Shown here piece after piece: positions 1-64,000 of a DNA stretch of 64,000 bases. The notes below the pieces were generated by a model that was given only the letters and a program-made list of their open reading frames with translations, did no database searches and was not told the DNA's origin. This stretch comes from an uncultured Pelagibacteraceae bacterium (GTDB lineage: Bacteria > Pseudomonadota > Alphaproteobacteria > Pelagibacterales > Pelagibacteraceae), in assembly GCA_902592375.1 (NCBI GenBank), contig CACJEG010000001.1:124001-188000 (forward strand), read 5' to 3'. The position numbers were made by a program, and so were the translations under genes. Position 1 is the stretch's first letter; each line of letters starts with the position of its first letter.

Positions 1-68
1 GTTAAAAACTTATCCACAGGTTATATATTTGTTTGAAATAAGTTTTATTACTTATAACCTTGGGCCAT

Positions 69-1103
69 ATGAGAATTGAGGAAGAACTTAAGCTAGATTA
101 TTCCGATGTATTGTTTAGGCCAAAAAGAAGTACTTTAAAAAGTCGTAAAGACGTAAATCTTCTACGAACTTATCGATTCAAATATAGCAAGAATGAATGG
201 TCAGGTATTCCAGTAATGGCTGCAAATATGGATGGTGTTGGAGAATTAGGTGTTGCTGAAAAATTAAATGAATATGGGATGATTACATCATTAACAAAAC
301 AACATGATATTAAAAAACTTAAACAAAATAAAAATATTAAAAAAATCTATCCTAATATCGCACTTAGCGTTGGTATTAAAAAAGAAGATTTTCAAAATTT
401 AGATAAAGTATTAAAAGAATTTAGTTTTTTTAAATTCATTTGTATTGATGTTGCGAATGGATACACAGAACATTTTACCAATTTTATTAAATCAGTAAGA
501 GATAAATATCCCACAAAAACAATCATTGCTGGTAACGTCGTAACAGCAGATATGACTCAAGAGTTAGTTTTAAGTGGAGCTGATATTGTTAAAGTTGGTA
601 TTGGACCTGGAAGTGTTTGCACAACAAGAATTCAAACTGGAGTTGGTTATCCACAATTAAGTGCAGTAATCGAATGTGCTGATGCGGCTCATGGACTTGG
701 CGCACATGTGATTGCAGATGGTGGATGCACTTGTCCTGGTGATGTTGCTAAAGGTTTTGGAGGTGGAGCAGATTTTGTAATGCTTGGCGGTATGCTTGCA
801 GGACATGATGAAGGTAATGGTAAAATTGTCAAAGTTAACGGAGAAAAATATATAGAGTTCTATGGATCTAGTTCTGAAGTTGCTAATAAAAAACATTATG
901 GTGGACTATCAGATTATCGAAGTAGTGAAGGAAGAAAAGTAAGAGTAAAATATAGAGGCAAAATAAACGATACTATTTTAAATATTCTTGGTGGTATAAG
1001 AAGTAGCTGTACTTATGTTGGCGCTCCTTCACTAAAACAATTAAGTAAATGTACAACTTTCGTTAGAGTATCCAATCAATTTAATGATAGTTTAATTAAA
1101 TAA
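69..1103 (+). CDS. guaC: GMP reductase
   Basis: MRIEEELKLDYSDVLFRPKRSTLKSR, GIGPGSVCTTR, GYPQLSAVIECADAAHGLG; closely resembles E. coli GuaC. ATG at 69 preferred over the TTG at 60 because MRIEE matches the known N-terminus. Confidence 0.95.
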   Translation: MRIEEELKLDYSDVLFRPKRSTLKSRKDVNLLRTYRFKYSKNEWSGIPVMAANMDGVGELGVAEKLNEYGMITSLTKQHDIKKLKQNKNIKKIYPNIALSVGIKKEDFQNLDKVLKEFSFFKFICIDVANGYTEHFTNFIKSVRDKYPTKTIIAGNVVTADMTQELVLSGADIVKVGIGPGSVCTTRIQTGVGYPQLSAVIECADAAHGLGAHVIADGGCTCPGDVAKGFGGGADFVMLGGMLAGHDEGNGKIVKVNGEKYIEFYGSSSEVANKKHYGGLSDYRSSEGRKVRVKYRGKINDTILNILGGIRSSCTYVGAPSLKQLSKCTTFVRVSNQFNDSLIK

Positions 1104-1104
1104 T

Positions 1105-1623
1105 TTATTTTTCAAACTTAAAATCTTTTATATTTGTAGTTTCATATTTCTCAAAAGGCATATGTATCCAAGGAGAGTCTTTTAAATAATCTACAGAATA
1201 GTCAGGTTTAAATTTTGAAGTTGATTTGTGCCATAAAACTGCAGTTTTAATTTTTTGGTCAAAATAAAAACCATAAAAATGTTCTAACCATTTAATACTT
1301 TTTATTAAAGTTTTTCCAGAGTCAGCTAAATCATCAACTAACAAAACATGTGAGCCTAAATTTGGAGTAGTTTTCGCTAAATCTCTTGAAAAAGTAAACT
1401 GTCCTTGTTGATTTTTTATATCGTCACTATCACCATGGTAAGATTCTACAGATAGAATGGCTAAAGGGACATTAAAAAGTCTACTAAAAATATCTCCAAC
1501 CCTTAGTCCACCTTTTGCAATACAAATTATTTGATTAAAATTTAAATTATCATCATGGATTTTTTTAGCTAATTGCTCTATCTTTTTATGATAATCTTCC
1601 CAAGTTATATAAATATCTTTCAT
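1105..1623 (-). CDS. Phosphoribosyltransferase, xanthine/guanine type
   Basis: PRPP-binding motif VLLVDDLADSGKTL; IAKGGLRVGD loop. Confidence 0.85.
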   Translation of the reverse strand: MKDIYITWEDYHKKIEQLAKKIHDDNLNFNQIICIAKGGLRVGDIFSRLFNVPLAILSVESYHGDSDDIKNQQGQFTFSRDLAKTTPNLGSHVLLVDDLADSGKTLIKSIKWLEHFYGFYFDQKIKTAVLWHKSTSKFKPDYSVDYLKDSPWIHMPFEKYETTNIKDFKFEK

Positions 1624-1628
1624 AATTT

Positions 1629-1705
1629 TGGTAGCGGGAAGTGGGATCGAACCACTGACCTCGGGCTTATGAGTCCCGCGCTCTAACCAACTGAGCTACC
1701 CCGCC
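1629..1705 (-). tRNA. tRNA-Met (anticodon CAT), CCA encoded
   Basis: Minus strand GGCGGGGTAGCTCAGTTGGTTAGAGCGCGGGACTCATAAGCCCGAGGTCAGTGGTTCGATCCCACTTCCCGCTACCA folds as a complete cloverleaf with loop CTCATAA. Confidence 0.96.
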
Positions 1706-1773
1706 TTAATTGATAAATGGTTTATAATATAAATCTTTATTGTTTCAATAAACTTTTTTAAATCAAATCTAAA

Positions 1774-1983
1774 CTAAATAATAAAATAAATAGCTAATGA
1801 GCTAACTAAACCAGCTAAAATAATTGAAAAAACAATTCTTTTTTTTAAAGTTCTTTTTTGGTCTAATCGAACTCTGTTTAGTAAAATATTTACATTAGTA
1901 GTTTTAATTTTATCTAATTCAAAATCTTTATTTTTAGGAATATCAATATTAAATAATGATGTACCTTGATCATTTTTTTTCAC
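1774..1983 (-). CDS. Small single-TM hypothetical protein
   Basis: 69 aa, polar N-terminus, basic stretch KRTLKKR, then a C-terminal TM helix; similar to the ORF at 11912. Confidence 0.6.
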   Translation of the reverse strand: MKKNDQGTSLFNIDIPKNKDFELDKIKTTNVNILLNRVRLDQKRTLKKRIVFSIILAGLVSSLAIYFII

Positions 1984-2032
1984 ACTTTATTTAACCAGCT
2001 TATTAACTTAAATACAATAAAATTAAAATTAA

Positions 2033-4477
2033 CTAAATTTTTCTAAAATCTTTTGTATTTAGTGGTTTTGAAAGAATTTCGATTGGATATTTGATCTTCT
2101 CTACTTCTATGAACAAATTTTTATCTTTAAGCGTATCTATTGTATTTTCTGAATTAACATAGCCAAATGATAAATTTTTATCAAAGCAGAATGAATAATT
2201 TCCTGAAGTTGTTCTTCCAATGATTTTATTATCTAAATAAATAGGCTCTTCATGTAACAACAAAGGTTGACCTGGTTTACTATCTTTTAATGTAAACATC
2301 ATCATTGTCTTTTCTAAAGGTTTATCTTTAATTTTAAACAATGCGTCTTTACCTATAAAATTAAAATTTTTTTTATAACTAATAGTAAAATTTAAACCTG
2401 CTTGATACTGATTTTCTTCTGGTGAAATATCATGGCCCCAATGTAAAAAACCAGTTTCCATTCTCATTATATCCATTGCATGCATACCGCAATGAGATAA
2501 ACCAAAGTTTTTGCCTTCATTAGTTAAAATTTTATATAAATCCAAAGCATCGTTTTTATTAACGTATAATTCAAAGCCAAGTTCACCCACATAAGATATT
2601 CTTTGTGCCCAAACTTTTATATTCTTAATCAATACATTTTTTCCTGATCCAAATTGAAAATTTTCTGGTGAATAATCTTCATCACTAATCTTTTGAATCA
2701 TATCTCTACTTTTAGGACCAAATAAACCAAGACAGCAAATCTCTTCGGTAATATCTATAAATTTAATATTTTCAGATAAATATTTTAAAATATGAAATTT
2801 ATCTCTTGCTCTAGTTGCTGCTGAACTAACTATTCTAAAATGATTTTTATCAATACAGACAACTGTTACATCTGCTTCAATACCACCGTCCACATTTAAC
2901 ATGTGTGTATATGTAGTTTTTCCAATTTCATTTTTAATATTAGCTGTGCAGATGTTTTGTAAATCGCTATGAGTTTTCTCACCTTTTAAATCAAATTTAG
3001 AAAAAGTTGAAAAATCAAAAAGTCCTACATTTTTTCTAGCATTTATAGTTTCATGTTTTGCTGATGGATACCAATTTTGATAGTTAAAACTATATTCATA
3101 TTCTGGTTTTTCTCTATTTAAGGAATACCACATAGGTCTTTCAAACCCTCCAGCTACACCAAAACATGCACCAGCTTTTTTTAATTCTTCGTGATAAGGT
3201 AATAATTTTTTATTTCTTGAAGTTGTATGTTGTTTATACGGCCAATGCATACCATATAAATCCCCTAAGGTTTCAGTGACCCTGTCCATGATAAATTTTT
3301 TTGATGAATGAAGCTTTTGAAATCTTTTTATATCTAAAGAAAATAAATCTTCATTTATATGACCGTTAATCATCCATTCCGCAGTTACTCTTCCTGCTCC
3401 TCCAGAACTTGCTATTCCAATACTATTGAAACCACAACATGTATAAAGGTTTTTTACTTCTGGTGTTTCCCCAAGTAAATACTGAGTATCAGGTGTGAAT
3501 GATTCAGGGCCTGAAAAAAACTTTCTTATACCTGCGTTTTCTAACATTGGGAGTCTATGAAAAGATTTCTCAAAGTAAGGTTCAAAATGATCAAAATCAT
3601 CAGGAAATTCTCCAAACGAAAAATCATCAGGAACTCTTCCACTATTTTTAAAAGCAGGTTTTGCATTAGGTTCGAAAATTCCAACTAACATTTTTCCAGC
3701 ATCTTCTTTTAAATAAAGACAAGCATTGTAATCCCTCAAAACAGGTAAATCTTTTGGAAGATCTTTCATTGGCTCCGTAATCACATAGAAGTGCTCATTA
3801 GGATATAGAGGAACACTAACACCAATATCTTCTCCAATTTGTCTAGACCACATTCCTGTAGCTAAAACTACATATTCACAATCAATTTTTCCTTGAGAAA
3901 TTTCAACACCACATATTCGTTTATTTTTTAATAAAATTTTTTTTACTGGTGTCTTCTCAAATATTTGAACACCCAGCATTCTAGCTGCTTTAGCCAATAC
4001 ATTGGTAACTCCAACAGGATCTGCCTGACCATCTTTAGGCATATAAACACCACCAACTAGATCTTCGTTTTTTACTACTGGATATAATTCTTTTATTCTT
4101 TCTTTGTTTAAAACTTCTACCTCAACATTAGAAAGTTGTGCAGTTGTAGCTTGCCTTAACAACTCCTGCATTCTTTCTTTGGAAGAAGCTACTGTTATTG
4201 CTCCATTCTGTTTAAGACCAGTTGATAAACCTGTTGTTTTTTCTAGCTCTTTGTAAAGATCTAAAGAATATTTTCTTAATTTAGTTATAGTAGAAGTAGC
4301 TCCTAATTGACCTATTAATCCTGCAGCATGCCAAGTTGTACCTGATGTTAATTGATCTCTTTCTAATAAAACAACTTCTTTCCAGCCAAATTTAGCTAAA
4401 TGATAAGCACAAGAAGTGCCAGCAACGCCACCTCCTATTACAACTACCTTTGCGCTTGAAGGATAGTTTTTTTCCAT
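2033..4477 (-). CDS. FAD-dependent dimethylglycine/sarcosine dehydrogenase-like protein with GcvT domain
   Basis: VVVIGGGVAGTSCAYHLAKFG and TTWHAAGLIG FAD-site motifs; C-terminal aminomethyltransferase-like half (YVGELGFELYV, GMHAMDIMRMETGF). Confidence 0.9.
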   Translation of the reverse strand: MEKNYPSSAKVVVIGGGVAGTSCAYHLAKFGWKEVVLLERDQLTSGTTWHAAGLIGQLGATSTITKLRKYSLDLYKELEKTTGLSTGLKQNGAITVASSKERMQELLRQATTAQLSNVEVEVLNKERIKELYPVVKNEDLVGGVYMPKDGQADPVGVTNVLAKAARMLGVQIFEKTPVKKILLKNKRICGVEISQGKIDCEYVVLATGMWSRQIGEDIGVSVPLYPNEHFYVITEPMKDLPKDLPVLRDYNACLYLKEDAGKMLVGIFEPNAKPAFKNSGRVPDDFSFGEFPDDFDHFEPYFEKSFHRLPMLENAGIRKFFSGPESFTPDTQYLLGETPEVKNLYTCCGFNSIGIASSGGAGRVTAEWMINGHINEDLFSLDIKRFQKLHSSKKFIMDRVTETLGDLYGMHWPYKQHTTSRNKKLLPYHEELKKAGACFGVAGGFERPMWYSLNREKPEYEYSFNYQNWYPSAKHETINARKNVGLFDFSTFSKFDLKGEKTHSDLQNICTANIKNEIGKTTYTHMLNVDGGIEADVTVVCIDKNHFRIVSSAATRARDKFHILKYLSENIKFIDITEEICCLGLFGPKSRDMIQKISDEDYSPENFQFGSGKNVLIKNIKVWAQRISYVGELGFELYVNKNDALDLYKILTNEGKNFGLSHCGMHAMDIMRMETGFLHWGHDISPEENQYQAGLNFTISYKKNFNFIGKDALFKIKDKPLEKTMMMFTLKDSKPGQPLLLHEEPIYLDNKIIGRTTSGNYSFCFDKNLSFGYVNSENTIDTLKDKNLFIEVEKIKYPIEILSKPLNTKDFRKI

Positions 4478-4479
4478 TT

Positions 4480-5598
4480 CTAATGTTTGATAGCTTCTCC
4501 AGGTTCTACGAAATTATGTCCAAATACATCAGCAACAGCTTTGTATGTTACTTGACCTTTATGAACATTTAACCCTGCTAAAAAGTTTTTATCGTCACTT
4601 AATGCTTTTTGATAACCTTTGTTAGCTAGTTTAACTAAAAAAGGTAAGGTTGCATTATTTAATGCCAATGTAGATGTTCTAGGTACACCGCCTGGCATAT
4701 TTGCTACACAGTAATGAACTACGTCATCAACTATATAAGTTGGATCACCGTGTGTTGTAGGTTTACTAGTTTCTACACATCCTCCCTGATCTATAGCAAC
4801 ATCAACAATTACAGATCCTCTTTTCATTGTTTTGATCATTTCTTTAGTGATTAATTTTGGGGCTTCTGCACCTGGAATTAATACTCCGCCAACTAATAAA
4901 TCTGCCTCAGCAACTAATTTATCTAAATCTGTTTTATCACTTTGTTCAGGAATAATTTTATCTCCAAACATTTCAACAAGTTGTTTTAATCGAGCTTCAG
5001 ATTTATCTACAATATGAACTTTTGCTTGCATACCAGTTGCGATCACAGCAGCATTTTCTCCAACAACTCCTCCACCTAATATAACTACTGTTCCACCTGT
5101 TACACCTGGTGCGCCCCCTAATAGCAGCCCTCTTCCACTTTGGTTTTTCTCTAAACAATGAGCTCCAGCTTGTACAGACATTCTTCCCGCAACTGCACTC
5201 ATTGGAGCAAGTAATGGTAATCTTCCATTATCATCAGTAACTGTTTCGTAAGCAATATTAATACTTTTAGATTTAATTAATCCTTCAGTTAATTCTTTTG
5301 CAGCTGCTAAATGTAGATAGGTATATACAATCTGATTTTCTCTAATCATATCAACTTCTACTTTTTGAGGTTCTTTAACTTTAACAATTATTTCTGCATC
5401 ATTAAAAATGTCAGCTGCAGTATCAGCAATTTTAGCTCCTGCTTTTAAATATTGATCATTCTCAAATCCAGCTTCAAATCCACCATTATTTTCAACCAAC
5501 ACTTCATGACCTTCTGAAACTAAAGTTTTAACACTGTCAGGTGTTAAACCAATTCTATTTTCCTGAGGTTTTATTTCTTTAGGAACTCCAATTTTCAT
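4480..5598 (-). CDS. ald: Alanine dehydrogenase
   Basis: MKIGVPKEIKPQENRIGLTPDSVKTL, VILGGGVVGENAAVIATGM, HYCVANMPGGVPRTST. Confidence 0.95.
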   Translation of the reverse strand: MKIGVPKEIKPQENRIGLTPDSVKTLVSEGHEVLVENNGGFEAGFENDQYLKAGAKIADTAADIFNDAEIIVKVKEPQKVEVDMIRENQIVYTYLHLAAAKELTEGLIKSKSINIAYETVTDDNGRLPLLAPMSAVAGRMSVQAGAHCLEKNQSGRGLLLGGAPGVTGGTVVILGGGVVGENAAVIATGMQAKVHIVDKSEARLKQLVEMFGDKIIPEQSDKTDLDKLVAEADLLVGGVLIPGAEAPKLITKEMIKTMKRGSVIVDVAIDQGGCVETSKPTTHGDPTYIVDDVVHYCVANMPGGVPRTSTLALNNATLPFLVKLANKGYQKALSDDKNFLAGLNVHKGQVTYKAVADVFGHNFVEPGEAIKH

Positions 5599-5607
5599 AT
5601 ATGAAAA

Positions 5608-6954
5608 TTAATTCTTTTTACTTTTTGCGTAATTTGTTATTCCAGTTCGAAGTTTTTCAATAATCTCATCAATGTGTTTTTTTTCACAAATAAACATTGG
5701 AGCAATGATTAAACAATCACCTGTAGCTTTGAAATTTACACCTGCTTCGTAGCAATGTTTGAAACAAGTAAATCCTGCTGCACCTGGTTTTTTGTCCATA
5801 ACAATATCTATACCACCCATCATTCCATATCCTCTAATGTTATCAACAACGTCAATATCTTTTAAAGACATTAAACCTTCTTGGAAATAAGGTGCTAAAT
5901 TTTTTGCTCTATTAAAAATATCATCCTTTTCAATAATGTCCTGTACAGCTAAACCAGCAGCTACAGAAATTGGTATTCCTGAATAAGTATAACCATGAAA
6001 TAATTCTATAGTTCCTTTGGGAGCATTTTCTGCAATAGCATCATAAATATCTTCTTTGCATGCAACTACACCCATTGGACTAATTCCGTTTGTGGTAGCT
6101 TTTGCCATTGTCATCATGTCTGGAGTTACTCCGTACTCTTGTGATGCAAATGGAGATCCTGTTCTACCCCATCCTGTAATTACTTCATCAAAAATTAAAA
6201 GTATTCCATGTTTATCACAAATCTCTCTTAATCTTTGCAAATATCCTTTTGGAGGAACTAATGTACCTGTTGATCCTGCTATAGGTTCAACAATACAAGC
6301 TGCAATATTTTCAGCTCCAAAATTCATACAAATTCTTTCTAAATCTTCCGCTAACTCAACACCTGTTTCTGGTTGACCACTTACAAACTTATGTTCTGGT
6401 AAATGTGTATGTCTCATATGAACAACGCCTGGCATTAAAACACTTGCAAAAGTTTTTACGTTATTAACCATACCTCCAACAGAAGTCGCACCAATATTCA
6501 TTCCGTGGTAACCTCTTTCTCTACCAACAAATCTAAATCTTTGGCTATCACCTCTTGCTCTGTGATAAGCGATTGCAATCTTAATTGCTGTCTCAACAGC
6601 TGTTGAACCACAAATGGTATAAAACATTCTATTCAAGTTTCCTGGAGTATGTTTTGAAATTCTTGTGGCTAACTCAAATGATCCACCAAATCCTTGTTGG
6701 AAAGGTTGGCAATAATCTAAAGTTTTTAATTGATTTGTTATAGCCTCAATAATTTCTTCTCTACCATGACCTAAAGGATTACAAAATAATCCAGAGCTTG
6801 CATCAATTTGAGTTTGGCCTTGATGGTTTTTTAAATACACACCTTTAGCTTCAACAATTAATCTTGGGTTCTCTTTAAAATCTCTGTTAGATGTAAATGG
6901 CATCCAGTGCTCATTTAAAGAATTTGGAATTGCTGTTTTGTTTTGTGTGCTCAT
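5608..6954 (-). CDS. Class III aminotransferase (taurine:pyruvate or beta-alanine:pyruvate type)
   Basis: LLIFDEVITGWGRTG, AKATTNGISPMGVV PLP-lysine region; adjacent to ald and tau transporter genes. Confidence 0.85.
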   Translation of the reverse strand: MSTQNKTAIPNSLNEHWMPFTSNRDFKENPRLIVEAKGVYLKNHQGQTQIDASSGLFCNPLGHGREEIIEAITNQLKTLDYCQPFQQGFGGSFELATRISKHTPGNLNRMFYTICGSTAVETAIKIAIAYHRARGDSQRFRFVGRERGYHGMNIGATSVGGMVNNVKTFASVLMPGVVHMRHTHLPEHKFVSGQPETGVELAEDLERICMNFGAENIAACIVEPIAGSTGTLVPPKGYLQRLREICDKHGILLIFDEVITGWGRTGSPFASQEYGVTPDMMTMAKATTNGISPMGVVACKEDIYDAIAENAPKGTIELFHGYTYSGIPISVAAGLAVQDIIEKDDIFNRAKNLAPYFQEGLMSLKDIDVVDNIRGYGMMGGIDIVMDKKPGAAGFTCFKHCYEAGVNFKATGDCLIIAPMFICEKKHIDEIIEKLRTGITNYAKSKKN

Positions 6955-7151
6955 AAAAATTTCTTTCTATAAAAAGTGTTGTTAATTTTCTAACTATTAG
7001 ACTAAATCATTTTCATTGCTAGAAATATTTTGTCTACCATATTTGGTATTACATCTATACAACCTTTAATAGAATTATTTTTTTTTGTTTTACATCCCTC
7101 TGAAATTGAATTTAAATGAGGTAATTTAATTAATTAAACATAGGGGAATAA

Positions 7152-8093
7152 ATGAAAAAAATATTAAGTTTTATTCTAGGATCTATATTCGCACTTAACC
7201 TATCGATTTCAGTTGCAAATTCAGCTGCAAACGAAGTTAGAGTTGCATACTTTCTAGAATGGCCTAGCCCAAATTTAGAGGACATGCAGAAGAAAAATTT
7301 TGCAAAAGCTCTTGGTGTTCCAGTTAAATGGACAAACTTCACTAACGGTGGAGCTATGACTGATGCAATGTTAGCAGGAGATATTGATATTTCTTACTCT
7401 CAAGGATTAGTACCTTTTATCAATGCTGTAAAATCTAATGCACCTATCAAATTAGTTGATATTGCTATGGAATATGGAATGGGTGGAACTACATGTGTTA
7501 CATCTAACGCTTCTGGAATTACAAAAGCAAACGCTACTGAATTAGAAGGTAAAAAAGTTGCTGTTCCACTAGGAACAATGGCTGAATACGTTTTTGATGA
7601 AAGTATGAAAGTTGTTGGTGCTGACAGAAGTAAAATGGACATTATTCAAATGGACCCAGAAGAAGGTGCTGCTGCATTAGTAAGCGGTGATGTTGTAATG
7701 GCATGTTTATTTGGTGGTAATTCTATCAAAGCAGCAACTGCAGTTGGATCAAGACTTTTAACTGTAGATGAAGCTAGAGCAGCTGGTATCTTAGGTATAG
7801 ATATCACTTCTGTTACAGATAAATTCATGAAAGAAAACCCAGGTATGTTAAGAACTTTCATCGAAGTTACTCATGAAGCTAATGCTAGATATAAAGCTGG
7901 TAAAGCTGACATGAATGCTATGGCGAAAGCTTCTGAAATGACAGTTGCAGATATGAAAGACACTTTAAGTGGTTTCAAATTCTTAACTCCAGAAGAAACA
8001 AAAGCATCTATGGAAAGTGGTAATCTTGATGGTTTCCTAAAAGGAATGGGAACTCCAGGAGGAGCTGTAGATACAAGTTTCTTACCTTTATAA
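7152..8093 (+). CDS. tauA: Taurine-type ABC transporter substrate-binding protein
   Basis: Signal peptide; NGGAMTDAMLAGDIDISYSQGLVPF; VPLGTMAEYVFDE; followed by TauB/TauC-like genes. Substrate inferred. Confidence 0.8.
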   Translation: MKKILSFILGSIFALNLSISVANSAANEVRVAYFLEWPSPNLEDMQKKNFAKALGVPVKWTNFTNGGAMTDAMLAGDIDISYSQGLVPFINAVKSNAPIKLVDIAMEYGMGGTTCVTSNASGITKANATELEGKKVAVPLGTMAEYVFDESMKVVGADRSKMDIIQMDPEEGAAALVSGDVVMACLFGGNSIKAATAVGSRLLTVDEARAAGILGIDITSVTDKFMKENPGMLRTFIEVTHEANARYKAGKADMNAMAKASEMTVADMKDTLSGFKFLTPEETKASMESGNLDGFLKGMGTPGGAVDTSFLPL

Positions 8094-8115
8094 TTTTAAG
8101 GGTTTAAAACTTTAT

Positions 8116-8149
8116 AAATAGGCACTGATTTTATAATTGGTGCCTATTT
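8116..8149 (+). terminator. Hairpin after tauA, terminator/attenuator-like
   Basis: Perfect 10-bp stem AAATAGGCAC/GTGCCTATTT followed by a T run (8147-8154), between tauA and tauB. Confidence 0.8.
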
Positions 8150-8179
8150 TTTTTATCAAATTTCTAATATAAGGCAGTA

Positions 8180-8977
8180 ATGAGTGATCTGATTTCTCAA
8201 AATCTGAACATGATTTTCAAAACTCCAAAAGGAGAAACAGTTCATGCCTTAAAGGATGTAAGCTTTACTTTAAAAAAAGGAGAGTTACTTACAGTTCTTG
8301 GTCCTTCTGGTTGTGGAAAAACAACTTTATTAAATATCACTGCAGGATTTTTAAGACCTACTTCAGGAAAAATAACACTTAACAATAATGAAATTGATGG
8401 ACCTGGTGTTGAAAGAGGAATGGTTTTTCAACAAGGTGCTTTGTTTGAATGGTTAACGGTAGCTGAAAATGTAAATTTTGGACTCAGAATGAAAAAAGAA
8501 AATCCTGAAGTTACAGCTAAAAAGGTTGATGAGTGGTTAGATATAGTTGGGCTTAAAGGTTTTGGTAACACACCTACCTATCAATTATCTGGAGGTATGC
8601 AGCAAAGGGTTGCCCTTGCAAGATGTTTAATCAATGATCCAGATTTAATTTTAATGGATGAGCCTTTAGGGGCGTTAGATGCTTTAACAAGAGAAAAGAT
8701 GCAGTCTTTAGTTTTAAAGATTTGGAAAGAAACAGGAAAAACAATTATCTTAATTACGCACTCTGTTGAAGAAGCATTGTTACTTGGAGAAAGATTGTAT
8801 GTAATGGCTCCAAGACCAGGACGTATACATAAAGAGTATAATCTTCCATTTGCAGAAATGGGTCTTACTCAAGATTTAAGAGAAATTAAAAAAAATAAAG
8901 AATTTTCATCAACAAGAGAAGAAATTTTATCCATGATTTGGAATATGGAAGAAGAAATAATGGGGAAAGATAATTAA
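8180..8977 (+). CDS. tauB: ABC transporter ATP-binding protein, TauB/SsuB type
   Basis: Walker A GPSGCGKTT, signature LSGGMQQRVALARCL, Walker B LILMDEPLGALDA. Confidence 0.9.
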   Translation: MSDLISQNLNMIFKTPKGETVHALKDVSFTLKKGELLTVLGPSGCGKTTLLNITAGFLRPTSGKITLNNNEIDGPGVERGMVFQQGALFEWLTVAENVNFGLRMKKENPEVTAKKVDEWLDIVGLKGFGNTPTYQLSGGMQQRVALARCLINDPDLILMDEPLGALDALTREKMQSLVLKIWKETGKTIILITHSVEEALLLGERLYVMAPRPGRIHKEYNLPFAEMGLTQDLREIKKNKEFSSTREEILSMIWNMEEEIMGKDN

Positions 8978-10902
8978 TGTTAACCCAATTTGTAACAATA
9001 TTAATTATCGTATCTGTTATTGGCTGTATTCTTTATGGAAGAAGATTAATTAAAACTGAAAAAGTTGATGCAGTTTTTGGTAATCCAGAAAGAGCAAAAG
9101 GTGGAACTCACTGGGTAATAGTTGGAACCAGCGCAATTCTCATGTTGTGGCTTTATTATTCGTGGGATATCGCAAAAGGCTTCTATCCAAAATCAGCAAA
9201 TGAATTATGTCAAGTTGCTAAAATTAATGAGTCATTATTAGGTTTAAAATATCAATTCCCTATTGAGGAAAGAGAATTCAAAAGCACATCTATTATTAAA
9301 ATTGAAAATAAAAATCTTGTAAAAATTGCAAATGAGATAAAAGCATCTCCAGATCTAAATGATCAACAAAAAACAATCCTTGTTAGCTACATTGATAGAA
9401 CTTCTAAATTAATTCCTTTCTTAACCAGTGAAGAGTTAATGGAAATGGATACCAAAATTAAACTTAAGGAAATAACAGAAGAAATAAAAGTTTTAAGTTC
9501 TAATTTCCAAAAGAAAGATTATCCTTTTGAAACAGATGCTCAAAAAAATGAAAGACAAAAGCTTATTAATGAGCAAGGTGGTTGGGGAATAACAACAATA
9601 GATTCTGGAAGTGGTTCTATAGAAAATACAATAGAAATACCAACTGCACCACAAACGAATAGAGGTTTAAAATTTGCTGCAGCAGCTGCTGAACTTAAAA
9701 TTATAAATGATAAATTTTTTAAAGTAAGAAATCATAATCCACAGTTTAAAAATGCGATTAAACAACTTAAAGATGATATCAAAGCTTATAGAAAGAGTTT
9801 AGATGACAGTATGGAGATTGCATCTGATTATGCAAAGAACATTGTTAAAATTGCTAGAAGAATAGAGTTTGCAAGTATCTATCCCCCTAATGCATTAAAT
9901 GAAATGCAGGCAGCAATTGTTGAATTTGATGAATTACAAAATAAAGAGCAAGGTGGATTAAGATTAATAGATATTCTTTTATTCCCTGCTGGGACAATTG
10001 TTGCAAGTGGACCTACATGTTCAGAACAAGGATCAGGAAGATGGTTACCAAAACCATCTGATACATTTAATAAATTTATCCTGATGTCAAAACCAAGTGT
10101 TGGCTACAAAAATATTCCTCTTTTATGGATTGAGATGGTGGACGTGAGTAAAATGATAGGATTTATTTTACCAGACTGGATTGCAGATATAATGCCTGGT
10201 GAATATCCAGTGCATACTAAAGATGGAATAGTAAAAGAAAACTTTAAAAGTAATGTGTTAAAAGTTGTTACAGGTGATTTCAAATTATTTAAAGTGCCTG
10301 TTCCATACGGACATATCTGGGATTCTTTTTTAAGAGTATTCTTAGGACTAATCTTTGGTATCATAATTGGTGTACCTCTAGGATTATTTATGGGTCTAAA
10401 CAGATTTGCTAAAGGTTTCTTTGATCCACTAATTGAACTTTATCGACCGGTCCCTCCTTTAGCATGGGCACCTTTGATTATTTCAGTTCTTGGAATTGAT
10501 AACTCAGGAAAGGTATTTTTATTATTTATGGTCTCTTTATCAATTATGATTATTTCTGCAAGAGCTGGTGCATCAGGAACACAACTTTCAAAAATCCATG
10601 CAGCCCACTCATTAGGCGCTACTAAAAAACAAATATTAAGACACGTGATTTTCCCTAATTCACTCCCTGAAATTCTTACAGGAATTAGAGTTGCAGTTGG
10701 TATGTGTTGGGGAACACTTGTTGCTGCAGAGTTTTTAGCGGGTACAACCGGTATTGGTTTTGTTGAAAACGTTGCTAAAAAATACTTCCAATATGAGGTA
10801 ATTTGGATAACGATATTTATTATGGGTCTACTTGGTCTTTTATTTGATATTACATTAAGAAAAATAATCGATAAAACTATTCCTTGGCGTGGAAAAGGAT
10901 AA
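8977..10902 (+). CDS. tauC: ABC transporter permease, TauC-like, with a large N-terminal extension
   Basis: C-terminal BPD_transp_1-type domain (LGATKKQILRHVIFPNSLPEILTGIR); N-terminal ~440 aa include two TM segments and a charged, coiled-coil-like region. Confidence 0.85.
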   Translation: MLTQFVTILIIVSVIGCILYGRRLIKTEKVDAVFGNPERAKGGTHWVIVGTSAILMLWLYYSWDIAKGFYPKSANELCQVAKINESLLGLKYQFPIEEREFKSTSIIKIENKNLVKIANEIKASPDLNDQQKTILVSYIDRTSKLIPFLTSEELMEMDTKIKLKEITEEIKVLSSNFQKKDYPFETDAQKNERQKLINEQGGWGITTIDSGSGSIENTIEIPTAPQTNRGLKFAAAAAELKIINDKFFKVRNHNPQFKNAIKQLKDDIKAYRKSLDDSMEIASDYAKNIVKIARRIEFASIYPPNALNEMQAAIVEFDELQNKEQGGLRLIDILLFPAGTIVASGPTCSEQGSGRWLPKPSDTFNKFILMSKPSVGYKNIPLLWIEMVDVSKMIGFILPDWIADIMPGEYPVHTKDGIVKENFKSNVLKVVTGDFKLFKVPVPYGHIWDSFLRVFLGLIFGIIIGVPLGLFMGLNRFAKGFFDPLIELYRPVPPLAWAPLIISVLGIDNSGKVFLLFMVSLSIMIISARAGASGTQLSKIHAAHSLGATKKQILRHVIFPNSLPEILTGIRVAVGMCWGTLVAAEFLAGTTGIGFVENVAKKYFQYEVIWITIFIMGLLGLLFDITLRKIIDKTIPWRGKG

Positions 10903-10918
10903 ATGTTAAGGGGATGAA

Positions 10919-11923
10919 ATGAAGACCCCAGTTTTAAAAAAACAAGTCATTAAAATATTCCAAAAATTTGGTCTAAGTAAAGATCATGCTTTAATTTCTA
11001 CTAATGCATTAATTAATGCAGAATTAGTTAGTGCATATGGACATGGTTTATCAAGACTTAAGATGTACTGTGATCGAATTTCTAAAAAAGTAATTAATCC
11101 AAAACCAAAAATTAAAATTAAAAAAATTTCTTCTTCTATTTCTCATATTGATGCAAACAATAGTATTGGTTTTGTTGCAGCTGATTTAGGAATTAAAACT
11201 GCAATTAAACATGCACAAAAAACCGGAATAGGAATGGTAGCAGTTAAAAATAGTGGTCACTATGGCTTATCTGGTTATTACGCTGAACAAGCAGTAAAAA
11301 AAAATTTAATTACAATGATATATACAAATGCTCCTCCAGCAGTTGCTCCACATGGTGCATTAAAAACTTTATTTGGAACAAATCCAATTTGTTTTGGATC
11401 CCCTGCTGGTTCCAAAATTCCATTTATTTTAGATACATCAATCTCAATGATCAATAGAGGAAAAATAAGAGTTGCTGCAAGAAACAATCAAACAATTCCT
11501 GCGGGAGTTGCTTTAGATAAATTTGGTAAACCAACTACTGATGCAAAAAAAGCATTAGCAGGAGTACAATTACCAATTGCAGGTTTTAGAGGCTCAGGAC
11601 TTGCTTGGATGGTAGATATTTTAAGCGGAGTTTTAACAGGAGGAAATCATGCAGGGAGAGTTAAAGATCCATTTGATGATTTTTCAGGTCCGCAAAATAT
11701 TGGACATTTATTTATAACTTTTAAAGCAAATTTGTTTCAAAAAAATTATAACCAACGAATTAAAGATAATATTAAAACAATAAAAAAACTTCCTAAAATT
11801 AAAGGTGTTAAAGAAATAATGTATCCAGGACAAAATAAGTTTAACCGGTATAAAAATAACTCAAAAAAAGAAATTTCTATACCGGATATAATAAAGAAAG
11901 ATTTGGAAACCTTAATAAGTTAA
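10919..11923 (+). CDS. LDH2/MDH2-family malate/L-lactate/sulfolactate dehydrogenase
   Basis: GHYGLSGYYAEQA, APHGALKTLFGTNPICFGSP, GFRGSGLAWMVDILSGVLTGG. Confidence 0.85.
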   Translation: MKTPVLKKQVIKIFQKFGLSKDHALISTNALINAELVSAYGHGLSRLKMYCDRISKKVINPKPKIKIKKISSSISHIDANNSIGFVAADLGIKTAIKHAQKTGIGMVAVKNSGHYGLSGYYAEQAVKKNLITMIYTNAPPAVAPHGALKTLFGTNPICFGSPAGSKIPFILDTSISMINRGKIRVAARNNQTIPAGVALDKFGKPTTDAKKALAGVQLPIAGFRGSGLAWMVDILSGVLTGGNHAGRVKDPFDDFSGPQNIGHLFITFKANLFQKNYNQRIKDNIKTIKKLPKIKGVKEIMYPGQNKFNRYKNNSKKEISIPDIIKKDLETLIS

Positions 11924-12109
11924 CATCGTTAGAGCACCCAAAGAAACGATAACAGATGATAAAATTATTGTTCGTTTAACTTTTTCCTTCTTCTTTTCTT
12001 CTAGAAGTCTTTGCTTTAGAACATCCACATTAACCCTTTTTGGAGTTTCAACATATTGAGAGGGGGTCTCTACAATCTCAGATGTTCTATGTAAGCTTTC
12101 TGTACTCAT
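11912..12109 (-). CDS. Small single-TM hypothetical protein
   Basis: 65 aa, C-terminal TM; shares NV(N/D)(I/V)L..R....K....KR with the ORF at 1774. Confidence 0.55.
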   Translation of the reverse strand: MSTESLHRTSEIVETPSQYVETPKRVNVDVLKQRLLEEKKKEKVKRTIILSSVIVSLGALTMLTY

Positions 12110-12167
12110 ATTTCGTTTATAATTATTATTTTAATCATTTTTACTGCAAGTTTTACATACTAGGGTT

Positions 12168-12213
12168 GTCCATAATGGGTTGACTCTAATTTCACTTTTG
12201 TTCATATTGGGTT
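12168..12213 (+). promoter_or_regulatory. Imperfect direct repeats, candidate operator of the downstream regulator
   Basis: GTCCATAATGGGTT (12168-12181) and GTTCATATTGGGTT (12200-12213), 12/14 identical, 32 bp apart, just upstream of ATG 12227. Confidence 0.5.
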
Positions 12214-12226
12214 TTTTTATAAAAAA

Positions 12227-13189
12227 ATGAATACTTTACCTAGCATTTCCGAACACATAGATCAGAATGTAATCAATAAAGTAATTGAAGATAATTTTGC
12301 CGCACTGGCACCCTCTTTTTACACTCTAGCCAGCAATTGGTTTGTAAGAGCTTACGACCATTACAAAGATATAGATAAGTTCATCATCATTATATATTTG
12401 ATAAATCAAGACCTTGTATATTTCAGACAAAATGGGATAAAAATTGATTACAATACATTTTACAAGGATAATTCAATCGAAATTAATAAAATTAACATTT
12501 CTGATATTTCAAAAGATCTAGGGGTACCCAAAGAGAGCATCAGGAGAAAAGTTTTAGAATTAGAAAAACTAGGAGTAATTAAAAGATCTGGTAAAAAAAT
12601 ATTTATTGTTAGAGATACACTTTACTCAGTTAGAGCAACTAATACGCTGACAGAGATTGCAACTATATTACATGAATTTAATAAAATTTTAAAAAAAGAA
12701 AAACTAGCATTTGAAGTTTATTCAGTTGATGAAATAGTATCTGCGATGAAAGAAAATTTCTCTTATTGCTGGTACCAATTTAATAAATTCTGGTTTATTT
12801 ATGTAAAGAGATGGAGAGAAGAGTTGAAAGATTTAGAAGTTTTTTCAATTGGCATGGTTATACTTATCAATGCAATTAAAAATAAGGAATTTACTCCAAA
12901 AAAATCAAACATGAATACTTATCGAAAAGAAATTATGGGCTCAGATAAAAGAGGAGTTAATGCTATGTCTGTTGCTGATATTACTGGTATACCAAGACCA
13001 ACGGTTGTTAGAAAATTAAAATATTTAATTGAAAGAAAATTTCTTCATATTAATGAAAAGAAATTAATTTCATATAATGAAGAATATTCAACAAAAAAAA
13101 AGACAGATAAATTATTAAAGGCAAATATGCTTAGCTTAAGCTATTTTATTTATAAAATTTTTAATCAAATAAGAATAATCAATCCTTAA
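12227..13189 (+). CDS. Transcriptional regulator with two winged-HTH segments
   Basis: NISDISKDLGVPKESIRRKVLELEKLGVIKRSGKKIFIV and SVADITGIPRPTVVRKLKYLIERKFLHINEKKLISYN both read as wHTH. Confidence 0.7.
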   Translation: MNTLPSISEHIDQNVINKVIEDNFAALAPSFYTLASNWFVRAYDHYKDIDKFIIIIYLINQDLVYFRQNGIKIDYNTFYKDNSIEINKINISDISKDLGVPKESIRRKVLELEKLGVIKRSGKKIFIVRDTLYSVRATNTLTEIATILHEFNKILKKEKLAFEVYSVDEIVSAMKENFSYCWYQFNKFWFIYVKRWREELKDLEVFSIGMVILINAIKNKEFTPKKSNMNTYRKEIMGSDKRGVNAMSVADITGIPRPTVVRKLKYLIERKFLHINEKKLISYNEEYSTKKKTDKLLKANMLSLSYFIYKIFNQIRIINP

Positions 13190-14037
13190 TTAGATTTTCT
13201 TAAAATATAAATAAAAATAAATCCAGTTATATACATGATTAGTGCATAAGCACCAGTTGGTAATGCATATAAAATATCCGTACCAAATATTTGTGTAGAG
13301 ACAAATAATGCTAATGTTCCATTTTGCAGTCCACATTCTAAAGCAATACACTTCATTTGTTTAACACCTGAAGCAAAAGCTTTTGCAATGTAATAGGCAA
13401 TGAACATCATTGAAATATTTAAAATTAGGGCAATTAAACCAGCTTGTTTTATAAAGCTAATAAAATTTTCTCTTTCTGAATAAAAAGCTGCTACGAAAAA
13501 AACAGCGAATAAAATTATGTTAAGTTTATTAAATATTTCAACTTTAGAAGATATAAAATTTTCAGCAAATTTTCTAATAATCATTCCTAAAATCACAGGC
13601 ACTGTTACAACTAAAAACATTTTTAAAGCTATTCCTGTCATTGAAATGTTTCGAGAAACTTCTGTTATCCCTAACATGTCTGCAGATGTAAAGATTATTA
13701 AAGGAACTGTAATTATACTTAATAAACTAATTACAGCAGTTAAAGATATTGATAACGCAACATCTCCATCAGCAAACTTTGTCATTACATTAGATGTTAC
13801 ACCTCCTGGTGCTGCAGCTATGATCATGACCCCTATTGCTATTTCAGGCGGTGTTTTTAAAATTAAAATTAATATGTATGCTACAATTGGAAGAATTATT
13901 AATTGAGAAATAAAACCAACAATAAAATCTTTTGGTGCTTTAAATACTCTTCCAAAATCTTCTAGTTTTAATCCTAAGCCTAAGCCTAACATTATTAATG
14001 CCAATATGATTGGCGCTATTTTAGTTACAATTTCCAA
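13186..14037 (-). CDS. Bile acid:sodium symporter (BASS) family transporter
   Basis: AAAPGGVTSNVMTKFADGDVALSISLTAVISLLSIITVP; ECGLQNGTLALFV. Confidence 0.88.
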   Translation of the reverse strand: MEIVTKIAPIILALIMLGLGLGLKLEDFGRVFKAPKDFIVGFISQLIILPIVAYILILILKTPPEIAIGVMIIAAAPGGVTSNVMTKFADGDVALSISLTAVISLLSIITVPLIIFTSADMLGITEVSRNISMTGIALKMFLVVTVPVILGMIIRKFAENFISSKVEIFNKLNIILFAVFFVAAFYSERENFISFIKQAGLIALILNISMMFIAYYIAKAFASGVKQMKCIALECGLQNGTLALFVSTQIFGTDILYALPTGAYALIMYITGFIFIYILRKSN

Positions 14038-14138
14038 ATTCTCCCCCGCTCAAGACCAATTATATAAACTTGTTAAATTTATATAAAGAATTTTTTTTTA
14101 TATACATGTTAAGTTTTTTCACTTATTTGTAGAAAAAA

Positions 14139-15050
14139 ATGCTTTCAAACAAAGAAATTGTCTGTCCAAATAACTTATTAGATTTAGCTCATAAAAAAAA
14201 AGGAGTTAAAGTTGCAGTTGTAAATGCTGGTAAACCCTTACCGATGTTATCTGTTCAAGACGCAGTTAACGAAAATTTAATTGAGCCTATATTTATTGGT
14301 CATGAAGTAGAAATTCAAAAATGTGCAGAGGAAATTGGTTGGGATATTTCAAAATACGAGCTTATTCATGAGCCTGTAGAAAATGATACTGCTAAAATTG
14401 CAGCTAAATTAGCAAGTGAAGGCAAGGTGCAAATAATAGTTAAAGGACATATTCACACTGATGTACTTATGAAAGAAGTGCTTAAACGTGAATATAATTT
14501 GCTAGGAAAAACAAGGTTAAGTCACATCTGGCATATGACTATTGGTAAAGATGATAAGCCATTAATTATTACTGATGGAGCATTAAACGTTTTACCAAAT
14601 GTTAAAACAAAAATGCATATTCTTAAGAATGTCGTTAATTTTTCAAATAGAATAGGAATAGAGAGACCAAAAGTATCTGTATTATCTGCAACCGAAGAAG
14701 TTTTAGAAAGTGTCCCAAGTTCTATTGAGGCTGCAGAAATAACAAAATTAGCTAAAGAAGAAAATTTAAGTGCTGACGTATTTGGCCCTTTAGCATTTGA
14801 TAATAGTATTTCAAAAAAATCGGCTGCAATTAAAGGAATTAAAAATTTGGTTGCTGGAGAAGCGGATGTTTTATTGGTACCTAGTGTAGAAACTGGAAAT
14901 GCTTTAGTAAAAATGCTTATCTATTTTAGTGGAGCATGCGCCGCGGGAGTTGTTGTTGGTGGAAAAGTGCCAGTCGTTATAACAAGTAGATCTGACGAAG
15001 CACAAGCGCGTTTAGCTTCAATTGCAGCTGCAGTTGTAGCCTTAGACTAA
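14139..15050 (+). CDS. pta: Phosphate acetyl/butyryl transferase
   Basis: VKGHIHTDVLMKEVL, SHIWHM, ITDGALNV, ADVLLVPSVETGNALVK, PVVITSRSDEAQARLASIA. Confidence 0.85.
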   Translation: MLSNKEIVCPNNLLDLAHKKKGVKVAVVNAGKPLPMLSVQDAVNENLIEPIFIGHEVEIQKCAEEIGWDISKYELIHEPVENDTAKIAAKLASEGKVQIIVKGHIHTDVLMKEVLKREYNLLGKTRLSHIWHMTIGKDDKPLIITDGALNVLPNVKTKMHILKNVVNFSNRIGIERPKVSVLSATEEVLESVPSSIEAAEITKLAKEENLSADVFGPLAFDNSISKKSAAIKGIKNLVAGEADVLLVPSVETGNALVKMLIYFSGACAAGVVVGGKVPVVITSRSDEAQARLASIAAAVVALD

Positions 15051-15059
15051 ATGTTTCAT

Positions 15060-15079
15060 TGAATTTCAATAGAAATTCA
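15060..15079 (+). repeat. Intercistronic hairpin between pta and the HisD-like gene
   Basis: TGAATTTC-AATA-GAAATTCA, perfect 8-bp stem. Confidence 0.6.
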
Positions 15080-15109
15080 TTTAAATAAACTGAAATTTAA
15101 AGGAGAGAA

Positions 15110-16396
15110 ATGGCAATTACATACTTAAAAAAATCACCAAAAACATCATCAACTGATGACACAAAAACAAGAGAAATAGTTGAAAATATTCTAAAAGACA
15201 TTGAGACTAGCAAAGAAGAAGGTTGTAAAGAGCTTTCTAAAAAGTTTGATAAATATGAAGGTGATGTGATTGTTTCAAAAGAAAAAATTGAAGAAATAAA
15301 AAAAAATTTAGATCAGAAAACTAAAGATGATATTCAGTTCTCTCACGAAAGAGTTAGAAAATTTGCTGAAGCACAATTAAAAAATTATGGCCAAGACTTT
15401 GAAGTTGAATTATCTGATGGTTTATTTGCTGGACAAAAACTTATTCCAGTAAATACAGCAGGTTGTTATGTGCCAGCAGGAAGATATGCTCATATAGCTT
15501 CAGCTGTAATGAGTGTGACGACAGCAAAAGTTGCTGGAGTTAAAAATATTTTAGTTTGTAGTTCACCTAAACCTGGAGTTGGAGTACATCCATCAATTGT
15601 TTATACAGCTGACTTATGTGGTGCTGACGTGATAATGAATTTAGGTGGTGTACAAGCTATTGCAGCAATGACAAACGGCTTATTTGGAAATGCACCTGCA
15701 GATATTTTAGTAGGTCCTGGTAACCAATTTGTTGCTGAAGCAAAAAGAATTTTGTTTGGAAAAGTTGGTATAGATTTATTTGCAGGACCTACAGAAATTG
15801 CAGTAATTGCAGATGAGACAGCAGATCCTGAAATGGTTGCATATGATTTAGTTGGACAAGCAGAACACGGTTACAATTCTCCAGCTTGGTTGTTTACTAA
15901 AAGTAAAAAAGTTGCAGACTATGTAATGCAAAGAGTTCCAGAATTAATTGCAGATTTACCGGATCTTCCAAAAGAAAATTCAGGTGCTGCATGGAGAGAT
16001 TATGGTGAAGTAATTCTTTGCGATACTGATGAAGAGATTGCTAAAGTTAGTGATGAATACGCTCCAGAACATTTAGAAGTCCAGACCAAAAATTTACAAT
16101 GGTACCACGACAGATTAAAAAATTACGGATCTTTATTCATTGGTGAAGAAACAACAGTTGCTTATGGAGACAAATGTTCGGGAACAAATCACATACTACC
16201 AACAAAAGGTGCTGGTAGATACACAGGTGGTTTGTTTGTTGGTAAATTTATAAAAACATTAAGTTTCCAAAGAATGAGTAAGGCTGCAACAAAAGAAGTT
16301 GGTGCTGCTTGTGCAAGAATTTCTAGATACGAAGGAATGGAAGCGCATGCTAGAACTGGTGATGTAAGATTAAGAAAATACGGATTTTCTAATTAA
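15110..16396 (+). CDS. Histidinol dehydrogenase family protein; candidate sulfopropanediol 3-dehydrogenase (HpsN-like)
   Basis: HisD-family signature (CYVPAGRYAHIASAVMS, GPGNQFVAEAKR, EHLEVQTKN) with an MAITYLKK N-terminus; in an organosulfonate context, not a his operon. Confidence 0.8.
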   Translation: MAITYLKKSPKTSSTDDTKTREIVENILKDIETSKEEGCKELSKKFDKYEGDVIVSKEKIEEIKKNLDQKTKDDIQFSHERVRKFAEAQLKNYGQDFEVELSDGLFAGQKLIPVNTAGCYVPAGRYAHIASAVMSVTTAKVAGVKNILVCSSPKPGVGVHPSIVYTADLCGADVIMNLGGVQAIAAMTNGLFGNAPADILVGPGNQFVAEAKRILFGKVGIDLFAGPTEIAVIADETADPEMVAYDLVGQAEHGYNSPAWLFTKSKKVADYVMQRVPELIADLPDLPKENSGAAWRDYGEVILCDTDEEIAKVSDEYAPEHLEVQTKNLQWYHDRLKNYGSLFIGEETTVAYGDKCSGTNHILPTKGAGRYTGGLFVGKFIKTLSFQRMSKAATKEVGAACARISRYEGMEAHARTGDVRLRKYGFSN

Positions 16397-16399
16397 TAA

Positions 16400-17659
16400 T
16401 TAATTAGTTAATTTTAAATCTAAATATAGAGCTGCGGACCAAGAAAAATTATTTGCACCCATTGGTTTACCATTCTTACAACTATAATATTCATGAAATC
16501 CTTTTTTTTCTACCAATCTAATAGTGCTTTGTTTAATTTTTTTTGAGTATTTTTCATCCTTATTAATGAGACCCTTGCATATAAACCAATTACAATTAAC
16601 CCACACAGGACCTCTCCAATATCGTTTTTCCTCAAAGCTTCTGTGAGTAGGTTTTATTGAAGAAAAGAAGTATTTTTCATTTACGTTATGTTTTTTTAAA
16701 TTTTTAATCAAAACATTATTTATTTTATGATTATTTATATCAGCGAATAATACTAAGTAATTTGTTATTGATGGGACTGATATTTTTTTTTTATTTCTTA
16801 CATCAAATGAAAAAAAAGCACCCTTTTTTTTGTCAAAAAATCTTAAAATGTTTCTCTCAGTAAGTTTTACGTATTTAATAATTTTTGAGCTATCTAGATT
16901 AAATTTTTTCAAAAGTATGACTAAATCTTTATTTGCTTTAAGAAATATAGAATTAAATCCAATATCAACAACATTGAACAATGCAGTATTGAATATTTTT
17001 TTTGGATTATACTTCTTTTTTCTTAGGTCGTTTTTAATCGTTACATACCTATCATAGTCAATATTTAAAGGTCTATGTTCTGGATTAACAACTTTATTAT
17101 CAGCTCTTTTATATTGAATATTTTTTTCAATTTTAACTTTGCTCATTGGTCCATCCCAAAGTGAAGAATTATCATAGCCACTTTCCCATGGATGAAGTAT
17201 TGATACTAAACCAGTTTTATTTGGATCTCTATATTTAATAAACCACTCATGAGATTTTTTGATTTTAATTATAAATTTTTTAATTTCTGTTTTTTGTTTT
17301 TTATTAATTTTATTTTTATCTATTATTTGTTTTAAAATACTTGCAAGCACCGGAGGTTGAGTTATTCCAGAGGAGTGAATTTTATTCCCACAACTCCAAG
17401 CAGTATAATTAGGATAGTAATTAGTATTTGTATCATGAAATAGAATGTGTGGAATCATTCCATCTTTCCATTGTCCATCTAATAGGGTTCTAATTTCTTT
17501 TAATGCAAAATTAAGATTAAAGTATGAGTATCCCAGAGCAATGAATGCTGAGTCCCAGTTCCATTGTGCAGGATATAATTTATTATTTGTTGGTAATGTG
17601 TATCCCCTTTTTCTATTTCCGATTAAAGTTTTTTGTGCGATTTTAACAAATTTATTCAT
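16400..17659 (-). CDS. GH63-like glycoside hydrolase (mannosyl/glucosylglycerate hydrolase-like)
   Basis: QWNWDSAFIALGY, HPWESGYDNSSLWDGPM, EEKRYWRGPVWVNCNWFICKGL: six-hairpin glycosidase motifs. Confidence 0.75.
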   Translation of the reverse strand: MNKFVKIAQKTLIGNRKRGYTLPTNNKLYPAQWNWDSAFIALGYSYFNLNFALKEIRTLLDGQWKDGMIPHILFHDTNTNYYPNYTAWSCGNKIHSSGITQPPVLASILKQIIDKNKINKKQKTEIKKFIIKIKKSHEWFIKYRDPNKTGLVSILHPWESGYDNSSLWDGPMSKVKIEKNIQYKRADNKVVNPEHRPLNIDYDRYVTIKNDLRKKKYNPKKIFNTALFNVVDIGFNSIFLKANKDLVILLKKFNLDSSKIIKYVKLTERNILRFFDKKKGAFFSFDVRNKKKISVPSITNYLVLFADINNHKINNVLIKNLKKHNVNEKYFFSSIKPTHRSFEEKRYWRGPVWVNCNWFICKGLINKDEKYSKKIKQSTIRLVEKKGFHEYYSCKNGKPMGANNFSWSAALYLDLKLTN

Positions 17660-18852
17660 TATCCTTTTACGCTTCCTGCAGTTAAACCACTTACTAGATA
17701 TTTTTCAAAATAAACAAAAATGAATAGCACTGGCAAAGTTACAATAACTGAACCAGCCATCAAATATTGTCTAGGAGTTTCTGCATCACCACTTAAGTAT
17801 TGAATAGCTCTAGATAATGTAAATGAATTTGGATTATCTAAAAACATTAATGAAAACAAAAACTCATTCCAAGCAATCATAAACACATATAATGCTACCG
17901 ATGAAATAGCTGGAATACTTAGCGGAATTATAATTTTTGTGATAATTCCAAACCAACTTAGTCTATCTAATATTGCGGCTTCTTCTAGCTCCTTAGGTAT
18001 GCTTTTAAAATATCCTTGTAGCATATAGATTGCGACAGGAAGTGTGGTAGCAGTATATACTATCAACAAACCTTCTATAGAATTTCTCAATCCTAATTGA
18101 CTAAAAATTGTATAAAGTGGAATAACAAGCACTATTGCTGGAAACATGTAGATTATAAGTATTGATGTAGATAAAAATGTTTTTCCAAAAAAATTTAATC
18201 TTGCCACCGCATAAGCAGCTGGGATTGCAAAAAGAAGAGTGATAATAACTGTGCCAACTGAGACGATAGTGCTAGTAATAATATATTTTCCAAAATTATA
18301 AGATTTAAAAATTACAAAATATGAGTTGAACAATCCTTTTAAACCTTGAGCAAAATTTATACTAAAATCTAAAGGGTTTACTAACAAAGCAATCTGAGTT
18401 TTAAAACTCGTTACTAACATCATATAAAACGGGAATAGTATTACAAAAGAAAAAAATAAAATTCCAAACAAAGTTAAAAAATCAAAAAGGATAACTTGCG
18501 TGGAGTGTTCTTCTTTTAGGTTAGTGAAATTATACTTATTAATTTTACTGACAAAAAAATATATTATTAAGAAAGTACCTACATTATACCATACAGGAAG
18601 TTTTTGTATTAAGTAGCCATCAAAAATTACAAATAAAGATGAAAAAATAATAGATTTATAAATAGGTTTAATTTTATCATTAAAAATTAAATGAAATAAA
18701 GATATTAAAAATCCTATAATAAAAAATATTTCAATATTAAATGTTTTGATAGTTAATCCTTGCAATGTTGCTAATACTTTCCAAATTGAAACTAAAAATA
18801 TTAAGAAAAATGTAGCTATCAATGAAAATAGAATTGTATTTTTAATTTTCAT
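17659..18852 (-). CDS. Carbohydrate ABC transporter permease (MalG-like) with N-terminal TM extension
   Basis: EAAILDRLSWFGIITKIIIPLSIPAISSVALY; 397 aa, about 120 aa longer than usual. Confidence 0.87.
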   Translation of the reverse strand: MKIKNTILFSLIATFFLIFLVSIWKVLATLQGLTIKTFNIEIFFIIGFLISLFHLIFNDKIKPIYKSIIFSSLFVIFDGYLIQKLPVWYNVGTFLIIYFFVSKINKYNFTNLKEEHSTQVILFDFLTLFGILFFSFVILFPFYMMLVTSFKTQIALLVNPLDFSINFAQGLKGLFNSYFVIFKSYNFGKYIITSTIVSVGTVIITLLFAIPAAYAVARLNFFGKTFLSTSILIIYMFPAIVLVIPLYTIFSQLGLRNSIEGLLIVYTATTLPVAIYMLQGYFKSIPKELEEAAILDRLSWFGIITKIIIPLSIPAISSVALYVFMIAWNEFLFSLMFLDNPNSFTLSRAIQYLSGDAETPRQYLMAGSVIVTLPVLFIFVYFEKYLVSGLTAGSVKG

Positions 18853-20101
18853 CTACCCTCTTTCCTAAAAGTTTAAAATAAAAAAACATAAACATTAAAA
18901 GTAAGACAACAATGACTATAGAAACAGCTGAACCCATACCAATATCTGAAATTGCAAATCCTTGTTGATAAACATTTATAGGCAAAGTTCTTGTTCCAGA
19001 TGCACCTCCTGTTAATAAAAAAACATCCTCAAATTTATTAAAGTTCCAAATAAACCTAATCATAAACAATATTGATATAACTGCTGTTATTTGTGGAAGA
19101 GTAATTTTAAAAAACTTTTGAAATGGGCTAGCTCCATCAACATCAGCAGCTTCATAAAGCTCTTTAGGGATGGCTTGCAGTCTTGCGAGAATAAAAAGAA
19201 ATGCCAAAGGGAAATATCGCCATATCTCAAACATTATAACTGTTGTCAAAGCTAATCTTAATTTAAAATCAAATCCTAAAACGCTAATCTCTATATATTT
19301 TTGTCCAAGTAAATTAATTGGTGTTTCTATTATTTGATAATTTATCAATAAACTATTTAGTGTTCCGCTATTTGGATCTAATAATAGTTCCCAGGTATAT
19401 GCCAAAGCAACAACGGGAGCCACATATGGAAAAAGTAAAACACTTCTCATAAAAGTTCTTCCGTAAAACTTTTGATTAACCATTTGTGCTGTCAAAATAC
19501 CAAAAATAATTGAGCCAACTGTCCCAAAAAATGTGTAATAAAATGTTGTAAGAAGTAAGTCTATAAACTCATTATCAAATAAAACTTTTTTGAAGTTTTT
19601 TAAAGTAAAGTTGGTATTCAGTAATATATTATCAGATTTACCATCTAGTTTTGGCTTGATTGATTTAAGCTTTTTTTTATCAATTTTTGATCCATCATTT
19701 GTTTCAAAAATAACTTGAAAATTCTCCCTATATTTAGCTGGCCAATTACCAAATTCACATTTTAAATTATAATTATTGTAGTCACATCTTGGATCTAAAT
19801 TTACAATTTCAAAATTTTTAGGAAAATTATCTTGAAAAGAAACATCTCTTATTTCTTGAATTAATGAGCTATTTCTTAACTTGTATAATATTTTTATTTT
19901 TGAAGTCTCTTCAGAAATAGATTTTACGATTTTTTTTGCCCTTGGCTCTGGTATTCTGATATCTTTTAATTCAACTTCTTTAAAACTAATCCAAACGTTT
20001 GCAAAAATTGGAAATAAAATTATTGCAAAAACTAAAAGGACTGCAGGTAAAGTTAATATGTATGCGGTTTTTTTTTCTGTATTTGCTAAAGTGTCATTCA
20101 T
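18842..20101 (-). CDS. Carbohydrate ABC transporter permease (MalF-like) with periplasmic insertion
   Basis: KELYEAADVDGASPFQKFFKITLPQITAVISI; charged ~120-aa segment between TM1 and TM2. Confidence 0.87.
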   Translation of the reverse strand: MNDTLANTEKKTAYILTLPAVLLVFAIILFPIFANVWISFKEVELKDIRIPEPRAKKIVKSISEETSKIKILYKLRNSSLIQEIRDVSFQDNFPKNFEIVNLDPRCDYNNYNLKCEFGNWPAKYRENFQVIFETNDGSKIDKKKLKSIKPKLDGKSDNILLNTNFTLKNFKKVLFDNEFIDLLLTTFYYTFFGTVGSIIFGILTAQMVNQKFYGRTFMRSVLLFPYVAPVVALAYTWELLLDPNSGTLNSLLINYQIIETPINLLGQKYIEISVLGFDFKLRLALTTVIMFEIWRYFPLAFLFILARLQAIPKELYEAADVDGASPFQKFFKITLPQITAVISILFMIRFIWNFNKFEDVFLLTGGASGTRTLPINVYQQGFAISDIGMGSAVSIVIVVLLLMFMFFYFKLLGKRVDEN

Positions 20102-20102
20102 A

Positions 20103-20136
20103 AAAAAAGCGGATAATTTATATTATCCGCTTTTTT
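20103..20136. terminator. Bidirectional terminator-like hairpin between SBP and permease genes
   Basis: AAAAAAGCGGATAAT-TTAT-ATTATCCGCTTTTTT, perfect 15-bp stem with A/T tracts. Confidence 0.85.
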
Positions 20137-20148
20137 AAAATATTTAAA

Positions 20149-21480
20149 TTAATTGAATTTAGCTAATGATTTATTAATCATATCAACAGCTTCATCTACA
20201 TCAATTTGATCATCAATATAAAGTCTAGTGATTCTGTTTATAAATTGAGAATTAATGACTTTTGATGCTCTAGATAGTTCACCTTCTTTTACTCCCCATC
20301 TGTTTGCAGTATCTAAACCTGCCACGATATTGTTAATAACATCTGTGTCATAAAGATCTGATAAGGGAGCTTTTCTATCAACTCCTACAGGCAGTTTGCT
20401 CCATGCTTTTGTAAAAGCTTCAGGGTCACTTGAATTTCCTCTTCTTACAGGAAATTTACCTTCTGGTGCAATAGATAACGTACTTGTGTAACCTTCGTCC
20501 ATTGAGTACATGATAAATTGTTTAGCTTCATCAGTATCAGCATCAGCAGTTATACCAAAGTATCTAATATCTGCCCATGCAGCACCTTTTTTGTTACTTG
20601 GTCCACTAAAATTAGTTATGAAACCAGTTTTTGATGCTAGCTCTGGAGAAGTTGGATCACTATTAATTGTTGGAGGAGCAGAATCTCTTAATCCTGCAAG
20701 TTCATCCATAATAAATGGAGACCAAATAATCATTGGAGTTTTACCAGCAAAGTATAGTTCTCTAGATTGTTTCCAGTAAAGTTCACCTGGAGGACTTGCT
20801 TTTGAGATAACTTTATAAAACTCTAATGCCTCTTTCAGTTTCTTACCTTGTTTTTTAATACCACCCTTTTTAACGATATTAACTCCATTTGCTAAAAGAA
20901 CATGCTCTAAAACCTGACTCATAAAATTTTCATCAGTTTTAGTTGCTGCTACGAAACCAAACATACCATTTTGTTTTGATAATTTCTCAACAGCAGCTAC
21001 AATATTTGCATAGCTTGTTGGTGGTGCTAAATCTGCATTTTCAAATAGATCTTTTCTATAAACAACCATTTGAGTCCAACCATCAACTGGTACTGCAGCA
21101 ATTTTTGAACCTGATTTTGCCATGTTAAGTGCACCTGGTGCAAATGTATCTTTACCTAAATCTTTAACAACATCGTTGTTGGCATCTACATCTAAAATTC
21201 CAGCTTCTGCCCATGGTAATACGTATTGTAAAGTATGATAAATAACATCTGGTAAATCACCTGCAGCCGCAGCAGCAGTTGCTCTCGTACCTAATTCCTT
21301 TTCTTCAATTGGAATTACATCTACTTTAATACCTGTTTTAGCTTCAAAAGCTTTTGCCATTTCCTCTTGTTTAGCCATTCGGGCAGGCTGAACTTCTGTA
21401 GTCCAAAACTTTATGTCTGCGTAAACAATATTCGAGATAAAAAACGAAATTACGCAAAACATCTTTATTATATTTTTCAT
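20149..21480 (-). CDS. Carbohydrate ABC transporter substrate-binding protein
   Basis: Signal peptide; extracellular solute-binding family 1 motifs (AFEAKTGIKVDVIP, AAAAAGDLPDVI). Confidence 0.88.
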   Translation of the reverse strand: MKNIIKMFCVISFFISNIVYADIKFWTTEVQPARMAKQEEMAKAFEAKTGIKVDVIPIEEKELGTRATAAAAAGDLPDVIYHTLQYVLPWAEAGILDVDANNDVVKDLGKDTFAPGALNMAKSGSKIAAVPVDGWTQMVVYRKDLFENADLAPPTSYANIVAAVEKLSKQNGMFGFVAATKTDENFMSQVLEHVLLANGVNIVKKGGIKKQGKKLKEALEFYKVISKASPPGELYWKQSRELYFAGKTPMIIWSPFIMDELAGLRDSAPPTINSDPTSPELASKTGFITNFSGPSNKKGAAWADIRYFGITADADTDEAKQFIMYSMDEGYTSTLSIAPEGKFPVRRGNSSDPEAFTKAWSKLPVGVDRKAPLSDLYDTDVINNIVAGLDTANRWGVKEGELSRASKVINSQFINRITRLYIDDQIDVDEAVDMINKSLAKFN

Positions 21481-21543
21481 TTCCCCTCCTATTAATATTT
21501 TAAACTATATTAAAATGATTCTATTTAGCAAAGACAAGACTGA

Positions 21544-21560
21544 CACATATCAGGTATGTG
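21544..21560. promoter_or_regulatory. Inverted repeat upstream of the sugar-ABC SBP, possible operator
   Basis: CACATA-TCAGG-TATGTG about 65 bp upstream of the SBP start. Confidence 0.35.
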
Positions 21561-21624
21561 ATTGATACATGTTAATTATTCAAAAAAATGGTAAAAATTC
21601 GAAATTAGTCAATTATAGGTTGTG

Positions 21625-22680
21625 TTATGATTTTAATCTTTTTTCATTTTTATCAAAAATAAAAATGTCATTTAGATCAAAACCTATGGAACTTCCTATT
21701 TCAACATTGCTTGGAATTTTTGCACTTAATTGGTGTTCATCTTTTTTCATATATACAATTTTTTCATTACCAAGGTTTTCAATTAATTCTATTTCAGGAT
21801 TAAAAGTAAATTTTGTATTCTGATTTGCTTTTAAATGTTCAGGCCTTATACCGACAAAATGTTTAGATTTGTTTAATTTTAATTTATCAAATTGAATTTC
21901 ATTACCTAATATTTTAATTGTATTTTCTGAAACAACATTTTCCTCTTTTACTTCTAAAATATTCATTTTGGGTGTGCCTATAAATTGTGCAACAAAAATA
22001 TTTGCTGGATCGTTATAAATTTCCTCAGGAGTACCAACCTGTTCAATATTTCCTTGATTTAAAATAACTATTCGGTCAGCCAGGGTCATGGCTTCAACTT
22101 GATCATGAGTAACATAAATCATATTTGTTTTGATCTGGTTGTGTAATTTAGATATTTCAACCCTCATTTCAGCTCTTAATGCAGCATCTAAGTTAGATAA
22201 AGGTTCATCAAATAAAAATATTTTTGGATTTCTTGTTATTGCTCTTCCTATCGCCACTCTTTGTCTTTGACCTCCAGATAATTGTTTTGGTTTTCGCTCT
22301 AATAGCTCTTCAATTTTTAAAATTTTTGCAGCTTGCATTACTTTTGTATTTATTTCTTCTTTTGGTCTTTTCTCAATTTTTAGACCAAAAGACATGTTTT
22401 CATAAACATTCATATGAGGATAAAGAGCGTAAGATTGAAAAACCATTGCAGTTTGACGTTTCGAAGGATGAAGTTCATTAATTTTTTGATCATTAATAAA
22501 AATTTCACCTTCGTCTATTTTTTCTAATCCGGCAATCATTCTTAGAAGAGTTGATTTTCCACATCCAGATGGTCCAACTAATACAAGAAACTCATCTTCT
22601 TTACCTAAAAGATTAAAATCTGTGATTATTTTATTAGATCCAAATGATTTGTGTACTCCAGTAAATTTTATGTTAGCCAT
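21625..22680 (-). CDS. Carbohydrate ABC transporter ATP-binding protein (MalK/UgpC type)
   Basis: GPSGCGKSTLLRMIAGLE, LSGGQRQRVAIGRAI, FLFDEPLSNLDAALR, C-terminal TOBE-like region. Confidence 0.93.
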   Translation of the reverse strand: MANIKFTGVHKSFGSNKIITDFNLLGKEDEFLVLVGPSGCGKSTLLRMIAGLEKIDEGEIFINDQKINELHPSKRQTAMVFQSYALYPHMNVYENMSFGLKIEKRPKEEINTKVMQAAKILKIEELLERKPKQLSGGQRQRVAIGRAITRNPKIFLFDEPLSNLDAALRAEMRVEISKLHNQIKTNMIYVTHDQVEAMTLADRIVILNQGNIEQVGTPEEIYNDPANIFVAQFIGTPKMNILEVKEENVVSENTIKILGNEIQFDKLKLNKSKHFVGIRPEHLKANQNTKFTFNPEIELIENLGNEKIVYMKKDEHQLSAKIPSNVEIGSSIGFDLNDIFIFDKNEKRLKS

Positions 22681-22681
22681 T

Positions 22682-23767
22682 TTATTTTTTTATACTTTCT
22701 AAAACATCCACTCCAATTTGTTTTAATATGTGGATTATATCAATTGGAACCCAGTTTTCACGAATTTTTCCTTCATCATGATGATAAAAATCCATAACTC
22801 TCATAGTTACTTTTTGGTTTTCAGATTTATATCCTAACCAATCCTCAGTTCCATATATTGCCTGAATACTATTCCATCCTGCTGTTAAAGAAAATTTTCC
22901 ATCCCCTAACTCACAATAATGGCCAAGTTTCCAATAATTTCTTTCCTTAAAAGTTTTTCTAAAAGGTAACTGATGATTATCTACAAATCCTTCTAAAGAT
23001 CTGGCAGTTCCAATACCACTTGGTCCATACCAAATCATTTTTTCATGCCAATAATCTTTTTGTGGATGGTTTATTAATCTTTCCTTAAGATCTTTATTAG
23101 AAGAAACCTCTAATTCAGGTTTTATATTTAAACTTCTCTGCATGATAAGTGATTGCTCTAAACTAGCTTTAGAAATTTCCATATTTTTTTCAAAAAAATT
23201 TACACCATCTGTATTTATTGGATTTAACCAATTTCCTTCAGATCCTCTTGATGGATTAATTGGATTTGATCCAGTTTGTATTAATAGATCTATTAAATCG
23301 ATTAAAATATAACTCTCAATAATTTTACCATCTTTAAGCTGATGAATTTCACAACACTTTAAATTTACCATTTTGTTATTAGGTTGAATGCCCAACCAAG
23401 TATTTTTAAACACTCCTGATAATGAAGAAATTGAACCTACTTGGATTTTATCTCTAAAAGCGCCACTAATTACTATTTGCTCTCGTCTTTCAAGATCAGG
23501 AAATGAATTAAAAAGAGGTTTCCAAAATTTTTCTTTAAAATCATCAACTCCTACAAATTCATTTAATGGGTAAAAACAATTAACATTAATATTGTGAGAG
23601 AACGCATTTTTAAGATTTTGATCTAGTTTAGAGATACCGTCATTTACTATTGAATTTAAATATTTTCTGACAACTTGTTTGTAGTTATAATTTTCCTCGG
23701 GTGATATGACTATTTTTTCTACTTTCTCTTGACCCTTAAGACCTGTATCAAATTGTTCTATTTGCAT
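22682..23767 (-). CDS. SnoaL-like (NTF2-fold) protein, two domains
   Basis: WLGIQPNNKMVNLKCCEIHQLKDGKIIESYILIDLIDLLIQTG and RVMDFYHHDEGKIRENWVPIDIIHILKQIG repeat the SnoaL core. Start set at the internal ATG (MQIEQFD). Confidence 0.75.
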   Translation of the reverse strand: MQIEQFDTGLKGQEKVEKIVISPEENYNYKQVVRKYLNSIVNDGISKLDQNLKNAFSHNINVNCFYPLNEFVGVDDFKEKFWKPLFNSFPDLERREQIVISGAFRDKIQVGSISSLSGVFKNTWLGIQPNNKMVNLKCCEIHQLKDGKIIESYILIDLIDLLIQTGSNPINPSRGSEGNWLNPINTDGVNFFEKNMEISKASLEQSLIMQRSLNIKPELEVSSNKDLKERLINHPQKDYWHEKMIWYGPSGIGTARSLEGFVDNHQLPFRKTFKERNYWKLGHYCELGDGKFSLTAGWNSIQAIYGTEDWLGYKSENQKVTMRVMDFYHHDEGKIRENWVPIDIIHILKQIGVDVLESIKK

Positions 23768-23817
23768 ATATTTTTTGTTAGATAATTTTACTATCACAAA
23801 ATATAGTTTAAAAAAAT

Positions 23818-24762
23818 ATGAATAATCGATTAGCTAAATTTAAAGATCTTGTTCCAAGTACTTTACCATTTGTTGAGGGCAAGATGGATGGTCACAAAGA
23901 AAGAAAAAATTATTCTATTGTAGGCCCAGGTGTCGCAGAGGATAGTAAACAATTTGTTAAAATAGCAATGCCTCATAGCTTTAATCTAGGTGCTGTATCT
24001 GCTATGCCTAAAAATGGTTCTGGTTTACATAGCCACACAACTGCAGAGGTTTTTATTATTTATTCTGGTAAATGGAAATTTTATTGGGGAGCTGAAGGCA
24101 AAGATGAAACAATATTAAGTGCTGGAGATATTATCTCTATGCCTACAAATATGTTTAGAGCATTTGAAAATGCGGGTGATGAAGAAGGTTTAATTTTTGT
24201 AGTTTTAGGTGGAGATGATCCTGGAATAATAACTTGGGTTCCAAGTGTCTTAGAAAAAGCAAAAAAAACAGGCATGGCACTATTAAATGATAATTCATTA
24301 ATTGATTTATCTTTAAATGAAATTCCAAAAGGGAAAAGTATTCTTGAACCAATTTCTGAAGAAGAAATAAAAAAATTTGATAATTACAAACTAGATCAGC
24401 TAGAAAAATTTATATGTAAAAATAATGAAAATTCTAAACAAGTTAATAAAGTAAACGATAATTTTTATTTAATTCAAATTCTTGGAAATAAATTTGAAAA
24501 TAAAGAATACGCTCCATTAATAAATCAAGATACTGGATTTAACCTTTCAATTTTAAAATGTAAAATCGGACAAATAACTAATTTAAAGTTTGAAAAACCT
24601 ACAATATTATTTTCAAGAACTGGTAAGTGGGAAATTATGATTGATGATTTTCAATGCATTTTAAACCCCAAAGATACAATTTCTATCCCAATCAATTCAA
24701 ATGTTAATATAAAGATAAATGAACAAGAGGATTGTTACTTAAATTGTGTAACTCAAATCTAA
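23818..24762 (+). CDS. Cupin-domain protein, probably bicupin
   Basis: HSHTTAEVFIIYSGKWKFYWG...LSAGDIISMPTNMFRAFENAGDEEGLIFVVLGG; weaker second cupin-like region. Confidence 0.8.
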   Translation: MNNRLAKFKDLVPSTLPFVEGKMDGHKERKNYSIVGPGVAEDSKQFVKIAMPHSFNLGAVSAMPKNGSGLHSHTTAEVFIIYSGKWKFYWGAEGKDETILSAGDIISMPTNMFRAFENAGDEEGLIFVVLGGDDPGIITWVPSVLEKAKKTGMALLNDNSLIDLSLNEIPKGKSILEPISEEEIKKFDNYKLDQLEKFICKNNENSKQVNKVNDNFYLIQILGNKFENKEYAPLINQDTGFNLSILKCKIGQITNLKFEKPTILFSRTGKWEIMIDDFQCILNPKDTISIPINSNVNIKINEQEDCYLNCVTQI

Positions 24763-25724
24763 TGAAAGGATTTGATCCAAAGTATAAAAACTTTCCTGAT
24801 TATATTCTTAAAATAACTAAACAAATTTGGGAAAACAAAGATGTTGAGTCTATTGCTCAATTTTACACTGATAATATTCCTGTTAGATCTCCATTTGGAG
24901 TTACTTATGGAAACAAACCTGTAATTGATGCAACTTATGCAACCTTAAAAGAATTTCCTAACAGACAGTTGCTTGGTGAAGATGTGATCTGGAATGGAAA
25001 TGATGATGTGGGTTATCATTCATCTCATAGAATTTTAAGCAAAGGAACACATCTTGGAGATGGTTCATATGGTAAACCAACCGGTAAAGATATTTACTAT
25101 AGAGTAATTGCTGATTGTGCGTGCAAAAATAATCAAGTCTATGATGAATGGATTGTCCGTGATCAAGGTGCTATGGTAAGACAAATAGGATTTACACCTA
25201 AAGAATTTGCACAAATGATTATTGATAAAGAAGGAGGCGCCGACAAAGCACAACAATTATTCAATTCAAGCTCTGACATGAAATCAGATTATAAACAAAG
25301 CGTTGTGCCTGATGACTCAGCTGGGGGTAAATACTCAAAAATATTGAAAAATATCTTTAAAAATAATTATGATTTTTCTGATTATGCAAGAGCTGCAACT
25401 ATCTATTGGCCTGGAAATAAAATTGGACATGGAAGAGAGGATATTGTCAAATTTTGGAATAATTTAAAAAATACGTTTAGTGATATAAAGTTTTCAATAG
25501 AACATGTTGGTTATTTAGAAGAACCAGATAAAAATCCCAAAGCATCAATAAGATGGTTTTTAGAAGGTAGTCATTCTAAAGATACTGAAGAATTTGGTGA
25601 AAAATCAAATAAAAATATTTTCATAATGGGGATAAACCATTCAGAAATAGTTGATGGTAATGTTATAAGAGAATGGGTTTTATTTGATGAGGTTGCAATT
25701 TGGAAGCAAATTTTAATGAAATAA
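24762..25724 (+). CDS. SnoaL-like (NTF2-fold) protein, two domains
   Basis: MKGFDPKYKNFPDYILKITKQIWENKDVESIAQFYTDNI...; start overlaps the cupin stop (TAATG). Confidence 0.75.
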   Translation: MKGFDPKYKNFPDYILKITKQIWENKDVESIAQFYTDNIPVRSPFGVTYGNKPVIDATYATLKEFPNRQLLGEDVIWNGNDDVGYHSSHRILSKGTHLGDGSYGKPTGKDIYYRVIADCACKNNQVYDEWIVRDQGAMVRQIGFTPKEFAQMIIDKEGGADKAQQLFNSSSDMKSDYKQSVVPDDSAGGKYSKILKNIFKNNYDFSDYARAATIYWPGNKIGHGREDIVKFWNNLKNTFSDIKFSIEHVGYLEEPDKNPKASIRWFLEGSHSKDTEEFGEKSNKNIFIMGINHSEIVDGNVIREWVLFDEVAIWKQILMK

Positions 25725-25727
25725 ATT

Positions 25728-26855
25728 ATGAGCAAAATTAAAACAACACATGTAGGAAGTTTACCTAGATCAAATGAATTATCTGAACTCTTATTTAAAA
25801 AAGATCAAAAAGAACAAATAGATTTTAATCAATTTGATAAGATTGTTCAAAAAGATGTTAACAACATTGTTAAAAAACAAATCGAGGTTGGAATTGATTA
25901 TGTTAGCGATGGTGAAATGTCTAAGATTAGTTATGCTACTTATGTTAAGGATAGAATTGATGGATTTTCTGGTGAGAGTGAGAGAAAAGCACCAAAAGAT
26001 TTAGATGACTTTCCTTCTTTCAAAGATAGAATTGCAAGAACAGGCGGTACTCCTACTTACACAAGACCATGTTGTACAAGCGAATTAAAAATCAAAGACA
26101 AAACTTCACTAACAAAAGATATTAATAATTTTAAACAAGCGTTAGAAAAAAATAATCATAAAGATGGTTTTATGAACGCTGCTTCTCCTGGGGTTATTTC
26201 TGCTTTCTTACCAAATAAATATTATAAAAATGATGATGAATATTTAGAAAATTTATCCAACCTTATGAAGGATGAGTATGAAGAAATCACCTCAAATGGA
26301 TTAAAACTCCAGTTAGATTGTCCAGATTTGGCTCTTGCTAGACATATGACTTTTAAAGATTTATCAGAAACTGAATTTTTAATTAGAGCTGAAAAACAAA
26401 TAGAATGTCTAAATAATGCTATTAAAAATATCGACAGCGCTAGTATAAGACTACATATCTGTTGGGGAAATTATGAAGGACCTCATCTTCATGATATTCC
26501 GTTAGAAAAGATATTGCCAATTGCATTGAAAGCCAATGTTCAGACTTATCTAATTGAGTCATCAAATCCAAGACATTCTCATGAGTGGCAAATTTTTGAA
26601 AATTTAAAAATTCCAAATGACAAAATAATTGCCCCAGGAGTAATAGATTCTACAACAAACTTTGTAGAACATCCCGAAGTTGTAAAGAATAGAATTTTAA
26701 CCTTTTCTAAGGTCATTGATGCTGAACAATTACTAGCTGGGACTGACTGTGGGTTTAGTACCTTTGCTGGCTTTGGTAATGTAGACGAAAATATAGTTTA
26801 TAAAAAACTTGAGGCTCTTGTAAGAGGTGCGGAACTTGCGTCAAAAGTGATTTAA
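25728..26855 (+). CDS. Core-MetE-like cobalamin-independent methionine synthase family methyltransferase
   Basis: TTHVGSLPR, HICWGN (H-x-C), LIESSNPRHSHEW, LLAGTDCGFSTFAG: Zn-ligand motifs of the MetE C-terminal domain. Confidence 0.82.
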   Translation: MSKIKTTHVGSLPRSNELSELLFKKDQKEQIDFNQFDKIVQKDVNNIVKKQIEVGIDYVSDGEMSKISYATYVKDRIDGFSGESERKAPKDLDDFPSFKDRIARTGGTPTYTRPCCTSELKIKDKTSLTKDINNFKQALEKNNHKDGFMNAASPGVISAFLPNKYYKNDDEYLENLSNLMKDEYEEITSNGLKLQLDCPDLALARHMTFKDLSETEFLIRAEKQIECLNNAIKNIDSASIRLHICWGNYEGPHLHDIPLEKILPIALKANVQTYLIESSNPRHSHEWQIFENLKIPNDKIIAPGVIDSTTNFVEHPEVVKNRILTFSKVIDAEQLLAGTDCGFSTFAGFGNVDENIVYKKLEALVRGAELASKVI

Positions 26856-26938
26856 TTATCACTTTTATTCTATTTCATGAGTAGATATAATTTTCTAACT
26901 TAAATTATAATTTAACTAACAAAATAGAGAGAAAACAT

Positions 26939-28159
26939 ATGAGAAAAATACTAGTTACTTTATTGTTTCTACTTTTTGGAACTTCTGCATTTGCAGATTG
27001 TAACATTAAAAGTGGTTCAATAAATATTTTGGCAAATGATTTTCCTGCATTAAGAACTTTCGTTGAAACTTCTAAACAATGTAAAGGAAGTGCTGATTTT
27101 AAAGTGACTCACTCATCTGAGCATAATAAAATCGCTGTGCCAGCTTTGACTGCAAATCCATCTGAGTTTTCAGCAAGAATTGCAGCTAATAGTTCAATTG
27201 TTCCTTTGATGAACCAAGATTTAATTAGACCATTAGATGATCTTGTTAAAAAATATGGAAAAGGAATTCAAGATTCTCAATTAATTACAATCGATGGAAA
27301 AGTAATGGCTGTAGCGTTTATGGCTAATACTCAACATTTGTATTACAGAGAAGATGTTTTGAAAGACCTTGGTATAGCTATTCCAAAAACTTATGAGGAA
27401 GTAGTTGCAGCATCTGAAAAAATTAGAGCTTCAGGTAAAATGCAATATCCTTACGCAGCTGCATACAAAGCTGGTTGGAATTTAGCAGAAGAATTTGTGA
27501 ACATGTTTATTGGTCACGGTGGTGAATTCTTTAAATCTGGAAGTGCAGAGCCTAATATTAATAATGCTAAAGGCGTTGCTACTTTAAATATGTTAAAAAA
27601 ATTATCTGAATTGAGTAACCCTGATTACTTAACTCATGATAGTGAAGCAATTAAAGTAGAATGGGAATCTGGTAATGTTGCATTGATGACATTATGGGCA
27701 TCTAGATCAGGAACACTTTTAGATGATGAAGGTGATCCTAACATTACTAAAGCAACTAAATTAACTGGACCTGCTACTGTAGGTGGAGGAAATATTCCAG
27801 CTGCTACATTATGGTGGGATGGTTTCACACTTGCAAAAAACAGACCTGATGCAGATGCTGAGGCAACATTTAGAGCTTTAGCGCATGCAGCATCAAATAA
27901 AAAGATGGTTGCTGACGCTGCTGATCAAGCCGTTTGGTTAGTAGAAGGGTTTGTACCAGGACCAAAATCTATTGGTGTTATCGAAGCTGTAAAAATGGGA
28001 GCAAAACCATATCCAATGTTACCGCAAATGGGTTTAATGCATGGTGCATTAGGAAGTGAGATTGTTGAGTTTTTACAAGGTAAAGAGTCGGCTGAACAAG
28101 CATTGAAAGATGTTGAGGCTGCTTACATTAGTAAAGCTAAAGAACAAGGCTTTCTATAA
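26939..28159 (+). CDS. Carbohydrate-type ABC transporter substrate-binding protein
   Basis: Signal peptide; MANTQHLYYREDVLKDLGIAIPKTYEE; PATLWWDGFTLAKN. Confidence 0.86.
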   Translation: MRKILVTLLFLLFGTSAFADCNIKSGSINILANDFPALRTFVETSKQCKGSADFKVTHSSEHNKIAVPALTANPSEFSARIAANSSIVPLMNQDLIRPLDDLVKKYGKGIQDSQLITIDGKVMAVAFMANTQHLYYREDVLKDLGIAIPKTYEEVVAASEKIRASGKMQYPYAAAYKAGWNLAEEFVNMFIGHGGEFFKSGSAEPNINNAKGVATLNMLKKLSELSNPDYLTHDSEAIKVEWESGNVALMTLWASRSGTLLDDEGDPNITKATKLTGPATVGGGNIPAATLWWDGFTLAKNRPDADAEATFRALAHAASNKKMVADAADQAVWLVEGFVPGPKSIGVIEAVKMGAKPYPMLPQMGLMHGALGSEIVEFLQGKESAEQALKDVEAAYISKAKEQGFL

Positions 28160-28172
28160 AATCTAAAACTTA

Positions 28173-28197
28173 TAAGTGGGGATTTATTCCCCACTTA
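28173..28197 (+). repeat. Intercistronic hairpin between SBP and permease genes
   Basis: TAAGTGGGG-ATTTATT-CCCCACTTA, perfect 9-bp stem, no T run. Confidence 0.7.
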
Positions 28198-28208
28198 GTC
28201 AATTTTAA

Positions 28209-29237
28209 ATGCCTAATAAAACTTTTTTCTGGTTTTTCTTACCTACAGGTTTAGCAATGATCCTGTTTATTGGACTACCAATTATATCTACCGGCATTCA
28301 ATCCTTTTATGCACAACATGATCAAGTAGTAAAAGAAGTTAAAAAATGTGATCCTTTTGGATGTACTGTTTCAATTGTTGTTGATAACGAAGAAACCTCA
28401 AAAATTAGGGAAGCAAAGCCTCTTGGAAAATTTAATGGTTTTGGCACTTATACTGATCGAAATCATTTAGCAGTTGATGAAATAAAAAAATTTTGGAATG
28501 AAACTGAAAGTTTTGGTGCTTTTGTAGACCAGGTAACAAATCTTCCCTTTTATAAAGCTCTGATATTTACTTTAACTTATTGTTTGTTTGTTACACCAAA
28601 TGTGCTCCTCTTAGGATTTATTATTGCATTAAGTTTAAATGCAGTTGCTAGAAAAATTAGAGGGCCTTTAATCTTTGGTACGATTTTACCGATGATCGTT
28701 ACACCATTGGTTGGATCATTAGTATTATTTTGGATGATAGATTCTCAGGGTATAATTGGAGCAAATATTCAAAATTTGATGAATGATCCTTATTTATCAC
28801 TTAAATCATCAAAAACATTAACATGGATAACAATAATTATTTACGGAATATGGCATCATTCCCCTTTTGCCTTTGTGGTTTTTTATGCGGCACTTCAAAC
28901 AGTTCCTCAAGAACCAGTTGAAGCTGCAATTATAGATGGAGCCTCAAGATTTCAGAGAATTAAACATATAGTTTTACCTCATATTTATCCTGTAGTTACA
29001 TTTGTTGCTTTGATCTCTTTAATGGATAACTTTAGAGTATTTGAGCCCATTATTGGTTTTAGCGCTGAAGGAAGTGCACAATCTTTATCTTGGTTGATAT
29101 ATGACAATCTAGTTAATGAGGAAGTAATATTGTTTGGTTCAGCTGCAGCTACTTCAATGATGACTATTATTGGTATAGCTATTCTGCTAGCACCAGTATT
29201 AATTAGAACTTGGAAAGAATTTAAAACAGCGAGATAA
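28209..29237 (+). CDS. Carbohydrate ABC transporter permease (MalF-like)
   Basis: EPVEAAIIDGASRFQRIKHIVLPHIYPVVTFVALI; periplasmic insert with CDPFGC. Confidence 0.87.
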   Translation: MPNKTFFWFFLPTGLAMILFIGLPIISTGIQSFYAQHDQVVKEVKKCDPFGCTVSIVVDNEETSKIREAKPLGKFNGFGTYTDRNHLAVDEIKKFWNETESFGAFVDQVTNLPFYKALIFTLTYCLFVTPNVLLLGFIIALSLNAVARKIRGPLIFGTILPMIVTPLVGSLVLFWMIDSQGIIGANIQNLMNDPYLSLKSSKTLTWITIIIYGIWHHSPFAFVVFYAALQTVPQEPVEAAIIDGASRFQRIKHIVLPHIYPVVTFVALISLMDNFRVFEPIIGFSAEGSAQSLSWLIYDNLVNEEVILFGSAAATSMMTIIGIAILLAPVLIRTWKEFKTAR

Positions 29238-29239
29238 TT

Positions 29240-30121
29240 ATGGATTATGGACTAGATACAAAATCAACTCGTTTAAAAACTTTTAACACTATTTTTATAA
29301 TCACCTGGTTGTTGATTGCTTGTTTTCCTTTTATTTGGACTTTTTGGGGATCATTTAAAGTAAGAGCTGATTTCTTTTCAAGATCTGATTGGTTGTATGC
29401 GATATCAGCATTTAATACCTTAATTGAAACAGGCGGACAATTTACAACTAATGCTTATACACAAGCTTGGACTGAGGGTGAATTTTGGAAAGCATCAAAA
29501 AATACAATTATAGTTACAGTATTTGTTGTAAGTATTTCTTTATTTTTAGGTACTTTAGGTGCATATGCTCTTTCAAGATCAACTGAGAAATATGCTTTTT
29601 GGATTTTAATGGCAGCTTTAATTTTTAGAGCTATGCCACATATAACTTTAGTATCAGGATATCTTTTTCCTTTCTTTGAATTGCAGATTTGGGGAATTCT
29701 TCCTACTACGATTGTTGTTTTGGTTGCTATAAATCAGCCTTTTACACTATGGTTACTATACTCCTTTTTTAAAACAGTTCCTAAAGAACTTGACGAAAGT
29801 GCTTTAATAGATGGTTGTTCGTATTTTCAAGCTTTTAGGCATATCATTATGCCAGTGATGTGGCCTGGAGTAATTACAGCAGGATTATTTAGTTTAATGT
29901 TAGCTTATAATGATTTTACAGTAACAGCGTTACTTCTTAATCAAGAAAATCATACTATGGTCCCAAAAATACAAAGTTACTTAGGTACTAATCAACATGA
30001 GGGAAATTTAATGTGGGCAGTTTCTGCAGTTGTATCTGCTACTGCACCTTTATTTATGCTTGTTATGTTTTTCCAAAGACAGGTTATTAGTGGTTTAACT
30101 GCTGGAGCTGTGAAAGGTTGA
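29240..30121 (+). CDS. Carbohydrate ABC transporter permease (MalG-like)
   Basis: KELDESALIDGCSYFQAFRHIIMPVMWPGVITAGLF; SGLTAGAVKG C-terminus. Confidence 0.9.
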   Translation: MDYGLDTKSTRLKTFNTIFIITWLLIACFPFIWTFWGSFKVRADFFSRSDWLYAISAFNTLIETGGQFTTNAYTQAWTEGEFWKASKNTIIVTVFVVSISLFLGTLGAYALSRSTEKYAFWILMAALIFRAMPHITLVSGYLFPFFELQIWGILPTTIVVLVAINQPFTLWLLYSFFKTVPKELDESALIDGCSYFQAFRHIIMPVMWPGVITAGLFSLMLAYNDFTVTALLLNQENHTMVPKIQSYLGTNQHEGNLMWAVSAVVSATAPLFMLVMFFQRQVISGLTAGAVKG

Positions 30122-30780
30122 AATATTATAAAGCATTACTTTTTGGTTCTATTGGATCTATTGTTGAAACTTCAGAAATTCAGAGAAAGTCATTCAATAA
30201 AGCATTCAAACAATATGGACTCGATTGGAATTGGACCAAACGTGAGTATCAATATTTATTAAGTAAATCAGGTGGCAAAGATAGAATATCAAGATATGCC
30301 AAAAAGAAAAAAAATGAAGTTAATTCAGTATATTTAAGAAATTTAAAGACTAAAATCTTTAATAATTATCTTAGAAAAAATCATCTTAAATTAAGGCCAG
30401 GTGTTAAAAATTTAATTTCTTTATGTAAAAAAGAAAATATTAAAATTGCATTTGTTTCATCTACATCGTTAAACAATATAAATGCAATCTTATATTGTTT
30501 AAGAAAATCAATTAATAAAAGAAATTTTAACTTTATAGGGAATGCAAAATTAGTAAAAAAATTAAAACCCAATCCAGATATATACTTATTAGCACTTAAA
30601 AAACTTAAGCTTAAAGCTAATGATTGTGTAGCAATTGAGGATTCTCAAGAAAGTTTAAATTCAGCTAGGCGAGCTAAAATAAAATGTATAATTTTTCCTG
30701 GAAAATTTCATTCTTCAAAAAAATTTATTGGAGCTTATAAAAAAGTTTATCAGCTTAATAAAAATATTATTTTGAGATAA
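30118..30780 (+). CDS. HAD-superfamily hydrolase, beta-phosphoglucomutase-like
   Basis: TTG start overlapping the upstream stop; RPGVKNLISLCKKENIKIAFVSSTS; KPNPDIYLLALKKL; AIEDSQESLNSARRAKIK. Confidence 0.78.
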   Translation: MKYYKALLFGSIGSIVETSEIQRKSFNKAFKQYGLDWNWTKREYQYLLSKSGGKDRISRYAKKKKNEVNSVYLRNLKTKIFNNYLRKNHLKLRPGVKNLISLCKKENIKIAFVSSTSLNNINAILYCLRKSINKRNFNFIGNAKLVKKLKPNPDIYLLALKKLKLKANDCVAIEDSQESLNSARRAKIKCIIFPGKFHSSKKFIGAYKKVYQLNKNIILR

Positions 30781-31522
30781 ATTCTTTTACTAAATTATTA
30801 AATTGATCAGGCTGTTCTAAGTGAACATTATGAGCACAATCTTTAAATATTTCTAAACGGCTATTTTTAATGTTTTTATTAAGTGTATCAACTTGATCAA
30901 AATTATATGAAGTATCTTTATCACCCCATATTATAAGAGTTTCATTTTTTATATTTTTTAAATTTTCTTTACCTCTCCAATTTTTCATTGCTAGTAATGC
31001 GTTATCAGCAGTTTCTAATGAAACATTTTTAACAGCATTTTCACAAAGAAAATAATTTTTGTCCTTATCACCTTTTACAAACCACTTAAGAGGTACTCTA
31101 GAAAAAGAGAGTTGTGCGCCTTCTTTCTTAAGTTTTTCCCTTGTTTCATCCATAGTCTCAAATCTTCCTGGGATATCTCCAATGGATCCTGTTGCAAAAC
31201 AAATTAATTTATTAACTCTATCCCCAATCAATTTTGTAATTTCTTGAACAATCATTCCTCCCATTGAATGACCAATTAAATTGAATTTATCGATCTTTTT
31301 TTGATCTAATACATTTATAATTTCTTTAGCCATTTTATTAATAGAATCTAAAGATTTTACATTATGACTTTCTCCAAATCCTGGGAGAGCTGGGGTAATC
31401 ACACGATAATCTTTTGAAAAAAATTCTTTTTGAAAAGTCCACATTTCAGATGAGCCTAAATAGCCATGAACTAAAACAAAAGGAAACCCTTCGCCTAAAT
31501 CATCTACGTAAATATTGCTCAT
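30767..31522 (-). CDS. Alpha/beta hydrolase
   Basis: LVHGYLGSSEMW, IGHSMGGMI, IIWGDKDTS, DCAHNVHLEQPDQF. Confidence 0.88.
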   Translation of the reverse strand: MSNIYVDDLGEGFPFVLVHGYLGSSEMWTFQKEFFSKDYRVITPALPGFGESHNVKSLDSINKMAKEIINVLDQKKIDKFNLIGHSMGGMIVQEITKLIGDRVNKLICFATGSIGDIPGRFETMDETREKLKKEGAQLSFSRVPLKWFVKGDKDKNYFLCENAVKNVSLETADNALLAMKNWRGKENLKNIKNETLIIWGDKDTSYNFDQVDTLNKNIKNSRLEIFKDCAHNVHLEQPDQFNNLVKEFISK

Positions 31523-32124
31523 AATATCTCATTAATAATGAATAAAGTTAAAATAGACATAAAACATATGATAAAAATATTAATTACTTTCCAAATTTTT
31601 TTACTATTAGCATACTTCGATAAATAATTAGATAAATATCCTAATATAAAAAAAAATAAAAATGATGCTATAGACGCACCTATCCCAAATAAAATTTTTT
31701 GGTTAAGTAAATAATTTTTTGAAAAATTTCCAAGAAAAAAAACTGTATCAGAATAAACGTGTGGATTTAAATATGTAAATCCTAAAGTTTTAAATACAAT
31801 ATTTAATTTTGAAATATTATTTGGTTCAGTACTAAAGTTAATATCAGAATAATGAGATTTTATTTTTTTAAAAATAAAGTGAAGTAAAAATAAAATTAAA
31901 AATAAATTTAAAATTAATTCAATTAAAGAGTTAAAGTATTGATTAAAATAATGGAAAAGAAAAATACCCAAAAAAATTAATATCAAATCTGATATTGAGC
32001 ATATTAAGCAAACAATAAATATGTGTTGTTTTTTTAAACCTTGCTCAATAACAAAAATATTCTGGGCACCTATAGCTAAGATTAAGCTAATCCCTGTAAA
32101 GAAGCCTAATACCAGGTATTCCAT
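31519..32124 (-). CDS. LysE-family amino acid exporter
   Basis: GFFTGISLILAIGAQNIFVIEQGLKKQH; LNPHVYSDTVFFLG. Confidence 0.88.
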   Translation of the reverse strand: MEYLVLGFFTGISLILAIGAQNIFVIEQGLKKQHIFIVCLICSISDLILIFLGIFLFHYFNQYFNSLIELILNLFLILFLLHFIFKKIKSHYSDINFSTEPNNISKLNIVFKTLGFTYLNPHVYSDTVFFLGNFSKNYLLNQKILFGIGASIASFLFFFILGYLSNYLSKYANSKKIWKVINIFIICFMSILTLFIINEIL

Positions 32125-32136
32125 TAGGCTTTAAGT

Positions 32137-32547
32137 TTACTCTGGATTTGCTGTTAATGTTTTGATTTCTAGAATATTTTCGTTTGGGTCTTTAACGAAG
32201 AAAGTTTCTTGCTCGTATTTTGTTCCTTTAAATCTCAAATAAGGTTCATCGTAATACTTAGTTCCACTATCTTTTAATCTTTGTTTTAAAGCATCAAAGT
32301 CTTTTCTGGATAAATGAACACCAAAATGAGGGACAGAAACATTTCCCATGTCTACATCATGTCTCTCATTGTCTAATTTATGTTCGCTTTTATGCAAAGT
32401 TAATTCATTGCCCCAAAAATCAACATCTGCCCACTCTTGTGCCGAGTTATCTAACCTACATCCTAAAGTTTCACTGTAAAATTTTTTTGCAACCTCCAGG
32501 TCTCCACAAGGGATAGCTAGATGAAAACAATTGGTGTTTTTGTACAT
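32137..32547 (-). CDS. VOC (glyoxalase/dioxygenase) family protein
   Basis: NCFHLAIPCGDLEVAKKFYSETLGCRL; FFVKDPNENILEIK. Confidence 0.88.
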   Translation of the reverse strand: MYKNTNCFHLAIPCGDLEVAKKFYSETLGCRLDNSAQEWADVDFWGNELTLHKSEHKLDNERHDVDMGNVSVPHFGVHLSRKDFDALKQRLKDSGTKYYDEPYLRFKGTKYEQETFFVKDPNENILEIKTLTANPE

Positions 32548-32627
32548 ATAAACCTCTTTAAATTGAGCAATTAAGTACTATATAAGGCATATAATTTTTT
32601 AATCAACAGCAACTAAACTTAAGAAAT

Positions 32628-33212
32628 ATGAGTGATTTTTTACAATCAATAATTGATAGAGATCCAGCAGCAAAATCTAAATTAAGTTTAATATTAACTT
32701 ATCCAGGTGTTAAAGCGGTATTCTTTCATAGAATAGCTAATTTTTTTAGTACTGCAAAATTTCATTTGATTGCGAGAATCATTTCTCAATTTTCAAGATT
32801 CTTAACTGGTATCGAAATACATCCAAACGCTAAAATTGGAAAAAATTTATTTATCGATCATGGAATGGGCGTTGTGATTGGAGAAACATCTGAGATTGGT
32901 GATAACGTAACTATTTATCATATGGTTACATTAGGAGGAATTGCGCCTAGTATAAACTCTAATGATCAACGTAACATGAAAAGACATCCTACTATAAAAG
33001 AAGATGTAGTAATTGGATCAGGTGCACAAGTATTAGGTCCAGTAGTAGTTGGTAAAGGTGCAAGAATTGGAGCTAATGCAGTCATAACTAAAGATGTTGC
33101 TGAAAATGCTGTGATGGTTGGAATTCCAGCAAGAAGTGTTGGAATAGCTGATAGTGAATTTAAACCTTATGGAATTACACCTGACAGTGATAAAAAATCA
33201 GATAATGAATAA
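32628..33212 (+). CDS. cysE: Serine O-acetyltransferase
   Basis: [28 protein letters not shown]; left-handed beta-helix hexapeptides; [18 protein letters not shown]. Confidence 0.92.
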
Positions 33213-34206
33213 CACACAAAACGATTTTATTTCAGGAATAGGAAACACCCCATTAATTAAGTTAAGAGCAGCATCAGAAATTACTGGATGCAATATTTAT
33301 GGAAAAGCAGAATTTTTAAATCCAGGTGGATCAGTTAAAGATAGAGCGGCACTTGCATTAATTAAAGACGCTCAAGAAAAAAAATTAATTACTAAAGGTG
33401 GAACAGTTGTTGAAGGAACAGCTGGTAACACTGGAATTGGTTTAGGTCTATTAGGAAATTCCTTAGGTTATAAAACAATCATTGTAATGAATGACAATCA
33501 AACCCAAGAGAAAAAAGATCTACTTAGAAATCTTGGAGCCGAATTAAGATTAGTGCCACCTAAGCCTTATAAGGATGATAACAATTTTGTTAAAGTGGCA
33601 GCGAGACTTGCAGATGAATTAAGACCAACAAATAATAACGGTGTTATTTGGGCTAACCAATTTGATAATACTGCAAATGCCAAAGGTCATTACGAAGGAA
33701 CAGGACAAGAAATTTGGGAACAAACTGAAGGTAAAGTAGATGGGTTTGTGTGTTCTTCTGGAACTGGAGGAACTATTTCAGGTGTCAGTAATGCTCTTAA
33801 AGAAAAGAACAAAGATATAAAAATTTACCTGTCAGATCCAAAGGGATCAGCTCTTTATAATTACATAAAAAATGGTGAACTAAAATCTGAAGGTGGATCA
33901 ATTACTGAGGGAATTGGGTCAAGCAGAGTAACAGCTAACTTTGGTGAGGCTAAGATTGATGATGCCTATTCAATTGATGACCATGAAGCATTACCTATAC
34001 TTTATGATTTAATTCAAAATGAAGGTCTAAGCTTAGGCACTAGTTGTGGTATCAATATCGCTGGTGCAATAAGAATGGGTAAAGAATTGGGACCTGGTAA
34101 AACTATTGTAACAATTCTTTGTGATAGAAGTGATAAATACGCAACTAAAATGTTCAATAAAAAATTCTTAGAAGAAAAAGGTCTACCAGTACCTAATTGG
34201 TTTTAG
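33205..34206 (+). CDS. cysK: Cysteine synthase A
   Basis: [48 protein letters not shown] 33205 overlaps the cysE end by 8 nt. Confidence 0.92.
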
Positions 34207-34619
34207 ATATAAATTTTATCAGCTAATCCGTAACAAAGTATTGCGCTTAACAAAGTTAAAATACCTGGTGCAATTATTCCTTCGTTAGATGTTTGTGGAG
34301 TATGACCTAATTTATTTATTTTAATTGTATAAATTCCTACACAAAAAGCTGAAAGGTTTTGTAAAAATACTAAATTAAAAAAAGCCCATGTTCCTTGAAG
34401 TCCGTCAGGTCTAATAAAGCCAACCCATATAGCCATAGCTACAGCTCCAATAAATAATGATCCAAAAAATCTAGTCATTCCTGCACCAGTATCGTCAATA
34501 CCAAACTTATCTAAAAATTTCTTTGTAGCAAAAACAGTCTGATATGCATAAGCAGCAAAAATTACAAAATGAACTAAAAATACAATTAAATAAAAAATTC
34601 CATTAAATTTTTCAATCAT
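34203..34619 (-). CDS. Four-TM integral membrane protein, unknown function
   Basis: 138 aa hydrophobic ORF, convergent 4-nt overlap with cysK. Confidence 0.7.
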   Translation of the reverse strand: MIEKFNGIFYLIVFLVHFVIFAAYAYQTVFATKKFLDKFGIDDTGAGMTRFFGSLFIGAVAMAIWVGFIRPDGLQGTWAFFNLVFLQNLSAFCVGIYTIKINKLGHTPQTSNEGIIAPGILTLLSAILCYGLADKIYI

Positions 34620-34689
34620 AGTGAAACGTTATCAAAAATTAAAATTAATTAAAACAATTAATTCAACGATTTTTACAGTCTAAAACTGC

Positions 34690-34754
34690 ATATCTGTCGC
34701 GCGATATAAACACAAGAGACTCCGTAATTAAAATGTAACAGTCTCCAGTTACGG
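34690..34754 (+). promoter_or_regulatory. Candidate structured 5' region: palindrome plus interleaved inverted repeats
   Basis: ATATC-TGTCGCGC-GATAT (34690-34707); GAGACT 34716-34721/AGTCTC 34740-34745; CCGTAA 34722-34727/TTACGG 34749-34754 (interleaved). Confidence 0.45.
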
Positions 34755-34778
34755 TTCAATTATTCGGAAAGGAATATT

Positions 34779-35267
34779 ATGAGAAAAATAATACTAACAT
34801 TAATTTTTACATTAATGTCGATGTCTTCAGTATCATTTGCAGATGGTCATAGTGGAAAAATTAGTCTTGCTGGTTTTTTTGTTGGCGATGCTAAAGCTAT
34901 TGTAGACGAAAAAGGTAACATCATGACTTTTACATATGAAGGTCTAAGTGGATTTAATGCAATTGAAGGTACTTCGTTTGGTGATAATTCATCACATCAT
35001 TGTATAGGTGCAGGAACTATTCCAGGTAAAGGTTTTGAAATGGGTCACTGCAAAATAATGTTTATAAATGGTGACACAGCAATAATTTATTATGAAATAA
35101 AATTAGGTTACTCAATGGAAGGTACTTTCAAATGTATCAGTGGTACAGGTAGATATGAAGGTATCGAATGCAGTGGAACTACAGGTTATACACAAATTAA
35201 GCCTGCTCAGGAAGGTAAAATACATGCAACGAATTATTACAGGGGCACTTATACATTAAAAAAATAG
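34779..35267 (+). CDS. Secreted hypothetical protein
   Basis: 162 aa with signal peptide MRKIILTLIFTLMSMSSVSFADG; four Cys in the mature part. Confidence 0.75.
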   Translation: MRKIILTLIFTLMSMSSVSFADGHSGKISLAGFFVGDAKAIVDEKGNIMTFTYEGLSGFNAIEGTSFGDNSSHHCIGAGTIPGKGFEMGHCKIMFINGDTAIIYYEIKLGYSMEGTFKCISGTGRYEGIECSGTTGYTQIKPAQEGKIHATNYYRGTYTLKK

Positions 35268-35276
35268 GAAAATATT

Positions 35277-35650
35277 ATGAAAAATATAATAATAACTTTA
35301 TTCAGTGTTTTATTTCTAACATCTACATATGCAGATATGAATGATAGCGATAAAAATAGAGCTTGGGAATGCAGTGGGATATATATAGCTAATTATTTTT
35401 TACCATCAGGTGAAACATTTGAATATAGTATGAAAGAAAAGTCTATGGCATCAGTGAAAGTTTTAAAAGCTTATGCTTAGAAGTAGGAATTCCTGAAAAG
35501 GAATGGGATGAAGGGGTAAACAAAGCTGTTGATAAGTTTTATGGGTCTAAATTTGATGAGGCTAAAACTAATGCCTGTCATGACTTCGTAAATTCTACAG
35601 TACCTAATGGAGAAGATAGAGTTAAAAAAGTAGTACAAACTCTATATTAA
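35277..35650 (+). pseudogene. Secreted hypothetical protein interrupted by an apparent -1 frameshift
   Basis: ORF 35277-35480 has a signal peptide and stops at 35478; the alternate frame continues as SLCLEVGIPEKEWDEGVNKAVDKFYGSKFDEAKTNACHDFVNSTVPNGEDRVKKVVQTLY to 35650. Confidence 0.7.
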
Positions 35651-35668
35651 CAAAAAAAAGGAAAAAAA

Positions 35669-35953
35669 ATGGAAAAAGAAATGTTAGTAGTAGCAAAGTT
35701 AAAAGAAGGTACTTTTGAAAAATTCATGGGATTTATGCAATCTCCTGAAGGACTTGCTGAAAGAGCAAAAGTTGCAGTGGTTGAAAAAACAATTGGAACT
35801 GTAACTCCAGACAAAAGTACTGTAATGTTTAAAATATTTTGTACTGATGAAGCTGCACTTCATAAGTTTATAGAAGGTACCGAGGTATCAAAACCAATAA
35901 TGGATGAAGTGTTAGACAGTTACTCAATATATGATTTAACTAAGGTTAAATAG
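35669..35953 (+). CDS. Small hypothetical protein, ABM/DUF3764-like
   Basis: 94 aa, ferredoxin-like pattern MEKEMLVVAKLKEGTFEKFMGFMQSPEGLAERAK. Confidence 0.6.
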   Translation: MEKEMLVVAKLKEGTFEKFMGFMQSPEGLAERAKVAVVEKTIGTVTPDKSTVMFKIFCTDEAALHKFIEGTEVSKPIMDEVLDSYSIYDLTKVK

Positions 35954-35964
35954 AAAGGAATAAC

Positions 35965-36285
35965 ATGTCTATATTAGAAAAATATAGTGCTGCATTAAAA
36001 AATAAAGATGAAGCTGCCATGAATGAACTTTTGCATGACGACTTTAAATTCACAATGCACAAGTCAGGAAATGTTTTAACCAAAAGTGATGTTATCAAAT
36101 GGGCGATGAGTGGTGATATTAATCAAGATAAGGTTAGAATTGTTTATGAAAATGACGAAGTTGGTATTCACCATGCCTTCGTAACATTTAATGATGGTAA
36201 TGTTGAGGCGGTAATGGCAGTTTATAAATATGACAATGGAAAAATTGTCAGTTTAGAAACTGGTGCTACACCAATGCCAAAATAA
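35965..36285 (+). CDS. SnoaL/NTF2-like protein
   Basis: ILEKYSAALKNKDEAAMNELLHDDFKFTMHKSG, typical SnoaL N-terminal pattern. Confidence 0.7.
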   Translation: MSILEKYSAALKNKDEAAMNELLHDDFKFTMHKSGNVLTKSDVIKWAMSGDINQDKVRIVYENDEVGIHHAFVTFNDGNVEAVMAVYKYDNGKIVSLETGATPMPK

Positions 36286-36876
36286 GTGAGTGAAATTGAT
36301 TTTTATTTTTCGATAGGAAGCACATATACCTATCTATCTGTAACTAGAATACTTGATGTTGAAAAACAACATCAAGTAAAATTTAACTGGAAGCCTTTTT
36401 CAGTAAGAGCAATCATGAAAGAGATGAACAATATCCCATTTCCAAAGGATAAAATGAATAAAGTTAATTACATGTGGAGAGATATTGAAAGAAGAGCTGA
36501 AGGCTATGGTTTTTTTGCTAAAACACCAGTTCCCTATCCATTATCAGAATTTGATTTAGCGAACCAAATTGCAATCCTTGGTTTTGAAAAAAGTTGGGGA
36601 GAAAAATTTGTTATTCTAACTTATAAAAAATGGTTTCAAGAAGGTAAAGAACCAGCTATCGAGCCAAGTATCTCGGAAGTTTGCTCAGAATTAAAACTTG
36701 ATAAAGATGAAATTGTCTCTGAAGCAAAATCATCAGATATAGAAACAAAATATAATGAAAACACAAACTCAGCTCGTGAAAATAAAATTTTTGGTAGCCC
36801 ATCTTTTATTGTAAAAAATGAACTCTTTTGGGGGGATGATAGAATGGAAGATGCAATTAAATGGTCTCTTAAATAA
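36286..36876 (+). CDS. DsbA-family / 2-hydroxychromene-2-carboxylate isomerase-like protein
   Basis: IDFYFSIGSTYTYLSVTRI; KIFGSPSFIVKNELFWGDDRMEDA; GTG start directly after the preceding stop. Confidence 0.82.
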   Translation: MSEIDFYFSIGSTYTYLSVTRILDVEKQHQVKFNWKPFSVRAIMKEMNNIPFPKDKMNKVNYMWRDIERRAEGYGFFAKTPVPYPLSEFDLANQIAILGFEKSWGEKFVILTYKKWFQEGKEPAIEPSISEVCSELKLDKDEIVSEAKSSDIETKYNENTNSARENKIFGSPSFIVKNELFWGDDRMEDAIKWSLK

Positions 36877-36914
36877 TTCTATATATTCTCCTTAAATTCA
36901 TTTAAAGTCTCGAA

Positions 36915-37247
36915 ATGAGTCTTACAACTTCATATTTATTTTTAGGCATTGCAGTTTTTTTGGGTGTTACATCAAATAGTTTTGCTAAAAGTGCTGAAGG
37001 ATTTACTCTTCTAATTCCAAGCATAATCACTGCTATTACAATTGTATTATGTATGTACACTCTTTCATTAGTAATGAAAAATATTCCAATGGGAATTACT
37101 TATGCTTCCTTTGCAGGCTTAACAATTATAGCAACTGTTGTTGTGGGTATAATTAAATTTAATCAAGTACCCAATTTATATTCATTTATTGGTTTAGCTT
37201 TTATTATTGTTGGTGTTTTAATGGTTAACCTGTTAGGTAATAATTAA
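36915..37247 (+). CDS. SMR-family small membrane protein, subunit 1
   Basis: YLFLGIAVFLGVTSNSFAKSAEGFTLLIPS; GITYASFAGLT; VLMVNLLG; four TM. Confidence 0.82.
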   Translation: MSLTTSYLFLGIAVFLGVTSNSFAKSAEGFTLLIPSIITAITIVLCMYTLSLVMKNIPMGITYASFAGLTIIATVVVGIIKFNQVPNLYSFIGLAFIIVGVLMVNLLGNN

Positions 37248-37248
37248 T

Positions 37249-37476
37249 ATGATTAATAAAAAATACGCTCAACCTTTATTCATGATTTTTATGTCCTTTG
37301 GCATGAGTGTGATTATGAGTGGAGTTGTAGTTGCTGTAAACACTGGAGTTACAGATGGCTTTATAAGTAGATGGTTTTATTCTTGGATGTTTGCATTTCC
37401 AGTTGCATTAATTGCTGCCTTTATAATGGCTCCTATAATGAGACCTTTGGTTAATAAAATTGCATCAAAAGAATAA
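37249..37476 (+). CDS. DUF2798-like small membrane protein
   Basis: 75 aa, two TM; FMSFGMSVIMSGVVVAVNTG ... FPVALIAAFIMAPIMRPLVNKI. Confidence 0.75.
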   Translation: MINKKYAQPLFMIFMSFGMSVIMSGVVVAVNTGVTDGFISRWFYSWMFAFPVALIAAFIMAPIMRPLVNKIASKE

Positions 37477-37478
37477 TC

Positions 37479-37814
37479 ATGAAACCTTTATTTGGATATT
37501 TATTTTTAGCTATTGGGATTTCTTTTGGTATTGCATCAAATAGTTTAGCTAAAATTTCTGAGGGATTTACCAAACTTACACCATCTGTTTTATGCATATT
37601 ATTTATGTGTATTACAATGTTTTCAATTGCAAAAGCAATGCACGCTCTTCCAGTTGGTTTTGCTTACGCAACATATAGCGGTTTAACTGTAACTGGGGTT
37701 GTTCTTTTTGCAGTATTAAAATTTAATCAAGTGCCTAATCTTTATGGAATAATTGGAATTATTTTAATTATTATTGGTGTAATAATGGTTAATTATCTTG
37801 GACGACTGAACTGA
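37479..37814 (+). CDS. SMR-family small membrane protein, subunit 2
   Basis: YLFLAIGISFGIASNSLAKISEGFTKLTPS; GFAYATYSGLT; VIMVNYLG. Confidence 0.82.
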   Translation: MKPLFGYLFLAIGISFGIASNSLAKISEGFTKLTPSVLCILFMCITMFSIAKAMHALPVGFAYATYSGLTVTGVVLFAVLKFNQVPNLYGIIGIILIIIGVIMVNYLGRLN

Positions 37815-38164
37815 TACTTTTTTAAAATCTCTGGAAGCTCATGTCTTCCATATTCATTCAATGGTAACTCATATTCGTTAGCAACTGCGCTAGTATCTAA
37901 AGGTGAATATAAATGAGGATACATATCTCCATTTGATGCCTGTTCCCACAATAAATGTTCAAGCTTAAAAGCATTTACTCTTAACAAAACTAGATTTTCT
38001 TTTTTGGGATAATGTTTATTTAAAGTTTCCTCTACCTGATCCTCTTCAGAAAAGTGAATATATCCATCTTTAAGATCTTTTTCTGACCCACCATAAATTC
38101 CTGATCTTTTGGCCTTTTGCCACTCATCTTTATCTATAACCTTGAAAATAAATTCTAAATTCAT
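37793..38164 (-). CDS. DUF952 family protein
   Basis: IFKVIDKDEWQKAKRSGIYGGSEKDLKDGYIHFSEEDQVEETLNKHY. Confidence 0.8.
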   Translation of the reverse strand: MNLEFIFKVIDKDEWQKAKRSGIYGGSEKDLKDGYIHFSEEDQVEETLNKHYPKKENLVLLRVNAFKLEHLLWEQASNGDMYPHLYSPLDTSAVANEYELPLNEYGRHELPEILKKYQFSRPR

Positions 38165-38165
38165 T

Positions 38166-38729
38166 TTACCAAGAAGAGTTTGGACCTTTTAGGAATTCTA
38201 ATTCTTCTTCAGTAGACTCTCTTCCTAAAATTTCATTTCTATGAGGATATCTATGAAATTGTCTGATTGCTTTTGTGTGATCTTGCCAAAATTTTTTTAT
38301 TTCATTGTATCCTTCGTGCTCTCTTAAATATTTATTTAATAAGTAATATGCCATTTCATGATCACTGATTTCCTCACTATGAATTAAAGGTAACAACATA
38401 AAAAATCTTTGATTTACATTCATGGCTTCTAAATAACCTGAGTAAACTGCGTCGTTTACAATTAATCTAGTTTTTTGATCTTTAGAAAAAGCTTTTTTAT
38501 CATTTCTAAACATATTTCTTGAAAACTGATCAAATAAAATAACTAATGCTAGACAACTCATGGGATTATCTTGCCAATCATCATATTCATTTTGACATGC
38601 AAGTTCATAATCTTTTAAAAAATTATCTTTAATTTTTTCATCAAACTTTTCATCTTTTTTAAAACGCATTTCGGAAGGAGTTTCTTTAAACCAGAAATCT
38701 AAAATTACTTGTGCTCTTTCTGGAATCAT
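38166..38729 (-). CDS. DUF924 family protein
   Basis: ILDFWFKE; LVILFDQFSRNMFR; FFMLLPLIHSE; FHRYPHRNEILGRESTEEE. Confidence 0.88.
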   Translation of the reverse strand: MIPERAQVILDFWFKETPSEMRFKKDEKFDEKIKDNFLKDYELACQNEYDDWQDNPMSCLALVILFDQFSRNMFRNDKKAFSKDQKTRLIVNDAVYSGYLEAMNVNQRFFMLLPLIHSEEISDHEMAYYLLNKYLREHEGYNEIKKFWQDHTKAIRQFHRYPHRNEILGRESTEEELEFLKGPNSSW

Positions 38730-39532
38730 TTAGCTACTGGCTTTAATAATTTTAAAACTTTTTGATGATTTTGTTTATTATTAGAAGCAAGTATATTTCC
38801 ACCCAACACAGGGTTTTTATTATCCCATGTAGTTATTATTGCTCCTGCTGCTCTAACAATTGGTATCAATGGGTGAATATCCCATATTTTATTAGCACAC
38901 TGGGCAACTATTTCAATTCTACCCTCTGCCAATTGACAATATGTCAAAGCATCAAAACAAGGAAATTGCATCCGTTTTATAAATTTTTTAATTTTTAATT
39001 GTTGTTTTAAAGATAAGTGATGATGAAAGGCAGCTGCTAATTTTGCGTTTGCAAAATTTATCTTTGTATTAATTTTTAATTTTTTTTTTTTATTATTCTC
39101 AAAAACATATGCTGAATTTTTGTTTAAGTTTAAATAATATTTCTTCATTTTTGGAAAATTAGCTAGTCCTAAAACAGGCTCTCCATTGTAATTTAATGAA
39201 ATGAGATTGCTCCAACTAGTATTACCTACAACATATGATCTAGTTCCATCAATTGGGTCTATCACCCAAGAAAATTCACTTTTAGTATTTTTATAACCAT
39301 ATTCCTCTCCTATAATTTGGTGATTTGGGAATTTTTTTGAAATTTTAGATCTTATGAATTTTTCAAATGCTTTGTCAGATGTTGTTACAGGATCGTAACC
39401 TTTGCCTTTCATCTTATTGGTTATCTTAAATGGCTTATCTAACTTAGCATAATAAAACTTAGTTAAATCTTTAGCAAGTTGATTTAAAAAGCTCGCATAT
39501 ATTGGATATTTTTTTATATCAAATTCTTTCAC
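38726..39532 (-). CDS. Inositol monophosphatase family protein (histidinol-phosphatase-like)
   Basis: IIGEEYG; SWVIDPIDGTRSYV; KIWDIHPLIPIVRAAGAIITTWD. Confidence 0.87.
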   Translation of the reverse strand: MKEFDIKKYPIYASFLNQLAKDLTKFYYAKLDKPFKITNKMKGKGYDPVTTSDKAFEKFIRSKISKKFPNHQIIGEEYGYKNTKSEFSWVIDPIDGTRSYVVGNTSWSNLISLNYNGEPVLGLANFPKMKKYYLNLNKNSAYVFENNKKKKLKINTKINFANAKLAAAFHHHLSLKQQLKIKKFIKRMQFPCFDALTYCQLAEGRIEIVAQCANKIWDIHPLIPIVRAAGAIITTWDNKNPVLGGNILASNNKQNHQKVLKLLKPVAK

Positions 39533-39599
39533 AATGAACTCTTACTATTTAATTTATGTTGATTAAAGTTAAATTTTAAATAATCCTTAACTTACTATT

Positions 39600-40703
39600 A
39601 TGAAAATCGAGCTAGTTGAAAATAAGGTTTATTTTAATAATGGGTCTGAAAAAAAAGAAATTCACCCATTCTGGTTAAGAGAAAGAGTTAATGGTGAGGA
39701 GTATTTAGATAAAGGAACTCAGCAAAGACTTTTTGATCCTACCTTTTTAAGTAATGATGTTTCAATAAATAAAGTAAAGCTTAATGAAAAATACTTAGAG
39801 GTTGATTTTACTGATGGTGTTAATTCAAAATTAGAAATTGATAAAATTACTTCTGAATTTTCAAAAGAAGATATTGTAATAAAATCTATTGTAAAAACCA
39901 AATGGGACTCCTCTTTAAAAAATATAAAAAATTTTGAATACCAAGAAAATTTTTACGAAAGTAAAGAGATGTACGATTTACTTGTTTCATTTTACAAATA
40001 TGGTTTTGTAATAATTAAAAATATTCCAACATCTAAAAATTATATTGTGAAATTTGCTAATTCTATAGGCAGTGTCCGAAGAACAAATTTTGGTGAATAT
40101 TTTAATGTTAAATCTAAACCTGATCCAAACGATCTTGCTTATACTTCATTGGCATTAGCACCTCATACTGACAATCCTTATAGAAATCCTGTTCCATGTA
40201 TTCAAATTTTGCATTGTATAGAAAGTAAAGTTTCAGGAGGATTATCGACTTTAGTAGATGGTTATACAGTTACTGAAGATTTAAAAAATCAATATCCAGA
40301 ATATTATAAAATTTTAACTGAAGTAAAAGTTAGATTTAGATTCATAGATAAAGAAGTAATTTTAGAAACTATTTCTCCTTTGATTGAACTAAATGAAGAT
40401 AAGAGTTTCAAGCAGGTAAGATTTAGTCCTAGATTAGACTATGTTCCAATTTTAGAAAAAGAAAAATTAGATCTTTACTACCAAGCAAGGAAAAAAATAT
40501 CTGAAATGTATAATTCAGATAAGTATAGAATTGAATTTAAACTTGAGCCAAAAGACTTAATGATGATGGATAATCATAGACTGCTCCATGGAAGAACGGC
40601 TTATGAGACAAAAGAGGGTGAAAGATTTTTACAAGGTTGTTATATTGATTACGATAGTACTGAGGGAAAACTTAGACACTTAAAAAGAAAGTTTAATCTT
40701 TAA
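39600..40703 (+). CDS. TauD/TfdA-type dioxygenase, gamma-butyrobetaine dioxygenase-like
   Basis: HPFWLRERV N-terminal domain; APHTDNPYRNPVPCIQILHC (HxD); MMDNHRLLHGRTAY. Confidence 0.85.
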   Translation: MKIELVENKVYFNNGSEKKEIHPFWLRERVNGEEYLDKGTQQRLFDPTFLSNDVSINKVKLNEKYLEVDFTDGVNSKLEIDKITSEFSKEDIVIKSIVKTKWDSSLKNIKNFEYQENFYESKEMYDLLVSFYKYGFVIIKNIPTSKNYIVKFANSIGSVRRTNFGEYFNVKSKPDPNDLAYTSLALAPHTDNPYRNPVPCIQILHCIESKVSGGLSTLVDGYTVTEDLKNQYPEYYKILTEVKVRFRFIDKEVILETISPLIELNEDKSFKQVRFSPRLDYVPILEKEKLDLYYQARKKISEMYNSDKYRIEFKLEPKDLMMMDNHRLLHGRTAYETKEGERFLQGCYIDYDSTEGKLRHLKRKFNL

Positions 40704-41280
40704 ACAAATTTTCTATTTGCGCTTCAGCCTCTTTGATAGATTTTTCATAATCTAGTGCCATTTGATCTGCACTAATTATATCTACTTTTTCTATACCAAA
40801 AAAGTTAAGAATAAATTTTAACCAAGGAGTTAAAAAATCTTCTGAACTATTTAGTTTTGTTCCTCCAGAAGTAATAACTAGATATGCATGTTTATTTTTT
40901 AATAACCCTTCTCTTCTTCCATTTGGTTTAAATCTAAAAGTTTCACCTATACGAGCAGCTAAATCCGACCAAGCTTTAAGAGTCGCTGGTGGTCCATAAT
41001 TATAAATTGGAGCTGAAATTATAATGACATCACTCTCTTTTAATTCTTTTACAAGTTTGTCAGAGAGCTCAAACATTTTTTTATGTTCTTCTGTTTGGTC
41101 TTTTTCATCAATATTCATTCCAGATTCTGTAAGCCCACTTACAAAAAGCATCTCATCATCTAAATCTCTGTAAATTACTTCATCTTCTGGTTTTTTAATT
41201 TTATCTAAAAGTTTTTTTGCTAAAGCTCTTGAGGTAGAGCCTTTTTTTCTAGCACTGGAGTCTATTTGATAAATCTTCAT
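40693..41280 (-). CDS. FMN-dependent NADH-azoreductase/flavodoxin-fold oxidoreductase
   Basis: DSSARKKGSTSRALAKKLLDKI; IIISAPIYNYGPPATLKAWSDLAARIGETFRF. Confidence 0.87.
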   Translation of the reverse strand: MKIYQIDSSARKKGSTSRALAKKLLDKIKKPEDEVIYRDLDDEMLFVSGLTESGMNIDEKDQTEEHKKMFELSDKLVKELKESDVIIISAPIYNYGPPATLKAWSDLAARIGETFRFKPNGRREGLLKNKHAYLVITSGGTKLNSSEDFLTPWLKFILNFFGIEKVDIISADQMALDYEKSIKEAEAQIENLFKD

Positions 41281-41289
41281 TAATACTTT

Positions 41290-41997
41290 TTATCCGAATT
41301 TTTGCATAAATGGAAAGATTTCAATGATATAAAAACCAATAGCTTGTAATTGATTAGTTAAAATTAAAATACCTGTAACTAAAAGAGTTATTCCACCAAT
41401 TTTTGAAATTAAATTTATGTTTTTCTTAAAATTTTTAGAAAATAACAAAAATCTTTGAATCAAGTATCCAGACAAAACAAAAGGAATAGCAAGACCTAAT
41501 GAATAAGAAATTAACAAGATTACTGCTCTTGATAAAGTTTCTTCAATAGATGCTAAAGCTAAAATTGAACCTAAAATTGGACCAATACATGGTGTCCAGC
41601 CAAAACCAAAAGCAACACCAATCACATATGGAAAAAGAATATTTCTTGATTCTTTTGCATCAAATCTTTTTTCAAAATTTAAATATGGAATATTAATAAT
41701 TCCAATTAATTGAAGAGAAAAAATTATAATAATTATTCCGGCTGAAATTCTTAACACTTCTGAATTTTGTAATAGCGCCTGTCCCAAAAAAGATGCAGAT
41801 GCACCTAAAAGAACAAATACAGTTGAGAACCCTAAACAAAATAAAATTAATGGAAAAAAATTGATTTTTTTTTGATTTAAAATTTCTTGTAAAGATTGGC
41901 CTGAGATATAAGAAATATATCCAGGTATTAAAGGTAAAACACATGGAGACAAAAAGCTTATAAGTCCTGCCCCAAAAGCAATTAAGTATTCAAACAT
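41290..41997 (-). CDS. ccdA: Cytochrome c biogenesis protein CcdA-like
   Basis: GAGLISFLSPCVLPLIPGYISYISG; FAFGWTPCIGPILGSIL-type motif (FGFGWTPCIGPILGS). Confidence 0.9.
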   Translation of the reverse strand: MFEYLIAFGAGLISFLSPCVLPLIPGYISYISGQSLQEILNQKKINFFPLILFCLGFSTVFVLLGASASFLGQALLQNSEVLRISAGIIIIIFSLQLIGIINIPYLNFEKRFDAKESRNILFPYVIGVAFGFGWTPCIGPILGSILALASIEETLSRAVILLISYSLGLAIPFVLSGYLIQRFLLFSKNFKKNINLISKIGGITLLVTGILILTNQLQAIGFYIIEIFPFMQKFG

Positions 41998-44685
41998 CTA
42001 TCCAGTATTCTTCATTGCTGCAGAAATACCTGCAATCGATGTCATTAAAGCATCTTCAAGAAATTTCTTATCTAAATTTTTATATTTTTTATTTGTTAAT
42101 TTATTCATTACATTTGCCTGAAGTATGTTTAACATTTCTGTATAATTACTTCTTATAAATAAAGCTTTTCTAAATTCTTTTCTCTCTTTTACCACTTCTT
42201 TGGGGGTAATTTTATTGTGCAATTTGACCAATGCCTCAAATTGAAATCTTAATTTTTTACCAATTCTTTTTAATGATGCGTCGGCTAAATTATTTTCATA
42301 AATAACTGATATTTCTGGATCCACCTTGGAAATTACCATATCTAAAATATCCATCGTTGATACAAAGTATGGCCAGTTTCGTTCCATGTCAGTCATTGTT
42401 CTTTTAAACTTTTTAATTGATCCGTACCTCAATGCTTCGGTTGTACCAAGCCAAGCGGGTAACATTAATCTAATTTGTGTCCAAGCAAATACCCAAGGGA
42501 TAGCTCTTAAACTTTGAATATTATCAACATTCTTTCTTTTGGTTGGTCTTGATCCAATTGCAAGTTTTCCTAGTGATTTATGTGGCGTAACTGTTTTGAA
42601 GTAACGAATAAAATCCTCGCTTTGATTTAAATATTTTCTATATGAAGATGTAGAAATTTCTGACATTTTTTGAATTAATTCACGCCATTTACTTTTTGAT
42701 CTTGGTGGAGGATTTAAAGAAGCATCCATTACAGAACCGATATAGCTACAAAGGTTATATTCAGCTAAAGGTTTGTATCCATACTTTTGTTGAATCACCT
42801 CACCTTGATCAGTAATTCTTATTTTACCATTAACTGTTCCTGAAGGTTGTGATTTTAAAGTAGCTTGAATAGGTCCGCCTCCTCTTCCTGGAGATCCACC
42901 TCTACCATGAAAGAAAACAAGATCTATTTTATATTTTTTAGCTAAACTTCTAAGTTCCTCTTGAAGTTTATATTGATGCCAACTTGCAGATAATTTTCCA
43001 GCATCTTTACTGGAGTCTGAATATCCAATCATCACTTCCTGTTTCGACTTAATCATTTTTCTATACCATGAAAGTTTGAACAAGTTTGTCATAACACTGT
43101 TAGCATTTTTTAAATCATCCAAAGTTTCAAAAAGTGGCACGACTCTTAATAGATTTTTGTTTTGTGCCTGCATTTGTAAAAAATAAACAGATAAAATATC
43201 AGATGCTGTTGAGGTCATTGATATTACATATGCACCTAGGCACTCAATTGGTGTTTTCGCTAACTGTTTGAAAGTATTCAAAACTTCTTTATTTTCTTTA
43301 TCTTTTATTTTTATTTTATCTACAAAATATTTTTTTTCTTTTATATATTTATTTAATAATTTTACTTTTTCTATTTCAGTTAAAGAAGAATATTTTATAT
43401 TTTTTTTTTTAAAAATTTCGTTTAAAAGTTTTTCATGTCTATCTGCCTCTTGTCTTATATCTAATCTTGCTAAATTAATTCCAAAGCACCTGACTCTTCT
43501 CATTAAATCTAATAGGTCTGCATTTGCAATATACTCTCCTCGGTTTGCTTTTAATGATTTTCTTACTTCTCTTAATGGAAGAGTTATTTCATTTTTATTT
43601 TGAATTAATTTTTTTTCATCTAAATGTGCATTGTTATTTAAATGATTTTCAATTAATTGATGGGTTAGTCTTACCTTATCCCTAATTGGTCTCAAATAAA
43701 CTCTATAAGGTTCATAGCTATTTCCTGTTGCTCTTTTAATTTTTGTAGAGCATTCTTCCATTGATAAATCTTGTATCAATTTAGTCAGTTCTTTCTCATA
43801 TAATTTTGCAGCTTGCCATCTAGAAAATAAAATTACCTTCTTTGTAACTTCAGCTGTTACATTAGGATTTCCATCTCTATCTCCACCCATCCATGATCCA
43901 AATTGAATTGGATTAAAATCACGAGGTAAATCTTTCTTTAAATTTTTTCTGAATATGTCGTTAAGTCTTTTATAAACTTTAGGAATGGTGTCCCATAGAC
44001 TATCTTCGATAACAGCTAAACCCCACCTCGCTTCATCTAATGGAGATGGTTTGGTCCTTTTAAGTTCATCTGTTTTCCATATTATTGCAATTTCCGAGTA
44101 AAGCTTTCTATCTAATTCTATAATCTTGGACGGATATTTTTTATAAAGATGTCTTTGCTCCATAATTTGAATTAAATTGGCATATTTTTGAATTAAAGTT
44201 CTTCTTTTTACTTCAGTAGGATGAGCGGTAAGCACAATGCCTATATCAAGTTTTGTGGCTTGTTCATAAATTTTTTTATCCGAAATTTTTTTATTTTTAA
44301 ATAAACTTTCTATTATATCTTCAATGAAAAGATTTTGATTTTTACTTTTAAAATATGGATTTTCAAATTCATTTAACTTTCTAGATGCATCTAATGACTC
44401 AGCTAAATTCATTAAATTTAAAATATGTGAAAATGCTCTTGTTAATTTAAATGTATTTTTAGGAGAAAGTTTTTTTACTTCTTTCGAAATTTTTGAAAAA
44501 ATTTTACTTTTATTTTTATCTGATAAAGTATTTTTTGATAATAATCTAAATTTTTCAACAATTTCAAAAAAAGCTGAACCTTCCTGATCTTTAATTACTC
44601 TTCCAAGAAAAGTTCCTAATAATCTAATATCTTCTCTTAAAAGCTTTGTTGGTATTCGCTCATAGTAAAGATCTCTTTTCTTCAT
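41998..44685 (-). CDS. ppc: Phosphoenolpyruvate carboxylase
   Basis: VLTAHPTEVKRRT; FGSWMGGDRDGNPNVT; MIGYSDSSKDAG; FFHGRGGSPGRGGGP; stops ISAAMKNTG. Confidence 0.97.
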   Translation of the reverse strand: MKKRDLYYERIPTKLLREDIRLLGTFLGRVIKDQEGSAFFEIVEKFRLLSKNTLSDKNKSKIFSKISKEVKKLSPKNTFKLTRAFSHILNLMNLAESLDASRKLNEFENPYFKSKNQNLFIEDIIESLFKNKKISDKKIYEQATKLDIGIVLTAHPTEVKRRTLIQKYANLIQIMEQRHLYKKYPSKIIELDRKLYSEIAIIWKTDELKRTKPSPLDEARWGLAVIEDSLWDTIPKVYKRLNDIFRKNLKKDLPRDFNPIQFGSWMGGDRDGNPNVTAEVTKKVILFSRWQAAKLYEKELTKLIQDLSMEECSTKIKRATGNSYEPYRVYLRPIRDKVRLTHQLIENHLNNNAHLDEKKLIQNKNEITLPLREVRKSLKANRGEYIANADLLDLMRRVRCFGINLARLDIRQEADRHEKLLNEIFKKKNIKYSSLTEIEKVKLLNKYIKEKKYFVDKIKIKDKENKEVLNTFKQLAKTPIECLGAYVISMTSTASDILSVYFLQMQAQNKNLLRVVPLFETLDDLKNANSVMTNLFKLSWYRKMIKSKQEVMIGYSDSSKDAGKLSASWHQYKLQEELRSLAKKYKIDLVFFHGRGGSPGRGGGPIQATLKSQPSGTVNGKIRITDQGEVIQQKYGYKPLAEYNLCSYIGSVMDASLNPPPRSKSKWRELIQKMSEISTSSYRKYLNQSEDFIRYFKTVTPHKSLGKLAIGSRPTKRKNVDNIQSLRAIPWVFAWTQIRLMLPAWLGTTEALRYGSIKKFKRTMTDMERNWPYFVSTMDILDMVISKVDPEISVIYENNLADASLKRIGKKLRFQFEALVKLHNKITPKEVVKERKEFRKALFIRSNYTEMLNILQANVMNKLTNKKYKNLDKKFLEDALMTSIAGISAAMKNTG

Positions 44686-45571
44686 TACTTATAATAAATT
44701 TTTTTTGTAAAACTCCTCTTGCATTTGTTTTTACACTAAAAAAGAAACCTGAATATCTATATTTTCGCAGATCTGCTTTGCTCATCCCTTTTGTAGCTGT
44801 TGAAACATATAGTTCTTTAGTATTTTTACCTCCAAATGCACAATTAGTTATATTTTTTGCAGGAAACTGAATTCGGTGAATTAATTTTGCTTTTTCATTA
44901 AAAACAGAAATACAAGCGCCATGGAAATGAGCTACCCATAAATTTTTATTTTTATCTAAAGTCATTCCATCTGGTGCACCATCTTTGATTGAGAATTTTT
45001 TAAATATTTTTTTACTAATAATTTTATTATTTTTGTTTATTTTGATTTTATAAATATTTTTTTTTGCGCTGTCGGTGTGATAAAAATTATACTGATCAAT
45101 AAACGCTGGTCCATTAGTAATTCTATAATTTTTATCAACTTTTATTAATTTAAAATTTTTGTCTAGCTTATATAAAGAACCTTTTTCAATTTTTCTTTCC
45201 AAGTTGTCCATGGTGCCAAACCAAAGATTTCCAGCAGAATCTGTTTTACCATCATTAATTCTATTTAGTTTCAAGTTTGGTTCTATCTTTATTGATTTTA
45301 AAATTTTTTTTGATTTTAAATTTTGAACTCTTAATTCTCCCTGGAGACCTAAAACAAAAATATAATCTTTGATATGAGCGATAAAACCAATTTCTTTATT
45401 TACTTTAAAAATTTTCTTTTTTTTACTTTTAATATTGAAAGAATAAATTTTCTTTTTTTTAATATCTACAAAATAAATTGAGTTATGTTCATTAACCCAT
45501 AACGTTCCTTCACCTAAAGTACATCTTAATTTCCAAAGAGGTTTTGGTTCTGATGTTTTTATTTTATTCAT
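44660..45571 (-). CDS. SMP-30/gluconolactonase family lactonase
   Basis: CTLGEGTLWVNEHNSIYFVDIKKKKI; NDGKTDSAGNLWFGTMD; DGMTLDKNKNLWVAHFHGACISVF. Confidence 0.88.
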   Translation of the reverse strand: MNKIKTSEPKPLWKLRCTLGEGTLWVNEHNSIYFVDIKKKKIYSFNIKSKKKKIFKVNKEIGFIAHIKDYIFVLGLQGELRVQNLKSKKILKSIKIEPNLKLNRINDGKTDSAGNLWFGTMDNLERKIEKGSLYKLDKNFKLIKVDKNYRITNGPAFIDQYNFYHTDSAKKNIYKIKINKNNKIISKKIFKKFSIKDGAPDGMTLDKNKNLWVAHFHGACISVFNEKAKLIHRIQFPAKNITNCAFGGKNTKELYVSTATKGMSKADLRKYRYSGFFFSVKTNARGVLQKKFIISNEEKRSLL

Positions 45572-46736
45572 TTACCGCAAACTCTTTAATAAAATCTTCA
45601 TTTGGGTTTATGCCAATACCTATATTGTCTGTTACTGATGCATAACCGTTATTGTTTTTAACTTGGTCTAAAATTGAAAATTCTTCATTTGGTAAATCTG
45701 TGATAAAAATATTTTTTTCTGTTGTGTCAAACTCAAGCATTGATTTTGATGGAAATAATCCACCTGGCATATCTGGTTGTGCTGTCAACAAATGAAGGTT
45801 AACCGCAATACTAACTGCAGAACCCCATACATGATTAATTACTGGTATAAAATTTGCTTGCGCTAATGCTGTAACTTTTAAATACTCTGTAATTCCGCCA
45901 AGTCCACAAACCTCTGGTTGAGCTATATCAATACATTTATTTGATATTAATTTATTCCAGCCATATTTGGTAAATTCAGCTTCTCCTCCTGCAATGCTAG
46001 TAGAGATTTTTTGTTTTAATTCTCTGTAACCCTCATAATCTTCAGGAGCCACAGGTTCTTCAAACCAATAAATATCTAGTTCATCTAAACCTTTTCCAAA
46101 ATAAAGAGCATCTTTCAAATTATAAGCGTGGTTGGCATCAACCATTAATTTAAAATCTTTTCCAACAGAGTCTCTTACAGCTTGAACTAACTTTAAATCT
46201 TCTTTTGGACCTAATCCAACTTTCATTTTCATGGCTTTAAAATTTTTTGATTTTATTTGCTTAGACTCTTCTTTGAACAAGGCGATCAATTCATCAACTG
46301 ATTTTTTTTGTAACATCATTCCATATCCATACACTGGAACTTCATTATTACATTTGCCACCGACAAGTTGATAAAGAGGAGTATTTGTCTTCTTTCCAAG
46401 AATATCCCATAAAGCAATATCCACTCCTGATAATGCTTGAATTGGCATACCCTTTTGACCGCTATCTCTTAAAAGATTGTATACTTTTTGCCAGATATGT
46501 TCTTTATTTAATGGATCTTCTCCAATTACTAAAGGCTGTATAACCTTTTCAACAATAAACTTATTCGCTAAAGCTATATTTCCAGGACCAAAACATTCAC
46601 CCCAACCTGTTATTCCTTCATCTGTTTGAACTTCAACAATATGAGCTGTACGATGTTTATAATACTGTTGTGAGTAACCAAGTTCATTTTCTAACTCATA
46701 TCTAAGTACATGACTTTTAATAGAAGTTATTTTCAC
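45564..46736 (-). CDS. Mandelate racemase/muconate lactonizing (enolase superfamily) sugar-acid dehydratase
   Basis: VEVQTDEGITGWGECFGPGN; KMKVGLGPKEDLKLVQAVR; MVDANHAYN; GGEAEFTKYGW. Confidence 0.9.
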   Translation of the reverse strand: MKITSIKSHVLRYELENELGYSQQYYKHRTAHIVEVQTDEGITGWGECFGPGNIALANKFIVEKVIQPLVIGEDPLNKEHIWQKVYNLLRDSGQKGMPIQALSGVDIALWDILGKKTNTPLYQLVGGKCNNEVPVYGYGMMLQKKSVDELIALFKEESKQIKSKNFKAMKMKVGLGPKEDLKLVQAVRDSVGKDFKLMVDANHAYNLKDALYFGKGLDELDIYWFEEPVAPEDYEGYRELKQKISTSIAGGEAEFTKYGWNKLISNKCIDIAQPEVCGLGGITEYLKVTALAQANFIPVINHVWGSAVSIAVNLHLLTAQPDMPGGLFPSKSMLEFDTTEKNIFITDLPNEEFSILDQVKNNNGYASVTDNIGIGINPNEDFIKEFAVNE

Positions 46737-46742
46737 AATTAA

Positions 46743-47585
46743 TTATAAAGCAACTACCTTCGAGTTTTGCTCTCCTAAGTTTTCTATTGATAATTTCATT
46801 GTATCACCGGCTTTTAAGAATTGTTGAGGCTTCATTCCCATTCCAACACCTGGAGGTGTTCCAGTTGTAATTATATCACCAGCTTGAAGAGACATAAATT
46901 TACTTAAATAAGATACAATTATATCAACATTGAATATCATTGTGCTTGTGTTACCTGTTTGCATTCTTGTACCATTAACATCTAAACTCATTTTTAAATT
47001 ATTAACATCTGCAATTTCATCTTTTGTAACCAAGTAGGGCCCAATTGGTCCGTAAGTATCATGAGATTTTCCTTTAACCCATTGACCCATTTTTTCAATT
47101 TGCCATTCTCTTTCACTAATATCATTTACTAAACAATAACCTAAAATATGATCTTGAGCTTGGCTTTCAGAAATATGTTTTGTTTCTTTTCCTATAACGA
47201 TTCCTAATTCAACTTCCCAATCAAGTTTTTTTGATCCTGAAACTATTTCGATATCATCGTTTGGTCCATTAATTGAACTTGTAGCTTTCATAAAAGTAAT
47301 TGGTTCAGATGGAACCTCTGCACCTGTTTCAGCTGCGTGATCAGAATAATTTAATCCAATTGCAACAAATTTACCTGGCTTAGTAATACAAGATCCTATT
47401 CGATCACTTGCAGATAATTCTGGTAAAGAAGATAAATCAGCACTTTGTAATTTGGAAATAGTCTCAAAATTTAAATGATCAGGATTTAAATCTTTAACAT
47501 GAGAACTAATATCTCTAATTTTACCGTCTTTATCTAAAACACCTGGTTTTTCGTTTCCTTTATTTCCTACTCTTAATAATTTCAT
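46743..47585 (-). CDS. Fumarylacetoacetate hydrolase family protein
   Basis: FVAIGLNYSDHAAETGAEVPSEPITFMKATSSINGPND; DWEVELGIVIGKET; GDIITTGTPPGVGMG. Confidence 0.92.
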   Translation of the reverse strand: MKLLRVGNKGNEKPGVLDKDGKIRDISSHVKDLNPDHLNFETISKLQSADLSSLPELSASDRIGSCITKPGKFVAIGLNYSDHAAETGAEVPSEPITFMKATSSINGPNDDIEIVSGSKKLDWEVELGIVIGKETKHISESQAQDHILGYCLVNDISEREWQIEKMGQWVKGKSHDTYGPIGPYLVTKDEIADVNNLKMSLDVNGTRMQTGNTSTMIFNVDIIVSYLSKFMSLQAGDIITTGTPPGVGMGMKPQQFLKAGDTMKLSIENLGEQNSKVVAL

Positions 47586-47606
47586 ATTTATCCTTTTGTT
47601 ATTTAA

Positions 47607-48350
47607 TTATATTGAAATTCCACCATCAACATGAATAGTACTTCCTGTTGTAAATGTTGCATCATCGCTAGCTAAATAAACAGCCACAGCTGCTATTTCT
47701 TCTGCTGTACCTAATCTCCCCATAGGTTGTCTTGCTATAAAATCTTTTTTTGCTTGAACAGGATCTGGACTTTGATTTACCCTATCTTGCCAAGAAGGTG
47801 AATAAACTGTGCCTGGGGCAATTGAATTACATCTAATATTTTTTTTAACAAAATCTGCTGCAATCGCTTTTGTTAAACCAATCACTGCGCCCTTTGTTGT
47901 TCCATAAACAAATCTATTTGGAAAACCTTTAAAGCTAGATGCACATGAAGATATATTAATAATACTTCCACCATTTTGTTTGATCATTAAAGGTAAAATA
48001 GCTTTACACATAAAGTACATCGACTTGACGTTTACATTAGAAGAAAAATCCCAATCTTTTTCATCACATTCCAATATTGTTCCATGGTGAACAAATCCAA
48101 CTGCATTAAATAAAACATCAACTCTATCTAAAGTTTCAGTAAATTCTAAAATTGCATTGTTGTCTGTTGAGTCTAACTTTTGCACTTTAATCTCAGGATA
48201 TTCTTTATTTAAATCAGCTAAAGTTTTATCATTTAAATCAGTGGCAGTTACATGAGCACCTTCTTTTTGAAATGCTATTGCTGTTGCTTTTCCAATCCCT
48301 TGGCCTGCTGCTGTTACGAGAATTTTTTTACCTTCTAATCTTCCACTCAT
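47607..48350 (-). CDS. SDR-family dehydrogenase (2-keto-3-deoxy-fuconate dehydrogenase-like)
   Basis: ILVTAAGQGIGKATAIAF; SSCASSFKGFPNRFVYGTTKGAVIGLTKAIA; GGISI C-terminus. Confidence 0.9.
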   Translation of the reverse strand: MSGRLEGKKILVTAAGQGIGKATAIAFQKEGAHVTATDLNDKTLADLNKEYPEIKVQKLDSTDNNAILEFTETLDRVDVLFNAVGFVHHGTILECDEKDWDFSSNVNVKSMYFMCKAILPLMIKQNGGSIINISSCASSFKGFPNRFVYGTTKGAVIGLTKAIAADFVKKNIRCNSIAPGTVYSPSWQDRVNQSPDPVQAKKDFIARQPMGRLGTAEEIAAVAVYLASDDATFTTGSTIHVDGGISI

Positions 48351-49216
48351 TTTTTATTTATCCTTTCGATTTCATTATAAAGTGAACTATGATCAGTGTT
48401 TCCATGACCATTATCGACTAAGGTTTTATACATTTCTTTCACCAAATTTGAAATAGGTAAATGTGTATTATATGAATTTGCACACTCTAAAATGTTATTC
48501 ATATCTTTTAAATGGGTAAAAGTTTTACCTTTTGGAGTAAAATCTTTATCTATCATTCTTTTTCCATGTGTTTGTAAAATTTTACTGTCTGCCCAACCTC
48601 CAGAAAGAGCTTTAATTAATTTTACTGGGTCAGCTCCAGCTTTTTCACATAAAGTTATTGCCTCCGCAACTGCTCCTATTGTAACTCCTACTACAATTTG
48701 ATTTGCTAACTTTGAAACTTGTCCACTACCAATTGGTCCAACTAAAGTTGGATTTCCCATAGCTTTTAAAATATTTATAGAGTTATCAAAGACACTTTGC
48801 TCTCCTCCAACCATTATAGCTAATGACGCTTCCTCTGCTCCAATTGTTCCTCCTGAAACCGGTGCATCTAAATAATTTACATTTTTTGATTTTAGACTGT
48901 TCCCATATTTTGTTGCTGTCGTTGGTTTAACTGAACTCATATCAATAACAGTTGATCCAGATTTTAAATTTTCTAATAATTCTGAATTACTCATTATTGC
49001 ATCAACAGCGCTATCATCTGTTAACATTGTAATAATAAAGTCATTATCTTTAACAACTTCACCTAATGTTTTTGATATTTCAGCGCCAAACTCTTTCAAA
49101 GGTTCTGCTTTATTAATTGAACGATTGAATACTTTTAGTTTAAAATCTGATTTTAATAAATTTTTAGCCATTGGCAGGCCCATAAGACCTGTTCCAATAA
49201 AGCCTATTTTCATCAT
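48347..49216 (-). CDS. NAD(P)-dependent beta-hydroxyacid dehydrogenase family
   Basis: IGFIGTGLMGLPMAKNLLKS; YLDAPVSGGTIGAEEASLAIMVGG; GSGQVSKLANQIVVG. Confidence 0.9.
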   Translation of the reverse strand: MMKIGFIGTGLMGLPMAKNLLKSDFKLKVFNRSINKAEPLKEFGAEISKTLGEVVKDNDFIITMLTDDSAVDAIMSNSELLENLKSGSTVIDMSSVKPTTATKYGNSLKSKNVNYLDAPVSGGTIGAEEASLAIMVGGEQSVFDNSINILKAMGNPTLVGPIGSGQVSKLANQIVVGVTIGAVAEAITLCEKAGADPVKLIKALSGGWADSKILQTHGKRMIDKDFTPKGKTFTHLKDMNNILECANSYNTHLPISNLVKEMYKTLVDNGHGNTDHSSLYNEIERINKK

Positions 49217-50529
49217 GGTTTCGGTTTAAATTCGTGGAAGTTTTGTGTCATCGCTTCTGGAAAGAACATAACACATGCTAACACAATTAACTGAATCACT
49301 ATAAATGGAGCAAAACCTCTAAATATATCTGTTAATGAAATGTGTGGAGGTGCAACAGATTTTAAATAAAAAGCGGCGGGTCCAAATGGTGGACTTAAAA
49401 ATGAAACTTGCATGTTTACACAAAATAATATTCCAAACCAAATTGGATCAAATCCTAGAGCAATCACTATTGGTAAAAATACAGGCATTGCTAATAATAC
49501 AATTCCAACCCAATCCATGAATGCTCCCATAATCAAAAACATAACCTGCATCATGAAGATTAAATACATTGGTTTTAAATCATAAGCCAAAATAGTTTCT
49601 GCTACATATTTAGGACCTCCAGCAAGAGAATAAGCCCCTGCTAAAACTGTAGCACCAAAAGTAATAGTTAAAATAGTTCCTGATGCTTTGAAAGTTCTTG
49701 TTAATGCATCTTTAAATAAAAACCACGTTAGTTCTTTTCTTGCAAAAATTATAATTAATGTAGCAACTACTCCCATACCTGCTGCTTCTGTAATTCCTGT
49801 CATTCCAGAATAAATTGAACCTAATACAATGATTACAATACCGATCGGTGGTAAAAGACCAGGAAGGTATGACATTTTTTCTTTTAAAGTTAAAGCAGGC
49901 TCATCGCTTAAAGGTGCTAAATGCGGTTGTAATCTTGTACGAATTAAAATGTATGTAATAATTAAACCTGAAATCATTAAACCAGGAACAATAGCTTCTT
50001 GGAATAACATAGTGATAGAAGTCTCCGTTGTTAATCCATAAATAATTAAAACAATTGAAGGCGGTATCATGGTACCTAAAGATCCAGACGCACAGATGAT
50101 ACCTATCGACATATCCTGATCGTATTTTAATCTCAACATTTGAGGTAGTGCAATCAAACCTAATAAAACTATTTCTCCACCAATAATTCCACTCATCGCT
50201 GCCATAATTGTTGCCATGATGGCAGTTACGACTCCCACTCCACCTCTAGTTTTTCTTAACCAAGCATTTAATGCATCGTATAAATCTCTTGCGATGTTCG
50301 AACGTTCGAGCAAGGAGGCCATAAAGATGAATAAAGGTACTGACAAAAATGAATAAGTAACAACTAATGAATAATACCTAGAAAGTAATATTCCTAATGC
50401 GTGTTCTCCTATGTATAAAAATACTAGTACTGCACCCATAAAACCAGATGCAAAACCCATAGGAACACCAATAGATATAAGTAACAATAACCCTACTATT
50501 AGTATTATCGAAAGTGATCCTATATCCAT
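49213..50529 (-). CDS. dctM: TRAP transporter large permease (DctM-like)
   Basis: Multi-TM ORF with ASGSLGTMIPPSIVLIIYG; FMQVMFLIMGAFMDWVGIVLLAMPVFLPI-type motif. Confidence 0.92.
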   Translation of the reverse strand: MDIGSLSIILIVGLLLLISIGVPMGFASGFMGAVLVFLYIGEHALGILLSRYYSLVVTYSFLSVPLFIFMASLLERSNIARDLYDALNAWLRKTRGGVGVVTAIMATIMAAMSGIIGGEIVLLGLIALPQMLRLKYDQDMSIGIICASGSLGTMIPPSIVLIIYGLTTETSITMLFQEAIVPGLMISGLIITYILIRTRLQPHLAPLSDEPALTLKEKMSYLPGLLPPIGIVIIVLGSIYSGMTGITEAAGMGVVATLIIIFARKELTWFLFKDALTRTFKASGTILTITFGATVLAGAYSLAGGPKYVAETILAYDLKPMYLIFMMQVMFLIMGAFMDWVGIVLLAMPVFLPIVIALGFDPIWFGILFCVNMQVSFLSPPFGPAAFYLKSVAPPHISLTDIFRGFAPFIVIQLIVLACVMFFPEAMTQNFHEFKPKP

Positions 50530-50530
50530 A

Positions 50531-51100
50531 TTATTTTAATTCTTTAGATGGATCGTATTGTTTTTCTTTTGGATTTCTCCAATCAATAATTAAATTATTT
50601 ACAGATTGAACAGCAATAAGAAATACGCATAAAAGTGTTAATGGCTTCATAGTAGCTGGAATTGGTGGATCCCAATATGTTGCAAATCTCTCCCAATTTA
50701 TAAATGATCTGTATGCATCTTCCATACCTCCATAAATTACAGCAGCTGCGAAAAGAACAATAATTAAAGTGCTAATTAGGTCAAAAATTCTCTGTGTGGG
50801 TCTACTAACCCAATCATACAATAATACTATTCTAATATGGCTTCTTAATCTTGTTGCATATATACCGCCAACTAAATAACAAACACCAGCAAGCCATAAA
50901 CACAGTTCGTTTGCCCACAAAGTTGGTTTAAACAATACATATCTCATAAAAATTTCATACATCATCACAATTACAATTACAGGAATTAAATATTTAATTG
51001 TGTGACTTAAAAATAAGGAAACTCTATCAATCCAATTTATTGGAAAATCATCTTTACTCGCGACTTTTTCATTTTGTTCTTGTAATTCTTTATCGATCAT
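50531..51100 (-). CDS. dctQ: TRAP transporter small permease (DctQ-like)
   Basis: Four-TM ORF between DctM and DctP; FMRYVLFKPTLWANELCLWLAGVCYLVGGIYATRLRSHIRI. Confidence 0.9.
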   Translation of the reverse strand: MIDKELQEQNEKVASKDDFPINWIDRVSLFLSHTIKYLIPVIVIVMMYEIFMRYVLFKPTLWANELCLWLAGVCYLVGGIYATRLRSHIRIVLLYDWVSRPTQRIFDLISTLIIVLFAAAVIYGGMEDAYRSFINWERFATYWDPPIPATMKPLTLLCVFLIAVQSVNNLIIDWRNPKEKQYDPSKELK

Positions 51101-51122
51101 TGAGTAAAAATTTAAATAATTC

Positions 51123-51144
51123 GAAGGGCCCTTGCAGGCCCTTC
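51123..51144 (-). repeat. GC-rich intercistronic hairpin between DctP and DctQ genes
   Basis: GAAGGGCC-CTTGCA-GGCCCTTC, perfect 8-bp stem. Confidence 0.75.
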
Positions 51145-51156
51145 AAAAATTTTTTA

Positions 51157-52173
51157 TTACATGATACCGTTAGCTTTCATATAAGCTTTGTGTATCTCAA
51201 TAAGTGCCGCAGCTTCTGGAGACTTAGTCTTCCATTCTTCCCAAGCAGCTAGAGCAGCTTGTCTGAATTTAAGTCTGTCTTCTCTAGACCAGTCATGAAG
51301 AGTAACGCCCATCTCATTTAAAGCTTTAACAGCTTCAGCGTTTTTTCTTTCAACTAAGCTAGTGATAGTTCTTCCAGCAATTTCTATTGCAGCCAACATA
51401 GCACCTTGCTCATGTTTCTTTAACTTCTTCCATACTTTTGTATTACAAGCTAAGTGGTCAGCTGGCATAGAGTGGAAACCTGGGTATGTAGCATATTTAT
51501 TTTGCTCATAGTGACCACCAGCATAGTTAGTAGCTAAAGATGAATAGTCAGCACCATCGATTAGACCAGTTTGTAAAGCAGTTGGAACTTCACCAAAGTC
51601 CATTACGATTGGCTTAGCACCTAATGCTGTAAAGATCATACTTTCCATTCCTGGAGGTGATCTAAATTTAAAGTCTTTCAATGAAGCAACATCTGGTATT
51701 GGTCTGCTAGATATTAAAGACTCATGTCCTGGTATCCACCAACCAATTAATGTCATTCCATATTTGTTGTAAAGCGCATCAACAGCTTCTTGAGCTCCTG
51801 GGAAATTCAAGAATTCATATTGTTGATATGGGTTATCGTATCCACCCATTACATCACCTGCGAATTGGAACGCTGCATTTTTACCAGTTTGGTAACCAGC
51901 ACCAGTCATATCACAATCGATAATTCCAGTTTGTGCAGAGTTAAATACCTCAGCAGATTTACCTGTTACTGATGATGAGTAGAACATTTCTACTTTTAAG
52001 CTTCCGCCAGAAAACTTCTCTACGTTCTTAGCGAATTGAGCAGCAACTTCACCATTTGGTGAACTAGCTGTAAAGTGAGTTTCAATCTTTAAAGTCTTTG
52101 CATTTGCAGAGCCAAATAAAGCAACTGAAACAATAGCCACAGCTGCTATAGTTTTAGATATAAGTTTAAACAT
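51157..52173 (-). CDS. dctP: TRAP transporter substrate-binding protein (DctP-like)
   Basis: Signal peptide MFKLISKTIAAVAIVSVALFGSANA; FRSPPGMESMIFTALGAKPIVMDFGEVPTALQTGLIDGADYSS. Confidence 0.92.
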   Translation of the reverse strand: MFKLISKTIAAVAIVSVALFGSANAKTLKIETHFTASSPNGEVAAQFAKNVEKFSGGSLKVEMFYSSSVTGKSAEVFNSAQTGIIDCDMTGAGYQTGKNAAFQFAGDVMGGYDNPYQQYEFLNFPGAQEAVDALYNKYGMTLIGWWIPGHESLISSRPIPDVASLKDFKFRSPPGMESMIFTALGAKPIVMDFGEVPTALQTGLIDGADYSSLATNYAGGHYEQNKYATYPGFHSMPADHLACNTKVWKKLKKHEQGAMLAAIEIAGRTITSLVERKNAEAVKALNEMGVTLHDWSREDRLKFRQAALAAWEEWKTKSPEAAALIEIHKAYMKANGIM

Positions 52174-52293
52174 TATCTTCCTCTCGTTTATGTTTTTTTG
52201 AAAGTTAATCATAAAAGATTTTTGAGATCAATAATTTCGTTTAACTTTTATATATAGAAATTATATATATTAACTAAACAACTTATAGTTGTT

Positions 52294-53262
52294 CTAAACT
52301 ACTTCTGAAATAAGAGGTTTTTTATTGAAAAAACAATAAATATTGTCGACAGCCATCATGCTCATAGCTAATCTGGTTTCATGTGTTGCACTTCCAATGT
52401 GCGGTAAAACAAAACAGTTATCTAGTTTTAAATATCTTTTATCTAAATTTGGTTCGTTGTTGAAAACGTCTAAACCTGCTGCATAAATTTTTTTGTTTTC
52501 TAATGCATCTATCAAGGCATCATCATCAATGGTTGATCCTCTTGATGTATTTATAACTACAGCATGTTTTGGTAACAAGCTTATTGTTGAATAATTAAGA
52601 ATATGTTTAGTTTCAGCAGTTGCAGGTGTATGTATACTAACAAAGTCACACTCTGGTAGCATAGTTTTAATATCAGAAAAATATTTAGCCCCATCCTCTA
52701 AATCATCAGATAGTTTATTTCTATTGTAATAAATTATCTTCATACCAAATGCCTTAGCAGATTTTGCAGCCATTCTTCCAATACGACCCATGCCAATAAT
52801 ACCTAAGGTTTTACCTGTAACAGAATTTCCAATCATAAATTTAGTTAAATCCGGTTTTTGATTTTTCCAATCATCTGCTCTAACTAGATTATAAGCTTCA
52901 CCAATTCTTCTGGATGCAGCTAAAATCAAAAGTATAGTGGTTTCAGCTACCGCCTCATTTAATACATTTGGAGTATTTGTTACTTTAATTTTTTTTTCTT
53001 CAGCAGATTTAATTGAAATATTATCATAGCCAACACCAACCTGAGCTATAATTTTTAATTTACCATTTAAATTTTTAAAAAAATTTTCACCAATTTTATC
53101 AAAACCTGTTGATATCATTCCATCATAATCATTAACAATTTTAATTAATTCACTTTCTGGAATAGGTTCGTCTTTTGGATTAAGAGTTACTTCAAATTCT
53201 TTTTGAAGTTTTTGTTCTGCTAAATCTGATATTTTTCTAGAAACTAATATTTTTGGCTTCAT
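52294..53262 (-). CDS. D-2-hydroxyacid dehydrogenase (glyoxylate/hydroxypyruvate reductase-like)
   Basis: AQVGVGYDNISIKSAEEKKIKVTNTPNVLNEAVAETTILLIL; LGIIGMGRIGRMAAK; LPHIGSATHETR. Confidence 0.92.
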   Translation of the reverse strand: MKPKILVSRKISDLAEQKLQKEFEVTLNPKDEPIPESELIKIVNDYDGMISTGFDKIGENFFKNLNGKLKIIAQVGVGYDNISIKSAEEKKIKVTNTPNVLNEAVAETTILLILAASRRIGEAYNLVRADDWKNQKPDLTKFMIGNSVTGKTLGIIGMGRIGRMAAKSAKAFGMKIIYYNRNKLSDDLEDGAKYFSDIKTMLPECDFVSIHTPATAETKHILNYSTISLLPKHAVVINTSRGSTIDDDALIDALENKKIYAAGLDVFNNEPNLDKRYLKLDNCFVLPHIGSATHETRLAMSMMAVDNIYCFFNKKPLISEVV

Positions 53263-53263
53263 A

Positions 53264-55048
53264 TTAGTGAGAATCTCTTGGTAAACCTTTGGTATGTGAT
53301 ACGTCTAAATATTTACCTCGAGAATTAATGCACGCACCATCCTCCAATTGACCAACAGTATTTCTAAATATTTCCTGCCAAGGAGTTTGATTATTTGGTT
53401 TAAATACTTTTTTATTTTTTCTTCGTTTTTTAAATTCAGCTTGAGAAATTAATAAATCAACTCTTCTTTTGTTTAAGTCTATTTTGATTTTATCGTAAGT
53501 TTTAACAATTCCTAGATCTCCACCTACTGCAGACTCTGGCGAAACATGTAATATTGATGGACTCTCTGATGTTCCACTTTGTCTTCCATCACCCAAAGTT
53601 GGTAAATGTCTTATTCCTTTTTTCAATAATCTGTCTGGTGGTTGCATGTTAACCACTTCTGCTGATCCAGGATAACCAACAGGTCCACAGCCTCTAATAA
53701 TTAATAGAGAGTTTTCATCTATTTTTAACTTCTTATCATTAAGTCTTTTGTGATAATCCTCAGGGCCATCAAAAACTATAGCTTTACATACAAAAACATT
53801 TGGGTGTTTAGGGTTTGATAAATATTGATCTCTAAATTCTTTACTGATTACAGATGTTTTCATAATAGCAGATGAGAAAAAGTTACTTTTCATAACTAAA
53901 AAACCAGCTTTTTCAGTCAATGCATTCTTAAATGTTTTAATTACTTTGTTATCTACATCAACTTTCTTTCTTAAATTTTCACCTACAGTCTTTCCAGTAA
54001 CTGTCTTAATTTTTGTATGAATTTTTTTGTTTTTAATTAATTCTTTCATTACCGCAGGTATTGCTCCAGCTCTGTGAAAACTTTCCATTAAGTATTCTCC
54101 TGCAGGTTGGCAATTTACTAATAAAGGAATGTTGTGCCCAAGTTTTTGCCAATCAGAAAGATCAAATTTAATTCCCATATGTTTTGCAATAGCACTTAGA
54201 TGAGCAGTACAATTACTAGATCCACCAATAGCACTTGCAACAACGACTGCATTTTCAAAAGCTTTACGTGTCATAATTTTTGACGGGGTTAAGTCTTCAT
54301 GAACCATTCCAACGATTCTTTTTCCTGTTTCGTAAGAAATTTGTTCTCTTTCTCTATAAGGAGCTGGAATAACAGCGCCCCCTGGTAAAGACATGCCTAA
54401 TGCTTCAGCAACAGAGTTCATTGAAGAAGCTGTTCCCATTGTATTACAATGTCCAGCACTCGGTGCAGAAGATGCAACCATATCCATAAATTCTTCGTAT
54501 TTAATTTCTCCTTTAGCTAACATTTTTCTTGCTTCCCAAACTACCATTCCTGAACCAGCTAATTTTCCTTTATAAACTCCATCTAACATTGGACCGCCTG
54601 ATAAAACTATTGCAGGAATGTTTACTGTAGCAGCTGCCATTAAAGCTGCCGGAGTAGTTTTATCACATCCTGTTGTTAAGATAACTCCATCAATTGGGTA
54701 TCCATACAAAACTTCAACTAGTGACAAGTAAGAAAGATTTCTATCCAACATTGCTGTTGGTCTTTTTCCAGTTTCTTGAATTGGGTGAGTAGGAAATTCC
54801 ATTGGTATCCCGCCTGCTCTTCTTATCCCATCTTTTATTCTTTTGCTTAAAGACATGAAATGCCTATTGCATGGAGATAAATCACTGCCAGATTGCGCAA
54901 TTCCTATAATTGGATTTCCAGATTGCAATTCTTTTCTTGTAAGACCATAATTTAAATACCTTTCTAGATATAAGGCCGTCATGTCAGGGTTTTTTGGATT
55001 ATTGAACCACTGTTGACTTCGAAAACTCTTTTTTCTTTTTTTAGGCAT
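53264..55048 (-). CDS. IlvD/Edd family sugar-acid dehydratase
   Basis: GIAQSGSDLSPCNRH; GVILTTGCDKTTPA; SAPSAGHCNTMGTASSMNSVAEALGMSLPG. Confidence 0.9.
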   Translation of the reverse strand: MPKKRKKSFRSQQWFNNPKNPDMTALYLERYLNYGLTRKELQSGNPIIGIAQSGSDLSPCNRHFMSLSKRIKDGIRRAGGIPMEFPTHPIQETGKRPTAMLDRNLSYLSLVEVLYGYPIDGVILTTGCDKTTPAALMAAATVNIPAIVLSGGPMLDGVYKGKLAGSGMVVWEARKMLAKGEIKYEEFMDMVASSAPSAGHCNTMGTASSMNSVAEALGMSLPGGAVIPAPYREREQISYETGKRIVGMVHEDLTPSKIMTRKAFENAVVVASAIGGSSNCTAHLSAIAKHMGIKFDLSDWQKLGHNIPLLVNCQPAGEYLMESFHRAGAIPAVMKELIKNKKIHTKIKTVTGKTVGENLRKKVDVDNKVIKTFKNALTEKAGFLVMKSNFFSSAIMKTSVISKEFRDQYLSNPKHPNVFVCKAIVFDGPEDYHKRLNDKKLKIDENSLLIIRGCGPVGYPGSAEVVNMQPPDRLLKKGIRHLPTLGDGRQSGTSESPSILHVSPESAVGGDLGIVKTYDKIKIDLNKRRVDLLISQAEFKKRRKNKKVFKPNNQTPWQEIFRNTVGQLEDGACINSRGKYLDVSHTKGLPRDSH

Positions 55049-55094
55049 AATTTAAATAATGGTTTGTTTAAGTTATTGGTTATATAATAATTTT

Positions 55095-56600
55095 ATGAAT
55101 AATCTAATAGTTTTAAACAAGAATGACAATGTGGGCGTTAGCCAATTTATTATTCCTGAAAAAACTAAAATTGAAGGTCATGAGATTAGCACTATTGATC
55201 CAATCCCTTTTGGACACAAAGTTTGTTTAAAAACTATTAAAAAAGGTGATCCAATCATAAAATATGATCAAATTATTGGATTTGCTTTAGATGATATTAA
55301 ACCAGGACAACATGTTCATTCTCATAATTTAGAATTTAGAGAATTTAAAAGAGATTTTAAAGTTACAGATAAAAAACATGTTATTGATGAAAAAGCAGAC
55401 ACCTTCTTTAATGGAATTTTAAGAGATAATGGACAGGTTGCTACCAGGAATTACATTGGAATTGTAAGTACTGTAAATTGCTCAGCTACTGTCACTAAAA
55501 TGATAGTTGAGAGAATTAAATATTCTGACATTCTAAAAGATTACCCAAACATCGACGGCATAGTTCCAATTACTCACTCAACAGGATGTGGAATGAATAC
55601 TGAAAGTGAAGGAATGCAAATTTTCCAAAGAACTATAGATGGATTTAAAAACCATCCTAATTTTTCTCACGTTTTTGTTATAGGTTTAGGATGCGAATGT
55701 GCACAAGTTAGTTTATTTGATGAATCTTTAAAAAAACATAACCGTATTCATTTTCTAACAATCCAAGATGAGGGCGGAACAAAAAAAATAGTGGAGAAAG
55801 TATTGTCTCAAATTAAAAATTTACTTTCAGAAGCTAATAATGTTCAAAGAACTTCACAACCAGTAAGTCATTTAACTTTAGCTCTTCAATGTGGTGGTTC
55901 AGATGGATATTCAGGAATAACCGCAAATCCTGCACTAGGAGTTGCAGCAGATCTCTTGGTTAAAAAAGGTGGAAGTTCAATTTTATCCGAAACTCCAGAG
56001 ATTTATGGAGCTGAACATTTATTAATTAATAGAGCAAGCTCACAAGAGACTGCTAATAAACTTATTAAAAGAATTGAATGGTGGAAACATTATACTTCAA
56101 TTAATAATAGTTCTATGGACAACAATCCTGCGCCAGGAAATAAAAAAGGTGGTCTAACAACCATATTAGAAAAATCCTTAGGCGCTGTTGCAAAAGGAGG
56201 AAACTCAATCCTTCAAGATGTATTGCATTATGCTGAACCTTTAAAAAATAAAGGTTTTAATTTTATGGACTCTCCTGGTTATGATCCTGTATCTGTAACT
56301 GGTCAAGTTGCATCAGGTGCTAATGTTATTTGCTTTACAACAGGACGTGGATCTTGCTTTGGTTGCAAGCCAGTTCCAAGTTTAAAACTTTCTACGAACT
56401 CAGCAATGTTTGAAAGAATGTCTGAAGACATGGATATTAATTGTGGGACAATTGCTGAAGGAAAAGAAAAAGTTGAAGAAGTTGGTCAAAAAATATTTGA
56501 ATTAGTTGTAAATACAGCTTCAGGGAATAAATCAAAAAGTGAAATCAACGGCTACGGTGACGAGGAGTTTAATCCTTGGCAAGTTGGCGTTGTAATGTAA
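55095..56600 (+). CDS. UxaA-type altronate/sugar-acid dehydratase
   Basis: N-terminal SAF-like region, NYIGIVSTVNCSATV, HSTGCGM, LQCGGSDGYSGITANPALG, GRGSCFGCKPVPSLKL. Start set at the internal ATG (MNNLIVLN). Confidence 0.9.
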   Translation: MNNLIVLNKNDNVGVSQFIIPEKTKIEGHEISTIDPIPFGHKVCLKTIKKGDPIIKYDQIIGFALDDIKPGQHVHSHNLEFREFKRDFKVTDKKHVIDEKADTFFNGILRDNGQVATRNYIGIVSTVNCSATVTKMIVERIKYSDILKDYPNIDGIVPITHSTGCGMNTESEGMQIFQRTIDGFKNHPNFSHVFVIGLGCECAQVSLFDESLKKHNRIHFLTIQDEGGTKKIVEKVLSQIKNLLSEANNVQRTSQPVSHLTLALQCGGSDGYSGITANPALGVAADLLVKKGGSSILSETPEIYGAEHLLINRASSQETANKLIKRIEWWKHYTSINNSSMDNNPAPGNKKGGLTTILEKSLGAVAKGGNSILQDVLHYAEPLKNKGFNFMDSPGYDPVSVTGQVASGANVICFTTGRGSCFGCKPVPSLKLSTNSAMFERMSEDMDINCGTIAEGKEKVEEVGQKIFELVVNTASGNKSKSEINGYGDEEFNPWQVGVVM

Positions 56601-56612
56601 TTTATTTTTTCT

Positions 56613-57479
56613 GTGCCTCAACAAACATCCTTAATTAATGTAATTTTATTAGCCGCTGGTGGTTTTTTTATGTTTGTTTGTATGGACTCTACAGCAAAGT
56701 ATCTTGGAACGGTAATGCCAGTTACTCAAGCAATTTGGGGAAGATTTTTTTTTCACTTGGTATCTTTAATTATATTTTTTGTAATTTTTAAACCAAAAGT
56801 AAATTTAAAAAAAAATTTTAAAGTACAAATAATTAGATCGATATTAATGGTCACTGCCACCTCGTTTATGTTTTATTCTTTACAGAAATTTGACTTGGTA
56901 GATATTTATGTTGTTTTCTTTACAGCTCCTTTAATCGTTTCATTACTTTCAGCATACTTCCTAAAAGATATCTTAAGTACAAAAGGTATACTTTTAATGA
57001 TATTGAGCTTTGGCTCGATTGTTTATTCACTAGGTCCAAGTATGAGAATATTTAGTTTAGATTTAATATTCCCAATTGTTCCTCCAATTTGCTGGGCTCT
57101 TTATCAATTTTTTACCAAAGTTGTATCTGGTGATAACGATCCATTTGCTGCTATATTTTATACTTCAATTTTAGGTGCAATAATTTTTAGTATTTTTATA
57201 TTTTTTAATTGGGTGCCATTAGAGAAAAATATCTTTTGGCTTTATTTAGTAATTCTTGGTGTGGCAGGTTTTGTAAGTCATTCTTTGATTATATACGCAA
57301 TACAACTTTCTAATTTGTCATTTGTAACTAATTTTCAATACTCACAATTAGTTTGGTCTACAATTATTAATTTCTTAATTTTTGGTGTACCGTTTGATTA
57401 TAATAAAATTGTTGGTGTATTAGGAATTATTGTTTTTGGTATAATGTTCATAAGAACAGAAGGTAAAAAGAAAAGTTAA
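56613..57479 (+). CDS. EamA/DMT-family transporter
   Basis: Ten-TM ORF; FMFVCMDSTAKYLGTVMPVTQAIWGRFFFHL; two EamA repeats. Confidence 0.87.
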   Translation: MPQQTSLINVILLAAGGFFMFVCMDSTAKYLGTVMPVTQAIWGRFFFHLVSLIIFFVIFKPKVNLKKNFKVQIIRSILMVTATSFMFYSLQKFDLVDIYVVFFTAPLIVSLLSAYFLKDILSTKGILLMILSFGSIVYSLGPSMRIFSLDLIFPIVPPICWALYQFFTKVVSGDNDPFAAIFYTSILGAIIFSIFIFFNWVPLEKNIFWLYLVILGVAGFVSHSLIIYAIQLSNLSFVTNFQYSQLVWSTIINFLIFGVPFDYNKIVGVLGIIVFGIMFIRTEGKKKS

Positions 57480-57493
57480 ATAGTGGGGTTTAA

Positions 57494-58351
57494 ATGAAAA
57501 ATATAGGTTTTATTGGTGTTGGATATATGGGCTATGGAATAGCTAAAAATATTTTAAAACATAAAAATAAGCTTTTTGTCATTGCTAATAAAAATAGAAA
57601 ACCAATTGAGAAAATTGTTAGCGATGGAGCTGAAGAAGTAAAATCTTTTGAAGATTTTTCTAGTAAAAATTTAGATGCAATGTTTATGTGTGTTACCAAC
57701 ACTCCTATAGCAAAATTAATTTCTGAAAAAATATCTGATATTTTAGATAGTAAAACTTTAATTATTGATATCACTACTCACAACAAAACTGGTTCAATGG
57801 AAACTGAGGCAATATTCAAAGAAAAAAAAATAAATTATGTTGAGTGCCCTGTAATGGGAGGACCTGTTCAAGCAGAGGAAGGTATATTGGGAGGAATTGT
57901 TGGAGCGTCAGATGAAAATTTTAAAATTGCTGAACCATACTTTAATTTTTTCTGTAAAGAATATTTTCATTTTGGACATGTTGGAATGGGAGCAAAATCT
58001 AAGCTTTTAAATAATTTTTTATCCCTTGGAAATGCTGCATTAGTTAATCATTTGGCTAAAAGTGCTACAGAAATGGGTTTAGATTTAAAAAAAGTATTTG
58101 ATGTTGCAAAACTTGGTTCTGGAAATTCTGCAGCACTTAATAGAGTTTTTGATAATCTGTTAAAAGGAGACTTTACTGGCTTTAAGTTTACTGCAAGTAA
58201 TTCTGTAAAAGATTTAACTTATATTCAAGATTTATTAAAAGATTTTCCTGAAGCTGAAAAAGTTGCTGAAGTAAATAAAAATTATTTTCAAAAAGCTGTT
58301 GATGATGGTTACGGTGAAAATTTTATTAGTGAATTAATAAATAAAAAATAA
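57494..58351 (+). CDS. NAD(P)-dependent beta-hydroxyacid dehydrogenase family
   Basis: IGFIGVGYMGYGIAKNILKH; YVECPVMGGPVQAEEGILGGIVG; GAKSKLLNNFLSLG. Confidence 0.88.
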   Translation: MKNIGFIGVGYMGYGIAKNILKHKNKLFVIANKNRKPIEKIVSDGAEEVKSFEDFSSKNLDAMFMCVTNTPIAKLISEKISDILDSKTLIIDITTHNKTGSMETEAIFKEKKINYVECPVMGGPVQAEEGILGGIVGASDENFKIAEPYFNFFCKEYFHFGHVGMGAKSKLLNNFLSLGNAALVNHLAKSATEMGLDLKKVFDVAKLGSGNSAALNRVFDNLLKGDFTGFKFTASNSVKDLTYIQDLLKDFPEAEKVAEVNKNYFQKAVDDGYGENFISELINKK

Positions 58352-58485
58352 TTTTGGAAGTAACTTAAGTTAGCGGGAATCTACTAAAGCACTAGGTTGT
58401 ATTCAATAAATATATTTACTCAAAATTAAAATAAATTAATTGAAATTGTATAATTTATAATTACCTTTTTTATAGAAGGAGGTTT

Positions 58486-58515
58486 ATGTTAATACTTTCA
58501 CCACCTGATACTTAG
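58486..58515 (+). CDS. Putative 9-codon ORF (MLILSPPDT)
   Basis: Strong SD AAGGAGG (58476-58482) followed by ATGTTAATACTTTCACCACCTGATACTTAG. Confidence 0.4.
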   Translation: MLILSPPDT

Positions 58516-58549
58516 CTGAACAGCTCATATTTCAAAAATATAACGAAAA

Positions 58550-58632
58550 ATAAATTCCTCTCGGAATTATAATGCCAAAGAGGCGATACAAGGGAGCTCT
58601 TTAGGTATACACTTAAAGAGCGAACCCTTTAA
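58550..58632 (+). ncRNA. Candidate structured RNA with competing helices
   Basis: AATTCC-TCTC-GGAATT hairpin; CCTCT/AGAGG; AAAGAG/CTCTTT; GCTCTTTA-GGTATACACT-TAAAGAGC enclosed by AAGGG/CCCTT. Confidence 0.4.
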
Positions 58633-58635
58633 AAA

Positions 58636-59163
58636 CTAATTTACAGATTTTAATATTTCTAGTGGAAGTGGAGCTTCTGGGTATTTTTTTTGACACAATT
58701 TTTCATAGTTTTCACAAAAACTCATGATAGTTTTTTTAACTTCTTTTTTATTTTTATTTGAAAGATTAAGGTCTTTAATTAATTCACTGCAATTTTTTTC
58801 TAATTCTTTTATTTGCTCTCCTGAAAAAAATTCTCCTGTTTCTATTTCCCAATAAGTGTCTTCAAGCTCATCATCAGTTAAATCATTTAGTTTTTTCTGT
58901 AATAATTTAATAGTTTCGTCCTCTGTTGCTTTATCTCTCATAGGAGAATTTTTAAGTTTTCCAAGGCATTTATCTCTTAATCCATCAATGAAATGAAAAT
59001 AAGGTTTACCCTCTGAAAAATCTCTAAAATGATTTGTACTAAAATACTTATCTATAGCTCTTTCTGTAGAAACCTTTTCTTTGCCCTTAATTATTGCTAT
59101 TTGCACATAAACTTCTTGGCTAATATATTCTTCTATATGATCTTTAACTTTTTGAGGTATCAT
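58636..59163 (-). CDS. Cytoplasmic hypothetical protein
   Basis: 175 aa, charged, ATG to stop, no recognised family. Confidence 0.65.
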   Translation of the reverse strand: MIPQKVKDHIEEYISQEVYVQIAIIKGKEKVSTERAIDKYFSTNHFRDFSEGKPYFHFIDGLRDKCLGKLKNSPMRDKATEDETIKLLQKKLNDLTDDELEDTYWEIETGEFFSGEQIKELEKNCSELIKDLNLSNKNKKEVKKTIMSFCENYEKLCQKKYPEAPLPLEILKSVN

Positions 59164-59176
59164 TCTAACTTAGTAA

Positions 59177-59644
59177 TTAATGTTCTTCTCTGTACCTGCT
59201 GTGGCAAGCCTTACAATTACTCCACATAAATTGTTTCAGAGTACCTCTTATATCTTCGGCATCTTCAATTACAGATGTAAGTTTTATCATATCATCAGAG
59301 GCTTTTTGCATTAATGCATTAAAAGCATCTTTTTCTTCCCAAACAGTTGGTAAAGCTTCAGTATCAAATTCATCTTCAGTGCTTTCGGGAAATAGATCTA
59401 TCAAAACTTTATAATTTTCACTCATTTCAATCATTAGTTTTTTTGCTTTTTCAAAATCTCCTTTTGAAGAGAAAGCCTGAACCCTTTTAGCTGTACTATA
59501 GTTTTTACTAAACAATGCTTGTCTACTTTTAACAATATCTTCTACTGTTAACTCAGCATTAGAAGATGAGACGAAAAATACGCTTAAAATCGAGAATAAA
59601 ATTATTTTAATATATTTTTTTATGTGATTAAATAAATTATGCAT
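59177..59644 (-). CDS. Cytochrome c'-like secreted heme protein
   Basis: Signal peptide; C-terminal heme motif CKACHSRYREEH. Confidence 0.85.
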   Translation of the reverse strand: MHNLFNHIKKYIKIILFSILSVFFVSSSNAELTVEDIVKSRQALFSKNYSTAKRVQAFSSKGDFEKAKKLMIEMSENYKVLIDLFPESTEDEFDTEALPTVWEEKDAFNALMQKASDDMIKLTSVIEDAEDIRGTLKQFMWSNCKACHSRYREEH

Positions 59645-60166
59645 GTAACAAATACCTTAACAGAGTATGGAATTATCTCAAAGGTGTTACATTGGCTCAG
59701 CGCAGCTATTCTATTCATACAAATACCTTTGGGTTTTTATCTAGTTGATTTAGATTTTGGTGATCAAAGAATAACTATTGAAGATATACACGTTACGTTA
59801 GGTTTAACTGTGTTTTATATAATAATAATTAGATTAATAAATAATATACTTAATCCAACTCCAAAATTAGATCCAAGTATTTTTAAAGGACAGAGGTTTT
59901 TGGCAAAAATGAACCATGTGCTTTTATATATTGCTATTTTATCAATAACAATTTCAGGAATATTAAAAAAATTGTTTAATGGGGAAACATTAACAATATT
60001 GTTTAAGGAAATTCAAATTAACGAAAATTTTGATTTAGCAGATCAGTTTTATGAAATTCATATTCTTTCGAATTATACTCTTATCGGTTTAATAGTGCTT
60101 CATATATCTGCTGTTATTGTTCACAAACTATTTTTTGGGGACAATTTATTAAAGAGAATTCTTTAA
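59639..60166 (+). CDS. Cytochrome b561-like membrane protein
   Basis: ISKVLHWLSAAILFIQIPLGFYL; MNHVLLYIAILSITISGIL; EIHILSNYTLIGLIVLHISAVIVHKL. Confidence 0.87.
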   Translation: MHVTNTLTEYGIISKVLHWLSAAILFIQIPLGFYLVDLDFGDQRITIEDIHVTLGLTVFYIIIIRLINNILNPTPKLDPSIFKGQRFLAKMNHVLLYIAILSITISGILKKLFNGETLTILFKEIQINENFDLADQFYEIHILSNYTLIGLIVLHISAVIVHKLFFGDNLLKRIL

Positions 60167-60168
60167 TC

Positions 60169-60606
60169 TTAATGACAAGCAATTCCAAATTTTTTTAATC
60201 TCCAATAATTATAAGGCCAAGGAGTTAAAAAACCTACAATCAGCATTATTGGTACCACCCACCATGTTAAAATTGCGCCTCCAGTTAAAACGTAGTCAGT
60301 TAAATTCATCATGATTTCCATACTAATCATTGAAATTAAACTCATGCCACAAGCTGTTTTGAATGCATTAACAAAATTAAAATTTTGTGTCATTAAAATT
60401 ATTGTTTCTAAAATAATACTTGTAATCAATCCGTTTATGATTGCTAAAATCATTATTCCTAAAACAGGAAAAGGAATTTGAGTTAATTGAAAAAATAATA
60501 TTGTTCCAAAATCTCCAATTGCACAACCAAGTACACACCAGGCTGTATTTTTTGCACTTCTTTTCCAGGTATGTCTGCAAGACCAATGAAATGTGGAGGT
60601 ATTCAT
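60169..60606 (-). CDS. DUF4396-like membrane protein
   Basis: TFHWSCRHTWKRSAKNTAWCVLGCAIGDFGTILFF; VGFLTPWPYNYWRLKKFGIACH. Confidence 0.82.
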   Translation of the reverse strand: MNTSTFHWSCRHTWKRSAKNTAWCVLGCAIGDFGTILFFQLTQIPFPVLGIMILAIINGLITSIILETIILMTQNFNFVNAFKTACGMSLISMISMEIMMNLTDYVLTGGAILTWWVVPIMLIVGFLTPWPYNYWRLKKFGIACH

Positions 60607-60628
60607 TATTATTTGATATTAATGATAA

Positions 60629-61312
60629 ATGATTTTTAGACAAGTTTTCGATAATAAATCATCAACTTATACCTATTTAATTGCGTCGGCAAAAGGTCGC
60701 GAGGCAGTCATAATTGATCCAGTAATTGAGAATGTTGAAAGCTATATTAGGCTACTAAACGAATTAGATTTAAAATTAGTTAAGGTAATAGATACTCATA
60801 TTCATGCTGACCATGTAACTGGTGCAAGTAAACTTAAGCAAGCCACAAATTGCTCTACACTTATGGGGGAACACACCCCTGCTGACGCTGTTGAAATTAA
60901 AGTAAAAGATGATGAAATAATAAGAATCGATCAAATAGAAATCAAAGCGATGTATACTCCTGGTCATACTTCTGACAGTTATAGTTTCTTAATGGATAAC
61001 TATTTGTTTTCAGGAGATACTCTTTTAATTAATGGCACTGGTCGAACAGATTTTCAAAATGGTAGCTCAAAAGATGCTTATAATTCTATTTTTAATAGAT
61101 TGTTAAAATTACCTGAGGACACCATTTTGTATCCTGGTCATGATTATAACGGCAAAGAATCTAGTACCATTGGTAATGAAAAAAAATTTAACCCAAGATT
61201 GCAGGTTAAAAATGTTGATGAATATGTTGATCTTATGTCAAATCTTAATTTAGCAAAACCAAAATTAATAGATATTAATGTAAGTAGAAATATTAAGTTA
61301 GGTGCTAACTAA
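60629..61312 (+). CDS. MBL-fold hydrolase, ETHE1/persulfide dioxygenase-like
   Basis: FDNKSSTYTYLIA; DTHIHADHVTGASKLK; YTPGHTSDSYSF; LYPGHDYNGKESSTIGNEKKFNPRL. Confidence 0.88.
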   Translation: MIFRQVFDNKSSTYTYLIASAKGREAVIIDPVIENVESYIRLLNELDLKLVKVIDTHIHADHVTGASKLKQATNCSTLMGEHTPADAVEIKVKDDEIIRIDQIEIKAMYTPGHTSDSYSFLMDNYLFSGDTLLINGTGRTDFQNGSSKDAYNSIFNRLLKLPEDTILYPGHDYNGKESSTIGNEKKFNPRLQVKNVDEYVDLMSNLNLAKPKLIDINVSRNIKLGAN

Positions 61313-61622
61313 AGACAACAAATATTAAAAACCAATAAGAAACTAATCCAGCTGAAATTGTTGCAATAATATTTTTTGAAAAATAACCTACAATAACAGC
61401 AACTAATGCTCCAAAAATTTTAGGATCATTCATTTCTATAAAAGTTCCAAAATCATTTATAAATATTCCTGGAAATATTATTGCTGGGAATACTGCAGAA
61501 GGAACGTATTCCAATACTGCTTTAATTTTATCTCCCAACATATCTCTACTTATTAAAGCGATCATAGTCATTCTAGTAAAGTAAGTTAATATCCCAGCAA
61601 AAATTATTGCAGTAAGAGTCAT
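61305..61622 (-). CDS. azlD: AzlD family protein
   Basis: ILTYFTRMTMIALISRDMLGDKIKAVLEYVPSAVFPAIIFPGIF; 105 aa next to AzlC. Confidence 0.88.
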   Translation of the reverse strand: MTLTAIIFAGILTYFTRMTMIALISRDMLGDKIKAVLEYVPSAVFPAIIFPGIFINDFGTFIEMNDPKIFGALVAVIVGYFSKNIIATISAGLVSYWFLIFVVFS

Positions 61623-62305
61623 TTTTTTAACCTCAATAATAGTGCAGCCACAAATAAAGCAATTATGGGTGAAATAATTATGTAGGATTTAAATGGAGCG
61701 TCAAAAAATAACAGTGAACTCAAGCCACAAGTAATCATTACAATTACATGATCTAATTTTTTTAAATCCTGAACAACAATTGCTATAAATGTTAGGGGAA
61801 TTGCAAATTTTAATCCAAGTTCTTCTGGAACAAATGATCCTAAAACAATACCTGATAAAGTTGCTATCTGCCAACAAACCCACATTGTACAACCGGTACC
61901 AATTAAATGATAATGTAAAAATTCTTCACTTCTATTTTTTTTGAAAAACTTATTAGACTCAGCAAACCCTTGATCTACAACAACATAAGAAATTAATAAT
62001 TTTTTTATAAAAGATAATTTTTCTAAATATTCAGATAAAACAGCTCCATATAATAAATGTCTGGAATTTATAATTCCAACAGAAGCAACTGCAACTAAAC
62101 TAGATGCGCCCCCTGATAACAATTGTAAAAATACTATCTGTGAAGCTCCTCCAAAAATTATGAAAGACATTGCGTAAACTAAATATGGGTGAAATCCGAG
62201 TTCAACACCGATTGCTCCACAAATTATTCCAAATGGAATAACAGAGAGCATGTGTGGTGAAATATCCAACATTCCTCGAGTAAATAATTGTTTTTTGGTA
62301 AGCAT
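61619..62305 (-). CDS. azlC: AzlC family branched-chain amino acid exporter
   Basis: IPFGIICGAIGVELGFHPYLVYAMSFIIFGGASQIVFLQLLSGGA; INSRHLLYGAVLSEYL. Confidence 0.9.
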   Translation of the reverse strand: MLTKKQLFTRGMLDISPHMLSVIPFGIICGAIGVELGFHPYLVYAMSFIIFGGASQIVFLQLLSGGASSLVAVASVGIINSRHLLYGAVLSEYLEKLSFIKKLLISYVVVDQGFAESNKFFKKNRSEEFLHYHLIGTGCTMWVCWQIATLSGIVLGSFVPEELGLKFAIPLTFIAIVVQDLKKLDHVIVMITCGLSSLLFFDAPFKSYIIISPIIALFVAALLLRLKK

Positions 62306-62317
62306 TTGCTTGTTTTA

Positions 62318-63379
62318 TTAAAAACAAACTATGTGATCAATATTAATCGGTCTTTTAATTCCAAACTTTTCGTCAGCTTCATGTTGATGTTCGTGATGGG
62401 AATGAACAAAAACTGGTATTAACAAATCGCTGTTGGTTTTTAAAGTATAGATAAAGTTTGTTCCTCTAAATTTTCGATCTACTACTTCTAGCTTTAGATT
62501 GCTTTTATCATCGTGCTCAAGGTCTTCTGGTTGTAATAATAATTGTACATTTGAACCTTTTGGATAACGCTTAATAAAATTACCTTTAATTGTTCCAAGA
62601 TCCTCATTTTCTAACGAATTTTCTCCTGTTACTTTTGCTGGGATTAATATTCCACGATTTAAAAAATTTACTACTTCGACTGAGTTTGGAAAATGATAAA
62701 CATTATAAGGATCGTCAAACTGTTTAATTTGGCCATCTAATATAATTGCACATTTGGTACCAAGATAAAAAGCTTCATAGGAGTCATGAGTAACAATTAT
62801 TGTTGTAATTTTTAATTTACTTAATAATTTTTTTAATCTTACTTGAATTTCTTCTTTAAAACTTTGATCTACATTAGATAGGGGTTCATCTAAAAGCAAA
62901 AGATCAGGTTGAGTTAATAGCGATCTTGCAAGCGAAGCTCTTTGCGCCTCCCCTGCACTAATTTCATGAGGATATTTTGGTAATATTTTTTCTATATCAA
63001 GAAAATCTATAATCTCTTTAAAACTAAGTTTTTTCTTTCTTTTTCCTTTATTTCTCTCTGCGCCTAATAAAATATTTTTTTCAACTGTGTAATGAGGAAA
63101 TAAACTGTTGTCCTGAAAAGCTAAAGATATGTTTCTATCTTCAGGTTCTACATTTTGATCTTTAGACGATAATAATTTTCCGTTTAATTTTATTGAACCT
63201 TTATCAATTTTTTCTAAACCAGCTATAGTCCTAAGTATTGTGGTTTTACCAATTCCTGAAGGACCAAGAATACATAAAGTATCCCCTTCATTTTCAATCG
63301 CAAAAGATGCATTCTTGACTTTAATCTTTCCACTTATAGTGAAATCAACATTTTTAATCTCTAAATAACTATCGCTCAT
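62318..63379 (-). CDS. ABC transporter ATP-binding protein, Fe3+/FbpC type
   Basis: GPSGIGKTTILRTIAGLE; ISAGEAQRASLARSLLTQPDLLLLDEPLSNVD. Confidence 0.9.
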   Translation of the reverse strand: MSDSYLEIKNVDFTISGKIKVKNASFAIENEGDTLCILGPSGIGKTTILRTIAGLEKIDKGSIKLNGKLLSSKDQNVEPEDRNISLAFQDNSLFPHYTVEKNILLGAERNKGKRKKKLSFKEIIDFLDIEKILPKYPHEISAGEAQRASLARSLLTQPDLLLLDEPLSNVDQSFKEEIQVRLKKLLSKLKITTIIVTHDSYEAFYLGTKCAIILDGQIKQFDDPYNVYHFPNSVEVVNFLNRGILIPAKVTGENSLENEDLGTIKGNFIKRYPKGSNVQLLLQPEDLEHDDKSNLKLEVVDRKFRGTNFIYTLKTNSDLLIPVFVHSHHEHQHEADEKFGIKRPINIDHIVCF

Positions 63380-64000
63380 TTTCCCTCAGTATATATTTAG
63401 ATGTAAGCATTATAAATAGAGTTGCAATCAAAATTAGAAACAATGAAGGAACAGCTGCAGCTTCTAATAAGTCTTCTGAAGCAGATATATAAGCTGTAGT
63501 TGCAAATGTTTCAAAATTAAAAGGTCTTAAAATCAAAGTGATTGGCAATTCTCTTATTATTTCTAAAGAAATTAGTATTCCAACAAATAAAAGAGAGTTT
63601 CTTAAGAAAGGTACATGAATATTCATGAAAGTTTTCTTCTTAGAGTAACCAAGCAAATATGAACTTTCATCGACGGAAATATTTATTTTCTCATAACCAG
63701 ATTTTATTCCATTAAAGGCTAAAGAATAGAATCTTACAAAATAAACTAAGACAAGTCCAAGAATGGAACCAATAAACATTTTTTTAATAGATAAAAAACC
63801 TAGTGCTTTTACAACATTGTCATCAAACCATGCAATAAAAGTTATAAATGCCACTGCTAAAATTACTCCTGGAATTGCATAACCAGAAATAGATAAAGTA
63901 GATAAAAAGTTTAAAGTTTTATTTTTAGAAACTCTATTTCCATAATTAGAAATTAAAGAAAAAATTATTAAAACTAAGCTTGATAATAACACCAAGTACA
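63369..64000 (-). CDS. ABC transporter permease, Fe3+/FbpB type, partial (runs off the window)
   Basis: SGYAIPGVILAVAFITFIAWF; ESSYLLGYSKKKTFMNIHVPFLRNSLLFVGILISLEIIRELPITLILRPFNFETFATTAYISASEDLLEAAAVPSL. Confidence 0.85.
   Translation of the reverse strand, partial: YLVLLSSLVLIIFSLISNYGNRVSKNKTLNFLSTLSISGYAIPGVILAVAFITFIAWFDDNVVKALGFLSIKKMFIGSILGLVLVYFVRFYSLAFNGIKSGYEKINISVDESSYLLGYSKKKTFMNIHVPFLRNSLLFVGILISLEIIRELPITLILRPFNFETFATTAYISASEDLLEAAAVPSLFLILIATLFIMLTSKYILRENER

Follow-up and report, generated by a model that had tools for sequence, protein, structure and literature searches.

A Pelagibacterales-specific clade of SMR proteins without the central glutamate: a possible fifth subtype of uncoupled carriers

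The central glutamate of SMR proteins carries protons and binds cations. What can SMR proteins do that lack it? The question is raised by a locus in the window, the whole stretch of 64,000 nucleotides that we analysed (contig 1, bases 124001-188000, in a Pelagibacteraceae genome of 1.25 Mb, 95% complete). Here two SMR genes, S1 and S2, flank a gene for a DUF2798 protein. A sequence-only reading had described both SMR proteins as lacking the membrane glutamate, and had proposed a heteromeric complex with a function other than proton antiport, or a channel-like role for lipids or osmolytes. The genes of the locus and two upstream neighbours are:

36915..37247, + strand: S1, 4-TM SMR protein, 110 aa (PF00893, 61.5 bits, E=1.1e-16)
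37249..37476, + strand: DUF2798 small membrane protein, 75 aa (PF11391, E=4.4e-19)
37479..37814, + strand: S2, 4-TM SMR protein, 111 aa (PF00893, 63.7 bits, E=2.3e-17)
36286..36876, + strand: DsbA-like thioredoxin-fold protein, upstream of S1 (PF01323)
35965..36285, + strand: SnoaL/DUF4440-like protein, upstream of S1 (neighbour only)

S1, the DUF2798 gene and S2 run head to tail on one strand, 1-2 bases apart in the ORF calls, and the DUF2798 gene is the sole copy detected in the window's genome. The DsbA-like and SnoaL/DUF4440-like genes are neighbours; the former also neighbours S1/S2 in many close relatives, and we do not propose it as a member of the system. The 3' ends of S2 and of a convergent DUF952 gene share 22 bases (window 37793-37814). 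A third SMR gene lies on another contig of the same genome (L001; G000:C9:6211-6525, - strand). Its product is canonical, with E14 and W63 present, and has a proline at the position of EmrE K22 (EVAGTMLLP), as do its SAR11 relatives.

We compared S1 and S2 with EmrE, whose numbering is used here for E14, T18, K22, Y40, F44, Y60, W63 and G67. Searched with phmmer against the EmrE chains, both proteins (S2, 2.2e-14; S1, 8.9e-12) gave single ungapped alignments of ~103 columns each. The E14 column is Gly17 in S1 and in S2, and the W63 column is F66 in S1 and Y66 in S2. Both proteins replace T18 with Asn, and in both the GXG hinge reads GLT. They are 45% identical to each other, and each has a single acidic residue, loop residue E28 (EmrE E25). 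The sequence-only reading had left room for a shifted functional glutamate; the gap-free alignments, together with the lack of any acidic residue in the helices, rule one out. The ORF coordinates, motifs and residue positions on which that reading was built proved correct, including the glycine at E14, the aromatic exchange at W63 and the DUF2798 gene between the two SMR genes, which the PF11391 match confirms.

Both proteins are members of the SMR family, since their PF00893 scores exceed the curated cut-off of 23.7 bits and each has four TM segments. The AF2 monomer model of S2 (pLDDT 86.8) contains four helices, and its fold comes closest in the PDB to those of Gdx-Clo and EmrE (TM 0.78-0.82, normalised by query length; E ~1e-4). 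A model of S1 fused to S2 through a linker reached a pLDDT of 35.7 and was discarded. The mean K+R bias was near zero for both proteins (S1, -0.56; S2, -0.04), so the opposite biases of paired heterodimer subunits were not seen. A near-zero bias is typical of dual-topology SMRs, not of a pair with fixed opposite topologies.

How far does the missing glutamate extend? By sequence, S1 and S2 belong to an SMR clade specific to Pelagibacterales. A profile search with S1/S2 found relatives in 136 of the 197 sampled genomes of the order, a count that includes canonical SMRs. Complete proteins of the Gly14 clade score at least 141 bits, whereas the best matches outside the order score at most 91; absence outside Pelagibacterales rests on 289 genomes of the class and 299 of the phylum, with position 14 read for the best hits and 40 weaker regions. 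All 215 distinct clade sequences carry G14, N18, K22 and Y60. The W63 column is Y in 112 (S2 type) and F in 103 (S1 type), and G67 of the hinge has become T (193), C (21) or A (1). Across the same 215 sequences Y40 has become I or M and F44 mostly M or I. In the clade the position of Gdx-Clo W16 (EmrE G17) holds Ser or Ala, with one Thr, instead of the Gdx tryptophan. As the sequence-only reading had stated for S1 and S2, no acidic helix residue takes the place of the glutamate, in these two proteins or in the clade: among the distinct core sequences the E25 column may also hold D, N, Q or A, and 26/203 lack acidic residues altogether.

Outside the clade, the 73 nearest relatives retain W63 in 72 cases, and all 70 that are free of gaps at position 14 have E14. 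Gly14 occurs in 215/215 sequences within the clade versus 0/70 outside it and is thus not due to chance. A weaker-hit sample (43 sequences from 40 further regions) included one sequence without E14, a distant alphaproteobacterial 4-TM protein (L298:40-399, - strand) that matches EamA better than SMR (42.7 versus 27.5 bits). It reads G14-Q18-K22, the small-plus-amide TM1 pattern also seen in ArnE. On one single-cell contig (L124:134-1030) the start of S1 lies in a different frame from the remainder, probably a frameshift, either real or an assembly error. A viral origin was discarded: a scan of viral contigs gave no relative, and viral fold matches were weak. In the open-access literature we found no publication on a Gly14 SMR clade.

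We then asked where the clade arose. Four SMRs of Pelagibacteraceae close to the clade (L235, L236, L243 and L244; genera g3, g6 and g8) score 116-124 bits against the clade profile and retain E14, T18, W63 and GXG. In the tree, which is built on only ~100 alignment columns, the order from outside to inside is canonical Qac-type SMRs, the E14 Pelagibacteraceae proteins and the Gly14 clade (support 100/98), which splits into S1 (98/96) and S2 (98/97). When eleven columns of the pocket and hinge were left out, support for the Gly14 branch fell to 92/61, and it was single in 95% of bootstrap trees; the S1 and S2 branches stayed strong. A SAR11 sister group that bears E14, W63 and GXG suggests a single loss. 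One loss of E14, followed by duplication into S1 and S2, is therefore the simplest reading of the tree, though not a proven one; the common ancestor would have been a proton-coupled SMR of the Qac type. Purifying selection acts on both genes (median dN/dS 0.068 for S1 and 0.191 for S2), which rules out pseudogenes. Two genomes (G002 and G006) carry an E14-retaining sister SMR and, elsewhere in the same genome, a Gly14 S1.

Do S1, S2 and the DUF2798 protein form a unit? We fetched 80 loci as close relatives of S2. S1 was adjacent to S2 in all of them, with DUF2798 between the pair in 51 (spacing 564-565 bases) and missing from between it in 29 (spacing 333-336 bases). In these loci the synteny seen in the window held for the two SMR genes and in part for DUF2798. 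Gene order varies within genus g1 (for example DUF-S1-S2 and S1-S2-DUF), and another genus has DUF-S2-S1. No DUF2798 gene was found near the SMR genes in loci of g4, of other genera or of the second family, f2. Conversely, none of nine DUF2798 loci from other Alphaproteobacteria had an SMR gene within ~1.5 kb, and DUF2798 was rejected as a general SMR partner. The open-access literature gave one publication on DUF2798, an unrelated one. The SMR pair is not obligatory either. Each of ten g4 genomes (92-98% complete) encodes a single PF00893 protein, of S2 type in the g4 loci that were read, and in one f2 genome (G299, 98% complete) S1 is the only SMR. The lone S2 of g4 and the lone S1 of G299 indicate that each protein works without the other, without DUF2798 and without a canonical SMR in some lineages. 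The heteromer suggested from the window alone therefore does not hold as an obligate one, and DUF2798 is not a necessary part of it.

The neighbouring genes conflict and name no single substrate. The g1 pair occupies a variable region with cysK on one side and DUF952/DUF924/inositol-phosphatase-like genes on the other. The S2 gene of g4 adjoins genes for a solute-binding protein and two permeases, or lies near DAGK, metallophosphoesterase and glycosyltransferase genes. One phosphonate-uptake-like operon (L044:553-4181, + strand) holds S2 between phnE, of phnCDE, and an EamA gene of the phn_DUF6 type. In g2, S1 is found within an ABC importer operon (L259:2984-6558, - strand), between livH/urtB-like and livM/urtC-like permease genes. 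In g6 the order is mtnP-mtnA-S1 (L255:2081-4364, + strand), S1 starting on the last base of the mtnA frame; a speD-speE fusion gene nearby completes a methylthioadenosine/polyamine context. In f2, S1 overlaps a PAP2 gene, which, like the DAGK, metallophosphoesterase and glycosyltransferase genes of g4, is a neighbour of lipid type. As the lineages disagree, the lipid or osmolyte channel role proposed earlier stands as one of several readings.

We compared the clade with known SMR systems. S1 and S2 share with the Qac subtype (EmrE, QacC, EbrA) the fold, the length, the ungapped alignment, Y60 and the E25-G-F loop, and the nearest relatives outside the clade are E14/W63/GXG SMRs of the Qac kind. 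However, they lack E14, T18, Y40, W63 and GXG, and the best NCBIfam match of S1, QacCGHJ, scores 79.5 bits, far below its cut-off of 160. The E14 Pelagibacteraceae SMRs are the sister group and have the KYNQIPN-type loop in common with the clade but keep E14, T18, W63 and GXG. Paired SMRs (EbrAB, MdtIJ, YkkCD, YvaE/YvaD) are likewise encoded by adjacent paralogous genes, and YvaD has lost E14 (PMC2716321); here, on the contrary, both proteins lack E14, each also occurs alone, and there is no opposite charge bias. The lipid subtype comes nearest at the site itself. E. coli ArnE reads S14-Q18-K22 and ArnF A14-Q18, so that in these proteins as in S1/S2 a small residue replaces the central glutamate and residue 18 is an amide, with Y60 kept and W63 and GXG lost. 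The residues differ (Gly/Asn, not Ser/Gln), there is no arn-type operon, and ArnE matches EamA better than SMR (40.9 versus 25.6 bits), the reverse of S1 and S2. S1 reaches 16.8 bits against the ArnE model (cut-off 92) and S2 17.3 against the ArnF model (cut-off 99). Such scores point to a likeness of site, not of ancestry, and the mode of S1/S2 is best read as resembling that of the ArnE/ArnF subtype, the site having probably been lost independently.

The central glutamate is essential in the Gdx, Qac and polyamine subtypes; lipid SMRs, in which proton coupling may be absent, often have Asn in its place, and proton-coupled SMRs have a GXG hinge in TM3 (PMC9574504). Neither E14 nor the GXG hinge of the proton-coupled subtypes occurs in the clade. 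Because no subunit retains E14 and the helices contain no other carboxylate, we strongly infer that S1 and S2 are incapable of EmrE-type H+/cation antiport. The earlier proposal of a non-proton-antiport function is supported to this extent: both proteins lack the site of Glu14-based antiport. Retention of the fold and of the tyrosine speaks for a carrier that alternates access, probably uncoupled and with a non-cationic substrate. S1 and S2 no longer have the central glutamate, the cage of aromatic residues (Y40, F44, W63) or the hinge; they retain the SMR fold of four TM helices and the "switch" tyrosine Y60, which is invariant. The central cavity would therefore be uncharged, with the invariant Asn18 and Ser/Thr62. 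They would form an antiparallel dimer, a homodimer where S1 or S2 occurs alone and a homodimer or S1/S2 heterodimer where both occur, with DUF2798 as an optional accessory. Alternating access without proton coupling would let a substrate that is neutral, zwitterionic or linked to a lipid equilibrate across the inner membrane. The sequence facts, phylogeny, selection, monomer fold and independence of the genes are grounded in the analysis itself; that the SMR-fold dimer, with its switch tyrosine and no proton or cation site, carries or flips non-cationic substrates without coupling is in our view an evenly balanced proposition.

Coupling may instead have moved to another residue, such as K22 in TM1 or an Asn18/Tyr60 network, with anions or zwitterions as the cargo. 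K22 and N18 are both universal in the clade, as against 50/70 and 0/70 canonical sequences, a pocket without acids would suit an anionic substrate, and in one lineage S2 lies amid phosphonate-uptake genes. K22 is common in ordinary SMRs, however, and hence not a new feature, and we found no precedent for lysine coupling in SMRs in the open-access literature; we regard relocated coupling as rather unlikely. It is also unlikely that S1 and S2 are non-transporting subunits, pairing with a canonical E14 SMR or some other membrane protein so as to stabilise or regulate it, as YvaD may do beside YvaE. YvaD, whose E14 was lost and which probably descends from the adjacent YvaE (PMC2716321), is a precedent; a canonical SMR is encoded on another contig of the window's genome, and one genome places S1 between livH and livM. 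But the ten g4 genomes and G299 contain no other SMR, the gene contexts are inconsistent, and a switch tyrosine present in 215/215 sequences speaks for a transport cycle.

An obligate S1-DUF2798-S2 complex with one dedicated function would account for the fixed spacing in 51/80 loci and for DUF2798 staying beside the SMR genes through several rearranged orders within g1. The 29/80 pairs without DUF2798 between them, the S2-only and S1-only genomes, and the g4 and f2 loci, which have no DUF2798 nearby, contradict it as a general rule; at most it could apply to the lineage of the window, and we consider it very improbable. Loss of the catalytic residue might suggest decaying relics of drug exporters. 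This we give next to no credence, as it is refuted by the selection result (dN/dS of 0.07 and 0.19, with invariant replacement residues), and the genes persist in most sampled genomes of the SAR11 family despite genome streamlining.

Taken together, these results lead us to propose, tentatively and with slightly less than even confidence, a fifth SMR subtype confined to Pelagibacterales, which would have arisen by one loss of the coupling glutamate and hinge, followed by the S1/S2 duplication, and would carry or flip a non-cationic metabolite or lipid of SAR11 without coupling. SMRs are a standard model of proton-coupled transport, in which the central glutamate is deemed to be what powers the non-lipid subtypes. 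SAR11 are the ocean's most abundant bacteria, and a conserved EmrE-type branch without this glutamate is widespread among them: an abundant, streamlined order keeps such proteins alongside E14 sister proteins. The E14 sisters and the Gly14 clade offer a natural comparison before and after the loss, suited to tests of how coupling disappears and of the role left to an SMR, and the Gly14 SMRs point to a further transport function in SAR11.
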